Assembly (NCBI RefSeq): GCF_006517175.1
Contig: NZ_CP041186.1
Coordinates: 7,467,074 to 7,531,073 of the forward strand
Reading direction: 5' to 3'
Source of the DNA: Persicimonas caeni
GTDB taxonomy: Bacteria > Myxococcota_A > Bradymonadia > Bradymonadales > Bradymonadaceae
DNA: 64,000 nucleotides
The notes beneath the pieces were generated by a model. That model saw only the letters and a list, made by a program, of their open reading frames with translations, ran no database searches and had not been told where the DNA came from. Shown piece by piece: positions 1-64,000 of the stretch. A program made the translations under genes and the position numbers. Each line of letters starts with the position of its first letter. Within the stretch, counting starts at the first letter, position 1.

Positions 1-628
1 TGGCGAAGCGGCCGGTCGACTCCATCATCGAAATGAACTCGTCGCCGTAGGGGAAGTTGTCGGAGGTGCGTTGCAGGTATTTGTAGGCGTCTTTGTCGCC
101 GCTGACCATGCCGCCGATGGTCGGGATGACGAAGCGGTTGTAGGCCATGTAGAAGGGCTTGAGCAGCGCGGGGGGCTGGCCGAATTCGAGGACGACGAGG
201 CGGCCGCCGGGGCGCAGGACGCGCGTCATCGACTCGAGGGCCTTGATGGGGTCGTCGACGTTGCGGATGCCGTAGGCGATGGAGACGATGTCGAAGCTGT
301 CGTCTTCGAAGCTCAGGTCCTGGGCGTCTTCGACCTGCCAGGTGATGTCGAGGCCTTCGTCTTTGGCCTTGTCGGGGGCGAACGAGAGCATGTCGGGGTT
401 GAAATCGGTGCCCACGACGCGGCCCTCGGGGCCGACGGTCTTCTTGAACAGGATCGTCAGGTCGCCGGTGCCGGCGGCGCAGTCGAGCACGTCCTCGCCG
501 GGCTTGGCGCCCGACATCTTGACGGCCTTGCGGCGCACGCTCTGGTCGGTGCCCAGCGAGATGAAGCGGTTGGCTTTGTCGTAGCGGTCGGCGATCCGCG
601 AGAACATCTGGTTGACTTCGGTCGACAT
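1..628 (-). CDS. ubiE: Demethylmenaquinone methyltransferase (UbiE/MenG), partial
   Basis: This is the SAM-dependent C-methyltransferase that makes menaquinone from demethylmenaquinone, the last step of the pathway encoded by the genes upstream. About 209 residues are visible from ATG at 628, and the frame stays open to the left window edge, so the C-terminus is missing. The N-terminus has the UbiE-type F-x-R-I-A-D-R-YD segment, followed by the SAM-binding motif LDCAAGTGDLT near residues 48-58. A later segment, SFDIVSIAYGIRNVDD, matches the UbiE signature around residue 115. The gene lies 59 bp downstream of aroF and is the last visible gene of the men operon. Assignment to MenG rather than to a ubiquinone enzyme follows from this context. 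Confidence 0.93.
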   Translation of the reverse strand, partial: MSTEVNQMFSRIADRYDKANRFISLGTDQSVRRKAVKMSGAKPGEDVLDCAAGTGDLTILFKKTVGPEGRVVGTDFNPDMLSFAPDKAKDEGLDITWQVEDAQDLSFEDDSFDIVSIAYGIRNVDDPIKALESMTRVLRPGGRLVVLEFGQPPALLKPFYMAYNRFVIPTIGGMVSGDKDAYKYLQRTSDNFPYGDEFISMMESTGRFA

Positions 629-687
629 GGTTTTCACTCCGCTGGTGCTGCAAAAAGTTGGTGCTTCGGTCGGAACGGAAGCTTTGG

Positions 688-1575
688 TCAGATCGAACGC
701 CCCGCAGCGCGTGCGATGGGGGCGACGCGCTCCATGAGCTCTTCAAATTGGGTCGGGGTCAGGGCCTGGTCGGCGTCGCACAGGGCGCGCGAGGCGTCCG
801 GGTGGACTTCGACCATCACGCCGTCCAAACCGGCGGCTGCGCCCGCAGCGACGGCGCCGGCGAGCAGGTCGGGGATGCCGATGGCGTGCGACGGGTCGAT
901 GATGACCGGCAGGTGGCTGCGTTGCTTGGCCCACATCGCGCCGGCCAGGTCGAGCGTGAAGCGCGTCTCGTCGCCGAAGCTTCGGATGCCGCGCTCGCAC
1001 AGCAAGATCTGGTCGTTGCCGCCCTTGGCGATGTACTCGGCGGCCTTGAGCCATTCGCTGACCGTGGCGCCGAAGTTTCGCTTGAGCATCACCGGCGTGC
1101 GCGTCTGGCCGATGGCCTCGAGCAGCGCGAAGTTCTGCATGTTGCGCGCGCCCACCTGGAAGGCGTCGACGATAGGCTCCATCTCGCCGACCATCTCGGG
1201 CGACATCACCTCGGTGACGAACGGCACGCCGTACTCGCGCGAGGCCTGCTGCATGATCGTCAGCCCCGACATGCCCAGTCCCTGGAAGCTGTCGGGCGAG
1301 GTGCGCGGCTTGAAGGCGCCGCCGCGAAGGACGCGGGCGCCCAGGCGGCTGACCAGGCGCGCGGCCTCGTCGTACAGCGCGTGCGACTCGACGGCGCAGG
1401 GGCCGGCGATGACCACGAACTCGTCGGCGCCAAAGGCGACGTCGCCGATGGAGACGACCGAGCCGTCGGGGCGAACCTCGCGGCCGACCCGCGGGAACTG
1501 CGCGTCTGCGCCGGGGGCGCGGCAGTCCGAGGGGGCCTCAGCGTGGGCGATCTTTGCGGTGTTGTCGTGAAGCAT
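688..1575 (-). CDS. aroF: 3-deoxy-7-phosphoheptulonate synthase (DAHP synthase, AroAI-beta/KDO8PS-like)
   Basis: The enzyme condenses phosphoenolpyruvate and erythrose 4-phosphate, the first step of the shikimate pathway to chorismate. The 295-residue protein shows the core motifs of the beta-type family: IAGPCAVES near residue 57, KPRTSPDSFQG, the LKRNFGAT strand, the LCERGIRSF loop, and DPSHAIGIPD with VEVHPDPxxA near the C-terminus (here VEVHPDASRA). There is a short N-terminal extension of about 35 residues before the beta/alpha barrel, and no fused chorismate mutase. The purine-rich leader before ATG 1575 (AGGAAGAGAGAG) is an adequate ribosome site. The gene is embedded between menE and ubiE/menG, so it probably feeds chorismate to the isochorismate branch. 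Aromatic amino acid supply would use the same product. Confidence 0.93.
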   Translation of the reverse strand: MLHDNTAKIAHAEAPSDCRAPGADAQFPRVGREVRPDGSVVSIGDVAFGADEFVVIAGPCAVESHALYDEAARLVSRLGARVLRGGAFKPRTSPDSFQGLGMSGLTIMQQASREYGVPFVTEVMSPEMVGEMEPIVDAFQVGARNMQNFALLEAIGQTRTPVMLKRNFGATVSEWLKAAEYIAKGGNDQILLCERGIRSFGDETRFTLDLAGAMWAKQRSHLPVIIDPSHAIGIPDLLAGAVAAGAAAGLDGVMVEVHPDASRALCDADQALTPTQFEELMERVAPIARAAGRSI

Positions 1576-1597
1576 AATGCTCTCTCTTCCTTACAAC

Positions 1598-3061
1598 TCA
1601 CTCGACCGGAGCGTCCCGCAACAACTGGCGGGTCTGCTCGCGGTGAATCTTGCCGCTGTGGGTCTGCGGCAATTCGCTGCAGATAACCCATCGTTGCGGC
1701 GTTTTGAAGCCGGCGAGCTCGCTTTTGCAATGCTCGCCGAGTTCTTCGAAAAAGGCGGCCGGCTCGTCGACCGGCTCGCTGGGGACGACCGCCGCGGCGA
1801 CGACTTCGCCCCATTCGGGGTCGTCGAGCCCTACGACGGCGACGTCGCGCACACCCGAGGCCGCCCGCAGCACCGCCTCGACTTCGCCCGGGTCGACGTT
1901 CTCGCCGCCGGTGACGATGAGGTCGGTGAGCCGGTGCTCGATGCGCAAAAAACCATTGCGGTCGATGCGTCCGATATCTCCGGTGCGAAACCAGCCGTCG
2001 CGAAAGCGCGCCGTGTTCTCGTCGGGTCGGTTCAAGTAGCCGTCCATGATCATCGGCCCGCGCGCCCAGATGGCGCCGGCCTCGTCGGCATCGCACAGCG
2101 TGCCGTCTTCGCGCTCGATGCGAAGCTCGACGCCCTCGAGCGCCGTGCCGGCAGTATCCAAGTGGCCGTCGGCGTGCGGCGAGAGCGTGGCGAGCTGCGA
2201 GCTGGCCTCGGTCATGCCGTAGGTCGGAAGCGCCGGGATGCCGCGGCGTCGCGCCTCGCCGAGCAGGCGCGCCTCGATGGGCCCGCCGCCGACGAGCACG
2301 GCGCGAAGCTTCGACTCGACCGCACCCTCGCAGGCTTCGAGCAGCCGGTAGACCATCGTCGGCACGAACGACGCCAGCGTGACCGGGCGCTCGGCGAGCA
2401 CCGCGAGCACGTCGTCGGTCGAAAACCCGTCGAGCAGCTCGAAGGATGTCCCGTAGATGGCGCTCCGCAGCACAATCGCCAACCCTCCGGTATGACATAG
2501 CGGCAGGCAGCATAGCCAGTTGTCGTTCTCGCACAGCCCCAGCCGAAGCGCCGAGGCCGAGGCGCTCGACAGGTGATTCTGCACCGTCAGCGGCACTGCC
2601 TTGGGCTTGCCGGTCGTGCCGGAGGTAAAGAGCACCGTCATCACGTCGTCCATGGCGACGCGCGCGGCGCGGCAAACCGTGTCTTCGGGGCCGCGAAGCT
2701 CGTCGAGCGGCACGGTGCGGACCGTCGTGTCGGGGGCCGCGTCGTTCGGGTCGACGAGAAGCAAGTCGAAGTCCAGCTGCGATAGCTGGAAGTCGAGCTC
2801 GGCGTCGGTGGCGCGCGGGTGCAGCGGGACGAGTGTGGCGCCGCGCCAGAACACCGCGTGGGCGCCCAGGACCCAGTCGAGCGAGTTCTGCGCGCGAAGT
2901 CCGACCGTCGCGCCGCGCTCGATGCCCATCGCGGCCAAGCCCGCGGCGCGTCTCTGCACTTCGGCGGCGAGCTCGGCGTAGGTGTAGGTTCGGTCGCCGA
3001 CCGACAGGGCCGGGGCGTCTTTGCGGTCGACGGCGCGTTGTGCGAGCCAGGGCGTCATCAT
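1598..3061 (-). CDS. menE: 2-succinylbenzoate-CoA ligase (MenE)
   Basis: MenE activates o-succinylbenzoate with ATP and CoA, preparing it for ring closure by MenB. The 487-residue protein has the acyl-adenylate (ANL) layout. The P-loop-like motif LFTSGTTGKPK lies near residue 160, PTYGMTEAS in the middle, and GWFRTGDIGRIDRNGF followed by VTGGENVDPGEVE in the hinge. The catalytic Lys motif SGKIHRE is near the C-terminus. The frame is open further upstream, but that part is an Arg-rich shadow of menC. I take the start as ATG 3061 (a second ATG is at 3058), where the codons overlap the TGA of menC at 3060-3058. This overlap implies translational coupling. Confidence 0.94.
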   Translation of the reverse strand: MMTPWLAQRAVDRKDAPALSVGDRTYTYAELAAEVQRRAAGLAAMGIERGATVGLRAQNSLDWVLGAHAVFWRGATLVPLHPRATDAELDFQLSQLDFDLLLVDPNDAAPDTTVRTVPLDELRGPEDTVCRAARVAMDDVMTVLFTSGTTGKPKAVPLTVQNHLSSASASALRLGLCENDNWLCCLPLCHTGGLAIVLRSAIYGTSFELLDGFSTDDVLAVLAERPVTLASFVPTMVYRLLEACEGAVESKLRAVLVGGGPIEARLLGEARRRGIPALPTYGMTEASSQLATLSPHADGHLDTAGTALEGVELRIEREDGTLCDADEAGAIWARGPMIMDGYLNRPDENTARFRDGWFRTGDIGRIDRNGFLRIEHRLTDLIVTGGENVDPGEVEAVLRAASGVRDVAVVGLDDPEWGEVVAAAVVPSEPVDEPAAFFEELGEHCKSELAGFKTPQRWVICSELPQTHSGKIHREQTRQLLRDAPVE

Positions 3062-4161
3062 GCGGACCTCCAGTCGGGCTCGAACCCGAGTCCGGAGCCG
3101 TGACGAAGCCGCAGGCTGCCGTCGAGGATCGAGTCGGGCGCTTCTGCCAGATCGCTCGCAAACCAGCCGCCGGTGGCCAGCCCGTGCGGCCCGAGCACGT
3201 CGGGGTAGGCGGCGGCCAAATGTGCGACCGCGCTTCTGCCGACGGCCGACTCGAGCAGCGTGCTCAGCACCACGCGCACGCCTTTTCGGAGCGCGTCGTC
3301 GATGAGCGTGCTCGTCGGCAAGAGCCCGCCGAGGGCTTGCGGCTTGAGCACGACCGCGCCGATTTTGCCCGCGTCGATGAGCTCGTGAGCGTGCGCAGCC
3401 GGCACACAGCTCTCGTCGGGAGCGATACAAGCCGCCGTCAAGGCGTCGGCCTCGTCGACAAACGTGTCGAAGTGCTCGGGGGCGACCGGCTGCTCGACGA
3501 TGTCGATATTCAGCTTCCAAAGGCCTTCCAGGACCTCGCGCGCTTGCTGCGGCGTCCATGCACCGTTGGCGTCGAGGCGAATCATCAGCGTCGGACATGC
3601 CTCTCTTACTCGCGCGATGCGCGCGATATCGGTCGCGATGGGAAGCGCGCCGACCTTGAGCTTGACGCAGTTAAAGCCCTCGTCGGCGGCCGCGCGCGCC
3701 GCGGCGACCGTCTCGTCGGGCCCCTTGGCGCCGATGGTGGCTTGAACCGACACCGACGCCAGCGGCATGCGGCCGCGCTCGCTGGCCAAGAGCCGGCAGA
3801 TGGGCGTCTCGCGAAGACGCGCGAGCGCATCCAGCAAGGCGAGCTCGACGCCGAATCGCAGCGAGGGCAACTCGGCGACGGTCGGCAAGACTTCGTCGAG
3901 GGCGCGGACCGCGTCGAATTCGACGTCGGTCGGCGCTGCGTCGAGCGTCTCGATGCAATTTGCGAGCGTTTCGTCGGACCACCCGGGGAGCGGCGACACC
4001 TCTCCAAACCCCTCCACCAAATGCTCGCCGGCGCGAATCTGAGCGCGCACGAGCAGCAGCGAACGCGTCTCGTAGCGCGCCGAACTCGTCACGAGCGGCT
4101 TGGTGAGCTCGAGATCAACCTCGCGATACTCGAGCTTCTGGAGGTGGAAGGGCGTGTTCAT
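3058..4161 (-). CDS. menC: o-Succinylbenzoate synthase (MenC)
   Basis: MenC dehydrates SHCHC to o-succinylbenzoate in menaquinone synthesis. The 367-residue protein belongs to the enolase superfamily. The N-terminal capping domain (residues 1-100) is followed by a barrel with the catalytic Lys motif (CVKLKVG). The metal-ligand motifs are IRLDANGAW, then VEQPV and PDESC, followed by the second Lys strand (VVLKPQALGG). A TLLESAVG segment near the end is typical of this subgroup. The start ATG 4161 gives the conserved opening FHLQKLEYREVDLELTKPL, and ATGA (4161-4158) overlaps the menA stop. Longer readings upstream are a shadow of menA. The neighbours on both sides (menA and menE) make the specific o-succinylbenzoate function secure against other enolase-family activities such as N-acylamino acid racemase. 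Confidence 0.93.
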   Translation of the reverse strand: MNTPFHLQKLEYREVDLELTKPLVTSSARYETRSLLLVRAQIRAGEHLVEGFGEVSPLPGWSDETLANCIETLDAAPTDVEFDAVRALDEVLPTVAELPSLRFGVELALLDALARLRETPICRLLASERGRMPLASVSVQATIGAKGPDETVAAARAAADEGFNCVKLKVGALPIATDIARIARVREACPTLMIRLDANGAWTPQQAREVLEGLWKLNIDIVEQPVAPEHFDTFVDEADALTAACIAPDESCVPAAHAHELIDAGKIGAVVLKPQALGGLLPTSTLIDDALRKGVRVVLSTLLESAVGRSAVAHLAAAYPDVLGPHGLATGGWFASDLAEAPDSILDGSLRLRHGSGLGFEPDWRSA

Positions 4162-5057
4162 AGAACAATCCCCACGGCGTAGAGAATGCCGAATAGCGCC
4201 AGCACTTGCGCGGTGCCGGCGAGCACCGGGTTGAGCTCTTTGCCCGTCTTCTTCCACATGTCGACGATGCGCTTGAGGCCCAGCGGAAGGGTCAAAAGCG
4301 GCAGCAAAATCCAAGCGTCGGCGCCCAGCGCAGCCCACTGGATGACCGGCACGGCGTAGGCGCCGATGACGGTCAAGGCGTAGTGCCAACGGGTTGCGGG
4401 GCGTCCCAGTCGCACGGCCAGCGTGCGTTTTCCGGCGACGCGGTCGGTGTCGACGTCGCGGTAGTTGTTCACGATAAGAATCGCCGTCGACAACAAGCCG
4501 ATGGGGATCGAGGCGACGAGCGCGGTCGTCGACCACTCGAGCGCCTGCACATAATGCGTCGCGGTGACCGCGATGAGCCCGAAGAAGATGAAGACGAAGA
4601 CGTCGCCCAGCCCGTTATAACCCAATGGGTAAGGCCCACCGGTGTACGCCAGCCCCGACAAGATCGAGGCGACGCCGATGGCCAGAATCGGCCAGCCGCC
4701 CACCCAGATGAGGTAGACGCCCACGAGCGCGGCCGCCGCGAAGGTCACGAACGTGGCGGTCTTGACCGCCGACGGCTCGATGAGCCCCGCCTGGACCACG
4801 CGTGTAGGTCCGAGACGATCTTCGTTGTCCGCGCCGCTTTTGGCGTCGAAGTAGTCGTTGGCGAAGTTCGTGCCGATCTGAATCAGGCTCGCGCCCACCA
4901 GCGCGGCGAGCGCGGCCGGTGCGGCGAACGTGCCTTCGGCCACGGCGACCGCAGTTCCCACGAGTACGGGGATGACCGCCGCGGCGAGCGTTTTGGGGCG
5001 CGACGCGAGCAGCCAGGCCTTCAGCGAGGAGGGTTGGATTGTCTGGGTGGTGGACAT
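4158..5057 (-). CDS. menA: 1,4-Dihydroxy-2-naphthoate polyprenyltransferase (MenA)
   Basis: This integral membrane UbiA-family prenyltransferase attaches the polyprenyl chain to dihydroxynaphthoate, giving demethylmenaquinone. The 299-residue protein opens with the MenA-typical WLLASRPKTL segment. It carries the first Asp-rich motif FANDYFDAKSGADNEDRLGP near residue 70 and the second one, NNYRDVDTDRVAGKRTLAVRLG, near residue 190. I count about eight or nine hydrophobic helices. ATG 5057 is preceded by GAGG eight bases upstream, which decides the start; an in-frame codon at 5114 would add 19 residues that look unlike the family. The gene lies 7 bp after menD and overlaps menC by four bases. 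The chain donor probably comes from the polyprenyl synthase at 9311. Confidence 0.94.
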   Translation of the reverse strand: MSTTQTIQPSSLKAWLLASRPKTLAAAVIPVLVGTAVAVAEGTFAAPAALAALVGASLIQIGTNFANDYFDAKSGADNEDRLGPTRVVQAGLIEPSAVKTATFVTFAAAALVGVYLIWVGGWPILAIGVASILSGLAYTGGPYPLGYNGLGDVFVFIFFGLIAVTATHYVQALEWSTTALVASIPIGLLSTAILIVNNYRDVDTDRVAGKRTLAVRLGRPATRWHYALTVIGAYAVPVIQWAALGADAWILLPLLTLPLGLKRIVDMWKKTGKELNPVLAGTAQVLALFGILYAVGIVL

Positions 5058-5064
5058 GGCAACC

Positions 5065-6933
5065 TCACTGAACAATGCCGCGAATGCTCTCGTCGATCTT
5101 CGCGGCGACTTCACGTCGGGTGGTCTCGCGCAACTCTTTGTCGCCGGCTCGGTCGGTGCGCACGCGCACGAGCTGCGTGCCGGCGCTCGTCATCGAGCGC
5201 TCGACCGCGGCGCGAAACTCGCTCCAATCCTTCGGCTCGCTCACCTCGAGGCAGCCCAACGCCGTCCCGTCGAGCGCACGCTCGGGCGGAGTCGTAAAAT
5301 GTCGCTCGTGGACGCTCCCGAACTTCGCAATCGGCAGATAGTCGAAGATGCCGCCGCCGTCATTATCGACCACGATGATCGTGGCGCCGACGTCCTGTTG
5401 AGCGGCGAGCTCGGCGGCCAAGTACAAGCCACTGACGTCGTGTCGCAGCGCGACATCGCCCGTGACGATGACCGTCGGGGCCTCGTTAGCTTGTTCTTTG
5501 CGGGCGAGTTGCTTGCGGGCGAGGGCGATGCCCAACCCGGTCGAGTTGATGCCGTCGATGCCGTTGAGCCCGCGGTTGAAGAAGACGTCGACCGAGCTGC
5601 GCGCGCCGCACATGAACGTGTCGAGGTTTCGAATCGGCATGCTATTCGACACGAACAGCGCCGAGCCTTCGGGCAACATTGTGCCCAACTCGCGCCACAT
5701 TCGCGCGGCCGACAAGGCCGGCTCGGCGTCGAGCGTTCGTCGCAGCGTGTCGAGGGCGACCTCTTCGGCGCCGCGATGGGCGGTCAGCCAGGCGCAGGTG
5801 GCCTTGTGACCGCCCGCCTCCTCGAAGAGCGCCCGCTCGTCGCACATCAAGTGCAGGCTGACGACGTGGTCGGGATCGGCGAGGTTCTCGGCGCGTCCCA
5901 CCACGATTTGCTCGGCGTCTTCCAGGCCTCGCACCAGCGACTGCGCCGACCACAACAGCGGCGAGCGTCCCGTGCGGATGACCAGGTCGGGCTTGCCGAC
6001 GGTCTCGTAAAACCCGCTATCGAACAGAAAATCAGCCGTGCTGATGACGTTGCTATTTCGTCCGGCCCAGTGGCGTAGCCCCGAGGTCGGCTCGGCCGCA
6101 ATCGGCGCGCCTGTGCGCTCGGCGAAGTCGACAAGGGCCTCGCGGTAGTCGGCCGCGTTCGGGTCGGCGCCTGCGAGAATCAGGGGACGCTCGGCTCGGG
6201 CCAACGCGTCGTCGAGGGCGTCGATGGCCGCCAAATCGGGCGCCGGGCGCGCGGTGTGCACGGCGACGAAGGGACGCCCGCCGTCGCGTCCGAACGCGGC
6301 GACTGGATCCTCATCGGCGAGCGACGTGGGCACGCTGTCGGGATGGTCCGCAGGCACCTCGATGGGCTCGAGCGGCTTTCGGAACGGAAAATTCAGGTGG
6401 ACCGGGCCCGCCTGCGGCGAGAGCGCGCGATTGTAGGCCCGGCAGGCCAGCGAGCGCACGTAGCGAAGCTTTTTGGGCGTCGCCTCCGGCTGCGAGACCT
6501 GGTGGAACCAGCGCACGTGGTCGCCGTAGAGCTTCAGTTGGTCCATCGCCTGCGACGCGCCGCAATCCTGCAGCTCGGGCGGGCGATCTGCCGTGAGCAC
6601 GAGCAGCGGGATGCCGGCGCTGGACGCTTCGCACACGGCCGGGAAGAAGTTCGCTGCGGCGGTGCCCGACGTGCACACGAGCGCCACCGGACGCCGCGTC
6701 GCCTGGGCGATACCGAGCGCGACGAAGCCGCCGGAGCGCTCGTCGACAATCGAGATGTCGTCGATATCGGGGTGCGCGGCGAATTGGACGACGAGCGGCG
6801 TCGAACGCGAGCCCGGCGAGATGCACACCGACCGAAGCCCGCTGCGCGCGAGCTCGTCGACGAGCGCCTTCGCCCACAACGTGTTCGCGTTGGGGGCCAG
6901 ACGTTCGGCCGAGTTGTGGGCATCGTCGCTCAT
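5065..6933 (-). CDS. menD: SEPHCHC synthase (MenD), thiamine diphosphate-dependent
   Basis: MenD condenses isochorismate with 2-oxoglutarate, the first committed step of menaquinone synthesis after isochorismate. The protein has 622 residues. The N-terminal part has ISPGSRSTPLVV and the conserved Glu/Arg segment VDERSGGFVALGIAQ near residue 60, then VCTSGTAAANFFPAV and LTADRPPELQDCGASQ. The C-terminal ThDP-binding part has VTGDVALRHDVSGL followed by VVDNDGGGIFDYLP. The start ATG 6933 is preceded by AGGAG (sequence CGAAGGAGTAACG), and the menF stop is two bases upstream. Length and motifs match full-length MenD. It sits between menF, which makes its substrate, and menA. Confidence 0.95.
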   Translation of the reverse strand: MSDDAHNSAERLAPNANTLWAKALVDELARSGLRSVCISPGSRSTPLVVQFAAHPDIDDISIVDERSGGFVALGIAQATRRPVALVCTSGTAAANFFPAVCEASSAGIPLLVLTADRPPELQDCGASQAMDQLKLYGDHVRWFHQVSQPEATPKKLRYVRSLACRAYNRALSPQAGPVHLNFPFRKPLEPIEVPADHPDSVPTSLADEDPVAAFGRDGGRPFVAVHTARPAPDLAAIDALDDALARAERPLILAGADPNAADYREALVDFAERTGAPIAAEPTSGLRHWAGRNSNVISTADFLFDSGFYETVGKPDLVIRTGRSPLLWSAQSLVRGLEDAEQIVVGRAENLADPDHVVSLHLMCDERALFEEAGGHKATCAWLTAHRGAEEVALDTLRRTLDAEPALSAARMWRELGTMLPEGSALFVSNSMPIRNLDTFMCGARSSVDVFFNRGLNGIDGINSTGLGIALARKQLARKEQANEAPTVIVTGDVALRHDVSGLYLAAELAAQQDVGATIIVVDNDGGGIFDYLPIAKFGSVHERHFTTPPERALDGTALGCLEVSEPKDWSEFRAAVERSMTSAGTQLVRVRTDRAGDKELRETTRREVAAKIDESIRGIVQ

Positions 6934-6935
6934 CG

Positions 6936-8267
6936 TTACTCCTTCGAAATGGCGTCGAGCAGCGGCGCGAATTTGCTGCGGGTCTCGGTGAGCTCGACGT
7001 CGACGTCGCTGTCGGCGGTGATCCCGGCGCCGGCGAAGAGCAGGGCGCTCGCGCCGTCGATGAGGCCGCAGCGAAGGGCGACGTCGAACTGACCGTTGCC
7101 CTCGAGGTCCATCGAGCCGAAGGCGCCGGCGTAGAGTCCGCGATCGAAGCCCTCGATCTCTCCGATCAACCGCTTGGCCAGATCGCGCGGCGTGCCGCAG
7201 ACCGCCGGGGTCGGATGGAGGGCGTCGACGACCTCGGCCAAGCCCACATCTTCTGCAAGCTCGCCCGAAATCTTGGTCATAAGATGCGAGACGTTGGCGA
7301 GTCGGTGCGGACGCGGCTCGGGATCGGCGGCGACCGACGAGCACAACGGCTCGAGGGCGTCGACGATCATGTCGAGCACGAAGCGGTGCTCGTCGAGGTC
7401 TTTCTGGCTCGACAACAGCGCACGCTCGGCTGCCAAGTCCGGCGCCTGGCCGGCGTCGTTTCTCGACGTGCCCGCGAGCGCCATCGTCTCGACGTGCCCG
7501 TCGTTCACACGCGCGAGCGTCTCTGGCGTCGCGCCGGCGAAGACGGGGTAGGGCGACTCGGCGTGCGGCGAGAGCGCGAAGACCGAACAAGAAGGATACG
7601 CGTGTGTGAGCCTGCGCAGCACCGTCGTGGTGTCGATGGGCGCGGCGGCTTCGATGTGCGCGCGCCGGGCGAGGACGACCTTCGGAGCGACGCGCTCGTC
7701 GGTAACGAGGCCCACCCCCCGGCGAAACTCGTCCTGGTCGAGCCAGCGAACCTCGGGCTCGGTCGCGCTCGGCGACGGGATTTCGACGGTGGAGCGGAAC
7801 GTCTCTTGCCACGCCGCCCACGTCTCGTCGACGTCGGCCGGCTCGGCCAGGACAACGGCATCGGTCTTGCCATCGCGACAGCGAAGAAGCACCTGCGGGA
7901 CGTAGAGTTGCCGGCGCGCATACGCGCTCCAGTCGGGGAGGCCGGCGTGTGCTCGCCGGGAATTGGCGACGTCGAAGGCCGTCCACCCGAAGATGCGAAG
8001 CTTCGAGGTGTCGCCCGACACGTCGGCGAGCCGCTCGCTCAGGCGCTCGTGGAGCTCGGCCATCGTGGCGTCGTCGGCGTCGTCGGCGACAAACTGCAGC
8101 GCCACGCCCAGGCCCAGCACTTCGGTGCCTTGGGAGTTTCGCCGATAAAACGACGACGCCCGGCCAGACGCGCGCCGGTAGAGATCGAGCAAGTCCGTGT
8201 GCTCGGTCTCGAAAACCTTGGCGGCGAGCTGGCCGGGGGCCGAAAGCTGTGAGAGCGGACGAGTCAT
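6936..8267 (-). CDS. menF: Isochorismate synthase (MenF-type)
   Basis: The enzyme isomerises chorismate to isochorismate and so commits chorismate to menaquinone. The 443-residue protein is a member of the chorismate-binding (MenF/EntC/PabB/TrpE) family. Its C-terminal half shows the family blocks: FAGATPETLARV, the MALAGTSRND stretch, HRFVLDMI, HLMTKISGEL, LHPTPAVCGTP and FDRGLYAGAFGSMD with the final Mg-ligand region. The start is less certain. ATG 8267 gives a family-like N-terminus, but no strong Shine-Dalgarno sequence is visible, and longer in-frame readings to 8447 overlap menB in antisense-like composition. It lies 22 bp downstream of menB. Salicylate or siderophore synthesis is less likely because of the surrounding men genes. 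Confidence 0.92.
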   Translation of the reverse strand: MTRPLSQLSAPGQLAAKVFETEHTDLLDLYRRASGRASSFYRRNSQGTEVLGLGVALQFVADDADDATMAELHERLSERLADVSGDTSKLRIFGWTAFDVANSRRAHAGLPDWSAYARRQLYVPQVLLRCRDGKTDAVVLAEPADVDETWAAWQETFRSTVEIPSPSATEPEVRWLDQDEFRRGVGLVTDERVAPKVVLARRAHIEAAAPIDTTTVLRRLTHAYPSCSVFALSPHAESPYPVFAGATPETLARVNDGHVETMALAGTSRNDAGQAPDLAAERALLSSQKDLDEHRFVLDMIVDALEPLCSSVAADPEPRPHRLANVSHLMTKISGELAEDVGLAEVVDALHPTPAVCGTPRDLAKRLIGEIEGFDRGLYAGAFGSMDLEGNGQFDVALRCGLIDGASALLFAGAGITADSDVDVELTETRSKFAPLLDAISKE

Positions 8268-8289
8268 TACATTCGCCGACGCTTGGATA

Positions 8290-9183
8290 TCAGTAATGCC
8301 ATGGGAACTTCGAGAAGTCCTGCGGGCGCTTCTCGACGAAGGCGTCGCGGCCTTCCTTCGCTTCTTCGGTGCCGTAGCCCAGCCGCGTCGCCTCACCGGC
8401 AAAGAGCTGCTGGCCGACCAGCCCGTCGTCGGGCAGGTTGAAGGCATACTTGAGCATGCGCATGGCCGTGGGGCTCTTCGAGTTGATCGTCTCGCCGATT
8501 TCGAGGGCGCGCTTTTCGAGCTCGGCGTGAGGGACGACCTCGTTGACCATGCCCATAAGATGCGCCTGCTCGGCGTCGTAGTTCTTGCCCAGGAAAAAGA
8601 TCTCGCGGGCGAATTTCTGGCCGACCTGACGCGCCAAGAGCGCCGAGCCGTAGCCGGCGTCGTAGCTGGCGACGTCCGGATCGGTCTGCTTGAAGATGGC
8701 GTGCTCTTTGCTCGCGATCGTCATGTCGCAGACGACGTGCAGGCTGTGCCCACCGCCGACCGCCCAACCGGGAACGACCGCGACGACGACCTTGGGCATG
8801 AAGCGGATCAGCCGCTGGACCTCGAGGATATGCAGGCGGCCGAGCTTGGCCGGATCGGGCGCGCCGTCCTCGCCGTCGTACTTGTAGCCGTCTTTGCCGC
8901 GTACCGTCTGGTCGCCGCCAGACGAAAACGCCCAGCCGCCATCTTTGGGCGACGGGCCGTTTCCGGTGATGAGCACGCAGCCCACGTCGGACCACTGACG
9001 CGCATGGTTGAGCGCCGTGTACAGCTCGTCGACCGTCTGCGGGCGAAAGGCGTTCCGCGTCTCCGGACGGTTGAAGGCGACACGCACCGTTCCCTGGTCC
9101 ACCGCGCGGTGGTAGGTGATGTCCTCGAACTCGAAGCCCTTCACGGGCTTCCAGGCAGATTCGTCAAACAGCTCCGAGACCAT
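8290..9183 (-). CDS. menB: 1,4-Dihydroxy-2-naphthoyl-CoA synthase (MenB)
   Basis: MenB closes the second ring of the naphthoquinone from o-succinylbenzoyl-CoA (Dieckmann-type cyclisation). The 297-residue crotonase-fold protein shows RVAFNRPETRNAFRPQTV near residue 35, the oxyanion-hole segment AFSSGGDQTVRGKDGY, the second oxyanion motif VVPGWAVGGGHSLHVVCD, the catalytic SYDAGYGSALLARQVGQK region, and the MenB-typical C-terminus EKRPQDFSKFPWHY. Two adjacent ATG codons lie at 9186 and 9183. The GAGAGG site ends two bases before the first and five before the second, so 9183 is better placed. It is the promoter-proximal gene of the men operon and is divergent from the polyprenyl synthase. Confidence 0.95.
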   Translation of the reverse strand: MVSELFDESAWKPVKGFEFEDITYHRAVDQGTVRVAFNRPETRNAFRPQTVDELYTALNHARQWSDVGCVLITGNGPSPKDGGWAFSSGGDQTVRGKDGYKYDGEDGAPDPAKLGRLHILEVQRLIRFMPKVVVAVVPGWAVGGGHSLHVVCDMTIASKEHAIFKQTDPDVASYDAGYGSALLARQVGQKFAREIFFLGKNYDAEQAHLMGMVNEVVPHAELEKRALEIGETINSKSPTAMRMLKYAFNLPDDGLVGQQLFAGEATRLGYGTEEAKEGRDAFVEKRPQDFSKFPWHY

Positions 9184-9237
9184 CATGTCCTCTCTGGTCG
9201 GCTAAGGTTTAAGTCTTCACTGTGGTGCAAGTATGTC

Positions 9238-9266
9238 TTGACGTGTCCACTACCCGGGTCTAGCAT
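9238..9266 (+). promoter_or_regulatory. Sigma-70-like promoter for the polyprenyl synthase gene
   Basis: A TTGACG box at 9238-9243 is separated by exactly 17 bases from TAGCAT at 9261-9266. Both lie in the 124-base divergent gap between menB and the plus-strand polyprenyl synthase. Transcription would start near 9273, about 38 bases before the ATG. I did not find an equally good promoter for menB on the other strand. Confidence 0.5.
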
Positions 9267-9310
9267 TTCTGACGTAAAGTTCAAGGGGTTTTGAACAGCG
9301 TGAACACATT

Positions 9311-10315
9311 ATGAACGCATTACGGCAACTGTCTAATCCAGACGCAAAATTCGTCGAGTCGGTCGAGCACCGGCTGCGCACGGCCTTGGCTCCGCAGGCG
9401 TCTGGCAACGCCGCCGACCGAATTTTGAGCGAGGCCTCGCAGCACTTGTCCTTGGCGCAAGCCGCCAAGCGGGCGCGGCCCAGGCTCCTTTTGTATTTCG
9501 CACGCGCGGTGGGCGCCGACGAGATGAACGCGGCGCTGGTCGACGTGGCCGTGGTCGCCGAGTTGATCCACACCGCCAGCCTCATGCACGACGACGTCAT
9601 CGACGAGGCCACGGTGCGCCGCGGCCAGCCGAGCGTCAACGCGCAGTGGAGCAATTGCGTGGCCGTCCTCGGCGGCGACGCGATGCTGTGCACCGGCCTG
9701 CAGATGCTCGAGCCCTACGGCATGAAGCTGATGCAGCAGGCGCTCGAAGTCGTCGCCCAGATGACTCGCGGGGTCGTCCTGGAGGTGCAGTCGCGCGGCC
9801 AGACCGACGTGACCGACGAGACCTGGCGATCGATCGCCGACGGCAAGACCGGCATCCTCTTTGGATGGTGCGGCTGGGCCCCTGCGATGCTCGCCGGCAA
9901 ACCCGACGTCGCCGAGCGCTTCCACCGCGCAGGCCACCACCTGGGCGTGGCGTTCCAGATCGCCGACGACCTCAAGGACCTGACCGGCGCCGACAAGGGC
10001 AAGGATCGCTTCGTCGACATCCGCACCCGCACGCCGGCCTTCCCGCTGGTATGGGCGATGTCGCGCTCCGAGATGGTGCGCGATCGGTTGACTGATCTGT
10101 GGACCAGTGACAAGACTCTGAGCGACGAAGAAATCCACGCAGCCGGCGCGCTCGTGCTGGAGTCGGGCGCGCTCGAGGCCACCAAAGAGGCGCTGCGCGT
10201 CGAGATCGACGCTGCCCTCGATGCCCTGGGTGAGTATGCCCAGCGCCCCGGCGGCCGCGAGATCGCCGGCTTTGCGATGCACTTGCGCACACTCCTGGAG
10301 CCAGAACAGACATGA
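9311..10315 (+). CDS. All-trans polyprenyl diphosphate synthase (IspB/heptaprenyl-type)
   Basis: The enzyme elongates farnesyl or geranyl diphosphate with isopentenyl diphosphate to make the isoprenoid tail of menaquinone. The 334-residue protein has the two Asp-rich motifs of the family: MHDDVIDEA (first DDxxD) near residue 95 and FQIADDLKDLTG (second DDxxD) near residue 217. The supporting segments are the LLY..RA and VVAEL..TASL regions before the first motif and GGDAML in between. Chain length cannot be read from the sequence. The gene is divergent from the men operon across a short promoter gap, which makes side-chain supply for MenA its obvious role. No clear Shine-Dalgarno precedes ATG 9311. 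Its stop overlaps the next start (ATGA). Confidence 0.9.
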   Translation: MNALRQLSNPDAKFVESVEHRLRTALAPQASGNAADRILSEASQHLSLAQAAKRARPRLLLYFARAVGADEMNAALVDVAVVAELIHTASLMHDDVIDEATVRRGQPSVNAQWSNCVAVLGGDAMLCTGLQMLEPYGMKLMQQALEVVAQMTRGVVLEVQSRGQTDVTDETWRSIADGKTGILFGWCGWAPAMLAGKPDVAERFHRAGHHLGVAFQIADDLKDLTGADKGKDRFVDIRTRTPAFPLVWAMSRSEMVRDRLTDLWTSDKTLSDEEIHAAGALVLESGALEATKEALRVEIDAALDALGEYAQRPGGREIAGFAMHLRTLLEPEQT

Positions 10316-10956
10316 TCGACATCGACGTCGAAGGCTACGAGCCCCTCGAGCTCATCTTCCTGGAAACTCACCTGCCAAAACCCCTGGGTGAGCTCGAGAC
10401 CCCACCCGACGTCATGTCGCTGTTCGACCTGGAGGCCGACACGCCGCTGTCGGTCGACGACCACGTCAAGACCACCGTGCGCGACGCCTTTCGCCACGGT
10501 GGCTTCAAACCCAAAGGCCGCGACAAGCCGGCCGCCGAATTCCTCGTCAAAGCCGTCCAGAAGGGCTGGATCTCACCCGACGAGGGCATCAACCTCGCCG
10601 TCGACATCCTCAACGCCGTCAGCTTGCACTCGGGCTTGCCGATCAGCGTCATCGACGCCGACAAGCTCGCCGCGCCGCTTCGTATCGCCATTTGCGAGGA
10701 AGAATGTGAGTACGTCTTCAATCCAACCGGGCATACCATCGATGTGACCGGCCTGGTCACCTTATTCGATGCAGAAGGCCCGAGCGGTGGGCCTGTGAAG
10801 GACTCGCAGCGCACCAAGACCCACGACAGGACGGAGCGTACGCTGAGCATCGTGTGGGGGACGAGCGAGTTGGAAGGGCGTACGGAGAAGACGGCGGAAT
10901 GGTATCGCGATTTGCTCGAAGCGAGCGGGGCGCGTGTGGAGATGTGGCGGGATTGA
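10312..10956 (+). CDS. Solo B3/B4 domain protein (PheRS beta-like tRNA-editing fold)
   Basis: The 214-residue protein resembles the B3/B4 domain found in the beta subunit of phenylalanyl-tRNA synthetase, here without the rest of the synthetase. Visible landmarks are the LAVDILNAVSLHSGLPISVIDADKL core near residues 97-122, an RIAICEEE strand, an LVTLFD strand, and the GPVKDSQRTKTHDRTERTLSIVWG segment with its conserved Lys-Asp, Thr and Arg positions. In synthetases this fold hydrolyses mischarged Tyr-tRNAPhe. Freestanding copies are known in bacteria, and most have no proven activity. The ATG overlaps the stop of the polyprenyl synthase by four bases, so the two are co-translated. The C-terminus ends with an extra helix of about 30 residues. 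Confidence 0.7.
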   Translation: MIDIDVEGYEPLELIFLETHLPKPLGELETPPDVMSLFDLEADTPLSVDDHVKTTVRDAFRHGGFKPKGRDKPAAEFLVKAVQKGWISPDEGINLAVDILNAVSLHSGLPISVIDADKLAAPLRIAICEEECEYVFNPTGHTIDVTGLVTLFDAEGPSGGPVKDSQRTKTHDRTERTLSIVWGTSELEGRTEKTAEWYRDLLEASGARVEMWRD

Positions 10957-10959
10957 GTC

Positions 10960-10989
10960 TTGGCACCCCTGCAGGAATTCTGCTATGGG
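10960..10989 (+). promoter_or_regulatory. Possible promoter for guaB
   Basis: TTGGCA at 10960-10965 (five of six matches to the -35 consensus) is followed after 18 bases by TATGGG at 10984-10989, a weak -10. It lies just after the stop of the preceding gene and about 80 bases before the guaB ATG. The -10 is poor, so this is tentative. Confidence 0.3.
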
Positions 10990-11007
10990 TTCGCAAATTT
11001 TAGGTGA

Positions 11008-12540
<1,533 letters not shown>

Positions 12541-12566
12541 ATGACGCGTGTCGGCGTGCTGAAGAT

Positions 12567-12651
12567 GTTCTTGGTTCTTGGTTTTTAGTTCTTGGGTCGA
12601 ATGGATGACCTCTTTTGCTGGAGCAAGAACCAAGAACCAAGAACCAAGAAC
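12567..12651. repeat. Heptamer-built inverted repeat between guaB and guaA
   Basis: The left arm (12567-12595) is four tandem copies of the heptamer TTCTTGG with two substitutions in the third copy. The right arm (12623-12651) is four copies of the complement CCAAGAA. The 29-base arms would form a long hairpin with a 27-base loop. One of the two mismatches becomes a G-U pair in RNA and the other remains an A-C mismatch. There is no U-tract after it, so it is not a standard terminator. It could stabilise the guaB end of the transcript or attenuate guaA. Confidence 0.75.
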
Positions 12652-12688
12652 AGCCACAGAGAATCCCAAACGCTCCAACGGCCACAAA

Positions 12689-14254
12689 ATGTCTGATCTT
12701 CAAAACGGTATCTTGATCCTAGACTACGGCAGCCAATACACGCTGCTCATCGCCCGACGCGTCCGCGAGATGGGCGTGTACTGCGAGGTGTGGCCTTGCA
12801 ACGACGAGCGCGTGGGCGAGTTCGTCGACGCGGGGGAGGCGCCCGGCAAGGGGATTGTGCTGTCGGGCGGCCCCAGCAGCGTGAGCATCGAAGGCGCGCC
12901 GAAGCTCGAGGGCGGTTTGCTCGAGCTCGACGTGCCCGTGCTGGGCATCTGCTACGGCATGCAGCTCTTGGCGCACGCCCACGGCGGAAAGGTCGAGCCC
13001 GCCGAGGTCGGCGAGTACGGGCGCACCACCATCGAGATCGACGAGCCGGTCGGCCTGTTCCACGGGTTCGACAAGGGCACCGAGCTCGACGTGTGGATGA
13101 GCCACGGCGACTCGGTCGTCGAGGCGCCCGAGGGCTTCGAGCGCGTCGCGTCGACCCACAACGGCCTTCTGGCCGCGATGGCCGACACCGAGCGCAACTT
13201 CTACGGGCTGCAATTCCACCCGGAGGTCTCGCACACCGAAGAGGGCGAGACGCTGCTCGAGAACTTCGCGTACCACGTGTGCGGCTGCACCGATGACTGG
13301 AATATGTCGAATTTCCTCGACACCCACATCGCCCAGATCCGCGAGCAGGTCGGCGAGGACGAGCAGGTCATCTGCGGGCTGTCGGGAGGCGTCGACTCCT
13401 CGGTCGTCGCCGCGATGCTGCACAAGGCGATCGGCGACCGGCTCACCTGCGTGTACGTCGACAACGGCCTGATGCGCCACAAGGAGACCGAGAAGGTCCG
13501 CACGGTCTTCGAGGACCACTTCGGCATCGACCTGCGCGTCGTCCACGCCCAAGACCGCTTCCTCGATGAACTCGCCGGGGTCGACGACCCCGAGGAGAAG
13601 CGAAAGATCATCGGCCGCGTCTTCATCGACGTGTTCGAGGAGGTCGCCAAGGAGATCCCCAACGTCAAATATCTGGCGCAGGGCACCCTGTACCCGGACG
13701 TCATCGAGTCGGTCAGCGTGCGCGGGCCGTCGGCGACGATCAAGAGCCACCACAACGTGGGCGGCTTGCCCGAGCGGTTGAACTTCGAGCTCATCGAGCC
13801 GCTTCGCGAGCTGTTCAAAGACGAAGTGCGCGTGCTCGGCCGCACGCTGGGCCTTCCGGCCGACATGGTCGACCGCCACCCGTTCCCGGGCCCGGGCCTG
13901 GCCGTGCGCATCCTGGGCGACATCACCCCCGAGCGCCTCGAAGTCGTGCGCGCCGCCGACCATATCTTCATCGAGGGCCTGCGCCGCGAAGGGCACTACC
14001 ACAACGTGTGGCAGGCCTTCGCCGTGTTGCTGCCCGTGCGCACCGTCGGCGTCATGGGCGACCAGCGCACCTACGACCAGGTCATCGCCCTGCGCGCGGT
14101 GACCAGCCGCGACGGCATGACTGCCGACCGATCGCACCTACCGATGGATTTTCTGGGCCGCATGAGCGACCAGATCATCAACGGAGTCAAAGGGGTCAAC
14201 CGCGTCGTCTACGACGTGTCGAGCAAGCCGCCGGCGACGATCGAGTGGGAGTGA
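12689..14254 (+). CDS. guaA: GMP synthase (glutamine-hydrolysing)
   Basis: GuaA aminates XMP to GMP with ATP and glutamine. The 521-residue protein has the class I glutamine amidotransferase domain first (ILDYGSQYTLLIARRVRE at the start, nucleophile Cys in GICYGMQLLAH near residue 92, and the FHPEVSHTEEG His/Glu pair). The ATP pyrophosphatase domain follows, with CGLSGGVDSSVVAAMLH, and then the C-terminal dimerisation domain with RHPFPGPGLAVRI and the final ATIEWE. The start ATG 12689 gives the family length; the in-frame reading from 12578 runs through the hairpin and is not plausible. It follows guaB directly, so both steps from IMP to GMP are encoded together. Confidence 0.97.
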   Translation: MSDLQNGILILDYGSQYTLLIARRVREMGVYCEVWPCNDERVGEFVDAGEAPGKGIVLSGGPSSVSIEGAPKLEGGLLELDVPVLGICYGMQLLAHAHGGKVEPAEVGEYGRTTIEIDEPVGLFHGFDKGTELDVWMSHGDSVVEAPEGFERVASTHNGLLAAMADTERNFYGLQFHPEVSHTEEGETLLENFAYHVCGCTDDWNMSNFLDTHIAQIREQVGEDEQVICGLSGGVDSSVVAAMLHKAIGDRLTCVYVDNGLMRHKETEKVRTVFEDHFGIDLRVVHAQDRFLDELAGVDDPEEKRKIIGRVFIDVFEEVAKEIPNVKYLAQGTLYPDVIESVSVRGPSATIKSHHNVGGLPERLNFELIEPLRELFKDEVRVLGRTLGLPADMVDRHPFPGPGLAVRILGDITPERLEVVRAADHIFIEGLRREGHYHNVWQAFAVLLPVRTVGVMGDQRTYDQVIALRAVTSRDGMTADRSHLPMDFLGRMSDQIINGVKGVNRVVYDVSSKPPATIEWE

Positions 14255-14351
14255 TGGCGCGCGGAAAGCGCCGGAAAGTTTAGCCCTGCGTCCACATCTG
14301 TTGTGGGCGTGGGGCTTTGCTTTTTTGGCCCCCTTGCCTTGGCCTCCAAGC

Positions 14352-14843
14352 CTGATGTCCGCCTCGCGTCGACCATTTCCCAGCCTCCAAGTCTGATGTC
14401 CGCTTCGTGTCGACCATTTTCCAGCCTCCAAGCGTGATGTCCGGCATGCAACGGACTTTCCCGAACCTCCAGCGTCGATGCCCGACGGAAGGAGGCGCCG
14501 GAGAAACGTACACAGGCGCTTTTCGGCAAAAATACGCGAGTGCGAACGTAGCGGCACCGATACCCGACCGAAAGAGGTGCTGGAGCAACGTACGAGGCCG
14601 ATCTCCGGCGGAAGGAGGCGTTGGAGAAACGTACAAGGCTGATCTCCGACGGAAAGAGGCGTTGGAGGAACGTACGAGGTCGATGACCAACACACATCCG
14701 AGAGTGCGAACTCGGCGGAGCGATTGTCCGGCGGAAAGAGGCGTTGGAGAAACGTACGGAGCTGATGTCCGGCGGAAGGAGGCGTTGGAGAAACGTACGG
14801 AGCCGATCTCCGACGGAAGGAGTTGATGGGAACGGGCAATCGG
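14352..14843. repeat. Tandem repeat array with strict 41-bp period (12 units)
   Basis: Twelve consecutive 41-base units run from 14352 to 14843 without spacers. Units begin with a word like CTGATGTCCG or CCGATCTCCG (at 14352, 14393, and so on to 14803). The first three units form one subfamily, with CGTCGACCATTT and AGCCTCCAAG in the body. Most of units 4-12 form a second, with GGAAGGAGGCGTTGGAGAAA and CGTACG-like ends. Units 5 and 9 share a third body type containing GAGTGCGAAC. The period is kept exactly across all subfamilies. Because 41 is not a multiple of three and units lack stops, all three minus-strand frames stay open here for 190-260 codons, but I see no sign that they are genes. 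Confidence 0.9.
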
Positions 14844-14947
14844 AGTCGAATGAGTACACACGCGTGGCGAAATGGCATAATGGTGCGTCTACCGACAAAA
14901 TTTGCCGGCATGGGCGCTGCGTGTTTGCTTGTGATTGTGATCGACTA

Positions 14948-14971
14948 ACGGGCTAGGCCCGTCCCGTTTTT
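14948..14971 (+). terminator. Possible intrinsic terminator
   Basis: ACGGGC (14948-14953) and GCCCGT (14957-14962) form a six-base stem with a TAG loop, followed by CCCGTTTTT. It is about 700 bases after guaA, beyond the repeat array. The stem is short, so the call is tentative. Confidence 0.4.
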
Positions 14972-15638
14972 AAGCCACCTCGGATAGGTCACACGCTGGG
15001 CGCATGCCCACCCCGACGCCACGACCTACTAGCTACGACGACGCCGCTGCGGCACTCCCATGGCACAGGCTCATCTTCACGCCACATCTGAACTTCGACG
15101 CATCAACAAACCCGCACCGGGCAAATCCGACAACTGCGTTTCGCCACGAGGACGAAACTGCCGGCTCGGCCTCCGCCGAGCGCGTCGAAGAAGTACCGTC
15201 CAACTTCTCCTCGTAGATACGCTCGCTACGAAAGCTCTGTTTTGCGGACCGGGAAACCGTTCCGCCGCAGGCTGTGCCCTCCGGCTCAGCCACCAGCTGG
15301 TGGGTTAAACCTGACTTCGACCCACCCGCCCGTTTTAAATTTGTGGGGAAATTCGTGGCCACGATACATCCACCCCTCATTACGGTTTTCGGCAAAAACG
15401 CAAAATCGTTGCGTACTTTTTTGCGTGATCGGCGCCTGGCGGGGTGCAGGGGCCGGATTTTTCTGGTGTGCGCTGATGGGTTTTGTGGACGGGCCTCCCC
15501 AGAATGGGCCTTGTGCCCTGCGCGAGCCTGTCGGTACAGTAGGGCCATCGCTGTAGACATTTGACCGCGCACTGACGCAAGGGTGCTGCCCACGAATGGG
15601 CCACGCCTTTGCATGTCCATTCACCTATGGGGTTGGAG
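14972..15638. other. Gene-free stretch
   Basis: I find no convincing gene in these 667 bases on either strand. Several frames are open, but their translations are Arg/Ser/Ala-rich and lack any start-site or family signal. The stretch contains the 24-base dispersed repeat at 15374-15397, followed by a small hairpin (ACGCAA...TTGCGT, 15397-15413). Confidence 0.6.
15374..15397. repeat. 24-bp dispersed repeat, copy 1
   Basis: These 24 bases (CCCTCATTACGG, then TTTTCGGCAAAA) recur exactly at 34061-34084, close to the REP-associated transposase. Both copies are followed within about 25 bases by TCGTTGCGT and by a short T-run. The element may be a REP-type sequence mobilised by that transposase. 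Confidence 0.75.
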
Positions 15639-16433
15639 ATGGCCAAAGTAAGTGTTCTCGTAGATAACCGCACCGATACCGCCGGAGCTGTGCTCGCGGC
15701 GAGTCGTGTGCATGGTGCAGCAGCGGCTGCGGACGTGGCAAATCAATTCGCCCATGTCGATGAACAGATGATTCGGGCGTTGTTGATGTCGCTCGAGGAG
15801 TTATTGGAGGGCGTGACCGCCAAGATGCGCGAGTCGGAGGTGAGTTACGCCGGTGAGCGGGGCGAGACGTCTCGTCTGCGCGAGGAGCGCGACGAGTTGC
15901 ACGCCGAGTTGAGCGATGTCTATTTGCAGGTACGAAGCCTGGTCGAAGGCAGCGCCGGCTCCCGAGCGACGGCCGACTTCGGCATCGACGGCGGCATGCC
16001 GCATACTTTCAAAGCGCTGGTGGAGACGAGCCACAACGCCGTCGAGCGCCTTCGTACCGCCCAGAACGTGGGGCGGGGGCCGTTGGGCGTGCTCTTCGAC
16101 GCCGACAAGTTCGCCGACGCCCTCGAAGGGCCGATGACCAGCGCGCGAGCCGTACTCGAGCGCATGCGCTCCGAGGCTCGTGAAGACGAACTCGCTATGC
16201 TTGAGCGTGACCAGACGGTCGAGGAATGGGAACGCGTCTACCGCGGCGTCGCGCTCATTCTGCAGGGTTTCTTTACGATCGCCGGCCGCCCCGAGCTCGC
16301 CGAGCGCGTGCGTCCGACGGAGCGCCGCGCGACCGGGCGCGACGTCCAGCCGGATGGTGGCGGTGACCCGCAGCCTGAGCCGGTGGTCGAGCCAGATCCG
16401 GTCGAGCCGGAGCCGGCGGCCGACGAGGCGTAA
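15639..16433 (+). CDS. Hypothetical coiled-coil protein with acidic Pro-rich tail
   Basis: I do not recognise the family. The 264-residue protein has no signal peptide and no membrane segment. Its middle is helical and heptad-like (for example ESEVSYAGERGETSRLREER and then RDELHAELSDVYLQVRSLVE, residues 60-105). A second helical part, residues 135-225, contains FDADKFADALEGPMTSARAV. The last 35 residues are a Pro/Glu/Asp tail with repeated PEP and EPDP steps. The start is taken at ATG 15639 (MAKVSVLVDN); an in-frame ATG lies four codons earlier at 15627, and the GGGG at 15629-15632 fits 15639 better. The gene stands alone, followed by a strong terminator, so it is monocistronic. A role as a small cytoplasmic scaffold is only a guess. 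Confidence 0.7.
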   Translation: MAKVSVLVDNRTDTAGAVLAASRVHGAAAAADVANQFAHVDEQMIRALLMSLEELLEGVTAKMRESEVSYAGERGETSRLREERDELHAELSDVYLQVRSLVEGSAGSRATADFGIDGGMPHTFKALVETSHNAVERLRTAQNVGRGPLGVLFDADKFADALEGPMTSARAVLERMRSEAREDELAMLERDQTVEEWERVYRGVALILQGFFTIAGRPELAERVRPTERRATGRDVQPDGGGDPQPEPVVEPDPVEPEPAADEA

Positions 16434-16498
16434 GCCGAGCCGAATAGCCAAGACGGCACGACCGGTTGAAGCAACCATAAAAGCACAGCGATAGATGC

Positions 16499-16528
16499 AA
16501 CCCGGAGCGCGCGGCTCCGGGTTTTTTG
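16499..16528 (+). terminator. Intrinsic terminator
   Basis: AACCCGGAGC (16499-16508) pairs perfectly with GCTCCGGGTT (16514-16523) around a five-base loop and runs into a T-tract. It ends the coiled-coil gene and separates it from the TSP3-repeat gene. Confidence 0.88.
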
Positions 16529-16610
16529 TTGTCTTTCCGTCTGTGTTTGTTTCGTAAAGGCGAAATGGTACGCTTCGTGAGCACCCAAAAACACTTGAAG
16601 TGAGACGTCG

Positions 16611-18875
16611 ATGAGAGCGAAGGATCGAGTTCGTAGGGGATTATTCGCGTTGGCCTTGTTGCTCCTCGTGGCGCTGCCGAGCGCGGCGAGTGCCCAGACG
16701 GTTGATTTGACGCCGTCGGACGGCACCCCGAGCAACGACACCCTCTATTGGTCGGTGCGCGGCTACCAGTTCACGGTCACTCAGGAGGTGAGCATCGAGG
16801 CCGCCGAGTGGTTCGTCGATGTCCCCAACGGCGGGTCGGTGGCCGCGCGTCTGTACGATGCGTCGGGCAATCAGTTGGCCGCCGGGACGGTGTCGGCCGG
16901 CGACGGCACCGAGAAGTGGCACATCTCGCAGCTCAGCTACACGCTGCAGGCCAACACCACCTACACGGTCGCGTTTTATTGCGACTCAGTCTCCACCACC
17001 TACTTCGATTACCAACATAACCCCACCCAGCCGTTCAGTGCGGGCAACGGGCTGTTCACCAATATCTATAACCGCTCGGCGAATAGCTCGACGGCGGACA
17101 CCTACCCCGACTATCAGGGCAACACGTGGGCGCCGATGATTCGGTTGGTGCTCGGCGACGACACCGACGGCGACGGCATTTTCGACACCTCGGACAACTG
17201 CCCGACGGTCGCCAATGCGTCCCAACTCGACACCGACGGCGACGGGGCGGGCGATGCGTGCGACGACGATGACGACGGGGACACCGTCGCCGATACCGCC
17301 GACAACTGCCCGCTGACAGCCAATACGAACCAGACGGATACCGACGGCGACGGCGCAGGTGACGTGTGTGACGACGATGACGACGGCGACGCGGTCGCCG
17401 ATACCGCCGACAACTGCCCGCTTGCGGCCAACGCGAACCAGACGGACACCGACGGTGACGGGATCGGCGACGCCTGCGACGACGATGACGACGGCGACAC
17501 GATCGCCGACACCGCCGACAACTGCCCGATGACGGCGAATACGAACCAGACGGATACCGACGGCGACGACGCAGGTGACGTGTGTGACGACGATGACGAC
17601 GGCGACACCGTCGCCGACACGGCCGACAATTGCCCGATGACGGCGAATACCAATCAGACGGACACCGACGGTGATGGGGCAGGCGATGAGTGCGACGACG
17701 ATGACGATGGCGATACGATCGCCGACACGGCCGACAATTGCCCGGGTGTGCCCAACGCGAACCAGGAGGATCTTGACGGCGACGGCGCGGGCGACGTCTG
17801 TGACGATGATGACGACGGCGACACGGTCGCCGACACCGCGGACAACTGCCCGATGACCGCGAACACGGACCAGACGGACACCGATGGTGACGGGGACGGC
17901 GACGCATGTGACGGTGACGACGACGAAGACGGGGTGGTCGACACGCTCGACAACTGCCCGACGACGCCGAACGCCGCGCAGACCGACACAGATGGAGACG
18001 ACGCAGGCGATGCGTGCGACGACGATGACGATGGAGATACGGTCGCTGACACCGCCGATAATTGCCCGCTCGTGGCCAACATCGACCAGGCGGACAACGA
18101 CGGCGACGGCGCGGGCGACGCTTGCGACGCCGACGACGACAACGACACTTTCGCCGACACGCTCGACAACTGCCCGGGCGTGCCCAACGACACGCAGGTC
18201 GACACCGATGGCGACGGGCAGGGCGATGCGTGCGACGAGGACGACGATGACGATGGAGTCCTCGACGTCGACGACAATTGTGCGACCGAGCCCAACGACA
18301 CCCAGGCTGACGCCGACGGCGATGGGACGGGCGATGTGTGCGACGACGATGACGACGGCGACACGATCGCCGACACCGCCGACAACTGCCCGCTGGTCGC
18401 CAACACCGACCAGACCGACACCGACAACGACGGCACGGGTGACGCATGCGAGGACGACACCGACGGCGACGGCATCGGCGACGATGGCGACGCATCGGGC
18501 ACCGCGGGCGACAACGCCTGCGCCGACGCGGTCGTGACCGACTGCGACGACAACTGCCCCGGGATCGCCAACCCCGACCAGTTCGACGCCGACGGCGACG
18601 GCATGGGTGACGCGTGCGACGACGATGACGACGGGGATACCGTCGCCGACACCGTCGACAATTGCCCGCAGACGCCCAATACCGACCAGGCTGACGGCGA
18701 CGCCGACGACATCGGCGATGCCTGTGACGACGTCGACGACTCGCCGGCCCAGCTCGGCACGGGCTCGGCGGCCGACTCGGGTTGTGGGTGCAGCAGCACG
18801 CAGGGGCCGTCGAACGCGGCGCTCGCGCTGCTCGTGCTCTTGGGCCTCGTCGGCCTGCGGCGCCGACGCCGATAG
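16611..18875 (+). CDS. Thrombospondin type 3 repeat surface protein with MYXO-CTERM-like tail
   Basis: The 754-residue exported protein starts with a Sec signal peptide (cleavage after SAASA, about residue 29). An N-terminal beta-sandwich of about 150 residues resembles the DUF4082-like modules of surface proteins. From about residue 180 there follow 14 TSP3 repeats of roughly 36 residues, each with DxDxDGxGD calcium-binding loops and a DNCPxxxNxxQ step. The 13th contains an insertion with two further Cys. The C-terminus has a GCGCSS motif, a hydrophobic helix and a terminal RRRRR, as in MYXO-CTERM sorting signals of Myxococcota, where the Cys-containing tail is processed for surface anchoring. 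Many repeats are nearly identical at the DNA level (108-bp period), so copy number may vary. A calcium-stabilised surface fibre or adhesin is a reasonable inference. Confidence 0.88.
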   Translation: MRAKDRVRRGLFALALLLLVALPSAASAQTVDLTPSDGTPSNDTLYWSVRGYQFTVTQEVSIEAAEWFVDVPNGGSVAARLYDASGNQLAAGTVSAGDGTEKWHISQLSYTLQANTTYTVAFYCDSVSTTYFDYQHNPTQPFSAGNGLFTNIYNRSANSSTADTYPDYQGNTWAPMIRLVLGDDTDGDGIFDTSDNCPTVANASQLDTDGDGAGDACDDDDDGDTVADTADNCPLTANTNQTDTDGDGAGDVCDDDDDGDAVADTADNCPLAANANQTDTDGDGIGDACDDDDDGDTIADTADNCPMTANTNQTDTDGDDAGDVCDDDDDGDTVADTADNCPMTANTNQTDTDGDGAGDECDDDDDGDTIADTADNCPGVPNANQEDLDGDGAGDVCDDDDDGDTVADTADNCPMTANTDQTDTDGDGDGDACDGDDDEDGVVDTLDNCPTTPNAAQTDTDGDDAGDACDDDDDGDTVADTADNCPLVANIDQADNDGDGAGDACDADDDNDTFADTLDNCPGVPNDTQVDTDGDGQGDACDEDDDDDGVLDVDDNCATEPNDTQADADGDGTGDVCDDDDDGDTIADTADNCPLVANTDQTDTDNDGTGDACEDDTDGDGIGDDGDASGTAGDNACADAVVTDCDDNCPGIANPDQFDADGDGMGDACDDDDDGDTVADTVDNCPQTPNTDQADGDADDIGDACDDVDDSPAQLGTGSAADSGCGCSSTQGPSNAALALLVLLGLVGLRRRRR

Positions 18876-18885
18876 AGGGCGTGCA

Positions 18886-18921
18886 GGCGGCGTGGATTCG
18901 TCGCGAAATATCCACGCCGCC
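18886..18921. other. 12-bp perfect hairpin after the TSP3 gene
   Basis: GGCGGCGTGGAT (18886-18897) pairs with ATCCACGCCGCC (18910-18921) across a 12-base loop, ten bases after the stop codon. There is no T-tract directly behind it. It sits just before an ordinary terminator and may protect the mRNA 3' end. Confidence 0.7.
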
Positions 18922-18949
18922 GGACCTCGTTCCCTCCATGGATTCTACG

Positions 18950-18981
18950 ACCGCCCTCGGTTTTCGGGGGCGGTTCTTTTT
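18950..18981 (+). terminator. Intrinsic terminator
   Basis: ACCGCCC (18950-18956) pairs with GGGCGGT (18968-18974) and is followed by TCTTTTT. It closes the transcript of the TSP3-repeat gene. Confidence 0.8.
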
Positions 18982-19039
18982 GGCCAGCCGGCCGATTTTG
19001 TTCTAAGCTGGGCCGCGAGTCTTAACTGGAGGTTTGATG

Positions 19040-19978
19040 ATGTCTAGCAGCACGCTTCGTTCGACAATTTCGGCTCTTGTGATGATGCTGATCGCCGGCC
19101 TGGCGATCCCGAGCGCCGTGGCGCAATCCCCGGGCCCCAAAGATACGCCGGCGACCGCCCGAGACGTGCTGCTTCTGATCACCGAGGAGGTCGCGCTCGA
19201 AGAGGGCGCGTCGACCACGGTGCGCTACTGGTGGGTCCAGCCCGACCAGCCCAAGTGGACCGAGTCGGACGCTATCTTGCGCAACGCGCTCACCCAGAGC
19301 GGCGTCGACCTCGTGGGCCTGTCGAGCAAGGTGCGCATCTCGAAGATCTACCGCACTCCCAACCTGTCGCTGGCGAACGCCGCCACGCTCGGCTCGCTCG
19401 TGGGCGCCAAACGCGTGCTCGTGGGCAATATCACCTACGAGCGCAAAAAGGGCATCGGGGCGCTGGGGCTCGAGCGAGTGGCCGCCACGGCCGACGTGAG
19501 CCTTGTGTCGGCAGAGTCCGGGGAGACGAGCGCGTTGAGTCGGTTTACCGTCGAGCGTGAAGGCTTTTCGGCCAGCGCCGACGAAGCGCTCGCCCAGGCG
19601 CGACAGGAGAGCACCGATGCGCTCGCCGCGCTGGTGTCGAATACCTTGATGCGCGGCCCCGGTCCGGTGGGCGTGCAGGCCGAAGAGAAGTTCATCGGCC
19701 TGCGCAACGCCGAGAACGCCCTGGTGCTCCAGAAGGTGAAGAATTTCCTCGAGGGGCTCGACCAGGTCGAGTCGGTCGGGGTGCGCTGGGCCTCCGAGGG
19801 CGTGGTCGCGCTCGAGGTCAACCCGGGCAAAAAGGACGCCGAGGACATCATCGAGTACGCCATTCGCGCCCTGAAGAATCAGTCGTTCGAGGAGTTCACG
19901 CTGGCCGCGCGCGGCACGCCGAGCGCCGAAGGCCTCGCCGAATTCAGCGTGAGCGCCGGCGATCAGGGCCAATTCTAA
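19040..19978 (+). CDS. Secreted protein of unknown function (possible LpoB/FlgT-like fold)
   Basis: The 312-residue protein has a Sec signal peptide ending near AVAQS (about residue 30). The mature part begins with a strand-rich region, LLLITEEVALEEG, followed by an alternating alpha/beta section with VGAKRVLVGNITYERKKG and then DVSLVSAESGE near residues 130-165. This pattern (test a system-wide value, list a short string per attribute) recalls the fold shared by LpoB, CsgG and FlgT, but similarity is weak and I cannot name a family. The C-terminal 90 residues (KVKNFLEGLDQVESVGVRW onward) look like a separate small alpha/beta domain. ATG codons lie at 19037 and 19040. GGAGG at 19028-19032 has better spacing to 19040. 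It stands alone between a terminator and the AI-2E-family gene. Confidence 0.65.
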   Translation: MSSSTLRSTISALVMMLIAGLAIPSAVAQSPGPKDTPATARDVLLLITEEVALEEGASTTVRYWWVQPDQPKWTESDAILRNALTQSGVDLVGLSSKVRISKIYRTPNLSLANAATLGSLVGAKRVLVGNITYERKKGIGALGLERVAATADVSLVSAESGETSALSRFTVEREGFSASADEALAQARQESTDALAALVSNTLMRGPGPVGVQAEEKFIGLRNAENALVLQKVKNFLEGLDQVESVGVRWASEGVVALEVNPGKKDAEDIIEYAIRALKNQSFEEFTLAARGTPSAEGLAEFSVSAGDQGQF

Positions 19979-20056
19979 GAAGGCCAAATGAGAAGCGTCG
20001 CGCGTCTAGCGACGGGCGCCGTGAATGATGATTGTTGAATGTTGTGAGGGAGCAGT

Positions 20057-21502
20057 ATGGCGGACACCGTCGATGTCGAGCGAACCGAGGAGCCCAACGG
20101 CGACGAGGACAATCACCGTCAGATGAGCCCCGCGGTGCAGTGGACGCACTACAGCCGGTACCTGTACCTGCTCTCGAAGCTGCTCTTCTTCGGCATCCTC
20201 CTTTATATCGGTTGGTGGCTGCTCGATTCGCTGAGCGCCGTCCTCTTCCCCATCTTCGTCAGCTTGCTCATCGCCTATCTGCTCGACCCGGGCATCGACT
20301 GGCTCGAGGAGCGCGGGGTAGGGCGCACGCCGGGCATTCTGGTCTTCTTGTTCGTGGGAATCTTGGGGATCGTCGGGATCATCTTGTTTTTGTATCCCAC
20401 CATCGCCCGCCAGATCGGCAATATCGCCCAGCGGGTGCCCGAGCTGCTCGACTTGCTGCAGAACAAGGCCATCCCGTGGGTCGAGGAGACCTTCCAGTAC
20501 GAGGTCCCCTCGACCTTCGAGGCGGCCTTCGAGGAGTACGGCGAGGAGGCCAAGGCGGCCGCGCCCGACGTGCTCGAGCGCGTCGGCCAGTGGCTGTCGG
20601 GCCTGGCGACGCGAACCGGTGCGCTGGTCGTCAGCCTGCTCAACCTGATCATGATCCCCATCTTCACGTTCTACTTTTTGCGTGATTTCGACGCGATGAA
20701 GTCGAAGACGCGTACCTTGCTGCCCGCCCACCGACGCAAGTTTCTGCTGGGCCGCCTGGCCCTGATGGACGACGTGGTCGGCGAGTGGTTCCGCGGCCAA
20801 ATCCAAGTCGCGGCCATCCTGGGCGTGCTCTACGCCATCGGGCTGGCCATCGTCTTCGGCGCCGTCGGCATCGACGTGACCAGCGGCATCGCCATCGGCA
20901 TCGTGATGGGCATCCTCAATATCATCCCGTATTTCGGGGTGCTCATCGGGGTGATCCTCACCGCATTGGTCGTGATTCTGGAGTGGTCGGGCTTTGGCGC
21001 CATCATCGGCGTGACGCTCGTCTTTACAGTCGTCCAGTTGCTCGAGGGCTACGTGATCACGCCCAAAATCGTCGGCGAAAAGGTCGGCTTGAGCCCGGTG
21101 GCCGTCATCATCGTGTTGCTCTTGGGCGGCGAGTTGGCCGGACTTCTGGGGATTTTGCTTGCGATTCCGATCGCAGGCGCCGTCAAAGTCATCTTGCCCG
21201 ATTTGATCGATTATTACCGAACGACGCCGTTTTATACCGGCGCGAATGTGCGTCCGGCGTATGCGGGGGCGATTGAGACGGGGACGGGGACGGAGACGGG
21301 GACGGACACGGAGACGGGAACGGACACGAACACGGACACGAACACGGATACGAACACGAGCACGGAGACGGACACGAACACGAACACGGACACGAACACG
21401 GACACGGAGACGGATACGGAGACGGAGACGGACACGGGGACGGCGACGGACACGGATACTGAGACTGAGACTGAGCCGAAGAAGGACGACGACAAGGAGT
21501 GA
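20057..21502 (+). CDS. AI-2E family (PerM/UPF0118) transporter with Thr/Asp/Glu repeat tail
   Basis: The 481-residue protein belongs to the AI-2E exporter/PerM family. About eight membrane helices are visible, with the family segments FPIFVSLLIAYLLDPGIDWL near the start, IPIFTFYFLRDFD mid-protein, and GILNIIPYFGVLIG followed by PKIVGEKVGLSP in the C-terminal core. Members move small molecules or ions such as autoinducer-2, indole-acetate-like anions or Na+/H+; the substrate here is unknown. After the last helix and a YYRTTPFYTGANVRP segment, about residue 409 onward becomes a 65-residue run of alternating Thr with Asp, Glu, Asn or Gly, ending in KKDDDKE. That tail is encoded by a hexanucleotide microsatellite and should be a disordered, acidic cytoplasmic or periplasmic extension. 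No partner gene is apparent next to it. Confidence 0.88.
   Translation: MADTVDVERTEEPNGDEDNHRQMSPAVQWTHYSRYLYLLSKLLFFGILLYIGWWLLDSLSAVLFPIFVSLLIAYLLDPGIDWLEERGVGRTPGILVFLFVGILGIVGIILFLYPTIARQIGNIAQRVPELLDLLQNKAIPWVEETFQYEVPSTFEAAFEEYGEEAKAAAPDVLERVGQWLSGLATRTGALVVSLLNLIMIPIFTFYFLRDFDAMKSKTRTLLPAHRRKFLLGRLALMDDVVGEWFRGQIQVAAILGVLYAIGLAIVFGAVGIDVTSGIAIGIVMGILNIIPYFGVLIGVILTALVVILEWSGFGAIIGVTLVFTVVQLLEGYVITPKIVGEKVGLSPVAVIIVLLLGGELAGLLGILLAIPIAGAVKVILPDLIDYYRTTPFYTGANVRPAYAGAIETGTGTETGTDTETGTDTNTDTNTDTNTSTETDTNTNTDTNTDTETDTETETDTGTATDTDTETETEPKKDDDKE
21274..21477 (+). repeat. Hexanucleotide microsatellite (GANACG type) inside the AI-2E gene
   Basis: About 34 consecutive six-base units of the type GACACG, GAACACG-phase, GAGACG or GATACG run through the end of the AI-2E-family gene. 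Each unit gives Thr plus a variable acidic or polar residue. Because the unit is six bases, gain or loss by slippage changes tail length and leaves the reading frame intact. Confidence 0.85.
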
Positions 21503-21615
21503 ATTAGCGTTTGTTTCTCAGAGTATGCGGACGCCATTTGTCAGCGATGGTACATGGCGAGTAGACTATTGGAGAGTGAACCGTATTTAGCCTCCCGGCG
21601 AGTCGACACGAGTAT

Positions 21616-23874
21616 ATGGCGGGCGATCTGAAGGACACGACATTTCAAGCGCTGCGAGACCGGCTTCGAGCCGTCATCACCTCCGAATTCGAGCAGATGG
21701 CTCCGTCCGACGTGGCCAGCGTCTTGGAGAGCCTTGCGGCCGAGTTGGGGAACGAGGACATCGAGGACATCGCGGAAGCGTCCTCCTCACAGGTGGAGTC
21801 CTCGTCGCACACGTCTGCCGCTCTGGAAGAACAGCCCGTGAGCGTGAAGCGGGGCGGCTGGACTGAGAGTCTGACGAGCCGCCTTTCCCAACCAGCCGTT
21901 CCCTCACAAACAAGCAGAAGTGGCGGATTGCGCCAGGTTGTGCTGCGCGCCGAGACGCCCGACGCGGTCGCCGCGCTGCTCTACCAGGCGGTGGAAGTGG
22001 GCGCGATCTTTGTCGCCTTCGCCGACGCCCCCAAGCTCAACGACCTGATCAACGTCGAGCTCGAGTTTCCCGAGTCGCAGTTCGCCGTCGAAACCCAGGG
22101 CCGAGTGGTCCACACCTCGTCGGCGGGCACCGCGGTCGAGGTGTCGCAGCTCGACCGCGAGGATCGGGCCGCGCTCGAAGCCATCTACGAAGACCATCGT
22201 GAACACCTCGACAAGAGCCGGGCTCCCGGCGCGGTCGAACCCTCCGAAGAGTCGTACGCCGACACGCGTGAGGTCGAGCTATCGGAGACTTCCGAGGACT
22301 CCGATGTGTCGAGTCCCAAAAACGTCTCCGTGCGCCGCACCCTGCAGGGGCCGCCGCCGGTGCGCATGGCGAGTATTTCGAGCTCGACGGTCGACACCGA
22401 GGAATCCAAAGACAACGCGTTCGAACGTCACAAACGTCCGAGCACGAGCGTCGTGCTCGGCGCGCTGAGCCCGCAGAGCCGGCGCGGTGATTTTTCGGTG
22501 CGCCGCTCGGTCGAGCTGACCGACCCCGACCTTCGCGTGCTCACCTCCACGCAGCGCGCGCTGCGTGATGATCCGTGGGCGGGAAAGACCTTCGGGCCCG
22601 AAGCGTCGTGGATCGAGCCGGCGTCCGACCCGGACCGCGTCGAGACGCTGGCCGAAGAGCGCATCATCGACGTGCTTTTGCAGCTGTCGGGCAGCGGATT
22701 CACCGGTCTGCTCGAGATCGAGGGCGACAACGTCAAGCGTCAGGTCTACTTCGACGGCGGACTGACCGTCGAGATGACTCGCAAGCCGCGCACGCCCCGC
22801 GAAGAACTCGGGCCGATGCTGCACATGGCCGATCGCATCGACGAACAGCAGTTGGGCATGGCGGCGGCTCACGCGGACGAGAACGACACGACGTTCGAGC
22901 GAAGCCTGCTCGAGCTCGAGATTCTCGACCACGACCGCATCCGTCACGCCATCGCCGGTCGCATCACCTACCTGTTGCGACAAACATGCGAGGTCAAAGA
23001 CGGCGAAGTGCGCGTCTACGACAGCGACTCACTGCCGGCGGGCTACTTGCCGGCGCCGCCGCTTCGCGTCCACGTGCCCGTCGAGCGGATCATCTTCAAG
23101 CGTCTCTTCGAGCGCCTCAAGCTTCTGGAGACCGACGAGCGCGACGTGCTCGTCGCCGAGCAACTCGACACCTACCCGGAAGTCGCCCCCGGCGAGCGCG
23201 ACCGCCTCGAGCGCGCCGTCCTCGCCGAGGAGCATTCGCGTCTGGTCGACCGCATCGTCTCGGGGCGGCGTCGGCTGCGCGAGGTCTTTACCGAGAGCAA
23301 CCTGTCGCCCGCCGAGACCTTCGCGGTGGTCTACGCGCTGCACCGCATGGGCGTGTTGCGCTTCGATACGTCGTTGCACCAGACCATCGTGCGTGAGCGC
23401 TTCCGCGAGAACGTCACCGTCAAATACTTGAGCGTGCATAAGGCGAGCTACTTCGAGGTGCTCAACGTGCACTGGTCGAGCTACGACGAGGTCGTCGAGA
23501 AGGCCTACAAGGAGCTCATCGAGCAGTTCGACCCGGCCAGCGTGCCCGAGGCGATGGAGCCCGAGGTTCACCAACGCGTGCGTGAAATCCGCGACCGCAT
23601 CGAGTCGGCCTACCAGGTGCTGGCCGAGCGCGAGCAACGCCACGGCTACCGCAAGCGGATCATGCCCGAGTACAAACTCGCCCACGCGATCCCACTTTTC
23701 ATGAAGCAAGCGGAGCTGGCCGAGCGGCGCTCCCACTGGTCCGAGGCGCTCGATTCGCTGCGCCGCGTGCTCGAGATCGAGCCGGACAACGACAAGGCCC
23801 AGCTGCGCTACGCGCGCATCCAAGATCTGCAGGACGGCCGCCTGTCGGCCAACCCCGCGGAATCTAGCTTCTAA
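21616..23874 (+). CDS. PilZ-like / DUF4388 / J-like regulatory protein
   Basis: The 752-residue cytoplasmic protein combines several signalling modules. Residues about 102-195 resemble a PilZ domain (VELEFPESQFAVETQGRVV, then GTAVEVSQLDREDRAALE), of the type found in deltaproteobacteria. A long Ser/Glu-rich linker follows. Residues about 347-470 form a DUF4388 (PATAN-like) domain, FTGLLEIEGDNVKRQVYFDGG. Residues about 611-675 resemble a J domain (YFEVLNVHWSSYDEVVEKAYKEL), but the HPD tripeptide that activates DnaK is replaced by FDP. The last 60 residues look like a TPR pair (ALDSLRRVLEIEPDNDKAQL). In myxobacteria such multidomain proteins are linked to motility and polarity control, which is the likely sphere here. 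PilZ binding of c-di-GMP is uncertain because a clear RxxxR motif is not seen. Confidence 0.75.
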   Translation: MAGDLKDTTFQALRDRLRAVITSEFEQMAPSDVASVLESLAAELGNEDIEDIAEASSSQVESSSHTSAALEEQPVSVKRGGWTESLTSRLSQPAVPSQTSRSGGLRQVVLRAETPDAVAALLYQAVEVGAIFVAFADAPKLNDLINVELEFPESQFAVETQGRVVHTSSAGTAVEVSQLDREDRAALEAIYEDHREHLDKSRAPGAVEPSEESYADTREVELSETSEDSDVSSPKNVSVRRTLQGPPPVRMASISSSTVDTEESKDNAFERHKRPSTSVVLGALSPQSRRGDFSVRRSVELTDPDLRVLTSTQRALRDDPWAGKTFGPEASWIEPASDPDRVETLAEERIIDVLLQLSGSGFTGLLEIEGDNVKRQVYFDGGLTVEMTRKPRTPREELGPMLHMADRIDEQQLGMAAAHADENDTTFERSLLELEILDHDRIRHAIAGRITYLLRQTCEVKDGEVRVYDSDSLPAGYLPAPPLRVHVPVERIIFKRLFERLKLLETDERDVLVAEQLDTYPEVAPGERDRLERAVLAEEHSRLVDRIVSGRRRLREVFTESNLSPAETFAVVYALHRMGVLRFDTSLHQTIVRERFRENVTVKYLSVHKASYFEVLNVHWSSYDEVVEKAYKELIEQFDPASVPEAMEPEVHQRVREIRDRIESAYQVLAEREQRHGYRKRIMPEYKLAHAIPLFMKQAELAERRSHWSEALDSLRRVLEIEPDNDKAQLRYARIQDLQDGRLSANPAESSF

Positions 23875-23911
23875 TTCACCAGGACATCTCTCTTACCAGG
23901 GCATCTGCGTC

Positions 23912-25165
23912 ATGGAACGACTTCGTCTGCTCAGTGAGCTGTGCTTTCGGAACGACTCCAAGATTCTGTTCTGGGTCTTCGACGGTATCGGCGGCGTGCC
24001 GCACCCGGACACCGGCAAGACCGAGCTCGAGACGGCGCAGATTCCCAACCTGGATGCGTTCGCTAGGCGAGCCTCCTGTGGCGGCCTCGAAGCGCATGGC
24101 GCCGGCGTCGCGCCCGGCAGCGGGCCAGGGCACTTGTCGCTCTTTGGCTACCCGCTCGAGCATTTCGACCTGCCGCGCGGCGTCCTCGAGGTGCTCGGCG
24201 CGCAGCAGTGCTACCACAACGGAAAGCCGTGCGATGACTTCGCGCTCCAGCCCACCGACTTGGCGATGCGCGGCAATTACGCCACGCTCGAGCGAATTGG
24301 CGACCGTCTGGTCATCGGCGACCGTCGCGCCAACAATATCGCGACCGAGTCGAGCGACGAGGTCTCGCGCGCGCTCAGCGCCGGCATCGACCTCGACGGC
24401 TACGATGTCTACATCTTTCCGGGCAAACAGCACCGATTCGCGGCGGTGATTCGCGGCGCCGACTTGCGCAGCGGGCTGACCGACGCCGACCCGCAACGCT
24501 CGGGGCTCTCGCCGCGGGCGGTCGAGGCCGAGCGACCCGAGGCGCAGCATGCCGCCGACCTGGTCAACGAATTCGTTCGGCAGGCGACCGAGGTGCTCGA
24601 GGCCGAACCCGAGGCCAACACCGTGCTGCTGCGCGGCATCGGCACGCCGCCGTCGGTGCCGAGTCTGCAGGAGTTGTACGGCATCAAGTGTGCGGCGATC
24701 GCCACCTACCCGATGTACCGCGGCATCGCGCGTCTGCTCGGGATGGATGTGCTCGACGTGCCGAGCATGTCCCACGAGGATCAGGTCAAAACCCTCGAGG
24801 AGAACTTCAACAAGCACGACTTCTTCTACCTTCACATCAAAGAGACCGACAGCGTGGCCCACAAAGGCGACTTCGACGCCAAGGTACGCATCTTCGAGGA
24901 GTGCGACGCGCTGTTCGCGCGTGCGCTCGAGCTCGACTTCGACGTGGTGGTGGTCACCGGAGACCACTGCACTCCGAGCGTGCTGGGAGACCACTCGTGG
25001 CATCCGATTCCCACCGCGTTGTGGTCGAAGACCGTGCTGTCGGGGCAGGCGAGCGCGCTGACCGAGCGCGAATGCCTGAAGGGCATGCTGGGGCGCCGCG
25101 CATCACGCGACATCTTGCCGCTGGCGCTCGCCGAGGCAGGACGCCTCAAGAAATTTGGGGCTTGA
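23912..25165 (+). CDS. apgM: 2,3-Bisphosphoglycerate-independent phosphoglycerate mutase, archaeal type (ApgM)
   Basis: The enzyme interconverts 3- and 2-phosphoglycerate in glycolysis. The 417-residue protein is of the archaeal alkaline-phosphatase-like type and not the GpmI type. It has the N-terminal metal motif FWVFDGIGGVPHPDTGKTELE, the nucleophile region GVAPGSGPGHLSLFGY near residue 70, VIRGADLRSGLTDADPQ in the middle, and the C-terminal metal motifs HIKETDSVAHKGDFDAK and VVTGDHCTPSVLGDHSWHPIP. These are the complete catalytic set. It starts at ATG 23912, 37 bp after the PilZ/DUF4388 gene. Its end is followed within three bases by a very long hairpin at 25169, and the SPOR-domain gene converges on it. 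Confidence 0.93.
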   Translation: MERLRLLSELCFRNDSKILFWVFDGIGGVPHPDTGKTELETAQIPNLDAFARRASCGGLEAHGAGVAPGSGPGHLSLFGYPLEHFDLPRGVLEVLGAQQCYHNGKPCDDFALQPTDLAMRGNYATLERIGDRLVIGDRRANNIATESSDEVSRALSAGIDLDGYDVYIFPGKQHRFAAVIRGADLRSGLTDADPQRSGLSPRAVEAERPEAQHAADLVNEFVRQATEVLEAEPEANTVLLRGIGTPPSVPSLQELYGIKCAAIATYPMYRGIARLLGMDVLDVPSMSHEDQVKTLEENFNKHDFFYLHIKETDSVAHKGDFDAKVRIFEECDALFARALELDFDVVVVTGDHCTPSVLGDHSWHPIPTALWSKTVLSGQASALTERECLKGMLGRRASRDILPLALAEAGRLKKFGA

Positions 25166-25168
25166 GAT

Positions 25169-25240
25169 TTCACCACGGGGACACGGGGAGCACAGAGAAT
25201 AGCCCATATTCTCTGTGCTCCCCGTGTCCACCGTGGTGAA
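25169..25240. terminator. 32-bp near-perfect palindrome between convergent genes
   Basis: The left arm 25169-25200 (TTCACCACGG to GAGCACAGAGAAT) and right arm 25208-25240 are reverse complements apart from a single bulged A, with a seven-base loop. It fills the 83-base gap between the ends of apgM (25165) and the SPOR gene (25249). There is no T-run, but the symmetry and position suggest a two-way transcript end or RNA stabiliser. Similar CACGGGGAGCACAGAG-type strings occur, as I remember, in other environmental bacteria; I have not checked this. Confidence 0.75.
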
Positions 25241-25248
25241 TCAAAGGT

Positions 25249-25944
25249 TCAGAGGGGCGAGACGAAGGTACTCAGGCTGTTCTTGCGCTTGAGGTCACCC
25301 TGGAAGGAGCGGGCCTCGTCCATCGACTGGAACTTGCCGACGCGCACGCGGTAGAACTTGCCTTTGCCGGGGATGGCGGCCGAGACGAGGTGGGGCTCGA
25401 GGCCCATCTTGCGCAGGCGATCCATGTGAGCCTTGGCGCTCTCCATTTCGGGGTGCGCGGCGACCTGCAGCGTGTAGCGGGCAGCGGCTTGCTCGGCCTT
25501 CTTCGGGGCTTCTGCGGCCGGCTCGGCTTTCTGTTCCGGCTTGGGAGCGGGCTCTTTTGCTTTCGGCTCGGCTTTCTTGTCAGGCTTGGGGGCCGGCTTT
25601 TTGGCTTTCGGGGCGGGCTTCTCGGCTTTCTTTCGCGTCGAAGAGAGCGCCACCTCGTCCTTGCGGGTGAGCCCGTCGAAGAAAGCAAAAGTCGGCTCTT
25701 CGTCCTCTTGCTCCTCGGCCTTGTCACCGTCTTTACCGTTTGTGCCGTCTTCGTCGGTCGGCTCGGCCACCTGATCGGTGACCGAGACGAGCGGGGCGAG
25801 GTTTTCGCGTCGCACCAGGCGCTCGCCGGTGATGAGTCCGGCGCTGAAGACGATGGCGATGAGCACCGTCCAGCCCAACAGACGCTTGAACTTTCCGCCT
25901 CCGCTGTTGCTGGCTTTCTTTCGGCTGGTTCTTTTTCGACTCAT
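25249..25944 (-). CDS. SPOR-domain membrane protein (FtsN-like)
   Basis: The 231-residue protein has a short cytoplasmic Lys/Arg-rich start, one membrane helix (LLGWTVLIAIVFSAGLITG, about residues 22-40), a linker, and a C-terminal SPOR domain (residues about 155-231, starting YTLQVAAHPEMESAKAHMDRL and ending FVSPL). SPOR domains bind denuded septal peptidoglycan, so a role in cell division or cell-wall remodelling is likely. The linker is rich in Lys-Pro-Ala-Glu repeats (KAEKPAPKAKKPAPKPDKKA-like), as in FtsN and DamX. The gene runs toward apgM, converging on the palindrome at 25169-25240. It starts at ATG 25944, 178 bases downstream of the NAD kinase stop. The linker suggests that it spans the wall. 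Confidence 0.82.
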   Translation of the reverse strand: MSRKRTSRKKASNSGGGKFKRLLGWTVLIAIVFSAGLITGERLVRRENLAPLVSVTDQVAEPTDEDGTNGKDGDKAEEQEDEEPTFAFFDGLTRKDEVALSSTRKKAEKPAPKAKKPAPKPDKKAEPKAKEPAPKPEQKAEPAAEAPKKAEQAAARYTLQVAAHPEMESAKAHMDRLRKMGLEPHLVSAAIPGKGKFYRVRVGKFQSMDEARSFQGDLKRKNSLSTFVSPL

Positions 25945-26122
25945 GGGGCTTGTATGCGCTGTAACCGAAGAAACGTGGGTTGCGTTGCTTATCCTACATC
26001 CGCCGTGCGGGTAAGGGGTAACCTACCACGGCGCGATAATGCCACAAGAAATTTCCCTTTTTGATTTGAGCTAGCGGGTCGGGAATAAACGGAAACGAGC
26101 GTGCTGAGAGTCTATTGAGACG

Positions 26123-27022
26123 CTATTCGGCGGTGCGGCGGCGCTCGTCGAGCCCGTACATGACCAGCGGCGGTGCGTCGGCGTCGATGGCCACGACGTC
26201 GCCGATGGAGAACGGGTAGCTGATATGGGGCCCGTCAACGAAGATGCGCCCGTCGTGCATCTTCGATATCACCTCGAAGCGCTCGCCGAGGGGGCGAATC
26301 CCCTTGAGGAAGTGGTAGGTATGCGAGCGCATGGGGTAGGGCTCTCGCACCAAGAATTGCAGCCGCTTGCTGTCCAGCGGCAGCACGTAGCCGCCTGCCG
26401 AGCGAATCGCGGCGGTCGAGCCGGCCGGCGTCGACACCCAGATGCCGCTGGAGCGCTGCTCTTCGGGCTCGTTCTCGTCGACCGTCAGCAAATAATGAGA
26501 GACGGCGGCGGGATTCGAGTGGCTGATGAGCACATCGTTGAGCACCGGCACGCTCGACGTTTCGTTGTTGATGGTCGTGTGGAATCGGCGCAACTCGAAG
26601 GGCTCCCAGCGCGCTTCGATGGTGCGCGAGAGCAGCTCCGGGAAATCGTCGGCGGTGCCGGCGCAAAAGTAGCCGATGCTCGACTCGGGGTCGGAGTTGA
26701 TCGCCAGCAGCGGGGTGTGGGTGATGCGGTGCGACAGGTCGAGCACGGTGCCGTCGCCGCCGACGGTGACAACCAGGTCGTAGCCGGACGTTTCGACGAC
26801 GTCGCCGCGAAAGCACTTGTCGAACCGGATGCCGCACGAGCTGAGGTGCTCGCTGATATTGTCGAGGCTTCGGGTGTGCGCTTCGTGGGAGCGCTTGAGC
26901 CGGCGCACGCTGATGTCGTCCTCGGAGATGAGCCGAGCGACCGACTCGTCATGCTCCTCGAGCACGAGCTTCTCGTAGGCGCTCTTTTTGTGCGCGACCA
27001 AGATGTGCGGATTGCTATTCAA
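26123..27022 (-). CDS. nadK: NAD(+) kinase
   Basis: The enzyme phosphorylates NAD to NADP. The 299-residue protein has the NAD-kinase glycine motif VVTVGGDGTVLDL near residue 86 and the downstream NSDPESSIGYFCAGTADDF segment. A third motif, GIWVSTPAGSTAAIRSAGG, contains the conserved Ser-Thr-Pro region. The C-terminal IFVDGPHISYPFSIGDVV is less typical but consistent. The start is a TTG at 27022: translation then begins MNSNPHILVAHKK, a GGAG stands eight bases upstream, and no ATG exists nearby in frame. It is divergent from the histidine kinase gene. Confidence 0.88.
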   Translation of the reverse strand: MNSNPHILVAHKKSAYEKLVLEEHDESVARLISEDDISVRRLKRSHEAHTRSLDNISEHLSSCGIRFDKCFRGDVVETSGYDLVVTVGGDGTVLDLSHRITHTPLLAINSDPESSIGYFCAGTADDFPELLSRTIEARWEPFELRRFHTTINNETSSVPVLNDVLISHSNPAAVSHYLLTVDENEPEEQRSSGIWVSTPAGSTAAIRSAGGYVLPLDSKRLQFLVREPYPMRSHTYHFLKGIRPLGERFEVISKMHDGRIFVDGPHISYPFSIGDVVAIDADAPPLVMYGLDERRRTAE

Positions 27023-27267
27023 TGAAGCCGCTCCGAGGTGTCGACGGGCATATCACTCTTATGGGTATAAGCCCGCGATAGCATTGTCGCAAGTCATCCA
27101 TCGCTCGAAGATAAGCTGCCGCGGGTGATGACAGGCGCGCTGAGTGCACGGATGGTCGGGAAGCTCGCGTACGGGCGAGTTCATGAGGGGGTGGAAAAGT
27201 CCGCGCATCGGTCGACCTTTGAAGCGTTGGGGGGCGGTAGCATGCGAACCGAGACAAGAGGGAGTTC

Positions 27268-27300
27268 ATGCAGAAACGGCCAGAGCGAGCTCTGCCATGA
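27268..27300 (+). CDS. Possible 10-codon leader ORF overlapping the histidine kinase start
   Basis: ATG 27268 opens a ten-codon frame (MQKRPERALP) ending in TGA 27298-27300. It has a good ribosome site (AGAGGGAG, 27257-27264), better than the kinase's own. Its stop overlaps the kinase ATG as ATGA (27297-27300), the usual arrangement for translational coupling. It may be a leader that feeds ribosomes to the kinase. Alternatively the kinase start is elsewhere. Confidence 0.35.
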   Translation: MQKRPERALP

Positions 27301-28820
27301 GTCCGAAGTGGACGGATTATATTGCGTCGAAGATTCGAGCGGTCGTCGGTCGGCCCGTAGAATCGCCTCGCGGCAGCGAGGCACCGCTGCGCGCAGCCTT
27401 CGAGCAGGCTCCGTTTGCCTTCCAGACGTACTCGCCGGACGGAGCCGCCAAGACGGCCAACCAACGCTGGCATGAGTTGTGGGATGCGCCACCTGGTGCT
27501 CTCGACGGTTATAATGTCTTCGAGGACCCGCAGGTGCGCGCCCTGGGCGTCGTCGACCAGATTCGGTGCGCGTTCGCCGGAGAAGTCGTACGTCTGTCGC
27601 CGATTTACTACGACCCTTCGCGCATCGGACGACAGGGCGAGCCAAGGTGGATTCGCGTGTCGTTTTATCCGCTCAAGGACCAAAACGGTGAGATCTTCGA
27701 AGTGGTTCAGGTGACCGATGATATCACCGCGTTGGTGCAGGCAGAGGCCGCGCAGCGCCGCGCGCTCGAGCTGCAGCGCCTGGCGCTCGCGTCGGCAAAG
27801 ATGGGCATGTGGGACTTCGACGTGAACGCGCAGACGGTCGCTTGGGACGCGCGCTGTCGAGAGCTCTTCGGTGCGACCGAGCCCGTGGTGCCCCTCGAGG
27901 TGCCGATGTCGCGCATTCACGAGAACGATCGACCGGAGGTGAATGCTGCGCTCGAGGCCGCGGTAGATCCGACATTAGACAACGCCTACGACGTCGAATT
28001 CCGAGTGATTCCGCGACCCGGCGAGCTTCGATGGGTCCACGCGACCGGAAAGGCGCTGCACGAGAGCGGCGGCGCCGACGCCATCGGCACGCGCCTCGTC
28101 GGTGTAGTAGGCGATACAACCGAGCAAAAGCAGGCAACCCAGCGTAAGGACGAGTTTTTGGCCATGCTGGGCCACGAATTGCGCAACCCATTGGCCGCCA
28201 TCCAACTGGCCGTGGATCTGCTCGAGCAACAGGGTGAGGTGGCCTCCATTCGAGAGCGCACCGTGGCGATGCTCGGGCGTCAATCGGCCCAGATGGCCAA
28301 ATTGATCGACGGGCTTCTGGATGTGTCGCGGATCGTGCGCGGCAAGATCATGGTCGACAAACAGGAGGTCGACCTCACCCAACTGCTGCACGACGTCATC
28401 GCCGTGAGAGAGGGAAACGCCAAGGCCAAGAATATCCATTTGGAGGTAGAACTAGCCTCCGATGAGCCCATGGCACTCTGCGCCGATCCCGCCCGCCTCA
28501 CCCAGATCTTCGAGAATTTGGTTTCGAACGCTCTCAAGTTCACCGATCCCGGCGGCACCGTCAAAGTTGTGGCCGAGCGCTCGAACGGCTGCGCCGTGGT
28601 GCGCGTGAGCGATACCGGCATCGGCTTTCGGCCCGAGCGAGCCGACGTTCTCTTCGAAGCGTTCAAGCAAGAGCCCCAAGACATCGCTCGCCAGCGCGGG
28701 GGGCTGGGCCTCGGATTGGCCGTGGCTGCGGGGCTGGTCGAATTGCACGGGGGAACCATCGAGGCGCACAGCTCGGGGCTAGGCGAGGGCGCGACGTTCA
28801 CCGTACGCCTGCCGCTATGA
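27297..28820 (+). CDS. PAS-domain sensor histidine kinase
   Basis: A 507-residue cytoplasmic sensor kinase without membrane segments. Two PAS domains occupy about residues 30-155 and 165-285 (the first begins RAAFEQAPFAFQTYSPDGAA; the second begins LASAKMGMWDFDVNAQTVAWD). The HisKA domain follows, with His293 in HELRNPLAAIQLAVDLLEQQ. The ATPase domain has NLVSNALKFTDPGG, then VSDTGIGFRPE and GGLGLGLAVAAGLVELHGG. All expected boxes are intact. No response regulator is next to it, so the partner is elsewhere. The next gene, 91 bp away, is the DEP-oxidoreductase fusion, so a redox stimulus is possible. ATG 27297 overlaps the end of a small leader frame; in-frame ATGs further upstream give Arg-rich, unlikely extensions. 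Confidence 0.85.
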   Translation: MSPKWTDYIASKIRAVVGRPVESPRGSEAPLRAAFEQAPFAFQTYSPDGAAKTANQRWHELWDAPPGALDGYNVFEDPQVRALGVVDQIRCAFAGEVVRLSPIYYDPSRIGRQGEPRWIRVSFYPLKDQNGEIFEVVQVTDDITALVQAEAAQRRALELQRLALASAKMGMWDFDVNAQTVAWDARCRELFGATEPVVPLEVPMSRIHENDRPEVNAALEAAVDPTLDNAYDVEFRVIPRPGELRWVHATGKALHESGGADAIGTRLVGVVGDTTEQKQATQRKDEFLAMLGHELRNPLAAIQLAVDLLEQQGEVASIRERTVAMLGRQSAQMAKLIDGLLDVSRIVRGKIMVDKQEVDLTQLLHDVIAVREGNAKAKNIHLEVELASDEPMALCADPARLTQIFENLVSNALKFTDPGGTVKVVAERSNGCAVVRVSDTGIGFRPERADVLFEAFKQEPQDIARQRGGLGLGLAVAAGLVELHGGTIEAHSSGLGEGATFTVRLPL

Positions 28821-28911
28821 GTGCTGGGACGAAGAGACGACACGATGCCGGAGTCCTGAAGAGTGTGCCAAGAACGATTCGAGTCTGATTCCTCAGGTAG
28901 ACGAAGCCATC

Positions 28912-30891
28912 ATGAAAGAGCGAACGGAAGTCGTCTCGGAGCTCGAGAAAGAACGAGATATCGGAATGCACCCCGACGAGCTCATCGAGAAGCTGCGCGA
29001 GAATGTCGAGATTACCGACCGTACATACCGGCTAGAGACCTACGAGGATTGCTTTGTCGGTGAGGAGGCGTGCGCGTGGATGGTCGAGGCGGGGGTGGCC
29101 CGCGACATCGAGGAGGCCGAGCGAATCGGCAACCTGTTGCTCGAAGCCGGGGTGTTCCACCATGTGCTACGCGAGCACAAGTTCGAGAACGATTACCTGT
29201 TCTACCGGTTCTCGTCCGATGAGGATCACGGACGCAAGGCCGAGAGCGGCAGCGGCGGAAAGGTGTCGTGGTCCGATGTATTCGGGCCGGCGCATCCTGG
29301 CGACTCCGGCGTGGGGCTGCAGCCGCGCATGCCGGACGACGTGATGCTCCAAACGGCGACAAAGGTCGACCAAATCGGCGTGGAGCCGATGGACGAGGCA
29401 AACGTCGAGTTGCTCGACCAGGTGCATCCGCCCGCTTGGGTCAATCCGGAGCCGAAGGACCGCTACAACATGGTCGTCATCGGCGCAGGAACCGGCGGAT
29501 TGGTCACCGCCGCGGCCGTGGCCGGCCTGGGCGGCAAAGTCGCGATCATCGAAAAGCATCTGATGGGTGGTGACTGCTTGAACTTCGGGTGCGTGCCCTC
29601 CAAGGCGTTGCTCCGGGCGGCTCGTGCTGCCGCCGAGGTGCGGCGCGCCGGGGAGTTCGGCGTGCACGTTCGAGGCGAAGTCGAGATCGATTTCGGGCAG
29701 GTCATGGAGCGGGTACGCGCGGTACGTGCTCAGCTCTCGCACCACGACTCGGCCGAGCGATTCGCAAAGGAGTTGGGGGTCGATGTGTTCCTGGGCGAAG
29801 CTAGGTTCAGCGGACCGAACACGGTGCGGGTGGGGGAGACCGAACTCGACTTCGCCAAGGCGTGTATTGCCACCGGGGCACAGCCGGCGGTTCCTTCCAT
29901 CGCGGGCCTGAAGGAGGCGCCGTATTTGACGAGCTCGAGCCTGTTCAATTTGACCGAGCTCCCTGCGCGGTTTGGTGTGATTGGCGCCGGGCCCATTGGT
30001 GCGGAGATGGCCCAAGCGTTCAGCCGGTTGGGAGCGCAGGTGACCCTCTTCGATATCCAGGAGCGCATTTTGCCGCGTGAGGATGTCGAAGCGGCCGAAA
30101 TCGTGCATCGCGCGCTCGAGGAAGATGGCGTGGTGTTTCGGCTCGGCGCGGATATCGGCAGGGTGTCGTCCGGAGACGAATCGTCGAGTATCTGCGTGCA
30201 CCTGAACGTCGGGGAGGCAGGTCGCGAAACATGTAAATTCGACCAGCTCTTGGTCGCCACCGGACGACGCCCCAATGTCACGGAACTAGGACTCGAAGAG
30301 GCCGGCGTCGAGTTCGACGAGCGTCACGGCGTGGCCGTGGACGACAGGCTACAGACGACGAACTCCGATATTTATGCTGTCGGAGATGTCGCCACGCGTT
30401 ATCGGTTCACCCACGCCGCCGACTTTATGGCGCGAATGGTCGTAAGGAACGCGCTATTCTTCGGGCGTCAGAAGTTCGACGATTTGTTGATTCCCTGGTG
30501 CACCTACACCGATCCAGAAGTTGCTCACGTGGGGCTCTATCCGCGCGACCTCGAAGAGCGGGGCATCAATTACCGGACGTTGACACAGCCCTTTGATGAA
30601 GTCGATCGGGCCGTCTTGGAAGGAGAGAGCGAGGGGTTTGTTCGCCTGCACGTCGACGACTCCGGAGCCATCCTCGGGGCGACGATCGTGGGGCCGCGTG
30701 CCGGTGACCTCATTAGCGAAATTACCGTGGCGATGCGCGCGGGCATGGAGCTCGACACGCTGGCCGATGTCATTCATCCGTACCCGACGACTGCTTCGGC
30801 GATTCGACAGGCAGGCGACGCGTATAATCGGACTCGTTTGACGTTGACCGTCAAGAAGCTACTGCGTCGGGTGTTGTCCATGCGCCGCTGA
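28912..30891 (+). CDS. DEP domain fused to FAD-dependent disulfide oxidoreductase (mercuric reductase-like)
   Basis: The 659-residue protein has two clear parts. Residues about 20-100 look like a DEP domain (DRTYRLETYEDCFVGEEACAW, ending YLFYRF), a fold that in eukaryotes anchors signalling proteins to membranes and receptors. Residues about 150-650 form a class I pyridine nucleotide-disulfide oxidoreductase: MVVIGAGTGGLVTAAAVAGLGG near residue 187, the redox pair in GGDCLNFGCVPSK (Cys222 and Cys227), a second NAD(P)-binding Rossmann segment GVIGAGPIGAEMAQAFSRLG, and the C-terminal dimerisation part with HPYPTTASAIRQAGD. The linker VELLDQVHPPAWVNP is shared by environmental MerA-like proteins. 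A C-terminal Cys pair as in true MerA is absent, so mercury may not be the substrate. It is 91 bp downstream of a sensor kinase. Confidence 0.85.
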   Translation: MKERTEVVSELEKERDIGMHPDELIEKLRENVEITDRTYRLETYEDCFVGEEACAWMVEAGVARDIEEAERIGNLLLEAGVFHHVLREHKFENDYLFYRFSSDEDHGRKAESGSGGKVSWSDVFGPAHPGDSGVGLQPRMPDDVMLQTATKVDQIGVEPMDEANVELLDQVHPPAWVNPEPKDRYNMVVIGAGTGGLVTAAAVAGLGGKVAIIEKHLMGGDCLNFGCVPSKALLRAARAAAEVRRAGEFGVHVRGEVEIDFGQVMERVRAVRAQLSHHDSAERFAKELGVDVFLGEARFSGPNTVRVGETELDFAKACIATGAQPAVPSIAGLKEAPYLTSSSLFNLTELPARFGVIGAGPIGAEMAQAFSRLGAQVTLFDIQERILPREDVEAAEIVHRALEEDGVVFRLGADIGRVSSGDESSSICVHLNVGEAGRETCKFDQLLVATGRRPNVTELGLEEAGVEFDERHGVAVDDRLQTTNSDIYAVGDVATRYRFTHAADFMARMVVRNALFFGRQKFDDLLIPWCTYTDPEVAHVGLYPRDLEERGINYRTLTQPFDEVDRAVLEGESEGFVRLHVDDSGAILGATIVGPRAGDLISEITVAMRAGMELDTLADVIHPYPTTASAIRQAGDAYNRTRLTLTVKKLLRRVLSMRR

Positions 30892-31110
30892 GTCGGCCCT
30901 CGCGATCTGGTTGGTGAGCTCTACGTCGGCTCGAGTTCTCCGCCATACCAATCGCCACTAACTTGTTGGCGAGGGTATGCGTGTTCAGCTTGTTCTTCGC
31001 GGGGACCCCCGTCGACCGGATGACAGGCTGCTGGAGGCGCTGACACGCCCGATTCGAGTGAATATGGCTTGCGCATCGCGAGTTGACGTGATAGCAGTTC
31101 CCGAAGCTTT

Positions 31111-31119
31111 TGTTAGTAT
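31111..31119 (+). promoter_or_regulatory. Possible extended -10 for the SCP2 gene
   Basis: TG-T-TAGTAT at 31111-31119 has the extended -10 form and lies 34 bases before the ATG of the SCP2-domain gene, with an A/T-richer surround. No good -35 hexamer lies 16-18 bases upstream. Weak evidence. Confidence 0.25.
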
Positions 31120-31152
31120 TTGCTTACAACCTCCTAACGAAGGGGCAAAGAG

Positions 31153-31476
31153 ATGGCGACTGCACAGGAAATCTTCAGCGAGACGCTTCCCAACAAGCTC
31201 GAAGGCAACGAGAAGATCCAGAGCATCAACTCGGTCTACCAGTTCAACATCACTGGCGACGACGGTGGTTCCTGGACGGTCGACTTCACCAAAGACGGCG
31301 ACTACGTCAGCGAGGGTGAGTCCGACGATGCCGACGTGACCATCGAGATGAAGGACAGCGACTTTGTCGACATGTGGGAGGGCAAGCTGCCCGGACCGCA
31401 GGCCTTCATGATGGGCAAGATCAAGATCCAGGGCGACATGGGCCTGGCGATGAAGCTTCAGACCTTCATGGGCTAA
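31153..31476 (+). CDS. SCP2 sterol/lipid-binding domain protein
   Basis: The 107-residue protein consists almost wholly of an SCP2 domain, a small alpha/beta fold with a hydrophobic pocket that binds fatty acyl-CoA or sterol-like lipids. Diagnostic parts are the YQFNITGDDGGSWTVDF strand pair, the ADVTIEMKDSDFVDM segment, and the final GKIKIQGDMGLAMKLQTFMG helix. It is cytoplasmic with no signal peptide. A GGGGCAAAGAG site precedes ATG 31153. A strong terminator follows, so it is its own transcription unit. The next gene is an AMACR-like enzyme, and the two could share acyl-CoA substrates. Confidence 0.9.
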   Translation: MATAQEIFSETLPNKLEGNEKIQSINSVYQFNITGDDGGSWTVDFTKDGDYVSEGESDDADVTIEMKDSDFVDMWEGKLPGPQAFMMGKIKIQGDMGLAMKLQTFMG

Positions 31477-31502
31477 ATCGCGCCAGCCGCGATTGTTTGA
31501 AG

Positions 31503-31533
31503 AAAGGCGCACTCTTTGGGGTGCGCCTTTTTT
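31503..31533 (+). terminator. Intrinsic terminator
   Basis: AAAGGCGCAC (31503-31512) and GTGCGCCTTT (31521-31530) form a perfect ten-base stem around an eight-base loop, followed by further T residues. It ends the SCP2 gene. Confidence 0.9.
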
Positions 31534-31612
31534 GCTTTAAATCGGTGCGAGTGCTTCCAGCTTTCGCAAGCGAGGGCAAGATGACCCCGCACCCAACGAC
31601 AAGGAGCCTCCG

Positions 31613-32773
31613 ATGAACGCTGACGAGTTGTGGTTGTCCGATTTGAAAGTCCTCGACCTCTCGAGGCTTTTGCCCGGGCCGTTTTGCACGTTGATGCTGG
31701 CGGATATGGGCGCGGACGTCCTGAAGATCGAGTCGACAACTGGCGGCGACTACGCGCGGTACTATCCGCCGATGGCCGGTGAGTATGGGGCGTTCTTCGC
31801 AGGCATCAATCGCAACAAGCGCTCGATGACGCTCAACCTCAAGGAGGAGACGGGCGTCTATGTTCTCCAAAAGCTCGTCGAGGAGGCTGACATCCTCGTC
31901 GAGTCGTTTCGGCCGGGCGTCATGGACAGGCTTTGTTTGGGGTACGAGACGCTGTCGGACATCAACGAGGGGCTGATTTACTGCTCGATTTCGGGATACG
32001 GCCAGATTGGACCGATGAAGGGCAAGGCCGGCCACGATTTGAATTATATGGCGCGCGCCGGCTTGCTCGAGCAGAACGGGCGCCACGGGGAGAGCCCGGT
32101 AGTTCCGGGGTTCCAGTTGGCTGACATCGCCGGTGGGGCGTTGTATGCCGCGGTGGGAATTCTGGCGGCGCTGCACAAGCGCGAGCGCACTGGGAAAGGC
32201 GCCCACGTCGATATTTCGATGACCGACGGTGCGCTGAGCTTTCACCTGCCGATGCACTCGTCGTTGGCCGCCGGTCAGCCTCAGGAGCGCGGCCGGGGCA
32301 TGCTCACAGGAGGGCTTCCTTGCTACAACGTCTACGAGACGAAAGATGGCAAGTACCTATCGGTTGGCTCACTCGAGCCGAAGTTCTGGATGGGATTTGT
32401 GCAGGTCATAGACGCCCCGGAGGTCGCAGGTGAGGGCATGAATGCGGGGGAGCAGGGCGAGGAGACACGGGCGCAAGTGGCTGAAGTGCTGCGCCAGAAA
32501 ACCCTCGAGGAGTGGTTGAGCCTTTTCGAGGAAGCAGATGTCTGCGTCGAGCCGGTGCGTTCGCCGGCCGAGGTCCTCGAAGACGAACTCTTCAAGGCGC
32601 GCGAGATGTTCTTCGACATCGCCGGCGTCCACCAGACACGCACGCCACTGACGCCCAAAGACCGCGAACACACGGCAGCGCCCGGCCTCGGTGAACATAC
32701 TGAGGAGGTGCTCGAGGGGTTGGGGTATGGAGCAGAGGAGGTGGGGGCGATGAAGGACGAGGGGGTCATTTGA
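31613..32773 (+). CDS. Family III CoA-transferase / alpha-methylacyl-CoA racemase-like enzyme
   Basis: The 386-residue protein is of the CaiB/BaiF family. It has the N-terminal LDLSRLLPGPFCTLMLADMG, ADVLKIE, and the RNKRSMTLNLK and GHDLNYMARAG segments. GHDLNY carries the His used by 2-methylacyl-CoA racemase (AMACR), ADIAGGALYA carries the Asp, and the YNVYETKDGKYLSVGSLEPKFW segment is characteristic of AMACR rather than of formyl- or carnitine-CoA-transferases. AMACR epimerises branched-chain acyl-CoA esters so they can enter beta-oxidation. AAGGAG stands six bases before ATG 31613. The SCP2 gene upstream fits a lipid-related role. Assignment to racemase over transferase is likely but not certain. 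Confidence 0.85.
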   Translation: MNADELWLSDLKVLDLSRLLPGPFCTLMLADMGADVLKIESTTGGDYARYYPPMAGEYGAFFAGINRNKRSMTLNLKEETGVYVLQKLVEEADILVESFRPGVMDRLCLGYETLSDINEGLIYCSISGYGQIGPMKGKAGHDLNYMARAGLLEQNGRHGESPVVPGFQLADIAGGALYAAVGILAALHKRERTGKGAHVDISMTDGALSFHLPMHSSLAAGQPQERGRGMLTGGLPCYNVYETKDGKYLSVGSLEPKFWMGFVQVIDAPEVAGEGMNAGEQGEETRAQVAEVLRQKTLEEWLSLFEEADVCVEPVRSPAEVLEDELFKAREMFFDIAGVHQTRTPLTPKDREHTAAPGLGEHTEEVLEGLGYGAEEVGAMKDEGVI

Positions 32774-32800
32774 CCCCTCCCTCAAAAACCACCCCAAATA

Positions 32801-32816
32801 GGTGTCAGACACCGTG
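32801..32816. repeat. REP-like palindrome 1
   Basis: GGTGTC-A-GACACC is a perfect inverted repeat at 32801-32813. The 16 bases through 32816 (ending CGTG) are identical to those at 36642-36657. It lies about 240 bases outside the REP-associated transposase on its 3' side. Confidence 0.6.
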
Positions 32817-33057
32817 TAAAGCAGGCTCTATGCGGCTCACGGGGCGATCTCCGGGGTAAGACCCCCCATCAAAGCGTTGGAAATACGTGGCACCTTTGAT
32901 CACGTGACGGGGGCGTTCTCAAATTCCGGCATTATTCTAGGTCATTCGTTGCGGTATCGGCTTCCCGTGCGGCTACGCAGGCACACTTCGGCGGGCTCGC
33001 GCCTCGGGAAGGCGCAAACGGGCGGGTACAATGGCTGGGACAGCGAATTGGGGGGAC

Positions 33058-34020
33058 TTAGTTGAGGTGAGGCGGTGGCTCGCGGCGGATATCGCAGCTG
33101 CCGCCCACGCAGAACTGGCGGCCCGGCGGAATGGTGCCGTCGGGAAATTCGACCTCCGACTTGCCCTCGCGCCACCTGCCGACTGCGGTTCGGTACCGAT
33201 CGACGAGAAGTCGTCGGTCTTCGCGGTACTCCTGGCGCTGCTTGAAATCGCCGCCGTGGCACAGGGGCCGAGGCGCCTTCTTCGATTTCCTCGGAGAGTC
33301 GCTCCATTTCACGCTGAGCGCCTTCTTTGGCCCAGGGCACGGCACGGTGCGCAGTTTGGCCAACTCTCCGGCGTGTGTGTGACACTCGTCGACGATCTTT
33401 TGGTGGTAAGCCTCGTCGTCGAGCTCCTGCCACTGCGGAAGCTTGGCCATCTCGAGGGCGTACCGTTCGGTGGCCATCTCGATGAGCTCTGCTTCGGTCT
33501 TGTCCTCGTTCTTCTTTTTTCGCTTCTCCGCCCAGTACGTCTTGCGGTTGACCACCTCGCCCACCATCGGCTTCCCGCTTTTGTGGATGTCCCACGAACA
33601 CAGCCCCGGCCACTGCTTCGGGTGGTGCACGAGGTTCGACTCAGACGGATTGCACACGATGTAGCGCAGGCGTTGGAGCATCGCCTCGTCTGTGAGGACT
33701 TTGATCGCGGTGTAGCGGCGCTCCCAGAAGGTACCGGTGCGGTTGCGTAACTTGTTGATCTTTTTGGCCAGCTGACTCTGGAAGTCGCGCATGAACAGAT
33801 GCATCTGCAGTGAGCGGCAGCGCGCGAGGATGTGGAAGTGATTGGACATGAAGCAAAACGCGAAGATCTCGACCCCGTACATCCAGGCGTATTTGGACAG
33901 CAGCCCCAGGATGATGGCGTTGACCTGCTCCTCGGGCAGAAGTGCATAAATCTGGTGCAGGGTGCGGTTGCCGAGTTCGTAAATGGCGTCCTTTTCCTGA
34001 TTTCGCAGTGGGTGTCCCAT
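33058..34020 (-). CDS. REP-associated tyrosine transposase (RAYT, TnpA_REP/IS200-like)
   Basis: The 320-residue protein belongs to the Y1/HUH transposase superfamily. The metal-binding pair is His61 and His63 in MSNHFHILAR. A candidate catalytic tyrosine is Tyr120 in LRYIVCNPSESNL, equivalent to the RYIxxNPVRA motif of RAYTs. A WERRYTAIKV segment matches the usual RYK/WxxRY region. The C-terminal half (about residues 150-320) is longer than in the smallest RAYTs; it is rich in Lys/Arg and has a short GRQFCVGGSCD motif near the end. RAYTs do not normally move themselves; they act on REP palindromes scattered in the genome. Palindromes of the GGTGTCxGACACC type flank this gene on both sides. 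I take ATG 34020 as the start. Confidence 0.88.
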   Translation of the reverse strand: MGHPLRNQEKDAIYELGNRTLHQIYALLPEEQVNAIILGLLSKYAWMYGVEIFAFCFMSNHFHILARCRSLQMHLFMRDFQSQLAKKINKLRNRTGTFWERRYTAIKVLTDEAMLQRLRYIVCNPSESNLVHHPKQWPGLCSWDIHKSGKPMVGEVVNRKTYWAEKRKKKNEDKTEAELIEMATERYALEMAKLPQWQELDDEAYHQKIVDECHTHAGELAKLRTVPCPGPKKALSVKWSDSPRKSKKAPRPLCHGGDFKQRQEYREDRRLLVDRYRTAVGRWREGKSEVEFPDGTIPPGRQFCVGGSCDIRREPPPHLN

Positions 34021-34060
34021 GGGTGCCGTGCTCCGTGAATAGATGAAGGTTCATCAACAG

Positions 34061-34084
34061 CCCTCATTACGGTTTTCGGCAAAA
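34061..34084. repeat. 24-bp dispersed repeat, copy 2
   Basis: This is identical over 24 bases to 15374-15397. It lies 40 bases upstream of the transposase start. Like copy 1 it is followed by TTCGTTGCGT and then by a T-run. Confidence 0.75.
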
Positions 34085-34183
34085 GGGGACGATTCGTTGC
34101 GTGATCGAGCAGATTTTTTTGCGGAGATGCGGCAGAAGATCGGCTCCCCGATCGCGCCGTGATGCGCATGAAAGCTAACCCAC

Positions 34184-34200
34184 ACGGTGCCTGACACCGT
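34184..34200. repeat. REP-like palindrome 2
   Basis: ACGGTG-CCTGA-CACCGT (34184-34200) is an inverted repeat closely related to palindromes 1 and 3. It lies about 165 bases upstream of the transposase start. Confidence 0.6.
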
Positions 34201-34252
34201 CTTGGGGGTGGGGCGAGATCGGGGTGGGATTTCTGTTGGCGGCGTGGAGGTG

Positions 34253-34483
34253 TCAGTACTCTTCGTCGGCTGCGGGGGCGGTGCTTCGTGGTGTGTCGCA
34301 CGTGCAGCATCGCCCCTCCTCGGTGGTCTCGCAAACTTTGACCTGACCGTCGGGGCAGTTGTCGAAGGTATCGATGCCCGTGCTCATACTCGGGCACCCG
34401 AAGGAGCCGATGCTGCACCCGACGCAGGTTGTGGCCACAAAGAGGCTGAGTGCGGCGATATGTCTGGTGACTCGCGTGTTCAT
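34253..34483 (-). CDS. Small Cys-rich lipoprotein
   Basis: The 76-residue protein has a signal peptide with a lipobox-like end (SLFVATTCVGCS), so it is probably lipidated at Cys in the VGC step. The mature part has several Cys (FGCPS, DNCPD, KVCETTEEGRCCTCD). It has no known domain. The start is ATG 34483, with GGGAG five bases upstream; longer in-frame readings lack a signal. It is the last gene of the minus-strand cluster and starts two bases after the stop of the membrane protein gene, so it is co-transcribed with it. Confidence 0.65.
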   Translation of the reverse strand: MNTRVTRHIAALSLFVATTCVGCSIGSFGCPSMSTGIDTFDNCPDGQVKVCETTEEGRCCTCDTPRSTAPAADEEY

Positions 34484-34485
34484 GT

Positions 34486-36051
34486 TCACTCCCTCACATC
34501 CAGCACGAATACCGCCGCATTTCGCGGCCCCCAAGTGACCTGCTTGGCAGGCTCATCTTGCAGACGTTTCGGCGCCGGCTCTCGCTCGTGGAAGCGAGCC
34601 TGCCACTCTGCGGGGCTGGCCGCAAAGTTAAGCGGATCGATGTCGCCCGAGGCGACGTAGGCTTCGAAGTGTGGGCGCCACTTGCCCGCGTATAAGCTTC
34701 TTGAGCGGACTTGCTTTGCCACCGACCGCGCAACCTCGATCGGCAACACATCATCGCGGCTCGCCGGATGGCCCGCTTCGATTGCCCCTTCGGGCGCGCC
34801 GGCGAACAAGTTGTAGTAGCTTCCGTGATACGGGTGGTACAGGACCGTAGAGACCAGCCCCGGCAGCAGAAACAATCCCAGCAAGGCGACGAGCACCGTG
34901 TGCCGCGTACGGGCTGCCACGTCGCGCTCTTCGAGTCGCTCGACGACCAGGCGCGCGAAGGTCGCCAGAATCGAGGCGGCCAAAATGGCCAACACCGGCG
35001 CCGCCATCAGCAGCAAGGGCACGCCGCCCATGTCGCGGGTGCGCAGCGCCCAAGGGAGACCGAGCACAAAGATGAGCGTCAAGATGCTGAAGCTGCGGGG
35101 CAGCTCGAACCCCTCCGCCTTATCGGGCGCGTCCACGAAGATACCGAAGCGCTCCGTCGCCGGGAGCAGCAGCGCGGCAACGGCGCCCAGAACGACTTCC
35201 GGCGGAAACTCGATGGCCGCCCAAACGGCGCCAGTAGTCAACGGCGACCGCTCCACGGCATACACCGTGCCCTCGAAGAGCACCGGCGGAAAATTCCCCA
35301 GCAGCGAAGCGGTCAGGTAGTTGTACCACGTGCCTTCCAGGGCATCGCCAGCCACGCCCAGCGCCCAAAAGAGCACACTAGGAAGCACGACCGCGGCCAC
35401 CGGAGCCACTAGAATGGCCACAGGCACCTCCGATGTCGCTATCATCCCCTTTGCCTCGGGGTCGCTTCGTCTGCCCGCGATGCCCCGTGCCGCAATCACC
35501 ACGATGGGCCAGGCCACAATCCACACGAGCGCCGGGGCCCAACTCAGCGTGAGTGCCGCGGCGACGAGAGACAGCAAAAGTGCGGTCCACCACCGGTGCT
35601 GGGAGAGCGTCGAAAGACGCAGCAGCCAGCACCACAACAACAGCACAATCGCCGCCGGGCCGGGTGTTGTGGCCGCGCCGGCGACAATCGGAAGCCCCAG
35701 AAAGAGCCCCACGGCGATGGCCGCTCCGATTCCCCCGGCGACGGCCTGGGCCATGCGCCAGATGGCCGGAAGCGTCAGTGCCACGGCAATCGCCGAGACC
35801 AACGCAAACCCAAACACCTCGTTGTCGAAGGCTGCGGCCAGCGGAATGTAGAGCAGGTCGATGAACGGATGCGGGCTGTCGAATACGTCGACCGGCGCGT
35901 CGTTCATCAACGCCTTATTGGCCGTACGCAGCCGCTCCATCAACTCCAAACCGGCCGTACCGGTCCCGCGAAGGCCCAGAACGAGCAGGTAAAAGAGAAG
36001 CCCGCCGACTACCAATACCAGCGGGCGCAGTTTTTCGGTCACCATTTTCAT
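34486..36051 (-). CDS. Polytopic membrane protein, glycosyltransferase (GT-C)-like
   Basis: The 521-residue protein has about ten to twelve predicted membrane helices and resembles the ArnT/PMT-type (GT-C) sugar transferases, which use polyprenyl-phosphate sugars. The region after the first helix, DSPHPFIDLLYIPLAAAFDN, lies where GT-C enzymes carry their catalytic Asp-containing loop. The C-terminus is a soluble periplasmic domain of about 100 residues (from LVSTVLYHPYHGSYYNLFAG onward). I do not find a definite family signature, so this is an overall topology match. It lies between the ATL gene and the small lipoprotein in one co-directional cluster. Confidence 0.6.
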   Translation of the reverse strand: MKMVTEKLRPLVLVVGGLLFYLLVLGLRGTGTAGLELMERLRTANKALMNDAPVDVFDSPHPFIDLLYIPLAAAFDNEVFGFALVSAIAVALTLPAIWRMAQAVAGGIGAAIAVGLFLGLPIVAGAATTPGPAAIVLLLWCWLLRLSTLSQHRWWTALLLSLVAAALTLSWAPALVWIVAWPIVVIAARGIAGRRSDPEAKGMIATSEVPVAILVAPVAAVVLPSVLFWALGVAGDALEGTWYNYLTASLLGNFPPVLFEGTVYAVERSPLTTGAVWAAIEFPPEVVLGAVAALLLPATERFGIFVDAPDKAEGFELPRSFSILTLIFVLGLPWALRTRDMGGVPLLLMAAPVLAILAASILATFARLVVERLEERDVAARTRHTVLVALLGLFLLPGLVSTVLYHPYHGSYYNLFAGAPEGAIEAGHPASRDDVLPIEVARSVAKQVRSRSLYAGKWRPHFEAYVASGDIDPLNFAASPAEWQARFHEREPAPKRLQDEPAKQVTWGPRNAAVFVLDVRE

Positions 36052-36063
36052 CGGCCGATCAGC

Positions 36064-36456
36064 TCACTCGTCATCTTCCCAAAACAGAACGTCGGGCTCC
36101 CACCGAAAACGCTTCAAATCGCATTTCGTATTGCTATCGAATACCACACCCTCGTCCTCGAGCAACCGACGCTGCAACTCGGCGCGCGCGTAGTCTCCCT
36201 TGAACGAGATACCGCCCGAGGCGTTGATGACCCGTTGCCAGGGCACCTCGACCCCGTTCGACAGGCTGTTTCGCATCAGCGTGCCGACGGCGCGCGCCGC
36301 GCGTGGGCTACCGGCGTACAGCGCCAGCTGGCCGTAGGTGACGACCTCGCCCGGAGGCACCTGCTGAGCCAGCCAGTAGACCCGGTCAGAAAACTCATCG
36401 AGCTCACGGCGGATCTCGGCCAGCTCCTCCGAAGATAGGTCGGGCAATTCACGCAT
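36064..36456 (-). CDS. Alkyltransferase-like (ATL) DNA repair protein
   Basis: The 130-residue protein is the DNA-binding domain of the O6-methylguanine methyltransferase family, but the acceptor Cys is missing. Where MGMT has PCHRV, this protein has PWQRV (Trp73). This is the hallmark of ATL proteins, which bind O6-alkylguanine without repairing it and hand the site to nucleotide excision repair. Other visible family parts are VPPGEVVTYGQLALYAG with SPRAARAVGTLMRNS, and the FKGDYARAELQRRLLEDEGV tail. It is encoded 14 bp downstream of the OMP-like gene, 12 bp before the membrane protein gene. Its place inside an envelope gene cluster is unexplained. Confidence 0.88.
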   Translation of the reverse strand: MRELPDLSSEELAEIRRELDEFSDRVYWLAQQVPPGEVVTYGQLALYAGSPRAARAVGTLMRNSLSNGVEVPWQRVINASGGISFKGDYARAELQRRLLEDEGVVFDSNTKCDLKRFRWEPDVLFWEDDE

Positions 36457-36470
36457 GATGCCTCCCTGGG

Positions 36471-37286
36471 CTACCGAATTCGGAATTGAACGGCGATATT
36501 GGCCGAGCCGTATAAAAGCGTCGAGAAGAACGCCTCCTCGGTCGTCTCACCGATGGATACTGCCCGACGCGCGGCGTCGGCGCTTCGGCCGTAGTGTGAG
36601 GTGACGAGTCCGTGCACCCGTCCCGAAAGGGCGAGCGCGACGGTGTCAGACACCGTGATCGTCATCCCCAGGCCGCTGCTCGCCTCCAACCCGAGCCGTA
36701 TGGGGCTGGCATCGCGGGTCACGAAGGTGACCACCGCGGCCCCGCCCACCGGCACGAACACGTCGAAGCCGTCGCCCGGCCAGATAAACCGATAATCACC
36801 GTTGAGCCCGACGACATAGAGTTGGTCTTGCTGTTCGTCGCGGATCGGCTGGTCGATCGACGGGTCGAGCGCGCGGTAATCGACCCCGCTGTCGTCGACG
36901 CTTCCGTCGGGGCGTACGCGATCGGGCGAGATGGAGCGTCGCCCGACGTGGTGCAATTCGTTGGCGGTCAAGTCGAACCAGCGCAAGCTCAGCCCGGCGG
37001 CGATATTCGAGGCGATGAGGCGCAGGCCCAAAGACGTGCCTGCGCCGGTCTCGACGTCGACCAGCGACGGCTCGAGCAAAAAGCGGCCTTGCTCGTCGGT
37101 CTGGGTGCGGTCGACCTCAGTGACGACTTCGTTGCGAAGGTAGGAGGTGAAGCCGGCGGCAGTGCCCGCTTCGATCTCGACGCCGAATTGGGGAGGCGCG
37201 GCGTGGGCGGTGGAGGCACACAGGAGCGCGGTCGAGACCGCGGCCAGCAATGCAGTCAATAAAATATAGCCGGCAGGCAAACGCAC
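36471..37286 (-). CDS. Outer-membrane beta-barrel-like protein of unknown function
   Basis: The 271-residue protein has a Sec signal peptide (cleavage after AHAAP, about residue 30). The mature part is strand-rich with alternating aromatic/polar residues, as in eight- to ten-stranded outer-membrane barrels (AGLSLRWFDLTAN, YVVGLNGDYRFIWPG, VFVPVGGAAVVTFVTRD and NIAVQFRIR at the end). It ends in Arg rather than the usual Phe/Trp, so a barrel is a guess. It has no named family. A REP-like palindrome (36640-36656) is embedded in the coding sequence, where it encodes TVSDTV. It overlaps nothing and lies three bases after the lipoprotein gene. Confidence 0.55.
   Translation of the reverse strand: MRLPAGYILLTALLAAVSTALLCASTAHAAPPQFGVEIEAGTAAGFTSYLRNEVVTEVDRTQTDEQGRFLLEPSLVDVETGAGTSLGLRLIASNIAAGLSLRWFDLTANELHHVGRRSISPDRVRPDGSVDDSGVDYRALDPSIDQPIRDEQQDQLYVVGLNGDYRFIWPGDGFDVFVPVGGAAVVTFVTRDASPIRLGLEASSGLGMTITVSDTVALALSGRVHGLVTSHYGRSADAARRAVSIGETTEEAFFSTLLYGSANIAVQFRIR
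36640..36656. repeat. REP-like palindrome 3, inside a coding gene
   Basis: ACGGTGTC-A-GACACCGT (36640-36656) is a perfect inverted repeat in the coding part of the beta-barrel-like gene. Its 16-base core with flank is identical to that at 32801-32816. Confidence 0.6.
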
Positions 37287-37289
37287 GCG

Positions 37290-38279
37290 TCACTTCTCCG
37301 AAGTATCGTCGCGCTGCTCGGCGTCCGCTGCGGTAGCTTTGAGTTCGAGCGAGTCGACCAGCGCATCCACTACCTTTGGATTTTTCTCATACAGAGCCTG
37401 CGGCGTCGAGACTGCAATCTGCACACCCCGTTCGCCGCGGGTGATGAACCGGTAGATGGTGTACATGGGAGTACGCGCATTGGCCTTGGCATTCTGGCGG
37501 ACGATGACATCGTGCCGGTCGCCTTGTGCTTCAACTTTGGCGCCCAGGGCGGTCTCGGCGTATTTGACCGCGTCGATGGGGTAGTCGAGTGACTCGCTCC
37601 GAAGTTCGCCCTCGATGAGGTGGGAGGGGAGAGCGACTACAGACGTCTGCTCGTCGCGGTGCTCGACCAGCCACTTCGAGTTGACCACGGACCCGTCCAC
37701 GCCCGGAAGCACCAGTCGCCAGCCATTGCCTTCGATCTCGGTCTGCTCGGTCGTCGCTTCGCTTGGCTTTTCCTGCTCATTCGCAGGAAAGTCGACGCTC
37801 TGTAAGATGAACCGTCGAGCCTCTTCAGTGCGTGCCATCGCTTCGGGATGCCCCCAGGCTTCGAGCACGTACGTTTCCCCGGCTGCGTTTGCCACAAAAA
37901 GCTCGTGGGCGATGGTTTCGTCGGCATCCGAGAACCGTACGCGCACCGAGACCCCCTCGCGCCCGTCCGCCGTCGCTCGCTCGGGCGCATCGCTGTCGAC
38001 GATGTCGAAGGCGCTGTCGAGCCAAAGGAGGGCCCACGATTCGTGGGCGAATTGCGTCACGGGAGTCTCGAGCCTGCGCAGGCGCATCCGCACCGGCTCG
38101 ACGGGATGGCGAATCTGGAAGAGGGTGCCCGCGGCCTCGCGGTTTCGTTCGCGTAGCCAGTCATCGGGGCGCGATAGGCTGGCGTCGGCGTCGGGACGGG
38201 TCATCCGGACGCTCGACTGGCAGCCGACGAGGAAAAAACCAAAGAGTAGGGTGAGGGCGCAAATGGAGGTGGATTTCAT
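37290..38279 (-). CDS. Lipoprotein of unknown function
   Basis: The 329-residue protein has a typical lipoprotein signal (MKSTSICALTLLFGFFLVGC, lipobox LVGC). The mature part contains two similar stretches, each with a VxLRR or RLVLPG-like strand and a DxxSxWL segment, suggesting a repeated domain (about residues 50-170 and 180-320). I cannot name the family. The start ATG 38279 gives the signal; the in-frame reading to 38348 precedes it without a signal. It opens the five-gene minus-strand cluster ending at 34253, in which gaps are 3, 14, 12 and 2 bases. Confidence 0.7.
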   Translation of the reverse strand: MKSTSICALTLLFGFFLVGCQSSVRMTRPDADASLSRPDDWLRERNREAAGTLFQIRHPVEPVRMRLRRLETPVTQFAHESWALLWLDSAFDIVDSDAPERATADGREGVSVRVRFSDADETIAHELFVANAAGETYVLEAWGHPEAMARTEEARRFILQSVDFPANEQEKPSEATTEQTEIEGNGWRLVLPGVDGSVVNSKWLVEHRDEQTSVVALPSHLIEGELRSESLDYPIDAVKYAETALGAKVEAQGDRHDVIVRQNAKANARTPMYTIYRFITRGERGVQIAVSTPQALYEKNPKVVDALVDSLELKATAADAEQRDDTSEK

Positions 38280-38312
38280 CGATGGTCGCCTTGCAGAGGT
38301 TGGAGCGCCACC

Positions 38313-38466
38313 TATTAAGGGCGCCTGAACGACGGCGCGAAACTGCAATTAGAGTGCGGCGAGGCGTGCAGTGGTCGGTTCGCGACGGCTATTAGGGGCG
38401 CCTGAACGACGGCGCGAAACCGCAATTAGAGTGCGGCGAGGCGTGACGTGGTCGATTTGCGATCCA
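38313..38466. repeat. Tandem duplication of a 77-bp unit
   Basis: Two copies, 38313-38389 and 38390-38466, differ at only a few positions over the first 55 bases and more at the ends. Each copy has an internal hairpin (GCGCC...GGCGC). An inverted partial copy of GCGGCGAGGCG follows at 38484-38494, so a further hairpin with 38433-38443 is possible. The element lies upstream of the lipoprotein gene, in the gap to gltX. Confidence 0.8.
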
Positions 38467-38555
38467 CAACCATGCTCGACGGTCGCCTCGCCGCGCTCAA
38501 ATCCTTTGCCTTTGTCCCAAATAGTGGGCCTCAACTACCCAAACGTGTCAATTGC

Positions 38556-39950
38556 CTACTCGGCGCGCTCCTTCATGACGGCCAAACCGTCTTTAAGGCG
38601 CGCAATCGCACGCTCACGTCCCACCAGATACACCGTGGTGAAGACGCCCGGGCTCGATGTGTTGCCCGTCAGGCACACGCGCGTGGGCTGAGCGAAGTGC
38701 TTCAGGCCCATGTCGTGCTTGTCGCACATGCTGCGGTAGACCGTATCGATGTTGTCCGACGTCCACTCGTCTAGGCCTTCCAACTCATCGACCAGGTCGT
38801 CGAACGCGTCGGCGTACTTGCCCTTGAGCCACTTGTCGACGGCGCCTTCGTCGCGCTCGATGTCGTCGGTAAAGAAGTAGCTGCTCTTCTCGGTCATCTC
38901 GACGAGCGTCTTGGCGCGCTCGCGCATCTCGGCGGCGACGTCGGCGACCTTGTCGTTGACCTCGAGGCCGGCCTCTTCGAGGAAGGGCTTCCAGCGCTCG
39001 GCGAGTTCTGCGGGCTCGAGGCGCTTCATCCACTCGCTGTTGACCCACTGGAACTTCTTGACGTCGAACTGCGAGGCGCTCTTGCCCACGTGGTCGAAGT
39101 CGAAGAATTCGATAAGTTCGTCCATCGAGAAGAGTTCTTGGTCGCCGTGCGACCAGCCCAGGCGGGCCAGGTAGTTGTTGACCGCCTCGCGCAGGTAGCC
39201 CTGGGCGCGGTACTCGGGCACCGAGGTGCTGCCTTTGCGCTTGCTCAGGCCGGCGACCAGCGGCACGTGGCCGAAGGTGGGCGGCTCGGCGCCCAGTGCT
39301 TCGTAGACGGGCAGCTGGCGGAAGGCGTTGTTGAGGTGGTCGTCGCCGCGGATGACGTGGGTGATTTCCATGGCCACGTCGTCGCACACGACCGTGAAGT
39401 TATAGGTCGGGCTGCCGTCACTGCGCAGGATGATGAAGTCATCGAGCTCGGTGGCCGACACGGTGACTTCGCCTTGGACGAGGTCGTCGATGGTCAACTC
39501 GCCTTCGAGCGGCGACTTGAAGCGCACGACGTACGGTTGGTCTTCGGGATGCTCGCTCGGGTCGCAGTCGCGCCAGATACGCGAGTACGAGGACAGGTCG
39601 CCGCCGGACTCGAGGGCTTCTTGCCGGCGCTCTTCGAGCTCTTCTTTGGTCGCGAAGCACTTGTAGGCTAGCCCCTTCTCGAGCAGGTCGTCGACCTTCT
39701 CCTTGTAGTAGTCCATGCGCTTCGTCTGGAAGAATGGACCTTCGTCGGCCTCCATGCCCATCCACTCCATCGCCTCGAGGATGGCGTCGGTATAACGCTC
39801 CTCGCTGCGCTCGAGGTCGGTGTCCTCGATGCGCAAGATAAAGGTGCCGTCGTTGTGGCGAGCATACAGGTAGTTGAACAGCGCGGTGCGCGCGTTGCCC
39901 ATGTGCAGAAAACCTGTATTGGAGGGCGCAAAGCGTACGCGAACAGACAT
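38556..39950 (-). CDS. gltX: Glutamyl-tRNA synthetase
   Basis: The enzyme charges tRNA with glutamate. The 464-residue protein is of the usual bacterial class I type. The HIGH motif appears as GFLHMGNARTALFNYL at residue 12 and the KMSKS motif as AGLSKRKGSTSVPEY near residue 240. Between them are LRIEDTDLERSEERY, DGSPTYNFTVVCDD and ITHVIRGDDHLNNA. The C-terminal anticodon-binding part (from about residue 320) is present. Start ATG 39950 has GGAG five bases upstream. It could be discriminating or non-discriminating; this cannot be decided from the sequence. A 309-base gap with a candidate promoter precedes it. Confidence 0.96.
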   Translation of the reverse strand: MSVRVRFAPSNTGFLHMGNARTALFNYLYARHNDGTFILRIEDTDLERSEERYTDAILEAMEWMGMEADEGPFFQTKRMDYYKEKVDDLLEKGLAYKCFATKEELEERRQEALESGGDLSSYSRIWRDCDPSEHPEDQPYVVRFKSPLEGELTIDDLVQGEVTVSATELDDFIILRSDGSPTYNFTVVCDDVAMEITHVIRGDDHLNNAFRQLPVYEALGAEPPTFGHVPLVAGLSKRKGSTSVPEYRAQGYLREAVNNYLARLGWSHGDQELFSMDELIEFFDFDHVGKSASQFDVKKFQWVNSEWMKRLEPAELAERWKPFLEEAGLEVNDKVADVAAEMRERAKTLVEMTEKSSYFFTDDIERDEGAVDKWLKGKYADAFDDLVDELEGLDEWTSDNIDTVYRSMCDKHDMGLKHFAQPTRVCLTGNTSSPGVFTTVYLVGRERAIARLKDGLAVMKERAE

Positions 39951-40259
39951 GAGAGCTCCGTCGACGTTGTAGAATTAGTGTTGTCCGAGTGCCGAAAATC
40001 ACGGCAAATCGACATGCTCGGGGCTTGTAACACGCCCGGAAAATACGGGTCAAGCTGGGCAGGGCAAGGCCGAATTGCCCCCGATGGGGGCTCGCTGACG
40101 GGGGAAGGAGGGCGCCGGGAGGGCTTTTCGTCACGAAGTTGACCTGAAAAGCTTCACGTGCGAGGCCTTGTATGGTTCAATGGGTCCGAGAATTAGAGCC
40201 TTTTTGTCGCCGTTGGCGCCGCGCGCCCTGTGGGCCGGCCCAACACGGAGGTTAGGTAG
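39951..40259. other. Divergent intergenic gap gltX / LysM-endopeptidase
   Basis: These 309 bases hold no gene that I can support. They contain the gltX promoter candidate at 40024-40053. No good promoter is seen for the plus-strand gene, although a TTGACC at 40137-40142 has no partner at the right distance. Confidence 0.6.
40024..40053 (-). promoter_or_regulatory. Possible gltX promoter
   Basis: On the minus strand, TTGACC (40053-40048) is followed after 18 bases by TACAAG (40029-40024). It lies about 75 bases upstream of the gltX ATG. Matches are five and four of six. Confidence 0.35.
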
Positions 40260-41282
40260 ATGTCCAAACGTCGTTTCATTGCTTTGCTAGTTGCCGCCGG
40301 AGCTCTTTTTGGCGGGCTTGCCGAAGCTGCCGCGGAGAATAACGCCGCCGAGAAAGGCAAGGTCATCCACTACACGGTCAATCCGGGCGACACCCTGGGC
40401 AGCATCGCGCTGCAATTCGGGGTGGACTACGATGACGTACGTGCGTGGAACGAACTCGAGGGGCTGACTGTCGAGCCGGGCCAAGAACTCATCGTCAAGT
40501 CCGACAAAAAGCCCAAGAAGAAGCGCAGCCGTCCGCTGCCCGTCGTCCACCGGATTCGCAGGGGCGATACCTTCGAGGGGATCGCCAAGAAGTATGGCGT
40601 GAGCGTGCGGAAAGTACGCCGATGGAACCGACGCCTCAACCCGCGTCGACTGCAGATTGGCCAGCGTGTGCGCCTGTATATCCCCGGGCGCGACGGCAAG
40701 TCGGTCTCCTGGGGCTCGGCGAACCGCGGTCGGCTCTACAATGGCATCGCCCTCGAAGATAGTGAGGGCCTCAACGTACGCCACGTCTCGCGCGCCTACG
40801 GCACCAAGCGCACCATCCAGCTGCTGCGTGCGGCCGCCGCCGACGTCAAGGCGCGCTGGCCCGATGCCCCTGAGATGGTCGTGGGGGATTTGAGCTACAA
40901 GCGTGGCGGACGGATTCGCGGGCACAGCAGCCACCAATCAGGCCGCGACGCCGACGTGAGCTACTACTACCGGGGCAACGTCCAGCTGCCCAACCTGTTC
41001 GCGATGTCTTACGAGCAGATCGACGCGGTCAAAACTTGGCACTTGTTCAAGACGCTCATCGACACCGGCGAGGTCGAGTATATCTTCGTCGAGCGTGACT
41101 TGCAGCGTGCCCTGTACGAGTACGCACGATCCATTGGTTACTCCAAAGAGGCGCTCGCCCCGATTCTGCAGTACCCGCGCCCCAACCACGAGCGCGAGGG
41201 CATCATCCGCCACGTCAGCGGCCACGACACCCACTTCCATATTCGTTTCAAGTGCGGCCCCGACGATCGCAACTGCGACTGA
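40260..41282 (+). CDS. Murein endopeptidase (MepA-like) with two LysM domains
   Basis: The 340-residue exported protein has a signal peptide (cleavage near AEAAA, about residue 24), two LysM domains (about residues 36-82 and 94-142; HYTVNPGDTLGSIALQFGV and HRIRRGDTFEGIAKKYGV), and a C-terminal MepA/LAS metallopeptidase domain. The metal ligands are visible in GHSSHQSGRDADVSYYY (about residues 222-238) and in HDTHFHIRFKC near the C-terminus. MepA cleaves D-alanyl-meso-diaminopimelate cross-bridges in peptidoglycan, and LysM holds the enzyme to the wall. Wall remodelling or attack on other cells' walls are both possible. It stands alone in front of the SRPBCC gene. Confidence 0.9.
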   Translation: MSKRRFIALLVAAGALFGGLAEAAAENNAAEKGKVIHYTVNPGDTLGSIALQFGVDYDDVRAWNELEGLTVEPGQELIVKSDKKPKKKRSRPLPVVHRIRRGDTFEGIAKKYGVSVRKVRRWNRRLNPRRLQIGQRVRLYIPGRDGKSVSWGSANRGRLYNGIALEDSEGLNVRHVSRAYGTKRTIQLLRAAAADVKARWPDAPEMVVGDLSYKRGGRIRGHSSHQSGRDADVSYYYRGNVQLPNLFAMSYEQIDAVKTWHLFKTLIDTGEVEYIFVERDLQRALYEYARSIGYSKEALAPILQYPRPNHEREGIIRHVSGHDTHFHIRFKCGPDDRNCD

Positions 41283-41325
41283 ATTGCATCCATAACTCGA
41301 ATAATTCTCGATAAGAGGAATTGAA

Positions 41326-41781
41326 ATGGCTTGGATTGAAGGAACCGAAGAGCAGAGCTTCGAGGTCGAAGCGGCGTATGACGACGTGGTCGACTTTTTC
41401 AGCGACCCGGCGACCTTCAAGGAGTGCTTGAGCCAGACCGAAAAGGCCGAAGAGGTCGAGCCGATGGTGTGGCGCTGGGTGCTCCAGGAGAAGTCCGAAA
41501 AGGGCATCACCTATCAGGCCGACTACACCGTCGAGTACGAGAAGGTCGACGACGAGCACTTTCGCTGGTCGACCCGCGAGGGCAACATGCGCTCGGAAGG
41601 GTTCACCAAGTTTGAAAAGCTCGGCGAAGACCGCACCAAGGTGCACTACAAAGAGACCATCGCCACCGACCTTCCGATCAACCGACTGATGGCGAAGGTC
41701 TTCAGTCCCATCGTCTCGCGCGAGATCCGCAAGGGCGTCGGCGAGTTCTTGGGCTGCGCGCGCCAGCGACTGTCGTCGTAA
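41326..41781 (+). CDS. SRPBCC (START-like) domain protein
   Basis: The 151-residue cytoplasmic protein is a small SRPBCC/polyketide-cyclase-type helix-grip fold. It has VEAAYDDVVDFFSDPATFKECL at the start, a run of long strands (TYQADYTVEYEKVDDEHFRW, then TKVHYKETIATDLP), and a C-terminal long helix (REIRKGVGEFLGCARQRL). The fold binds hydrophobic ligands such as lipids, polyketides or aromatics. AAGAGGAATTGAA before ATG 41326 gives a good start. The gene lies 25 bp upstream of the TrpB-like gene and is probably in the same operon as the pair. Confidence 0.85.
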   Translation: MAWIEGTEEQSFEVEAAYDDVVDFFSDPATFKECLSQTEKAEEVEPMVWRWVLQEKSEKGITYQADYTVEYEKVDDEHFRWSTREGNMRSEGFTKFEKLGEDRTKVHYKETIATDLPINRLMAKVFSPIVSREIRKGVGEFLGCARQRLSS

Positions 41782-41806
41782 GCCCCCCTTCAACTGACGA
41801 GTTCTC

Positions 41807-42994
41807 ATGAGTGGCCATCCACATTCGGGACGCTTCGGCCGCTTCGGGGGGCGGTTTATCGCCGAGGCGCTCTGGACCCCCTTGCAGGAAGTCGCCGAAG
41901 CCTTCGAATCGGCCGCGGCCGACGTCGCCTTCATGGAAGACTTCGAGGCGATGCTCGACCACCGCATTGGACGGCCCACGCCATTGACCTTGCTGCGCAA
42001 TCTCTCCGACGAGATGGGCGGCGGCATGCTGTGGATCAAGCGCGAGGATCTGTGCCAGGGGGGCAACTTCACGGTCAACTTGGCGGCGGCATATGCGCTG
42101 CTGGCCAAGCGGACGGGCCGCGAGTGGATCGTCGGCGAGACGGCCACCGGCGAGTTTGGCGTAGCTCTGGCCTCGATGGGCAACGCGCTGGGCCTGAAGA
42201 CGCGCATCTTCATGGGGCGCGAGGACCGCGAGGCCGAGCCGTTGATGGTCCGACGCATGGAGGAGCTGGGCGTCGACCTCGAGACGGTCGACTCGACACT
42301 TCGCGGCCGCAAGGCGGCGTGTTCCGAGGCGTTACGGTTCTGGGCGACGCATTCGTCGACGCACTTTTATTGTCCGAGCTCGCTGGCCGCGCCCGACCCG
42401 TATCCGCGTATGAGCGCCTTCTTCTTGTCCGTCATCGGCGCCGAGACCCGCGTGCAGGTGCGCCGACGTGGGCGCACTCCCGAGTACGTGGTCGCACCGG
42501 TGGGAAGTGGCGGATATGCTGCAGGACTCTTCTCGGAGTTCGTCGACGAGGAGATGGTCCAACTGGCCGGTGTCCAAGCTGCCGGCGAGGGGCTGTCGTG
42601 CCGCCATTCGGCGAGCCTCGTCGCCGGGCGTCCCGGCGTCTTTCAGGGAACCTACTCTTTTTTACTCCAAGATGACGACGGCCAGGTCTTGTCTCCGGCG
42701 AGTATCGCCGGCGGCATGAGCGTGCCCAACGTGGGCCCGCAGCACGCACACTGGGCCGAGCAGGGCCGGGTGCATTACGTAGCCGTCACCGATGACGAGG
42801 CGATCGACGGGGTGCGAAAGCTCCTCAAATACGAAGGGATTTTGGTGTCGCTCGAATCGGGTCACGCGCTCGCTTACGCGCTCAAGCTCCTTCCCACGCT
42901 CCACGAAGACCAAGACGTCGTGGTCGGCGTAACCGGCGGGGGCATGCGCGATTTGAAGCGTCTTGCCTGCTGCGATGATTCGGGAGGGGCGTGA
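41807..42994 (+). CDS. TrpB-like protein lacking the PLP-binding lysine
   Basis: The 395-residue protein aligns along its whole length with tryptophan synthase beta: GRFGRFGGRFIAEAL at the start, WIKREDL, GETATGEFGVALASMGNALG, PYPRMSAF, LLQDDDGQ, VGPQHAHWAEQGR, VTDDEAIDG and ESGHALAYALKL. Active-site residues are changed. The family motif GAHKxN, whose Lys forms the PLP Schiff base, reads GNFTVN here (Thr89). The phosphate-binding GGGSNA is GSGGYA, GQHG is GEFG, and AGLDFP is GGMSVP. The Glu of the ETGAG motif is kept (Glu111). The protein is therefore unlikely to be a normal PLP enzyme. Its TGA overlaps the ATG of the TrpA-like gene. A moonlighting, binding or redirected catalytic role is possible. 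Confidence 0.85.
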   Translation: MSGHPHSGRFGRFGGRFIAEALWTPLQEVAEAFESAAADVAFMEDFEAMLDHRIGRPTPLTLLRNLSDEMGGGMLWIKREDLCQGGNFTVNLAAAYALLAKRTGREWIVGETATGEFGVALASMGNALGLKTRIFMGREDREAEPLMVRRMEELGVDLETVDSTLRGRKAACSEALRFWATHSSTHFYCPSSLAAPDPYPRMSAFFLSVIGAETRVQVRRRGRTPEYVVAPVGSGGYAAGLFSEFVDEEMVQLAGVQAAGEGLSCRHSASLVAGRPGVFQGTYSFLLQDDDGQVLSPASIAGGMSVPNVGPQHAHWAEQGRVHYVAVTDDEAIDGVRKLLKYEGILVSLESGHALAYALKLLPTLHEDQDVVVGVTGGGMRDLKRLACCDDSGGA

Positions 42995-43815
42995 TGAACG
43001 AACGGCTCGCGTACGTTTGCCGCAAGGCGCAAGGGCAGGGCGAACGGCTGTTGATGACCGCGATCGTCGCCGCCGACCCCTACCTCGACGCCACGCTCGA
43101 CTATATGCGGGTGCTCGCCGACGAGGGCGCCGACATGATCGAGCTGATCTTTCCGTTCTCCGATCCGACCTACCACGGCGCGGTGATCCAGCGCGCCTCG
43201 GCCCGGGCGCTTCGCGAAGAGGTGAGCTGGGACGAGATCATCGAGTTGGGTCAGCAGTTTCGGGAGACGCACGACACGCCGGTGTTCTTTTCGACCTACT
43301 ACAACCGGATTCTGGCGCGTGGGATCGACACCTTCGTCGATTGCCTGCTCGAGGCCAAGTTCGACGGCGCGATGGTCACCGACCTGCCGTGGGAGGAGGG
43401 CGAGGCGCTGCGAACGGCGTTGCGCGCCAACAATCTGGCGCTGCCGGCAGCGGTTGCCCCCACCACGACCACGGAGCGCTTCGCGCAGATCGCGGCCGGA
43501 TGCGACAGCTTCTTGATCTGGACGGGCCACTCCGGCGGGGAACCGACGATCTCGAATCAGCAGTTCGCCGAGCGAATGAAGGAGTTTCGCCAGTCGAGCG
43601 ACTCGCCCATCTTGGCGTCGATGAAGATCTCGACGGGGTACGACGCCCAGGCGGTCGCGCCGCATTGTGACGGCGTGCTCGTGGGCTCGGCGTTGGTGTG
43701 GCTCGTCGAGGGACGGGGCCCCAACTTCACCGAAAGTCTTGCCGGTTTCGTGCGCGAACTGCGGTTGGGCGTGGACGGGAAGCTCGAAACACCGGGGGAA
43801 GACGCACCGCAGTAG
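42994..43815 (+). CDS. TrpA-like protein lacking catalytic Asp60
   Basis: The 273-residue protein matches tryptophan synthase alpha over its whole (beta/alpha)8 length. In the motif around the two catalytic acids, Glu is kept (MIELIFPFSDP, Glu50) but the second acid is His61 (PTYHGA in place of PLADGP). The position is unambiguous because the spacing between the two residues equals the canonical Glu49-Asp60 spacing. The phosphate-binding end GSALVWLVE is similar to GSAIVKIIE, but the mid-barrel loop (MKISTGYDAQAV) differs from GxGISxPEQV. So indole-3-glycerol phosphate cleavage by the usual mechanism is unlikely. GGGAGGGG precedes ATG 42994, which overlaps the TrpB-like stop (TGATG). An alternative GTG lies at 42991. 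The two products presumably pair, as in normal tryptophan synthase. Confidence 0.85.
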   Translation: MNERLAYVCRKAQGQGERLLMTAIVAADPYLDATLDYMRVLADEGADMIELIFPFSDPTYHGAVIQRASARALREEVSWDEIIELGQQFRETHDTPVFFSTYYNRILARGIDTFVDCLLEAKFDGAMVTDLPWEEGEALRTALRANNLALPAAVAPTTTTERFAQIAAGCDSFLIWTGHSGGEPTISNQQFAERMKEFRQSSDSPILASMKISTGYDAQAVAPHCDGVLVGSALVWLVEGRGPNFTESLAGFVRELRLGVDGKLETPGEDAPQ

Positions 43816-43839
43816 CGTTTCCCCGAGCCCCTGCCATCC

Positions 43840-43875
43840 AAAGACCTGGTCCACCTCGGGCCAGGTCTTTTCTTT
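43840..43875 (+). terminator. Intrinsic terminator between convergent genes
   Basis: AAAGACCTGG (43840-43849) and CCAGGTCTTT (43861-43870) form a perfect ten-base stem with an 11-base loop, followed by TCTTT. It ends the TrpA-like transcript. The MscS gene ends at 43881 on the other strand. Confidence 0.85.
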
Positions 43876-43880
43876 GAGGG

Positions 43881-46268
43881 CTATTCTTTGTCCTCGTCAT
43901 CCATCTCCAACGGCAACAGGTTGCCATTCTCGGCATCCTCACCGTTTTGGCGCAGCTCGCGCAGCATCTTGGCGACCTCTGGCAACACCTCGCCGGTGCG
44001 CACGTGGATGTCGCGCTGCGGGAAGGGAATTTCGATATCAGCTTTGTGCAGCGCGTCCCAGATGTCGAAGTAGATCAGTCCCTTGAGGCGAAACGGGCTG
44101 ACCTGACGGCAGTCGTAGTAGACGAGCAACTGGAAGTTGACCGAGCTGTCGCCGAAGCCGACAAGCCACACCTCGGGGTCGGGCTTCTGCAAGATGAGGT
44201 CGCAATTGGCGGCGGCGTCGAGGAGCACCTCTTTTACGTGCGACGGATCGGCGTTGTAGGTCACGCCCACGTCGATGCGCATGCGCACGTAGCTGTCGCG
44301 GAAGGTCCAGTTCGTGATCTGGCCACCGACGATCTCTTTGCTGGGGATGAGCATGTCGTAGTTGTCGGGCGTGCGGATGACCACGCTGCGTGCGCCGACT
44401 GCCTCGACGCGCCCGTAGGTGTCGCGCACGGTGATGAAGTCGCCCTTTTTGACCGAGCGGCCAAAGAGGATAATGAAGCCCGAGATGAGGTTTTCGGTCA
44501 GCGTCTGCAGACCGAAACCGATGCCCACCCCGAGGCTCGCCAGCACTACGGCGATGGCCGACAGGTTGACGCCGATCGCCGCCAACACCATCAAGAAGGC
44601 GATGACCACCAGCACGTAGCTCAGCAGGGTGTTGATGGCGTAGGCGATGCCCACGTCGACCGAAAACGCCGGGTACACCTTGGCGTTGAGGAACGCCTTG
44701 AGGATCTTGATGGCCAAGACGGTCCCGAAGACGATCAGGCCCACGGCGAGCACGTTGAACAGCGAGATCTGGACGTTGCCCGCGGCCAGAATCGGGGTGC
44801 GAAGCAGCGCGACGACCGCCTCGCGCACCGCCAGGAGGTCGAGAATGGTGACGATGACGATCAGGCCACCGGCCACGAACAAGAACTTTTCGAGGCTCGC
44901 AGCCAGGTGCGGCGGCCCGGTCTCGGCGGTACGGGTGCCCACCGCCTCCTCGGCGTCGATGGCTTCGGTGCGTTTGCGCAAAAACGCCTTGATGCCGTTG
45001 CCCACCACGAACGCAAAGATGACCAGCAAGATGATCGCGTAGCCGCGCGACAGGATGAAGGTCGAGGCGTTGTCGAAGCCTGCCGCGCGCATCAGCAACA
45101 GGAGCACGGTCACCGAGAGCAACCAGTGGTAGTACCGGTCGATGGTCTCCCGGAAAAAGGAGTAGATGCGCGAGCCTTCGTACGCCGGCAGGAGCGCCAT
45201 GACCGACGGTTGCACAAAGAACAGGTAGACCGGCACGAAGGCAACGGTCAACTCCAGGCAGAAACGCACGAAGTAGAAGACCTGACGGTGGTACTCGAAC
45301 GTCTCGATGGCGGCCAGGGCGAGGAGAAACCCGAAGATGAGCCGGGTGACCCAGATCGCGTAGGTCTCGAGGCGAAGGGCGTGCTCGTCGGCGACGTCGA
45401 TTAGCCGGCCGCTAAACGTGACGACGAACGCCGCATGGATGGCTCGGTACGCAACGCCCAGCCACAGAGCCCGGGTCAAGAACAGACTCCAAGGAGACTG
45501 CTGCGCGAGCGCTTGGATGGGAAAGTAGCTCAGGATCACCAGCGACAGCAGCGGGGCTACCCGCCCCGAGACCAACACCAGCGCGCGGAGTCCCTGGGTG
45601 GCCGCGCGCGAGATATCGATGTGGATGCGCGCCTGCCAACGCTTCGACCACTTCAAAAAGGCGCGGTCGAGCAGGGCGAACACGATGGTGAGTATGAGGG
45701 CGACCAGCGCCGGAAATAGCTCGAAGGCGATCTCGCGCGGGCTCATCTGCTGGAAGCGCTGTGGCGCACGGGTGACGCGTTCGCCGAGGCCGTCGAGATC
45801 GGCGAGCACCATGTCGGGCAAGGCGCTCGTAAACCCGAGGTCTTGGCGTTCGAGGAAGCCTTCGAAATTGCGCTCTAGGATGCGCTTGGCCTTCTCGGCG
45901 CCCGGCTCGAGCGATTGGACCTGCACGGCGAGTGTTTCGGCCGAGAGAGGTTCGTCGTCTTTTTGAGCCTCGGTGGTGTCTTTGGGCTTTTGTTCGGCTT
46001 CTTGTTGTCCGGCCTGAGCCTTCTGGGACTCGGCTGATTTTTGATCAGTCGTTTCTTGCTCAGTCGTTTGTTGCTCAGTTGTTCCTGGCTCGGACGGAGC
46101 CGAGAACTCGGGCGGATTGGACTGGAAGAACTCAGTGGGCGACTCGCAGCCGGCCACCGCGAAGACGAGGAAGGCGACGAGCAGCAGGCTCGAGAAGCGC
46201 AAAGCGTGTCGAAGTGGAGCACGGGAATGCGAGGCGCGTTCGCCTTGGTTGTCACGAGAGAAGAACAT
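43881..46268 (-). CDS. Large mechanosensitive (MscS-family) channel with lipoprotein-like signal
   Basis: The 795-residue protein ends in an MscS channel domain: the pore helix with a Gly/Ala-rich ALGVGIGFGLQTLTENLISGF-like segment (given here in part as ASLGVGIGFGLQ), then the beta domain GRVEAVGARSVVIRTPDN and the alpha/beta domain ending near residue 770. About 11 membrane helices precede it. The N-terminus is unusual. From ATG 46268 it reads as a signal peptide with a lipobox (LVFAVAGC), then a Gln/Glu/Ser-rich linker and a periplasmic part of about 100 residues. The ATG 46268 start is chosen because it gives the signal; an in-frame ATG at 46379 adds 37 residues. MscK-like channels have a long periplasmic start, but not a lipobox. 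It protects against osmotic down-shock. Confidence 0.82.
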   Translation of the reverse strand: MFFSRDNQGERASHSRAPLRHALRFSSLLLVAFLVFAVAGCESPTEFFQSNPPEFSAPSEPGTTEQQTTEQETTDQKSAESQKAQAGQQEAEQKPKDTTEAQKDDEPLSAETLAVQVQSLEPGAEKAKRILERNFEGFLERQDLGFTSALPDMVLADLDGLGERVTRAPQRFQQMSPREIAFELFPALVALILTIVFALLDRAFLKWSKRWQARIHIDISRAATQGLRALVLVSGRVAPLLSLVILSYFPIQALAQQSPWSLFLTRALWLGVAYRAIHAAFVVTFSGRLIDVADEHALRLETYAIWVTRLIFGFLLALAAIETFEYHRQVFYFVRFCLELTVAFVPVYLFFVQPSVMALLPAYEGSRIYSFFRETIDRYYHWLLSVTVLLLLMRAAGFDNASTFILSRGYAIILLVIFAFVVGNGIKAFLRKRTEAIDAEEAVGTRTAETGPPHLAASLEKFLFVAGGLIVIVTILDLLAVREAVVALLRTPILAAGNVQISLFNVLAVGLIVFGTVLAIKILKAFLNAKVYPAFSVDVGIAYAINTLLSYVLVVIAFLMVLAAIGVNLSAIAVVLASLGVGIGFGLQTLTENLISGFIILFGRSVKKGDFITVRDTYGRVEAVGARSVVIRTPDNYDMLIPSKEIVGGQITNWTFRDSYVRMRIDVGVTYNADPSHVKEVLLDAAANCDLILQKPDPEVWLVGFGDSSVNFQLLVYYDCRQVSPFRLKGLIYFDIWDALHKADIEIPFPQRDIHVRTGEVLPEVAKMLRELRQNGEDAENGNLLPLEMDDEDKE

Positions 46269-46450
46269 CAAGGTCTCGTGGCGGTGGTAACTGGTCTCCC
46301 GGAAGTACCACTTTCCGAGACGCTTGGAAAGCAGATGCTCACGAAGTTGCTTGACCAGCTTTGGGCTGTTATAAGACACTTCGTTGTAATTGAGACGACG
46401 TAATACCCTGCATCCAACTACGTAAAGCGGGTAACTTCGAGAGGAGATTC

Positions 46451-46960
46451 ATGATGAAATTCGCCCGATTTTTCAGCACGGTTTTGATCGCGCTGCTCTT
46501 CGCCTCGTCCGCAGTGGCGCAGGACGCCCAGCCGATCGAGAACGAAGAGTTCGGCGTCACGATCACGCCGCCGGCGAAATGGGAGGTTACCCAGGGCAAT
46601 GATAAAGCCGTGGCCAGCTTCAAGCACAAGCCCTCGCAGAGCCAGATCGAGGTCGTGGGCACCAAGCTGATGACCCCGGACGTGGCCGACGTCTTCTTCA
46701 AGACGTTCCACAAGACGCTGACCGAGTCGAACTTCGAGCAGGCCTCGCAAAAAGAAGCCACCATCGGTGGCATCGAAGGCACGCAGACCATCTACAAGTT
46801 CACTCACTCGGGCGTCACCCTGGAAGTGGTTATCTTCCAGTTCATCAAAGACTCGAGCGCTTGGTTGGCCGTGGGCTACATGCAGGACACCGAGAAGGCC
46901 GAGTACATGGACGACTTCACCTCGGTCATCGAGAACATGAAGTTCGCCAAGGCCGAGTAA
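46451..46960 (+). CDS. Secreted PsbP/DcrB-like protein, copy 1
   Basis: The 169-residue protein has a signal peptide (cleavage after AVAQD, about residue 24) and a domain resembling the PsbP/DcrB/DUF1795 family: ENEEFGVTITPPAKWEV near residue 30, KTLTESNFEQASQKEATIGG, the GIEGTQTIYKF strand and the final DDFTSVIENMKF helix. In other bacteria this fold is periplasmic or lipid-anchored with poorly known roles. GAGGAG precedes ATG 46451; the next codon, 46454, is also ATG. It is followed by a similar gene at 47175, so the two are paralogues. Confidence 0.7.
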   Translation: MMKFARFFSTVLIALLFASSAVAQDAQPIENEEFGVTITPPAKWEVTQGNDKAVASFKHKPSQSQIEVVGTKLMTPDVADVFFKTFHKTLTESNFEQASQKEATIGGIEGTQTIYKFTHSGVTLEVVIFQFIKDSSAWLAVGYMQDTEKAEYMDDFTSVIENMKFAKAE

Positions 46961-46999
46961 GGCGTCGCGACGCCGACAGGCCTGAAGAACGTGACGAGG

Positions 47000-47040
47000 C
47001 AGCCCCGACGGATCCGATTCCGCCGGGGCTGTCGTCGTTT
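47000..47040 (+). terminator. Probable terminator after the first PsbP-like gene
   Basis: CAGCCCCG (47000-47007) pairs with CGGGGCTG (47024-47031); inside it, CGG and CCG extend the stem. A short T-run (GTCGTTTT) follows. Moderate support. Confidence 0.6.
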
Positions 47041-47174
47041 TACGTCATGCACGTGCCAAGTTGACCGTGCGGACAATTTTGCCGAAGTTTTGAAGAATCC
47101 CGACTTGCCGTACGTTTAAAGTGAGTCAGGATGCGCCCGCTTGATGGGCGGTCAACGTGAGCTGAGGAGTCAAA

Positions 47175-47705
47175 ATGCGCAGATGGTTTCTGAATATGCT
47201 GGTTCTCTTGATGAGCTTGGGCCTCGCATCGAGCGCCATGGCCCAGGAGGACGACAAGCCCGACATGCGGGCGAAGGTCATCAAGGACAAAGAGAGCGGT
47301 GTGTCGGTGACTCGTCCGGAGGGTTGGGTCAACGGCAAGAAGAAGAGCGGCGGGACCATCGCCGTCTTTCGAGCCGCGGGGGACGAAGAGGCCCAGATCG
47401 ACGTGCTCGTCAGCCCCCTGAAGCGCGAGAGCGCGGCCACGGCCTTCTTCACCTCGTTTCACGCCAACCTTCACAAGACCGGCTTCGCCAAACGTGAAGT
47501 GCGAAAAGAGGCGACCTACAAGGGCAAAAAGGGCCTGGAGACCGAATACGGCGCGAAGTCAGGAAAACGTCAGTTCCGCCTGATTGTCTGGCAGTACCAC
47601 CAGGGGAGCAACGCCATCATCGTCAGCGGCTTCTTTCCGGCCGAGGGTCGAGACAAGTACTACGCCGACTTCCAAAAAGTCCTCAACGCACTCGTTTTCG
47701 AATAA
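47175..47705 (+). CDS. Secreted PsbP/DcrB-like protein, copy 2
   Basis: The 176-residue protein has a signal peptide (cleavage after AMAQE, about residue 24) and the same domain as the neighbouring gene (KESGVSVTRPEGWVNGKKK, FFTSFHANLHKTGFAKREVR with a kept Glu-Ala-Thr step, and a final DFQKVLNALVF). The two are recognisable paralogues at low identity. It lies 214 bases after the first. Its 3' end overlaps the stop end of the matrixin-like gene on the other strand by 23 bases (47683-47705). Confidence 0.7.
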   Translation: MRRWFLNMLVLLMSLGLASSAMAQEDDKPDMRAKVIKDKESGVSVTRPEGWVNGKKKSGGTIAVFRAAGDEEAQIDVLVSPLKRESAATAFFTSFHANLHKTGFAKREVRKEATYKGKKGLETEYGAKSGKRQFRLIVWQYHQGSNAIIVSGFFPAEGRDKYYADFQKVLNALVFE

Positions 47706-48795
47706 CCCGACGGCGGGCGGCGGTAAAACATGCCGCCGCGACCACCCACCACAGGCTCGGCAGCACGCTGCGCTGGCTGCCGGTGCTCGCGCACGTCGGC
47801 TCGTCCGGCGCCGCGATACGCTCGCAGTGCGCGAGGTCAGCCACCAAGAGTCCCTCGGTGCACCGATAGCCGTCGGGGCAGTCGTCCGCCTCAGCCTCGC
47901 AGGTTACGGTGCAGTAGCCGAAATCTCCGGGGTTGGGGGCGAGTACACATGCCTCCTCACACACCAACCGATCGAGCGCGCAAGCCTCTCCCACCTCACC
48001 GCGCGTCTCTCGACACAACCTCAAACTCTCGACCATGTCACAACGGTGACCGAGCGCGCAGTCGCGTCCGCTGGAGCACTCGTCGCGCGGCGTAGCGACC
48101 TCGTAGATCGCGCAGAGGCCGAGCTTGTCATCGACTGCGAGGGTGCGCATGCCGCCGTCGCCTCGGTAGGACGGGGCCATGGTCGCCAGCGTGTCATCGG
48201 TGTGGGAGAGGCCGAGCACATGGCCTAACTCGTGGGTGAGGACGCTCTCGACGTCGACGGTGAGGCGGTGCTCACCACTCGGGTCGGTGTAGGCCGGCTG
48301 AAAGGGGCGTGGCTCGGGCGACCAGTCGTAGTCGGCGCTGTTCAGAAAGACGGTACGGTTGGGATACTCGTCGACGCACCCGAGCTTGGTGAAGCCGACC
48401 GTCTGGGGCAGAAAGCAGGTCGCATTTTGGGGAGAGGTAAATAAAAACGGGATCTCTCCGGGGCCAACCTCATCGAGCGACGGGCGGTGGCCTGCGTAGA
48501 CGACCTGCGCCGAGGCACAGGGCACGTCCGTCCAACTCGCCGCGGCGTTTCGGGCGGCCCGTTCGACCTGCTCGAAACTCACTCCGGCAGGTGCCTCTCC
48601 CAAAAAGACAAATCGAACCGGAAAGTCTTCGACCGGTATAGGCCAGCCGTTCTCGACGAACCAGCCATAGCCAAGCCAAGGCTGTTGCTGCGCGGGGGGC
48701 TCGGCCCACGTGCTTGCCTGCACGTTGGTCGCGCCGGCGCAGAGGAGGGTGGCAGCCAAGAGGCCCGTGATGGTGTGGGAGGGTCGGAACATCAT
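47683..48795 (-). CDS. Matrixin-like zinc metalloprotease with MYXO-CTERM-like tail
   Basis: The 370-residue exported protein has a signal peptide (about residues 1-26, ending NVQAS) and a metalloprotease domain with the zinc motif HELGHVLGLSHTDD (HExxHxxGxxH) and a following DKLGLCAIY segment, the pattern of matrixin and related metzincins. The Met-turn is probably the ATMAP just after the motif. The second half is Cys-rich (CSSGRDCALGHRCD and later repeats), resembling small EGF-like modules. It ends with a Cys, a hydrophobic stretch and a RRRVIRKRVR tail like a MYXO-CTERM signal, so surface anchoring and processing are likely. Two ATG codons (48795 and 48792) are possible starts. Longer readings to 48873 lack a signal. 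It may degrade extracellular or prey protein. Confidence 0.82.
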   Translation of the reverse strand: MMFRPSHTITGLLAATLLCAGATNVQASTWAEPPAQQQPWLGYGWFVENGWPIPVEDFPVRFVFLGEAPAGVSFEQVERAARNAAASWTDVPCASAQVVYAGHRPSLDEVGPGEIPFLFTSPQNATCFLPQTVGFTKLGCVDEYPNRTVFLNSADYDWSPEPRPFQPAYTDPSGEHRLTVDVESVLTHELGHVLGLSHTDDTLATMAPSYRGDGGMRTLAVDDKLGLCAIYEVATPRDECSSGRDCALGHRCDMVESLRLCRETRGEVGEACALDRLVCEEACVLAPNPGDFGYCTVTCEAEADDCPDGYRCTEGLLVADLAHCERIAAPDEPTCASTGSQRSVLPSLWWVVAAACFTAARRRVIRKRVR

Positions 48796-48957
48796 AGTCG
48801 TCGCAGCGGCGTACGGGAACACGCTACGACTATAGACGAAGGCCAAGCAGAAACCGAGGCGACAGATATTCAAATTAATTTAGATCCCTTTCCAAGCCTG
48901 CGCGTTGAACCACATCAACGGCAATCAAACGGTCCCGTCAACGACACGGAGCAAAAG

Positions 48958-50406
48958 ATGAAACGGCTTGGAACCATCGCAGTCATCGCAGGGCTTCTTC
49001 TGGCAACCGCGCTCTTCTACAGGCTGCGCCCCGAGGAGACACCACCCGAGACGACCGAGGTCAAGGTCACCAAGCCTACGCCGGTGCCGGTCAAACAGGA
49101 GCCGACGCCAACCACGCACGCTGCCGCCGACGGAACCCTCGAGCTCGAGGCGGGCATCTCGCACGGCTATATCGCCAGCGCGAACGCCGAGGACGTCTAC
49201 GCTGCGATCGATATCTCGGCCAAAGAGATTGAAGGCGGCACTCGCCCGCCGCTGAACCTCGCGGTGGTCATCGACCGGTCGGGCTCGATGCGCGGCAGCA
49301 AGCTCGAGTACGCCAAGCGTGCCGCCATGCGCCTGGTCGACGAGCTCGAGCCGCACGACCGCCTGTCGATCATCTCGTACGCCAGCGGGGTGTCCGTCGA
49401 TATCTCTTCGCGAAAGGCGACTCGGGCCGCCAAGGCGAGCATGCGCGCCGCCGTCCAGCAGATCTACGCCGGTGGAGGGACCAATATCAGCGGCGGCTAC
49501 AGCCGTGGCTTCCAAGAGGTGCAGCGCTGGAAGACCGAGGAGAGCGTCAACCGCGTGGTGCTGTTGTCCGACGGCAAGGCAACCGTGGGCGTGACCAACC
49601 CTTACTCGCTCGAGAGCATGGCGCGCACCAACCTGCAGCAGGGCGTCTCGCTGACCACCATGGGAGTGGGCCTCGACTACAACGAAGATTTAATGGCCGG
49701 CATGGCAGACCAGGGCGCCGGCAATTACTACTTTATCGACCAGCCCAACACGGTCGTCTCCATCTTCGAGTCCGAGTTCGACGGGCTGGCCAAGACCGTG
49801 GCCAGAAACACGTCTCTGGTCATCTCCTTGGCCGAGGGCGTCGACGTCGAGAACCTGTACGGCTTCTCCTTCGAGCGCTCCGATAACCAAGTCATGGTCG
49901 CGCTGGCCGAGTTCCAGTCGGGCGAGAAGAAGAACATTTTGCTCAAGCTCAAGACCAGCGCCAAGAGCGCGGGCAAACTGCCCGTCATGGACATCGACCT
50001 GAGCTATGAGGATGTCACCGACGACGGCGCCAAAAACCAGAACGTCGCGCTCAGCTCGGTGGTCACTGACGACATTGCCAAGACCAAGACCGAGATCAAC
50101 GTCGACGTCATCTCGCGCGTCCAGCAGGTCGAGGTCGCCGAGAGCCTCAAAGAGGCGATGGTCGCCTACGACCGCGGTGACAAGGCGCAGGCACAGCAGG
50201 TCCTCGAAAAGCGTCGCTCCTCGCTTCGCCGAGCGCGCAAAAAATACGACCTCCAAGAGCCCGCCTTCGCCGAAGCCGAGAGCGAATTGGCCGAGACGGC
50301 CAACGACATGGATCGGTACGACTCTTCGAGCAACAGCGGAAAGCGCATGATCAAGAAGAAGAAGGCGCGCGGACGCATGATCCTTCTCGACAAGACGAGC
50401 TTCTAA
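48958..50406 (+). CDS. Membrane-anchored von Willebrand factor A (VWA) domain protein
   Basis: The 482-residue protein has one N-terminal hydrophobic helix (IAVIAGLLLATALFY, residues 6-20), which is either a signal anchor or a signal peptide, then a Pro/Thr-rich linker. The VWA domain spans about residues 95-275, with the MIDAS metal site in DRSGSMRGSK, the Thr in GGGTNISGGYSRG and the Asp in LLSDGKATVG. A C-terminal helical, Lys-rich section (from about residue 380) follows and ends in KKKKARGRMILLDKTSF. The domain mediates metal-dependent protein binding. GGAG six bases upstream of ATG 48958 sets the start. The longer frame from 48487 is a shadow of the metalloprotease gene. It lies upstream of the coiled-coil membrane protein, perhaps with it in an operon. 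Confidence 0.85.
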   Translation: MKRLGTIAVIAGLLLATALFYRLRPEETPPETTEVKVTKPTPVPVKQEPTPTTHAAADGTLELEAGISHGYIASANAEDVYAAIDISAKEIEGGTRPPLNLAVVIDRSGSMRGSKLEYAKRAAMRLVDELEPHDRLSIISYASGVSVDISSRKATRAAKASMRAAVQQIYAGGGTNISGGYSRGFQEVQRWKTEESVNRVVLLSDGKATVGVTNPYSLESMARTNLQQGVSLTTMGVGLDYNEDLMAGMADQGAGNYYFIDQPNTVVSIFESEFDGLAKTVARNTSLVISLAEGVDVENLYGFSFERSDNQVMVALAEFQSGEKKNILLKLKTSAKSAGKLPVMDIDLSYEDVTDDGAKNQNVALSSVVTDDIAKTKTEINVDVISRVQQVEVAESLKEAMVAYDRGDKAQAQQVLEKRRSSLRRARKKYDLQEPAFAEAESELAETANDMDRYDSSSNSGKRMIKKKKARGRMILLDKTSF

Positions 50407-50460
50407 GCGGTCACGGGCGCCCGAATACTGCACTTTTCGATAGCTGCGAGGAGAAGAAAA

Positions 50461-51789
50461 ATGTCTGCAAGCGCGACACTCAAACACGAAGACACCTTCG
50501 AACGAGATATCTTGGGACTCATCGGCGGCGGGTTCGCCGCCGGCATCGTGGCAAGCTTGCTCGAGCTCGTCGTCGGCCGCGAGGTTCAGGCGCTGACCGC
50601 GCTCAGCTTTGCGGCGGTGGTGGGCCTGGTGATCAACGGGCTCGACCCGCGCGAAGACACCGCGATGATGCGATTAATCTTGGCATTGGCCGGTGGCGTC
50701 ATGATGGGCGGACTGGCTGGGGTGGGCGTCTGGGGCGCGCCGATGTGGGCGGCGGCCATCGGCGGCGGTTTCTTGGGGGCGGCGCTGACCTTCGATCGCG
50801 CCCAATCCCTGGGCCGAAAGCTGTGGACCTGGGGCATCTTTGCCGCAGCGCTGCCCGCCGGGGTGTTCACCGCCGAGACCTTGTTCGCCACCGGGTTTAT
50901 GCAGCCGCTCGACGTGATGTTGGTGCGCGAGGCGCTCGCCGGCGGCGCATGGGGGCTGTTTTTGGCGGTTGCCGCGGGCATGAGCGACCTGGAGTGGGAG
51001 CATAACTCGGTTATCAGCGACTTGGACGAGGCCATCGCACGCCATCGCGACCCGGTGCGTGACTATTTGGAGTCGGCCAAGGAATTGTACCGACAGATCA
51101 CCCGCGAGTGCGAACGCGCCGAGCAGGACGACACGCGACGGCGCGCCGTCGAGATCGCGACGGATACCGTTGGGTCGCTGCTCAGGTTTGCCAGCCGCTT
51201 CGAGGAACTACGCGACACGCTCCGGCGCTCGGGCGGCGAGAGGTTGAGCCGGCGCCTCGAGCGCATGGAGCGCCGACTCGACGATGTGAAAGACGCCTCG
51301 CTTCGGCGAGAGTTGGAGCAATCGCGCGCCCACATTCTGCAACAGGTGCAGATGCGACAGCGTCTCGAGCTTGCCTGTGCGCGTCTCGAGTCGAGATTGC
51401 AGCGCAGCGTGACCACGCTCGAAAAGCTTCACCTGACGTTGGTCCAACATGCGACCAGCGCGACCAATGATGCCGGGTTGACCGAGGCCTTGTCGCGGCT
51501 CGAGCAGTTGGCCGACGAGGTCGAGCTCAAGAGTCTGTCGGTTGACGAGCTGTGCGAGATGGAGGCATTAGAGGCCAGCGAGGCGAACGCGGCCCCGGCC
51601 GAGCAGGACCAGCAAGAGCAGAGCCAACAAGGCCAGGGCGCGGACGGGGAGCTTGACGTTTCCCCCGAAGGTGCTGATGGTGATCTCTCCACGGAACCCA
51701 CCAACGACCCGGATTCGCCAGGCGCTTCCGACCACCGAGACGAGAGCAAGTATGAGCACGTCGTCTGCGAACAAGACTCATCGTGCTGA
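50461..51789 (+). CDS. Membrane protein with long coiled-coil C-terminal region
   Basis: The 442-residue protein starts with five or six hydrophobic helices (about residues 15-170; for example LGLIGGGFAAGIVASLLELVV), followed by a helical segment with strong heptad-like pattern up to about residue 370 (RLEELR, RLERMERRLDDVK, SRLQRSVTTLEKLHLTL). The final 70 residues are Gln/Glu/Ser-rich and end in DSSC. I do not recognise the family. A membrane-tethered rod acting as a scaffold is a plausible inference. It starts at ATG 50461, 54 bases after the VWA gene, and its last 38 bases overlap the start of the PHP gene. Confidence 0.65.
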   Translation: MSASATLKHEDTFERDILGLIGGGFAAGIVASLLELVVGREVQALTALSFAAVVGLVINGLDPREDTAMMRLILALAGGVMMGGLAGVGVWGAPMWAAAIGGGFLGAALTFDRAQSLGRKLWTWGIFAAALPAGVFTAETLFATGFMQPLDVMLVREALAGGAWGLFLAVAAGMSDLEWEHNSVISDLDEAIARHRDPVRDYLESAKELYRQITRECERAEQDDTRRRAVEIATDTVGSLLRFASRFEELRDTLRRSGGERLSRRLERMERRLDDVKDASLRRELEQSRAHILQQVQMRQRLELACARLESRLQRSVTTLEKLHLTLVQHATSATNDAGLTEALSRLEQLADEVELKSLSVDELCEMEALEASEANAAPAEQDQQEQSQQGQGADGELDVSPEGADGDLSTEPTNDPDSPGASDHRDESKYEHVVCEQDSSC

Positions 51790-52594
51790 AATCCACTCCC
51801 ACTCCACCGCCAGCGACGGGGCGTATGCTCCGTCGCGGGTCGCCGAGTTATGCCATCAGCGCGGCGTCGAGGTCTGGTCATTGACCGATCACGATAACTG
51901 CAATGGATGCACCGAAGCGCGCGAGGCGGCCGAGTCGCTGGGCATCACCTTTATCTCGGGCATCGAGATCAGCGCCTACCACGACACCTCGGTGCACGTG
52001 CTCGGCTACGGCGTCGACACCGAGGGCGACGTCATCCAAGACTACTCCGAGCGACGCTTCGAGAGCCGGCGGGAGCGCATGCGCCAGATGATCGCGCGGC
52101 TCGATGACCTGGGGGTCGACATCAGCTTCGAGGCGGTCGCCGACATCGCCCAAGACGCCATCATGGGCCGGCCCCACTTGGCGCGCGCGCTCGTCGCGGC
52201 CGGCGAAGTCGGTAGTGTCAACGAAGCCTTCGACCGCTACCTGCATACCGGCGGGCCCGCCCACGTATCGATGGGGTGGCCGTCGGTCGAAAACGCAATC
52301 GACCTCATCCATCGCGCCGGCGGGATCGCAATTCTGGCCCATCCCGGCCAATACGACCTCGACGACGACATCGGAGACTGGATCGACGCCGGCCTCGACG
52401 GCATCGAGGCGATTCACCCCCAACACAATCGCCAGGCGCGCCGCCGCTATGCCAAAATGGCCCGCGGATTCGGCGTGCTGAGCACCGCCAGCAGCGATTT
52501 TCACGGCAACCGCGACCGCTTCGCCCATTTCGGTAACGTGCCGTTCCCGGTCAACTGGCTCGACGCCTTCCTGGAGCGGCTGGGCGTTTCCTGA
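51752..52594 (+). CDS. PHP-domain phosphoesterase (RNase AM/YciV-like)
   Basis: The 280-residue protein is of the PHP family, whose metal-dependent members hydrolyse phosphoesters, including 5' nucleotides of RNA ends (RNase AM) and histidinol phosphate. The ligand motifs are visible: IHSHSTASDGAYAPS, SLTDHDNCNGC, GIEISAYHDTSVHVLGYG, ILAHPGQYD, and SSDFHGNRDRFAHFG. The start ATG 51752 lies inside the previous gene, overlapping its end by 38 bases, and gives a first block MSTSSANKTHRAEIHSHS like family members. The 33-residue extension upstream of it in frame has no support. The gene is followed after 104 bases by sppA. Confidence 0.85.
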   Translation: MSTSSANKTHRAEIHSHSTASDGAYAPSRVAELCHQRGVEVWSLTDHDNCNGCTEAREAAESLGITFISGIEISAYHDTSVHVLGYGVDTEGDVIQDYSERRFESRRERMRQMIARLDDLGVDISFEAVADIAQDAIMGRPHLARALVAAGEVGSVNEAFDRYLHTGGPAHVSMGWPSVENAIDLIHRAGGIAILAHPGQYDLDDDIGDWIDAGLDGIEAIHPQHNRQARRRYAKMARGFGVLSTASSDFHGNRDRFAHFGNVPFPVNWLDAFLERLGVS

Positions 52595-52698
52595 CGTTTG
52601 GCACTTGCACAGTTGGCTGCAGTTTGGTCGAATTTGGCCGCCTATTGCCTTGATTGGGCTCATTGGGGCCAAATTTATCCGATTAGCGCGTGTGAGTG

Positions 52699-53634
52699 AT
52701 GAGCGAAGAACCGAACGAGCAAGTTCCCACCGGTGACAAAGACGGGGTCGACAAGCGCGGCATCATGACGGTCGTGGTGATCTTTGGCGGCCTCTTCTTG
52801 ATGTTGCTCCTCTTCGCGGTCGTCATGATCAGCGCGTTCAGCGATGACTCGGGCATCGGAGGCGCCGACAACCAGGTCGGGATCATCGAGGTCAAAGGCC
52901 CGATCATGGAGAGCAAAAAGACCGTCGAGGATTTGCGCAAGTTCACCAAGCGCGACTCCATCAAGGGGATCGTGGTGCGCGTGGATAGCCCCGGAGGAGC
53001 CGTCGCACCGAGCCAAGAGATCTTCCAGGCGGTCAAACGCGCCTCCAAGAAAAAGCCGGTGGTCGTCTCGATGGGCAGCACCGCGGCCAGCGGCGGCTAC
53101 TACATCGCGCTCGGCGCCGAGCATATCATCGCCAACTCGGGCACGGTGACCGGGTCGATCGGTGTCATCTCGCAGCTGTTCAACGTCGAGGGGCTCCTCG
53201 AGAAGGTCGACGTGCAGGTCAACACCGTCAAAACCGGGAAGTATAAAGACGCCGGCTCGCCGTTTCGCGAGTTTGGCGCCGAAGACCGAGAGTATTTCCG
53301 CGCGCTGCTCGACGATATCTACGAGCAATTCATCGAGGACGTGGCCGAAGCCCGTGGCCTCGAGTTGTCAGAAGTGCGCAAGGTCGCCGATGGACGCGTC
53401 TTCACCGGTCGCCAAGCCAAAGAGTACAAGCTCGTCGACGCCATCGGCACCTTCCAAGACGCCGTCGACTGGGTCAAAGACGAGGCCAAGATCGACGGAG
53501 ACGCCAAGTTGGTCTATCCCGCCAAGGAAGACTTGGGCTTTTTGTCGCAGGTCATCGAGGGGGCGACTGACACGGTGGTCAATCAGGTGAGGTCACGCCA
53601 CTCGCCGGTTGTCGAGTACCGAATGGCCCCCTGA
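52699..53634 (+). CDS. sppA: Signal peptide peptidase SppA (S49 family)
   Basis: SppA degrades cleaved signal peptides in the membrane. The 311-residue short form has one N-terminal membrane helix (MTVVVIFGGLFLMLLLFAVVM, about residues 23-43) and one protease domain. The catalytic Ser is in GSTAASGGYYIA and the Lys is in TGKYKDAGSPF; both are present, as expected of the Ser-Lys dyad. The VDSPGGAVAPSQEI segment carries the oxyanion part. It is one module rather than the duplicated enterobacterial form. It starts at ATG 52699, with a possible GTG at 52696. The TolC-like gene starts 70 bases after its end. Confidence 0.9.
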   Translation: MSEEPNEQVPTGDKDGVDKRGIMTVVVIFGGLFLMLLLFAVVMISAFSDDSGIGGADNQVGIIEVKGPIMESKKTVEDLRKFTKRDSIKGIVVRVDSPGGAVAPSQEIFQAVKRASKKKPVVVSMGSTAASGGYYIALGAEHIIANSGTVTGSIGVISQLFNVEGLLEKVDVQVNTVKTGKYKDAGSPFREFGAEDREYFRALLDDIYEQFIEDVAEARGLELSEVRKVADGRVFTGRQAKEYKLVDAIGTFQDAVDWVKDEAKIDGDAKLVYPAKEDLGFLSQVIEGATDTVVNQVRSRHSPVVEYRMAP

Positions 53635-53704
53635 GGCGTGTAAGCGGCGCCTCGAATATTCGCTGATCCGTTTTCGCTCCATTTCTCTGCTGTACGATTG
53701 CGAA

Positions 53705-55321
53705 ATGACCACTCTATGCCGTCAGTCACTCTGCGCGCTCGCCATTGTCTGCGCGACAGGATTCGCCTCCACCGCCGTCGCACAGCAACCCGAGCCTGAC
53801 GAGCCGGTTCCCGATGCGGCTGAACAAGATGCGGCCGAACAAGATGCGGCTGAAGAAGGTGCGGCCGAAGACAGCGGAACTCAAGAAGACGGCTCTCGCG
53901 CATCGGGCACGGCGCAGGCGGCCGATGGGCAGGGGACGTCCTTTACGCTCGACGAGCTGACGAACAAGGCGATCAACAACAGTGACCTCGTCGACGAGTA
54001 CAGAGCCAAGCGCGCCAAGGCGAAGTGGGACAAGTACCGCGCCGAACATGCGTGGAGCCCGCGTATCAAGAGCACGACGTTCTTATCGGTCGTCCCCGAC
54101 AACGCCGATCCGGACGAGATCAACGAAAACTTCGACGAAATCGGTTCGCTCGACATCGGTCCGTATATCCGTTCGGACCTCGAAGTGATCGTGCCGGTCT
54201 ATACCTTCGGGCGCGTCGACATCGCCAAAGAGCTCGCGGAGTTGGGCGTGGACAACTCGGCGCTCGAGCTGGCCAACGCCCGCCTCGACGTCGTCTACCA
54301 GACCAAACGCGCCTATTGGGGGCTTCGCCTGTCGAACGCGTTCGCCGAGATGCTCGGCGAGGGCGACAAGATCATCAAAGAGCAACTCGAGAAGATGGAA
54401 GAGGACCGCGAATTCGGCGCGGCCGACTTCGAGATCAAGGACTTTCGCAAGCTCGAAATCTTCAGCGCCGAGGTCGACGAGCGCGTCGTCGACAACGCCA
54501 AGCTCGGCGAGGTGGCGTCAGCCGGGCTTCACTTCCTGGCCGAAATCCCCGACGACGTCGAGATCGAGCTACCCAAGCTCGATAACCTCGACTCGCCACC
54601 GAAGCTTCGCGCGAAGAAGTATTATATCGACACGGCGATGAAGCAGCGCCCCGAGATCTTGCAGCTCGACAAGGCCGTGCGTGCGCGCTCCCTCGAGAGC
54701 GAACTGGCCACCGCCGAGTGGTATCCCAACCTGTTCGCGGCGTTCACGGTGGGCGCGGGTTGGTCGACCAAAGAGACGGCTTTCCAACGCGTCTGCGCTG
54801 CAAACTCCCGCGAAGACGCCACCGAGTGCGACTTTCCCGAAGATCAATTCGAGGTCGACGGCCAAGGTCTCTACGCCGAGCCGTACGGCGATCCGCTTCA
54901 CCGCTTCTCGTTGGGCATCGGCCTCGGACTTCGCTGGGAGTTCGACCCCTTCCAGCAGTACGCCAAGGTCGAGAAAAAGGACGCCCAGGTGCTCGCCATC
55001 CGCGCCCAGCGTCGCCGTGCCCAAAGCGCCATCAAACTCGAAGTACGCAAGCTCTACCAGGACGCGGCCGACTCGCTCCAAAAGATTGCCATCAACAAAC
55101 GACGCATGACCGCGGCGCGCCGCTGGCGTGACCAGTTCGGCCTGTCTCGCCAGACCGGCGCCGCCGATATCGCCGACGCCGTCCAGCCGCTCCAGGCCTA
55201 TTACGAAGCCCGTGCCAAGTACTTGCAGGCGGTCTTCGACTACATGGTCGCCCGTGGCGCACTCGCCAAAGCGGTGGGGGCGTACGGTTTGGGCGAGGAC
55301 GGCGCGGTTTTGTCGGACTAA
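53705..55321 (+). CDS. TolC-family outer membrane efflux protein
   Basis: The 538-residue protein has a signal peptide (cleavage after AVAQQ, about residue 26), a low-complexity run of Ala/Glu/Asp (about residues 28-75; imperfect DAAEQ repeats), and then the TolC/outer-membrane efflux pattern: LTLDEL-like start (here FTLDELTNKAINNSDLVDEY), long helices with the two-fold repeat, and membrane strands such as DLEVIVPVYTFGRVD and HRFSLGIGLGLRWEFDPFQ. TolC proteins trimerise to form exit ducts for transport systems across the outer membrane. No inner-membrane pump or adaptor is next to it, so its partners are elsewhere. The start at 53705 is chosen because the signal follows directly. The mlaC gene follows 98 bases after its end. 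Confidence 0.88.
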   Translation: MTTLCRQSLCALAIVCATGFASTAVAQQPEPDEPVPDAAEQDAAEQDAAEEGAAEDSGTQEDGSRASGTAQAADGQGTSFTLDELTNKAINNSDLVDEYRAKRAKAKWDKYRAEHAWSPRIKSTTFLSVVPDNADPDEINENFDEIGSLDIGPYIRSDLEVIVPVYTFGRVDIAKELAELGVDNSALELANARLDVVYQTKRAYWGLRLSNAFAEMLGEGDKIIKEQLEKMEEDREFGAADFEIKDFRKLEIFSAEVDERVVDNAKLGEVASAGLHFLAEIPDDVEIELPKLDNLDSPPKLRAKKYYIDTAMKQRPEILQLDKAVRARSLESELATAEWYPNLFAAFTVGAGWSTKETAFQRVCAANSREDATECDFPEDQFEVDGQGLYAEPYGDPLHRFSLGIGLGLRWEFDPFQQYAKVEKKDAQVLAIRAQRRRAQSAIKLEVRKLYQDAADSLQKIAINKRRMTAARRWRDQFGLSRQTGAADIADAVQPLQAYYEARAKYLQAVFDYMVARGALAKAVGAYGLGEDGAVLSD

Positions 55322-55419
55322 GCCGGCGCGATTTGTGTTCTTTGAATGAAACGGCGAGCGGGGCGTCTATCCAAACGAGCTGCTCGGCTTGTACCGATCA
55401 CCCACTGGAGGTTGTTCCC

Positions 55420-56034
55420 ATGTATCGAAAATTCCGAAAGACCCTGTCGACCGGCGTGCTTGCCGCTGCATTCATCTTGGGCGCGGCGAGCCCGGCGCTG
55501 GCCGGCCCGCCCACTGATTTCGTCAAAGAGAACGCTCAAGAGGTGGGCAAGCTGCTCCAGCAAAAGGATTCGAAGGAGCGCTACGCCAAATTCTCCAAGA
55601 AGGTCAACGAGATCATCGACTACCGTGAACTCGCCTCCCGAGCCCTCGGCGAGCACTGGAAAAAGCGCACCCCAGAGGAGCAGGAGAAGTTCCTGAGCCT
55701 TCTGCGCGAGATGATCGAGGCCAACTACGAAGGACGCCTCGCCGGCAATACGATGGGCGAGGACTACGAGATCAAGTACCTCGAGGAGAAGACGCGCGGA
55801 AACCTCGCCATCGTCAAGACGAGCGTCAAGTGGGACGAGGGCGAGAAGCCCGTCGACTACAAGCTGGTCAAGAAAGATGGCGGCTGGGTCGTCTACGATA
55901 TCGTCGCCGACGACATCAGCACGCTCGAGAGCTACCGCGACGCGTACACCGACGTCATCGAGAGCGATGGCTGGGATAAGCTGATTAGCTTGATGGAAAA
56001 GAAGGTCGAGGAGCTTCGAGCTCAGAAAAAATAA
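55420..56034 (+). CDS. mlaC: MlaC/Ttg2D-family periplasmic phospholipid-binding protein
   Basis: The 204-residue protein has a signal peptide (cleavage after ALAGP, about residue 28) and the MlaC fold: a helix pair in the first half, then IDYRELASRALGEHWKKRTPEE, LLREMIEANYEGRL, and a strand section ending in GWVVYDIVADDIST. MlaC carries phospholipids between the inner and outer membrane in the Mla pathway, which maintains outer-membrane asymmetry. The usual partners MlaD/E/F are not in the window. GGAGG stands eight bases before ATG 55420, and a terminator follows. Its place directly after a TolC-like gene is unusual for mla clusters. Confidence 0.9.
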   Translation: MYRKFRKTLSTGVLAAAFILGAASPALAGPPTDFVKENAQEVGKLLQQKDSKERYAKFSKKVNEIIDYRELASRALGEHWKKRTPEEQEKFLSLLREMIEANYEGRLAGNTMGEDYEIKYLEEKTRGNLAIVKTSVKWDEGEKPVDYKLVKKDGGWVVYDIVADDISTLESYRDAYTDVIESDGWDKLISLMEKKVEELRAQKK

Positions 56035-56067
56035 GCCGACACCAGACGATGTCGGCAGAAGGGAAGC

Positions 56068-56108
56068 GCCCGTCAGGAATGAACACCATTTCTGGCGGGC
56101 CTTTTTTT
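56068..56108 (+). terminator. Intrinsic terminator between convergent genes
   Basis: GCCCGTCAGGAATG (56068-56081) pairs with CATTTCTGGCGGGC (56087-56100) with two mismatches, followed by a T-run of seven. It ends the mlaC transcript. The FHA/TPR gene ends at 56107 on the other strand. Confidence 0.85.
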
Positions 56109-57450
56109 ATTGGCGGGCGTACTTTTTGAAGTCGACGCGCTTCTTTTTCATCATCGACTCGACTTCACGCACTGCCTCCAGGGCCTCTTCGTCGTCCGGA
56201 GCGAGATCCAACGAGCGCACCAGCTTCTCGTGCGCCTTCTGCATCTCGGCCTTCGACAATTTCGAGTCTTTGAGCAGGCGGATAGCCTCGTTCTTGAGGT
56301 TGTGCGCCAAAGTCTTTTCGACGTGCTCGATGGTGGGCTTGGCGCGCTGAGCGGCAACCGTATCCTCGGGGATTTTCATGAGGACTTCGCGCGCGTCGTT
56401 GTGGCGTCCCTGCTCGCTGAGTTCTTCACCCTTGAGGAGCAAGTCGCCGGCTTCCTGCTCGGCGCGCGCTTGCTGGCGAAGCTTCTGCGCTTCCTGATTG
56501 TCGGGAGCGAGGGCCAGGACCTCGTCGAACGACGAGATGGCGTTGTCCCACTCGCGCCGACGCATGTGCGACTTGCCCTCTTCGAGCATCGAAGACGCGC
56601 GGCCTTCGACCGACTCGGGCGCTGCTACGACAGCCTGCTCTCGAGGCTGCGCCTCTTGCTTGCTCTGTTTAAACCAGAACAGCGCGTAGACGATGAGTCC
56701 ACCCAGAGCGAGCCCAAAGAGCACGAGCACAGCCAAACCGCCCACGAACGTCAGGTTGTTGCGCGAAGCCTTTTTGTGGGTGTACTCGCTCAGGTTGACC
56801 TGGACGTCGCCCTCGGTAAAGACGAACTCCACGTCTCCAAATTCGACGACGTCGCCTGGCTTCAGGCGTTTGCTGCCGCTCACTGAGCTGCCGTTGAGGC
56901 GGGTGCCGTTCGAGCTGCCCAAGTCGACCAGGGTATAATGATCGGCGTCGCGCACGATCTTGGCGTGCTGGCGGCTGATCGATTGGTCGCTGAGCAGGAT
57001 GAAGTTGTCGTCGGTGCGCCCAATGGTGTTTTCGATCTCCGAGAGGCTGAACTCCTCGCCGGCGAACGAGTCATTGACGCGGACCAACTTGTGGTGGTCG
57101 GAGTTGTTGGAGATGAACAGGGTGTTGAGCACACTTTGGCGACCATGCTGACCAGTGGCCTTGAACTCCAGGTACAGATAGAAGTCGCCGATGCGAATCT
57201 GCGAGGCCGTCCCGAGGTCACGGCGCTGGATGACTCGTTGGCCGTCCACGATCACGCCATTGGCGCTACCCAAATCCTCGATAAAGCACCGATCGTTTTC
57301 GATGAAGATACGGGCGTGCTTTCTGCTGACGCTCGAAGAGGGGAGGACGATATCGCACTCGTCTAACCGGCCAATGACGTAAGACCCGTGGTCGAACGAA
57401 AATTGGTCGGCGATCTGAGTGTTACTGTCTTCGATGGTCAGGGTATACAT
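56107..57450 (-). CDS. FHA-FHA-transmembrane-TPR protein
   Basis: The 447-residue protein has two N-terminal FHA domains, each with the phosphothreonine-binding pattern: YVIGRLDECDIVLPSSSVSRKHARIF (residues about 24-50) with GSANGVIVDG, and TIGRTDDNFILLSDQSISRQHAKI (about residues 137-160) with GSSNGTRLNG. After them is a membrane helix (GGLAVLVLFGLALGGLIVYAL) near residue 245, then a helical part with TPR-like repeats (for example FDEVLALAPDNQEAQKLRQQA). FHA domains bind phosphorylated proteins, so this is probably a signalling scaffold. ATG 57450 is chosen by alignment with the FHA start; the in-frame ATG 57462 adds four residues. The next gene in the same direction, upstream, also begins with FHA. 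Confidence 0.85.
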   Translation of the reverse strand: MYTLTIEDSNTQIADQFSFDHGSYVIGRLDECDIVLPSSSVSRKHARIFIENDRCFIEDLGSANGVIVDGQRVIQRRDLGTASQIRIGDFYLYLEFKATGQHGRQSVLNTLFISNNSDHHKLVRVNDSFAGEEFSLSEIENTIGRTDDNFILLSDQSISRQHAKIVRDADHYTLVDLGSSNGTRLNGSSVSGSKRLKPGDVVEFGDVEFVFTEGDVQVNLSEYTHKKASRNNLTFVGGLAVLVLFGLALGGLIVYALFWFKQSKQEAQPREQAVVAAPESVEGRASSMLEEGKSHMRRREWDNAISSFDEVLALAPDNQEAQKLRQQARAEQEAGDLLLKGEELSEQGRHNDAREVLMKIPEDTVAAQRAKPTIEHVEKTLAHNLKNEAIRLLKDSKLSKAEMQKAHEKLVRSLDLAPDDEEALEAVREVESMMKKKRVDFKKYARQ

Positions 57451-57574
57451 GAATCCGTACAACCGAAAAAATCGGCGCCTCCGCTCGACCGGGGCAATTC
57501 AACTATCCCAGTAACCCAGACAGGTCGAGCGGAAGGCGGCCGTGTTGCTCGAAGCGCCAAACCAAAGCGCGGCT

Positions 57575-59761
57575 CTAGTCGCGGAAGATGTCGAAGTCGA
57601 CTTCGACCCCCGCGTGACGCAAGTCCTCGTAGAAGAGGGGGATATAGCCGGTGGGGTGGAAGTTCTCCTCGTTGCCCTCGACGCGGTAGTAAAACACATC
57701 GTTGAGGCGGAAGGAATCGAGGTCGACACCCTGGACTTCGGTAATCTGGCGCACGCGGAAGCCGTTGTCGCCACTGCGGTGCACGATGACCACGAAGTCT
57801 ACTGCACGGGCGATCTGCTCGCGAAGGCCTCGGGGACTGATCTCCGGATTACCCAGCAGGCAGAGGCTCTCGAGTCGCCCAAGGGCGTCCGAAGCGCTGG
57901 TGCCGTGGGTGGTGATCATGCTGCCCTCGGTGCCGCTGGCGGCCGAAGTCACCCAATCATACGCTTCGCCGCCACGACACTCGTCGACGATGATGCGCTG
58001 AGGGTGCATGGAGACGGCTGTGCGCACCAAAAACTTCAGGTCGTGGCCGGTAGCCGGGCTCGCCTCCAAGCGCACCGCCGAGGCGAGCGGAAGGTCGAGG
58101 TGGGTCGACTCCTCGACGGTCACCACACGGGTGCCCTCCGAGATCAGCCCGGCAATGGCGCCGAGCATCGTCGACTTGCCCGAGCTGGTCGGGCCGGCGA
58201 CCAAGATCGAACGGCCCGATTGCACCGCTCGTCCCAAGAATTCGCTCATGCCCGGCGACAGCGTTCCGCGCCCGACGAGTTCGTCGAGGCTGGGATGGTC
58301 GGTGGGCGGCTTTCGAACGGTCAGGGCGGGGCCGTTGACCGAGAGCGGCGGCATTACCACGTGCACGCGGGTGCCGTCACCGAAGCGTACTTCGTCGGCG
58401 CCGATGCTATTGTCACGCGTGCCCAGAAGTCGGTGAGCCGCAGCCATCAGCAACTCGGGGTGGCTGAAGGCGCGCTCGGCGACGATCAGTTCGCCGTTCT
58501 TGCGCACGAGCACCTGGTCGAAGCTGTTGACGTAGATGTCCTGCACTTCGGGATCGTCGAGATACATCTCTACGGGCCCGAGGCCGACGCACTCGGTGGT
58601 GATAAGCTCGATGAGCGTATCGCGGTCAACGCGCGGGCTGACCGTATTGACGGCGTCTGCGACCTGCTGAGCAAAGTCGTCGCGGTCGGCGGGCACCGGC
58701 GGGTAGTCCAACGGAAGGTCGTCGGGATGGACGCTCTCGAAGAGCACACGCGCCACGTCGTGTTGGGCGGCGTGGAAATCAGCGTCGAATTCCGAGCGCA
58801 TCTCACGCGCCGGGAGCATGCCGTCGCCCTGTGGGGCGCTGCCACTGTGACCCATCTCACGACCAACGCGTCCGCCACTTCGAGCGGGGGCGTCCGGTCG
58901 CGATGGCGCAGCGTGGTCGGGGCTGGGCGTCGGTGCATCCATTTGGATGTCGCCGCCAGCAGGGCTCGGGCCGCCAAGCGACGGCTCGGGCGTCACGCTG
59001 CCCGGACTGGAGTTGTGGCGAGGCTGAGGCTGCGACGGTGCACTTCCTGCGCTCGAGCCACGTCGAGATTGCGGTGCCGGACTCGCTCCACCCATGTCGG
59101 TGTTGTTCGGGGCCGGTTCGCCGCCAAAACCGAGGTCGTCGAAGTCGAGGGCCGGTTCGGGATCGGGCTGGTTGCGCGAGGGGGTCGAACCGCCTGCCGA
59201 CGAGTGCCGTCGTTGAGGCGCGGGGCCTCCTCCGGTCACGCCAGGGGCCTGCGAATCGCCCGCCGCAAACAGGTCGTCGACTGGACCGCCGCCACCCAAA
59301 CCGGAGTTGGCTGGCTGTCCCTGCGCTCCCTGATTTCTTCCGCCCGGAGGCGAGGGGGGCATCGAACCGCCACCGCCGCCACCAGGACCAAAGCCCGACT
59401 GGTTCGGGTTGGGCTGGCTGGGAGTCTGTTGGGGAGGCGAGGGCGGTGCGGCCGGCGGCTGGTTGGCCGCCTGCGGTGCCTCGACCTGAAGAATGAAATC
59501 ACCGATGTAGATCTTGTCGTTCTCGGTGATGGGCTGCTCGCCGGTGACTTTGCGGCCGTTGACGTACGTCCCGTTAGTACTGTTCAAGTCGGCGATCACA
59601 AAACTGCCATCGACCAGCGCAATCCGGGAGTGCTTCTTGGAGACGTTGCCCTTGGGCAGGACAATGTCATTTCCCTTCATTCGCCCGATGGTGATCTCGG
59701 ACTTGTTGAAATCGTATTGGGACTGCTGCCCGCCTTTCTCACTTATCGTGACGGTGAACAT
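57575..59761 (-). CDS. FHA domain fused to CpaF/TadA-type secretion ATPase
   Basis: The 728-residue protein has an N-terminal FHA domain (TIGRMKGNDIVLPKGNVSKKH with STNGTYVNG), a Pro/Gly/Ser-rich linker of about 200 residues (residues 98-310), and a C-terminal CpaF-type ATPase. The ATPase motifs are Walker A GPTSSGKST, the catalytic-Glu stretch VTVEESTHLDL, the Asp box RIIVDECRGGEAYDW, and the HGTSASDAL His box. CpaF/TadA ATPases drive Flp/Tad pili. No other tad gene is near, so the protein may power a divergent system or be regulated by a kinase through the FHA domain. The gene is 124 bases upstream of the FHA/TPR gene. The linker is highly repetitive in composition, unlike most CpaF proteins. 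Confidence 0.88.
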   Translation of the reverse strand: MFTVTISEKGGQQSQYDFNKSEITIGRMKGNDIVLPKGNVSKKHSRIALVDGSFVIADLNSTNGTYVNGRKVTGEQPITENDKIYIGDFILQVEAPQAANQPPAAPPSPPQQTPSQPNPNQSGFGPGGGGGGSMPPSPPGGRNQGAQGQPANSGLGGGGPVDDLFAAGDSQAPGVTGGGPAPQRRHSSAGGSTPSRNQPDPEPALDFDDLGFGGEPAPNNTDMGGASPAPQSRRGSSAGSAPSQPQPRHNSSPGSVTPEPSLGGPSPAGGDIQMDAPTPSPDHAAPSRPDAPARSGGRVGREMGHSGSAPQGDGMLPAREMRSEFDADFHAAQHDVARVLFESVHPDDLPLDYPPVPADRDDFAQQVADAVNTVSPRVDRDTLIELITTECVGLGPVEMYLDDPEVQDIYVNSFDQVLVRKNGELIVAERAFSHPELLMAAAHRLLGTRDNSIGADEVRFGDGTRVHVVMPPLSVNGPALTVRKPPTDHPSLDELVGRGTLSPGMSEFLGRAVQSGRSILVAGPTSSGKSTMLGAIAGLISEGTRVVTVEESTHLDLPLASAVRLEASPATGHDLKFLVRTAVSMHPQRIIVDECRGGEAYDWVTSAASGTEGSMITTHGTSASDALGRLESLCLLGNPEISPRGLREQIARAVDFVVIVHRSGDNGFRVRQITEVQGVDLDSFRLNDVFYYRVEGNEENFHPTGYIPLFYEDLRHAGVEVDFDIFRD

Positions 59762-59915
59762 GAATGGCAGGTTCCTCTAAGGTGTGTGGAGAGTGCGAAG
59801 CATCGATGCTGGCGACTCGCGCCGAGACACACGTCTAGTAAGACGACGATTTTGAATACTAGTTTCGGCTTCAAAGCGTCGCAGAGCAAGCAGTTTCTGT
59901 CAAGAAATCAACTGC

Positions 59916-61160
59916 TCAGCTTTCAGGGACGGTCGCCGCCGGTGTGGAGCTCTCTTCGAGCCCGCCGGCGTCGGCGGAGTTGCCACCGTCCGATTGGGTC
60001 TCGACGACGACCTCGTCGCGCTCCTGGTCCGCCGCGCTCGGCGCGCTCTCGTCGGCCTCGACGATCGGCTCATCGGGACTAGCGAGATGACGCGGCTTGA
60101 CCGGAAGGCGGTCGAAGACCGAGGCGTCCTTGGGAGCGTACTCGGGATCGTAGAGATGGCAGCGCACAAAGTGACCCGGCTCGGCCTCGATGCTGCGCGG
60201 CTCGACGTTGTCGCACGGCGCAAAACAGGCAGGGCAACGTGTATGGAAGCGACATCCCGACGGCGGGTTGATCGGCGAGGGCACGTCGCCCTTGAGGATC
60301 ACTCGCGTCTTCTTGCGCTTCGGGTCGGGCACCGGGATGGCCGACAAAAGCGACTGCGTGTACGGATGCAGCGGGTTGTCGAACAAATCGTCGGTCTCGG
60401 CGAGCTCGGCGACCTGGCCCAGGTACATCACCGCGATGCGATCGGAGATATGCTTCACCACCGACAGATCGTGGGCGATGAACAGATAACTCAGGTTGAA
60501 CTCTTCCTGCAGGTCTTGGAGCAGGTTGATGACCTGCGCCTGGACGGAGACGTCGAGCGCGCTGACGGCCTCGTCGCACACGATGAAGTCGGGATTGAGC
60601 GCGAGCGCACGGGCGATGCCGATGCGCTGACGCTGTCCACCGGAGAACTCGTGGGGGTAGCGCGTGATATAGGACGGCTGCAGGCCGACGCGCTCGAGCA
60701 AATTCTCGACTTTCTGGCGTCGCTCGTCGCCCGAGGCGATGCCGTGGAACTCCATCGCTTCGCCGATGATGTTCTCGATGGTCATCCTCGGGTTGAGGCT
60801 CGAGTAGGGGTCCTGGAAGATGATCTGCATCTTGCGACGCAGCGCCCGCATTTGCTCTTCCGAGAGATCGTAGATGCTGTCGTCGCGGAAGTAGACCTTG
60901 CCGCCGGTCGGCTCGAGCAGGTTGAGTAGCGTGCGCCCGGTGGTCGTCTTGCCACAGCCCGACTCTCCGACGAGCCCGAGGGTCTCGTTGGGGAAAACGT
61001 CGAAGCTGACGCCGTCGACGGCTTTGACGTCACCCACGTGCCGGTTGAAGATGCCCTTTTTGATAGGGAAATACTTCTGCAGGTTCCGAACGCGCACCAG
61101 GGGTTCGCGGTCGGTGTTGGCGGACATCTTCGGGTTTTCTTTCTTGAGTGCAGTACTCAT
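59916..61160 (-). CDS. Peptide ABC transporter ATP-binding protein (DppF/OppF-like)
   Basis: The 414-residue protein has the ABC motifs: Walker [17 protein letters not shown]-loop and signature [15 protein letters not shown], Walker [16 protein letters not shown], and switch His in [10 protein letters not shown]. The C-terminal part has the oligopeptide-transporter motif with Cys pairs ([19 protein letters not shown]) and then a 57-residue acidic tail. The tail is unusual for DppF. The start is uncertain: MSTALKK at 61160, MSANTDRE at 61127 and MNAPQQ at 61190 are all in frame, and none has a clear ribosome site. It works with the DppD-like protein encoded upstream. Confidence 0.9.
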
Positions 61161-61275
61161 CGTTGTGTCGCTCTGTTGGGGCGCGTTCATTTTTCGCGAC
61201 GCCAAACCCCGAGGCGAGCCTCGGAGCTGCACCGGCGCGTGCTCCGCGGGCAGCAAGCAGCCGCTCCGCCTGTGA

Positions 61276-62388
61276 TCATCCGACCTTTCCGACCGATCCG
61301 TTCATCGAGGAGAGGAAGTCATCCGGGTTGGCCTTTTTGCCGCCGGGTTTGGGGCCGGTCTTCTCTTTGGTGCCTTCGCGGACTTCATCGGCGTACCAAC
61401 AGGCCGAAAAGTGGCCTTCTTCCTGGCTCTTGATCGGCGGAAGCTCGCTGCACTGGTCGGTGGCGAACTCGCAGCGCGAGCGGAAGCGACAGCCGGCAGG
61501 GAAGTCCTGCGGCCGAGGGACCATGCCCGGGATCACGTACAGACGGTCGGGGCGGCCGGCGTGGGCGACGTCGACCTGCGGCAGGCTGCTGAACAGCCCG
61601 ATGCTGTAAGGGTGCGACGGCTTTTCGTACAGCGTCTCGGCCGAGCCGTACTCGGCGATGCGGCCGGCGTACATAACCGCCACGTCATCACAGATCTCGG
61701 CGACGACGCCCAGATCGTGGGTAATGAACAGAATCGACATGCCCATCTCGTCCTGAAGCTCTTTGAGCAGGTCGAGGATCTGGGCCTGAATCGTCACGTC
61801 GAGCGCGGTGGTCGGCTCGTCGGCGATCAAGAGCTTGGGCTCGCACACCAGCGCCATCGCAATCATGGCGCGCTGCTTCATGCCGCCCGACATCTGGTGC
61901 GGGTACTCGTCGATACGCTTTTTGGGGGCGGGGATACCGACCCGATCGAGCATGTCGATGGCGAGCTCGCGCGACTCTTTGTAGGTGCGGTCTTGGTGCA
62001 ACTGGATCGCCTCGATGATCTGGTTGCCGATGGTGTAGACCGGGTTGAGGCTGGTCATCGGCTCCTGGAAGATCATCGAGATGTCGTTGCCGCGCACCTT
62101 GCGAAGCTGCTTCTCGCTGTACTTCGTCAGGTCGTTGCCCTCGAAGAGGACTTCGCCGCCGACGATCTTGCCGGGAGGCTGCGGAATGAGCCCCAAGATG
62201 CTCAGCGAGGTCACCGACTTACCCGAGCCCGACTCACCCACCAGACCGAGCGTCTTGCCGCGCTCGATGGTGAAGCTCACCCCGTCGACCGACGGAAGAA
62301 CGCCGTCGTCGGTAAAAAAGTAGGTGCGCAGATCTTTGACCTGCAGGATCGGGTCGTCAGCGGCGGCTGCGATTTTATTATCTGCCAT
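61276..62388 (-). CDS. Peptide ABC transporter ATP-binding protein (DppD/OppD-like)
   Basis: The 370-residue protein has Walker [16 protein letters not shown], signature [15 protein letters not shown], Walker [16 protein letters not shown] and switch His in [11 protein letters not shown]. The C-terminal oligopeptide motif [14 protein letters not shown] is present, with an extra 40-residue Lys/Gly-rich tail. It heterodimerises with the DppF-like protein to energise import of di- or oligopeptides. Start ATG 62388 lies six bases after the permease stop, so translation is probably coupled. Confidence 0.92.
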
Positions 62389-62394
62389 AACAGC

Positions 62395-63642
62395 TTACTT
62401 GCGGAGTTTCGGGTCGATGGCGTCGCGGACGCCTTCACCGACCAAGTTCAACAGACTGACGGTGACGAAAATTGCGAATCCGGGGGCCAAGATCAGCGCC
62501 ATCTGGCCGGTCTCGCGACCGGTGGTCAGAATCTGTCCCCAACTGGGCGCCGTGGGGGGGCCGAGACCCAAGAAGCTGAGCGAGGCCTCGATGAGAATCG
62601 CGCCGGCCACGCCGAACGTCGCGGCCACGAGCACAGGGCCGAGCGAGTTTGGCAGGATATGCCGGAAAATGATGCGTCCCTGCTTGAGACCCATGGCCTT
62701 GGCAGCCTGGACGAATTCTTGGTTCTTGAGGCGCAGGAACTCGCCGCGCACCAGTCGAGCCACCTTGGTCCAGCCAGTCAGGCCGATGATGACCATGATG
62801 TGGAAGATGGACGGGTCGTCGATGAAGCCGCGAATCGTCAGAATCAAAAAGAAGGTCGGGAAGCAGAGCATCACCTCGATCATGCGCAGGATGACCGAGT
62901 CGATCTTACCGCCGAAGTAGCCGGCCAAGCTGCCCAGAATGGCGCCGATGGTCACGTAGATGCCCACGGCGACCACACCGATGGTCAGCGAGATACGCGT
63001 GCCGTACAACAAGCGGGTGAAGACGTCGCGTCCCTTACGGTCGGTGCCCAGCCAGTGCGTCCAGCTCGGATCTTGTTGGACCGCTTGGAGGTCGATGTCG
63101 CGATACGAATACTCGACCGGCGGGAAAATCGCGCTGACGCCGTCCATCTCGCTCAGACCCACATAGTCGACGTAGGGCAGGCTGAACCCGCTCATGAAGA
63201 CGACGATACAGACCACCAGCAGGACGAGCGCGGCGATCATGCCGTAATTCCGCCGCTGGCGTCGGTAGACCTTCTTGTCGGTGGTATCGGCTGCGAACTT
63301 CTTGAACAAAAACCACCCACCGAAGGCGAGCGGCAGCCCGAAGACGAGCACGTTAAAGAAGATGTCGACGCCGCTCTCGTAGAAGTTGGCGTCGAACAGC
63401 GCGGCGAACCAGGGAAAATGCACGCCCTGGGCGGTCGCCGGCCCGACGCCTTCAGGCACCGAGATATAAAACGGCACGTTGGCCGCGAAGACGGGCGCAT
63501 AGGTGGCAACCAGGAACAAAATCCCGATGCCGTACAGGCTCACCAGACTGGTCGGGTACTTTTGAAACTGTCCCCAGACGATCTCACCGTACGACTTGTA
63601 CTGCGGACGCGGTGGCTTGTTGTTGGCTGTTTCTTGGGACAT
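62395..63642 (-). CDS. Peptide ABC transporter permease (DppC/OppC-like), extended
   Basis: The 415-residue protein carries the typical DppC features in its second half: DPSWTHWLGTDRKGRDVFTRLLYGTRIS with the EAA-type loop EFVQAAKAMGLKQGRIIFRHILPN and the FLGLGPPTAPSWG segment. It is about 115 residues longer than usual. Between the first helix and the transporter core there are two more hydrophobic segments (about residues 90-110 and 133-155) joined by a basic loop. The substrate is likely peptides, from the family. The gene is between the DppB-like and DppD-like genes. Confidence 0.9.
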   Translation of the reverse strand: MSQETANNKPPRPQYKSYGEIVWGQFQKYPTSLVSLYGIGILFLVATYAPVFAANVPFYISVPEGVGPATAQGVHFPWFAALFDANFYESGVDIFFNVLVFGLPLAFGGWFLFKKFAADTTDKKVYRRQRRNYGMIAALVLLVVCIVVFMSGFSLPYVDYVGLSEMDGVSAIFPPVEYSYRDIDLQAVQQDPSWTHWLGTDRKGRDVFTRLLYGTRISLTIGVVAVGIYVTIGAILGSLAGYFGGKIDSVILRMIEVMLCFPTFFLILTIRGFIDDPSIFHIMVIIGLTGWTKVARLVRGEFLRLKNQEFVQAAKAMGLKQGRIIFRHILPNSLGPVLVAATFGVAGAILIEASLSFLGLGPPTAPSWGQILTTGRETGQMALILAPGFAIFVTVSLLNLVGEGVRDAIDPKLRK

Positions 63643-63718
63643 CTCGTTTTAACACAATCGGGTTGTGAATAGGACGTCGGCGTCGGCCGCCTGTTGGCCA
63701 GGCGGCCGTACGTCGCGC

Positions 63719-64000
63719 TCAGTCGAAGCTGATGCGCGGGTCGACCACGGCGTAGCTGATATCCGACAGAAGGATGCCAATCAGGGTCAGCACCGCCGAG
63801 AAGAGGGTCAACGCCATGATGGCGTTGTAGTCCTTCAGGAAGATGCTGTTGAGCATATACAGGCCCATGCCGGGGATATTGAAGACGAACTCGAGGACAA
63901 CCGAGCCGCCGATCAGTGCCGGGAGCAGGGTGCCCAGGAGCGTCAGAATCGGGATCATGCCGTTACGCACCGCGTGCTTGATGATGACCATCGGCTCGGA
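63719..64000 (-). CDS. Peptide ABC transporter permease (DppB/OppB-like), partial
   Basis: The C-terminal 93 residues are visible, including HAVRNGMIPILTLLGTLLPAL, GGSVVLEFVFNIPGMGLYMLN and the closing VVDPRISFD. These are typical of DppB/OppB. The gene runs off the right edge, so the N-terminus and the substrate-binding protein gene are not seen. It ends 76 bp before the DppC-like start, in the same direction. Confidence 0.9.
   Translation of the reverse strand, partial: SEPMVIIKHAVRNGMIPILTLLGTLLPALIGGSVVLEFVFNIPGMGLYMLNSIFLKDYNAIMALTLFSAVLTLIGILLSDISYAVVDPRISFD

Follow-up and report, generated by a model that had tools for sequence, protein, structure and literature searches.

Tryptophan synthase is a textbook case of allostery and channelling, and its catalytic residues are βLys87, αGlu49 and αAsp60 (PMC9512447). 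Two of these positions are altered in the Salmonella laboratory mutants βK87T (2tys) and αD60N (1a5b), each a single substitution engineered into the intact enzyme to trap ligands. In eudicots a β paralogue without catalysis, the TSB-like pseudoenzyme, binds α and activates it (Florean et al. 2025; PMC12727527), and this is the closest functional precedent for the locus presented here. TrpB2 and stand-alone TrpB proteins are likewise TrpB relatives with divergent partners. Literature searches found no papers on Bradymonas and tryptophan synthase or on SRPBCC proteins and tryptophan synthase.

The window, i.e. the whole stretch of 64,000 nucleotides that was analysed, spans positions 7,467,074-7,531,073 of the single 8,047,206-bp contig of Persicimonas caeni. 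It contains a trpB-trpA-like gene pair, here called B and A, behind a gene for an SRPBCC protein, S. The features of the locus are as follows.

40260..41282, + strand: LysM and penicillin-insensitive murein endopeptidase (Peptidase_M74), adjoining S across the family, including genomes that have lost the pair
41326..41781, + strand: S, SRPBCC (Polyketide_cyc2/CoxG-like) protein of 151 aa, ending 25 bp upstream of B
41807..42994, + strand: B, TrpB-like protein of 395 aa, with Lys87 replaced by Thr89, phosphate loop GSGGYA, and D305 replaced by Ser305
42991..43815, + strand: A, TrpA-like protein with Glu49 kept (E50), Asp60 replaced by His61, and new invariant W176/G178/H179/S209
43840..43875, no strand assigned: hairpin AAAGACCUGGUCC-loop-GGGCCAGGUCUUU, then UUCUUU, between A and a convergent MscS-type gene

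Fold and former active sites

The first-pass annotation had described B and A as full-length, overlapping relatives of tryptophan synthase β and α, and the open reading frames, profile searches and alignments bear this out. B scores 372.8 bits against TIGR00263 trpB (E 2e-111), slightly below the cut-off of 392.5, and A scores 155 bits against TIGR00262 trpA, above the cut-off of 102. The match of B to the TrpB-related model TIGR01415 is weak (94 bits), and TrpB2 and stand-alone TrpB form another branch. A is 274 aa long with a GTG start, overlapping B by 4 nt, or 273 aa with the ATG at 42994, when the overlap is 1 nt. The AlphaFold2 model of B (pLDDT 88.6) matches solved TrpB with a Foldseek TM of 0.94 and that of A (pLDDT 91.2) matches solved TrpA at 0.85-0.87, the matches including the laboratory mutants 2tys and 1a5b. 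In these models both folds are unbroken, B having the full-length TrpB1 fold and A the TIM barrel. The likeness to canonical TrpB1 and TrpA thus extends to fold, length, gene order and overlap, at 36-45% identity for B and 29-38% for A.

The catalytic residues are a different matter. In ungapped alignment with solved TrpB chains, GAHKIN is GNFTVN in B, placing T89 opposite the Lys, and GGGSNA is GSGGYA, a change that does not by itself prove the loss of phosphate binding. The alignment of A with solved TrpA structures is also ungapped and sets ELGIPFSDPLADG opposite ELIFPFSDPTYHG, with E49 retained as E50 and D60 changed to H61; the three replacements and the retained Glu are therefore as first annotated. 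Across the clade, for which 13 non-redundant B and 14 A sequences were compared (with 21 canonical TrpB), the Lys column of B is T/S/C/A in 13/13 against K in 21/21 canonical sequences, so that every clade member covering the site lacks the Lys of GAHKxN. In A, Glu49 is Glu in 14/14 and Asp60 is His in 14/14. Conservation of Thr89 and His61, a check proposed in the first-pass annotation, holds for the absence of Lys and for the His, Thr itself being one of four residues. A Lys at a shifted position was looked for in the alignment and rejected, as none of the clade relatives has one. Changes at these positions recur in every independent clade genome that covers them, which excludes a sequencing error.

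The replacements extend well beyond the Lys. Among the 13 B sequences H86 has become F/Y, Q114 D/E, H115 F and N236 F/Y, so that D/E116 and F117 occupy the place of Gln114/His115. The βD305-βR141 pair is lost as well, the D305 column holding S/C/R/A/M/V, never E, and R141 (column 143) being also variable. Compared with the canonical enzyme, βLys87, βHis86, βGln114, βHis115, βArg141, βAsp305 and αAsp60 are thus all replaced. The K87, D305, R379 and D381 columns vary freely inside the clade; in the B pocket E109, E350 and S377 are mostly retained (E109 is E in 11/13), as is some of the phosphate loop. In A the phosphate-site glycines are changed, and W176, G178, H179 and S209 are invariant in the 14 clade sequences.

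A blind classification of columns was used to set these individual sites in context. Of 123 columns near-invariant in canonical TrpB, 56 are kept, 16 re-fixed to another residue and 51 relaxed in the clade (i.e. ~40% of invariant columns relaxed), and the corresponding 47 columns of TrpA divide into 22 kept, 5 re-fixed and 20 relaxed. Conversely, 21 TrpB and 16 TrpA columns that vary in canonical sequences are invariant in the clade. The re-fixed B columns near the PLP site include H88F, A114T, Q116D, H117F, G234S and N237F. Hand-chosen former active-site columns have a mean entropy of 0.33 in A (canonical 0.48) and of 0.77 in B (canonical 0.05), although three of the α columns (176, 178, 179) were picked after their invariance had been seen, and the blind counts are the safer measure. 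Judged by sequence, the active site of A is conserved like that of a true TrpA, yet rewritten. The annotated loss of key catalytic residues from both subunits is correct, but its outcome is unequal, with the A site rewritten yet tightly conserved and several catalytic columns of B relaxed.

These changes fall at the same two positions as the Salmonella laboratory mutants, and βK87T is the exact Lys-to-Thr change of the window. The eudicot TSB-like protein would be at most an analogue. It resembles B, which appears non-catalytic from its sequence, in being a TrpB paralogue without catalysis that partners an α subunit, but its α is a normal, active TSA, whereas A has lost the catalytic Asp. It differs from TSB at E190A and D386E, whereas B has instead lost the Lys; the equivalent of E190 (E109) is E in 11/13 clade sequences and that of D386 (D305) is never E. 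In addition, the pair described here is bacterial, and most of its carriers are without the canonical pathway to the α substrate.

Distribution, selection and origin

The pair was found in 16 of the 21 genomes of the family, which include the window's own (G000), Bradymonas sediminis (G008) and Lujinxingia vulgaris TMQ2 (G018), and is absent from five. B precedes A in every family genome with both on one contig, the open frames are ~50-70% identical across genera, and the order LysM/murein endopeptidase, S, B, A, convergent MscS channel recurs across genera, so the conservation of gene order and overlap is borne out in the clade. The complete genome G005 has endopeptidase, S and MscS at this locus, with the pair cleanly missing. 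Two clade peptides were used to scan 84,980 species, a search that sees only relatives carrying them. All degenerate pairs among its matches come from records labelled Bradymonadaceae, Lujinxingia, Myxococcales or uncultured proteobacterium, and from genomes already in the comparison. The other matches (Kiritimatiellota, Lentisphaerota, Rhodospirillales, Phycisphaerales) are canonical with Lys, and no independent Lys-less pair was present among the loci from this two-peptide scan. Nor did 379 genomes of the phylum contain a Lys-less pair of comparable score, the Lys having been checked at comparable rather than lower scores.

Purifying selection was assessed in three Lujinxingia genomes, where B has a dN/dS of 0.033-0.043, A of 0.082-0.153 and S of 0.061-0.117, comparable with the 0.044-0.135 of flanking genes in the same three genomes. 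Such values are ordinary for working genes and show purifying selection on the pair, tighter in Lujinxingia on B than on A (~0.04 vs 0.08-0.15).

Both B and the concatenated B+A form a single clade with 100/100 support, and the two genes have been passed on together as one unit. A recent duplication of the genome's own canonical trpBA is rejected on the concatenated alignment (AU p = 1.2e-5); the AU test on B alone for the same grouping is not decisive (p = 0.068). The best-placed sister is the intact trpB-trpA of G021, from another Bradymonadales family (support 78/90 and 80/88), and G057 as sister is not rejected by the AU test. G021 is also the top-scoring genome outside the family in the 379-genome phylum draw (425.7 bits, the next being 401.2). 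Its pair retains GAHKIN, GGGSNA and Asp60 and stands in the series trpD-trpC-trpF-S-trpB-trpA-protein kinase. G023 and G025 have the kinase immediately after S, and G023 has a TrpG-like gene before S. Most simply read, S already belonged to the trp operon in the ancestor of the order, and the window's family lost trpDCF and had its trpBA rewritten in place. As the sister in G021 lies with S in a working trp operon, the ancestral tryptophan synthase most likely lost catalysis where it stood.

Tryptophan genes and the SRPBCC neighbour

A second, canonical trpBA is present in the window's genome within a complete trp operon ~255 kb upstream, with intact GGAHKTN, comprising DAHP synthase, trpE, trpG, trpD, a trpCF fusion, trpB and trpA (trpA, B, C, D and F apart, the genes were named by reading their translations). 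The existence of this trpE-G-D-CF-B-A operon rejects the pair as the sole tryptophan synthase of the cell. A TrpB2-type gene lies at 6.41 Mb. All TrpA, TrpB, TrpC, TrpD and TrpF profile matches of the genome fall elsewhere, in agreement with the first-pass annotation, which had seen no other trp gene in the window.

The remaining carriers present another picture. TrpC (IGPS), TrpD and TrpF score above curated cut-offs in 1/21 family genomes, the window's own, as does canonical TrpA; canonical TrpB does so only there and, without TrpA, in G008. Many of the family genomes are incomplete drafts, and the absence of TrpC/D/F holds also at an estimated 96-99% completeness. The carriers are thus mostly without a route to indole-glycerol phosphate, and the pair persists in tryptophan auxotrophs. 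This agrees with a published genome analysis of Bradymonadales that lists tryptophan among the amino acids without complete pathways (PMC7460792), and the Bradymonadales carriers are predators (PMC7460792, PMC7188933). The lone canonical TrpB of Bradymonas sediminis (L082:8032-9306, - strand), in a genome with no canonical TrpA, TrpC, TrpD or TrpF above cut-off, could scavenge external indole.

The class holds further look-alikes of trp enzymes with lost catalytic residues. The window's genome has a second TrpCF, and another family has TrpC-like genes, which in one genus lie immediately before an S homologue. The second TrpC-TrpF fusion (G000:C1:5011202-5012569, - strand, 455 aa) lies outside the window, and its IGPS half is 39% identical to the intact one. 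It reads CEQALAF, CDDV and LGG for CKRSSPS, CKDF and ESG, and looks catalytically dead from its sequence, read at the known positions of the IGPS catalytic residues. In G030 a TrpC-like ORF without the IGPS Lys and Asn motifs (L144:7505-8488) is followed after 3 nt by an SRPBCC homologue (L144:7037-7501), and the same is seen in G036, G039 and G041; S therefore adjoins trp-like genes in more than one lineage. Another TrpC-like gene is beside a LysM/murein endopeptidase (G033, L155:7630-8457) and one is beside a TrpG-like gene (G027, L156:7823-8767 with 8629-9234).

S itself is a weak match to Pfam Polyketide_cyc2 in the window (26.5 bits, cut-off 27.4), and all 10 family members tested match at E <= 0.01. 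It lies directly upstream of B in 13 of 14 loci with the upstream flank covered; at most such loci the two genes overlap, and in the window they are 25 nt apart. The annotated co-location thus recurs widely, but it is not obligatory, as G003 has the pair without S and four family members (G004, G005, G012, G001) have S without the pair, which weakens the case for S as a required partner. The association predates the loss of catalysis, S being inside the intact trp operon of G021. The endopeptidase and S also adjoin each other without TrpBA between them, tightly in G005 and G031 and in a looser, divergent arrangement in G023 and G025; this adjacency suggests an independent role for the SRPBCC protein. 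The endopeptidase gene is likely the first of the transcription unit, and the hairpin at 43840-43875 (z = -4.1), which a consensus terminator scan missed, is with its U-rich tail probably the terminator that ends it. The operon neighbourhood offers no pathway clue beyond the upstream LysM/murein endopeptidase, and the SRPBCC-B-A unit contains no regulator gene.

What the pair may do

We are very confident that the pair no longer makes tryptophan. It is probably a two-part complex given a new job, kept, we infer, for a new reaction or for a binding or regulatory role. Our preferred reading, a retained pseudo-tryptophan-synthase with a dead scaffold in B and a re-made A, has in our judgement about an even chance of being right, and the specific division of labour between the subunits a chance a little under even. 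The ancestor of the Bradymonadaceae/Lujinxingia lineage would have lost the rest of the trp pathway, and the old trpB-trpA, already behind the SRPBCC gene in the trp operon, would have stayed put and been rewritten. B and A would still assemble like β and α, B serving without PLP chemistry as scaffold or allosteric partner. A would keep Glu50 and the barrel mouth, with His61, Trp176, His179 and Ser209 replacing the residues that held indole-glycerol phosphate, and would bind another small aromatic or phosphate ligand, which it may also cleave or isomerise and which the SRPBCC protein possibly hands over or shields. In its most explicit form, an enzyme converted in place after pathway loss in which Glu50, His61, Asp130 and His179 form a new centre in A for a substrate other than indole-glycerol phosphate, dead B is its obligatory activator and S handles a hydrophobic ligand, the proposal is tentative and rather unlikely to hold in every part. 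Counted against the preferred reading are the retained E109, E350, S377 and loop parts, with which B could hold PMP, PLP or an external aldimine. The stronger constraint on B than on A in Lujinxingia also suits B as more than a scaffold, and its absence from five family genomes makes the pair dispensable.

The main rival, which we consider unlikely though a serious contender, is a non-catalytic sensor or binding complex in which both old sites bind ligands (e.g. tryptophan, serine, indole or a prey aromatic), α-β closure signals their presence and the SRPBCC protein is a carrier. It suits carriers that are tryptophan auxotrophs and predators (PMC7460792; PMC7188933), and the laboratory βK87T enzyme, which binds external aldimines and is locked in the closed state (PMC9512447; PDB 2tys), shows that TrpB without the Lys can hold a ligand stably. 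The polar residues mostly retained in the B pocket also speak for it. However, the salt bridge between βR141 and βD305, which in Salmonella tryptophan synthase stabilises the closed state, is lost and its positions variable, and the unit lacks a regulator gene. Improbable in our view are new enzymes in both subunits, with PLP-free chemistry in B on T114/D116/F117/S234 and a new lyase in A acting sequentially via the old tunnel: the switched B residues do cluster at the former PLP site and are fixed in the clade, but K87, D305, R379 and D381, on which the old reaction centred most, vary freely. A decaying remnant of the trp operon, expressed by inertia, would account for the five genomes without the pair, including the clean absence between SRPBCC and MscS in G005, and for the relaxation of ~40% of canonical-invariant TrpB columns; it is disfavoured by dN/dS of 0.03-0.15, by frames open across genera at ~50-70% identity and by the 21 TrpB and 16 TrpA columns newly invariant in the clade, and we regard it as very improbable. 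Least probable of all is a surviving tryptophan synthase using Lys-independent PLP catalysis or rescued by another Lys, since, for all that the overall fold and Glu49/Glu109 are mostly kept, βLys87, βHis86, βGln114, βHis115, βD305 and αAsp60 are gone, nearly all carriers miss the TrpC, TrpD and TrpF that supply indole-glycerol phosphate, and the only full-pathway genome has a separate canonical trpBA.

For annotation the pair is a warning, because A passes the TIGR00262 cut-off and automatic annotation will consequently report tryptophan synthase in organisms unable to make tryptophan. Here a natural clade has changed at the sites mutated in the laboratory (βK87T, αD60N) with fold, pairing and selection persisting, and so bears on what the complex serves without its chemistry. 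The locus shows the reuse of a trp operon after auxotrophy, with the stages surviving in living relatives: intact in G021, degenerate in 16 genomes and lost in G005.
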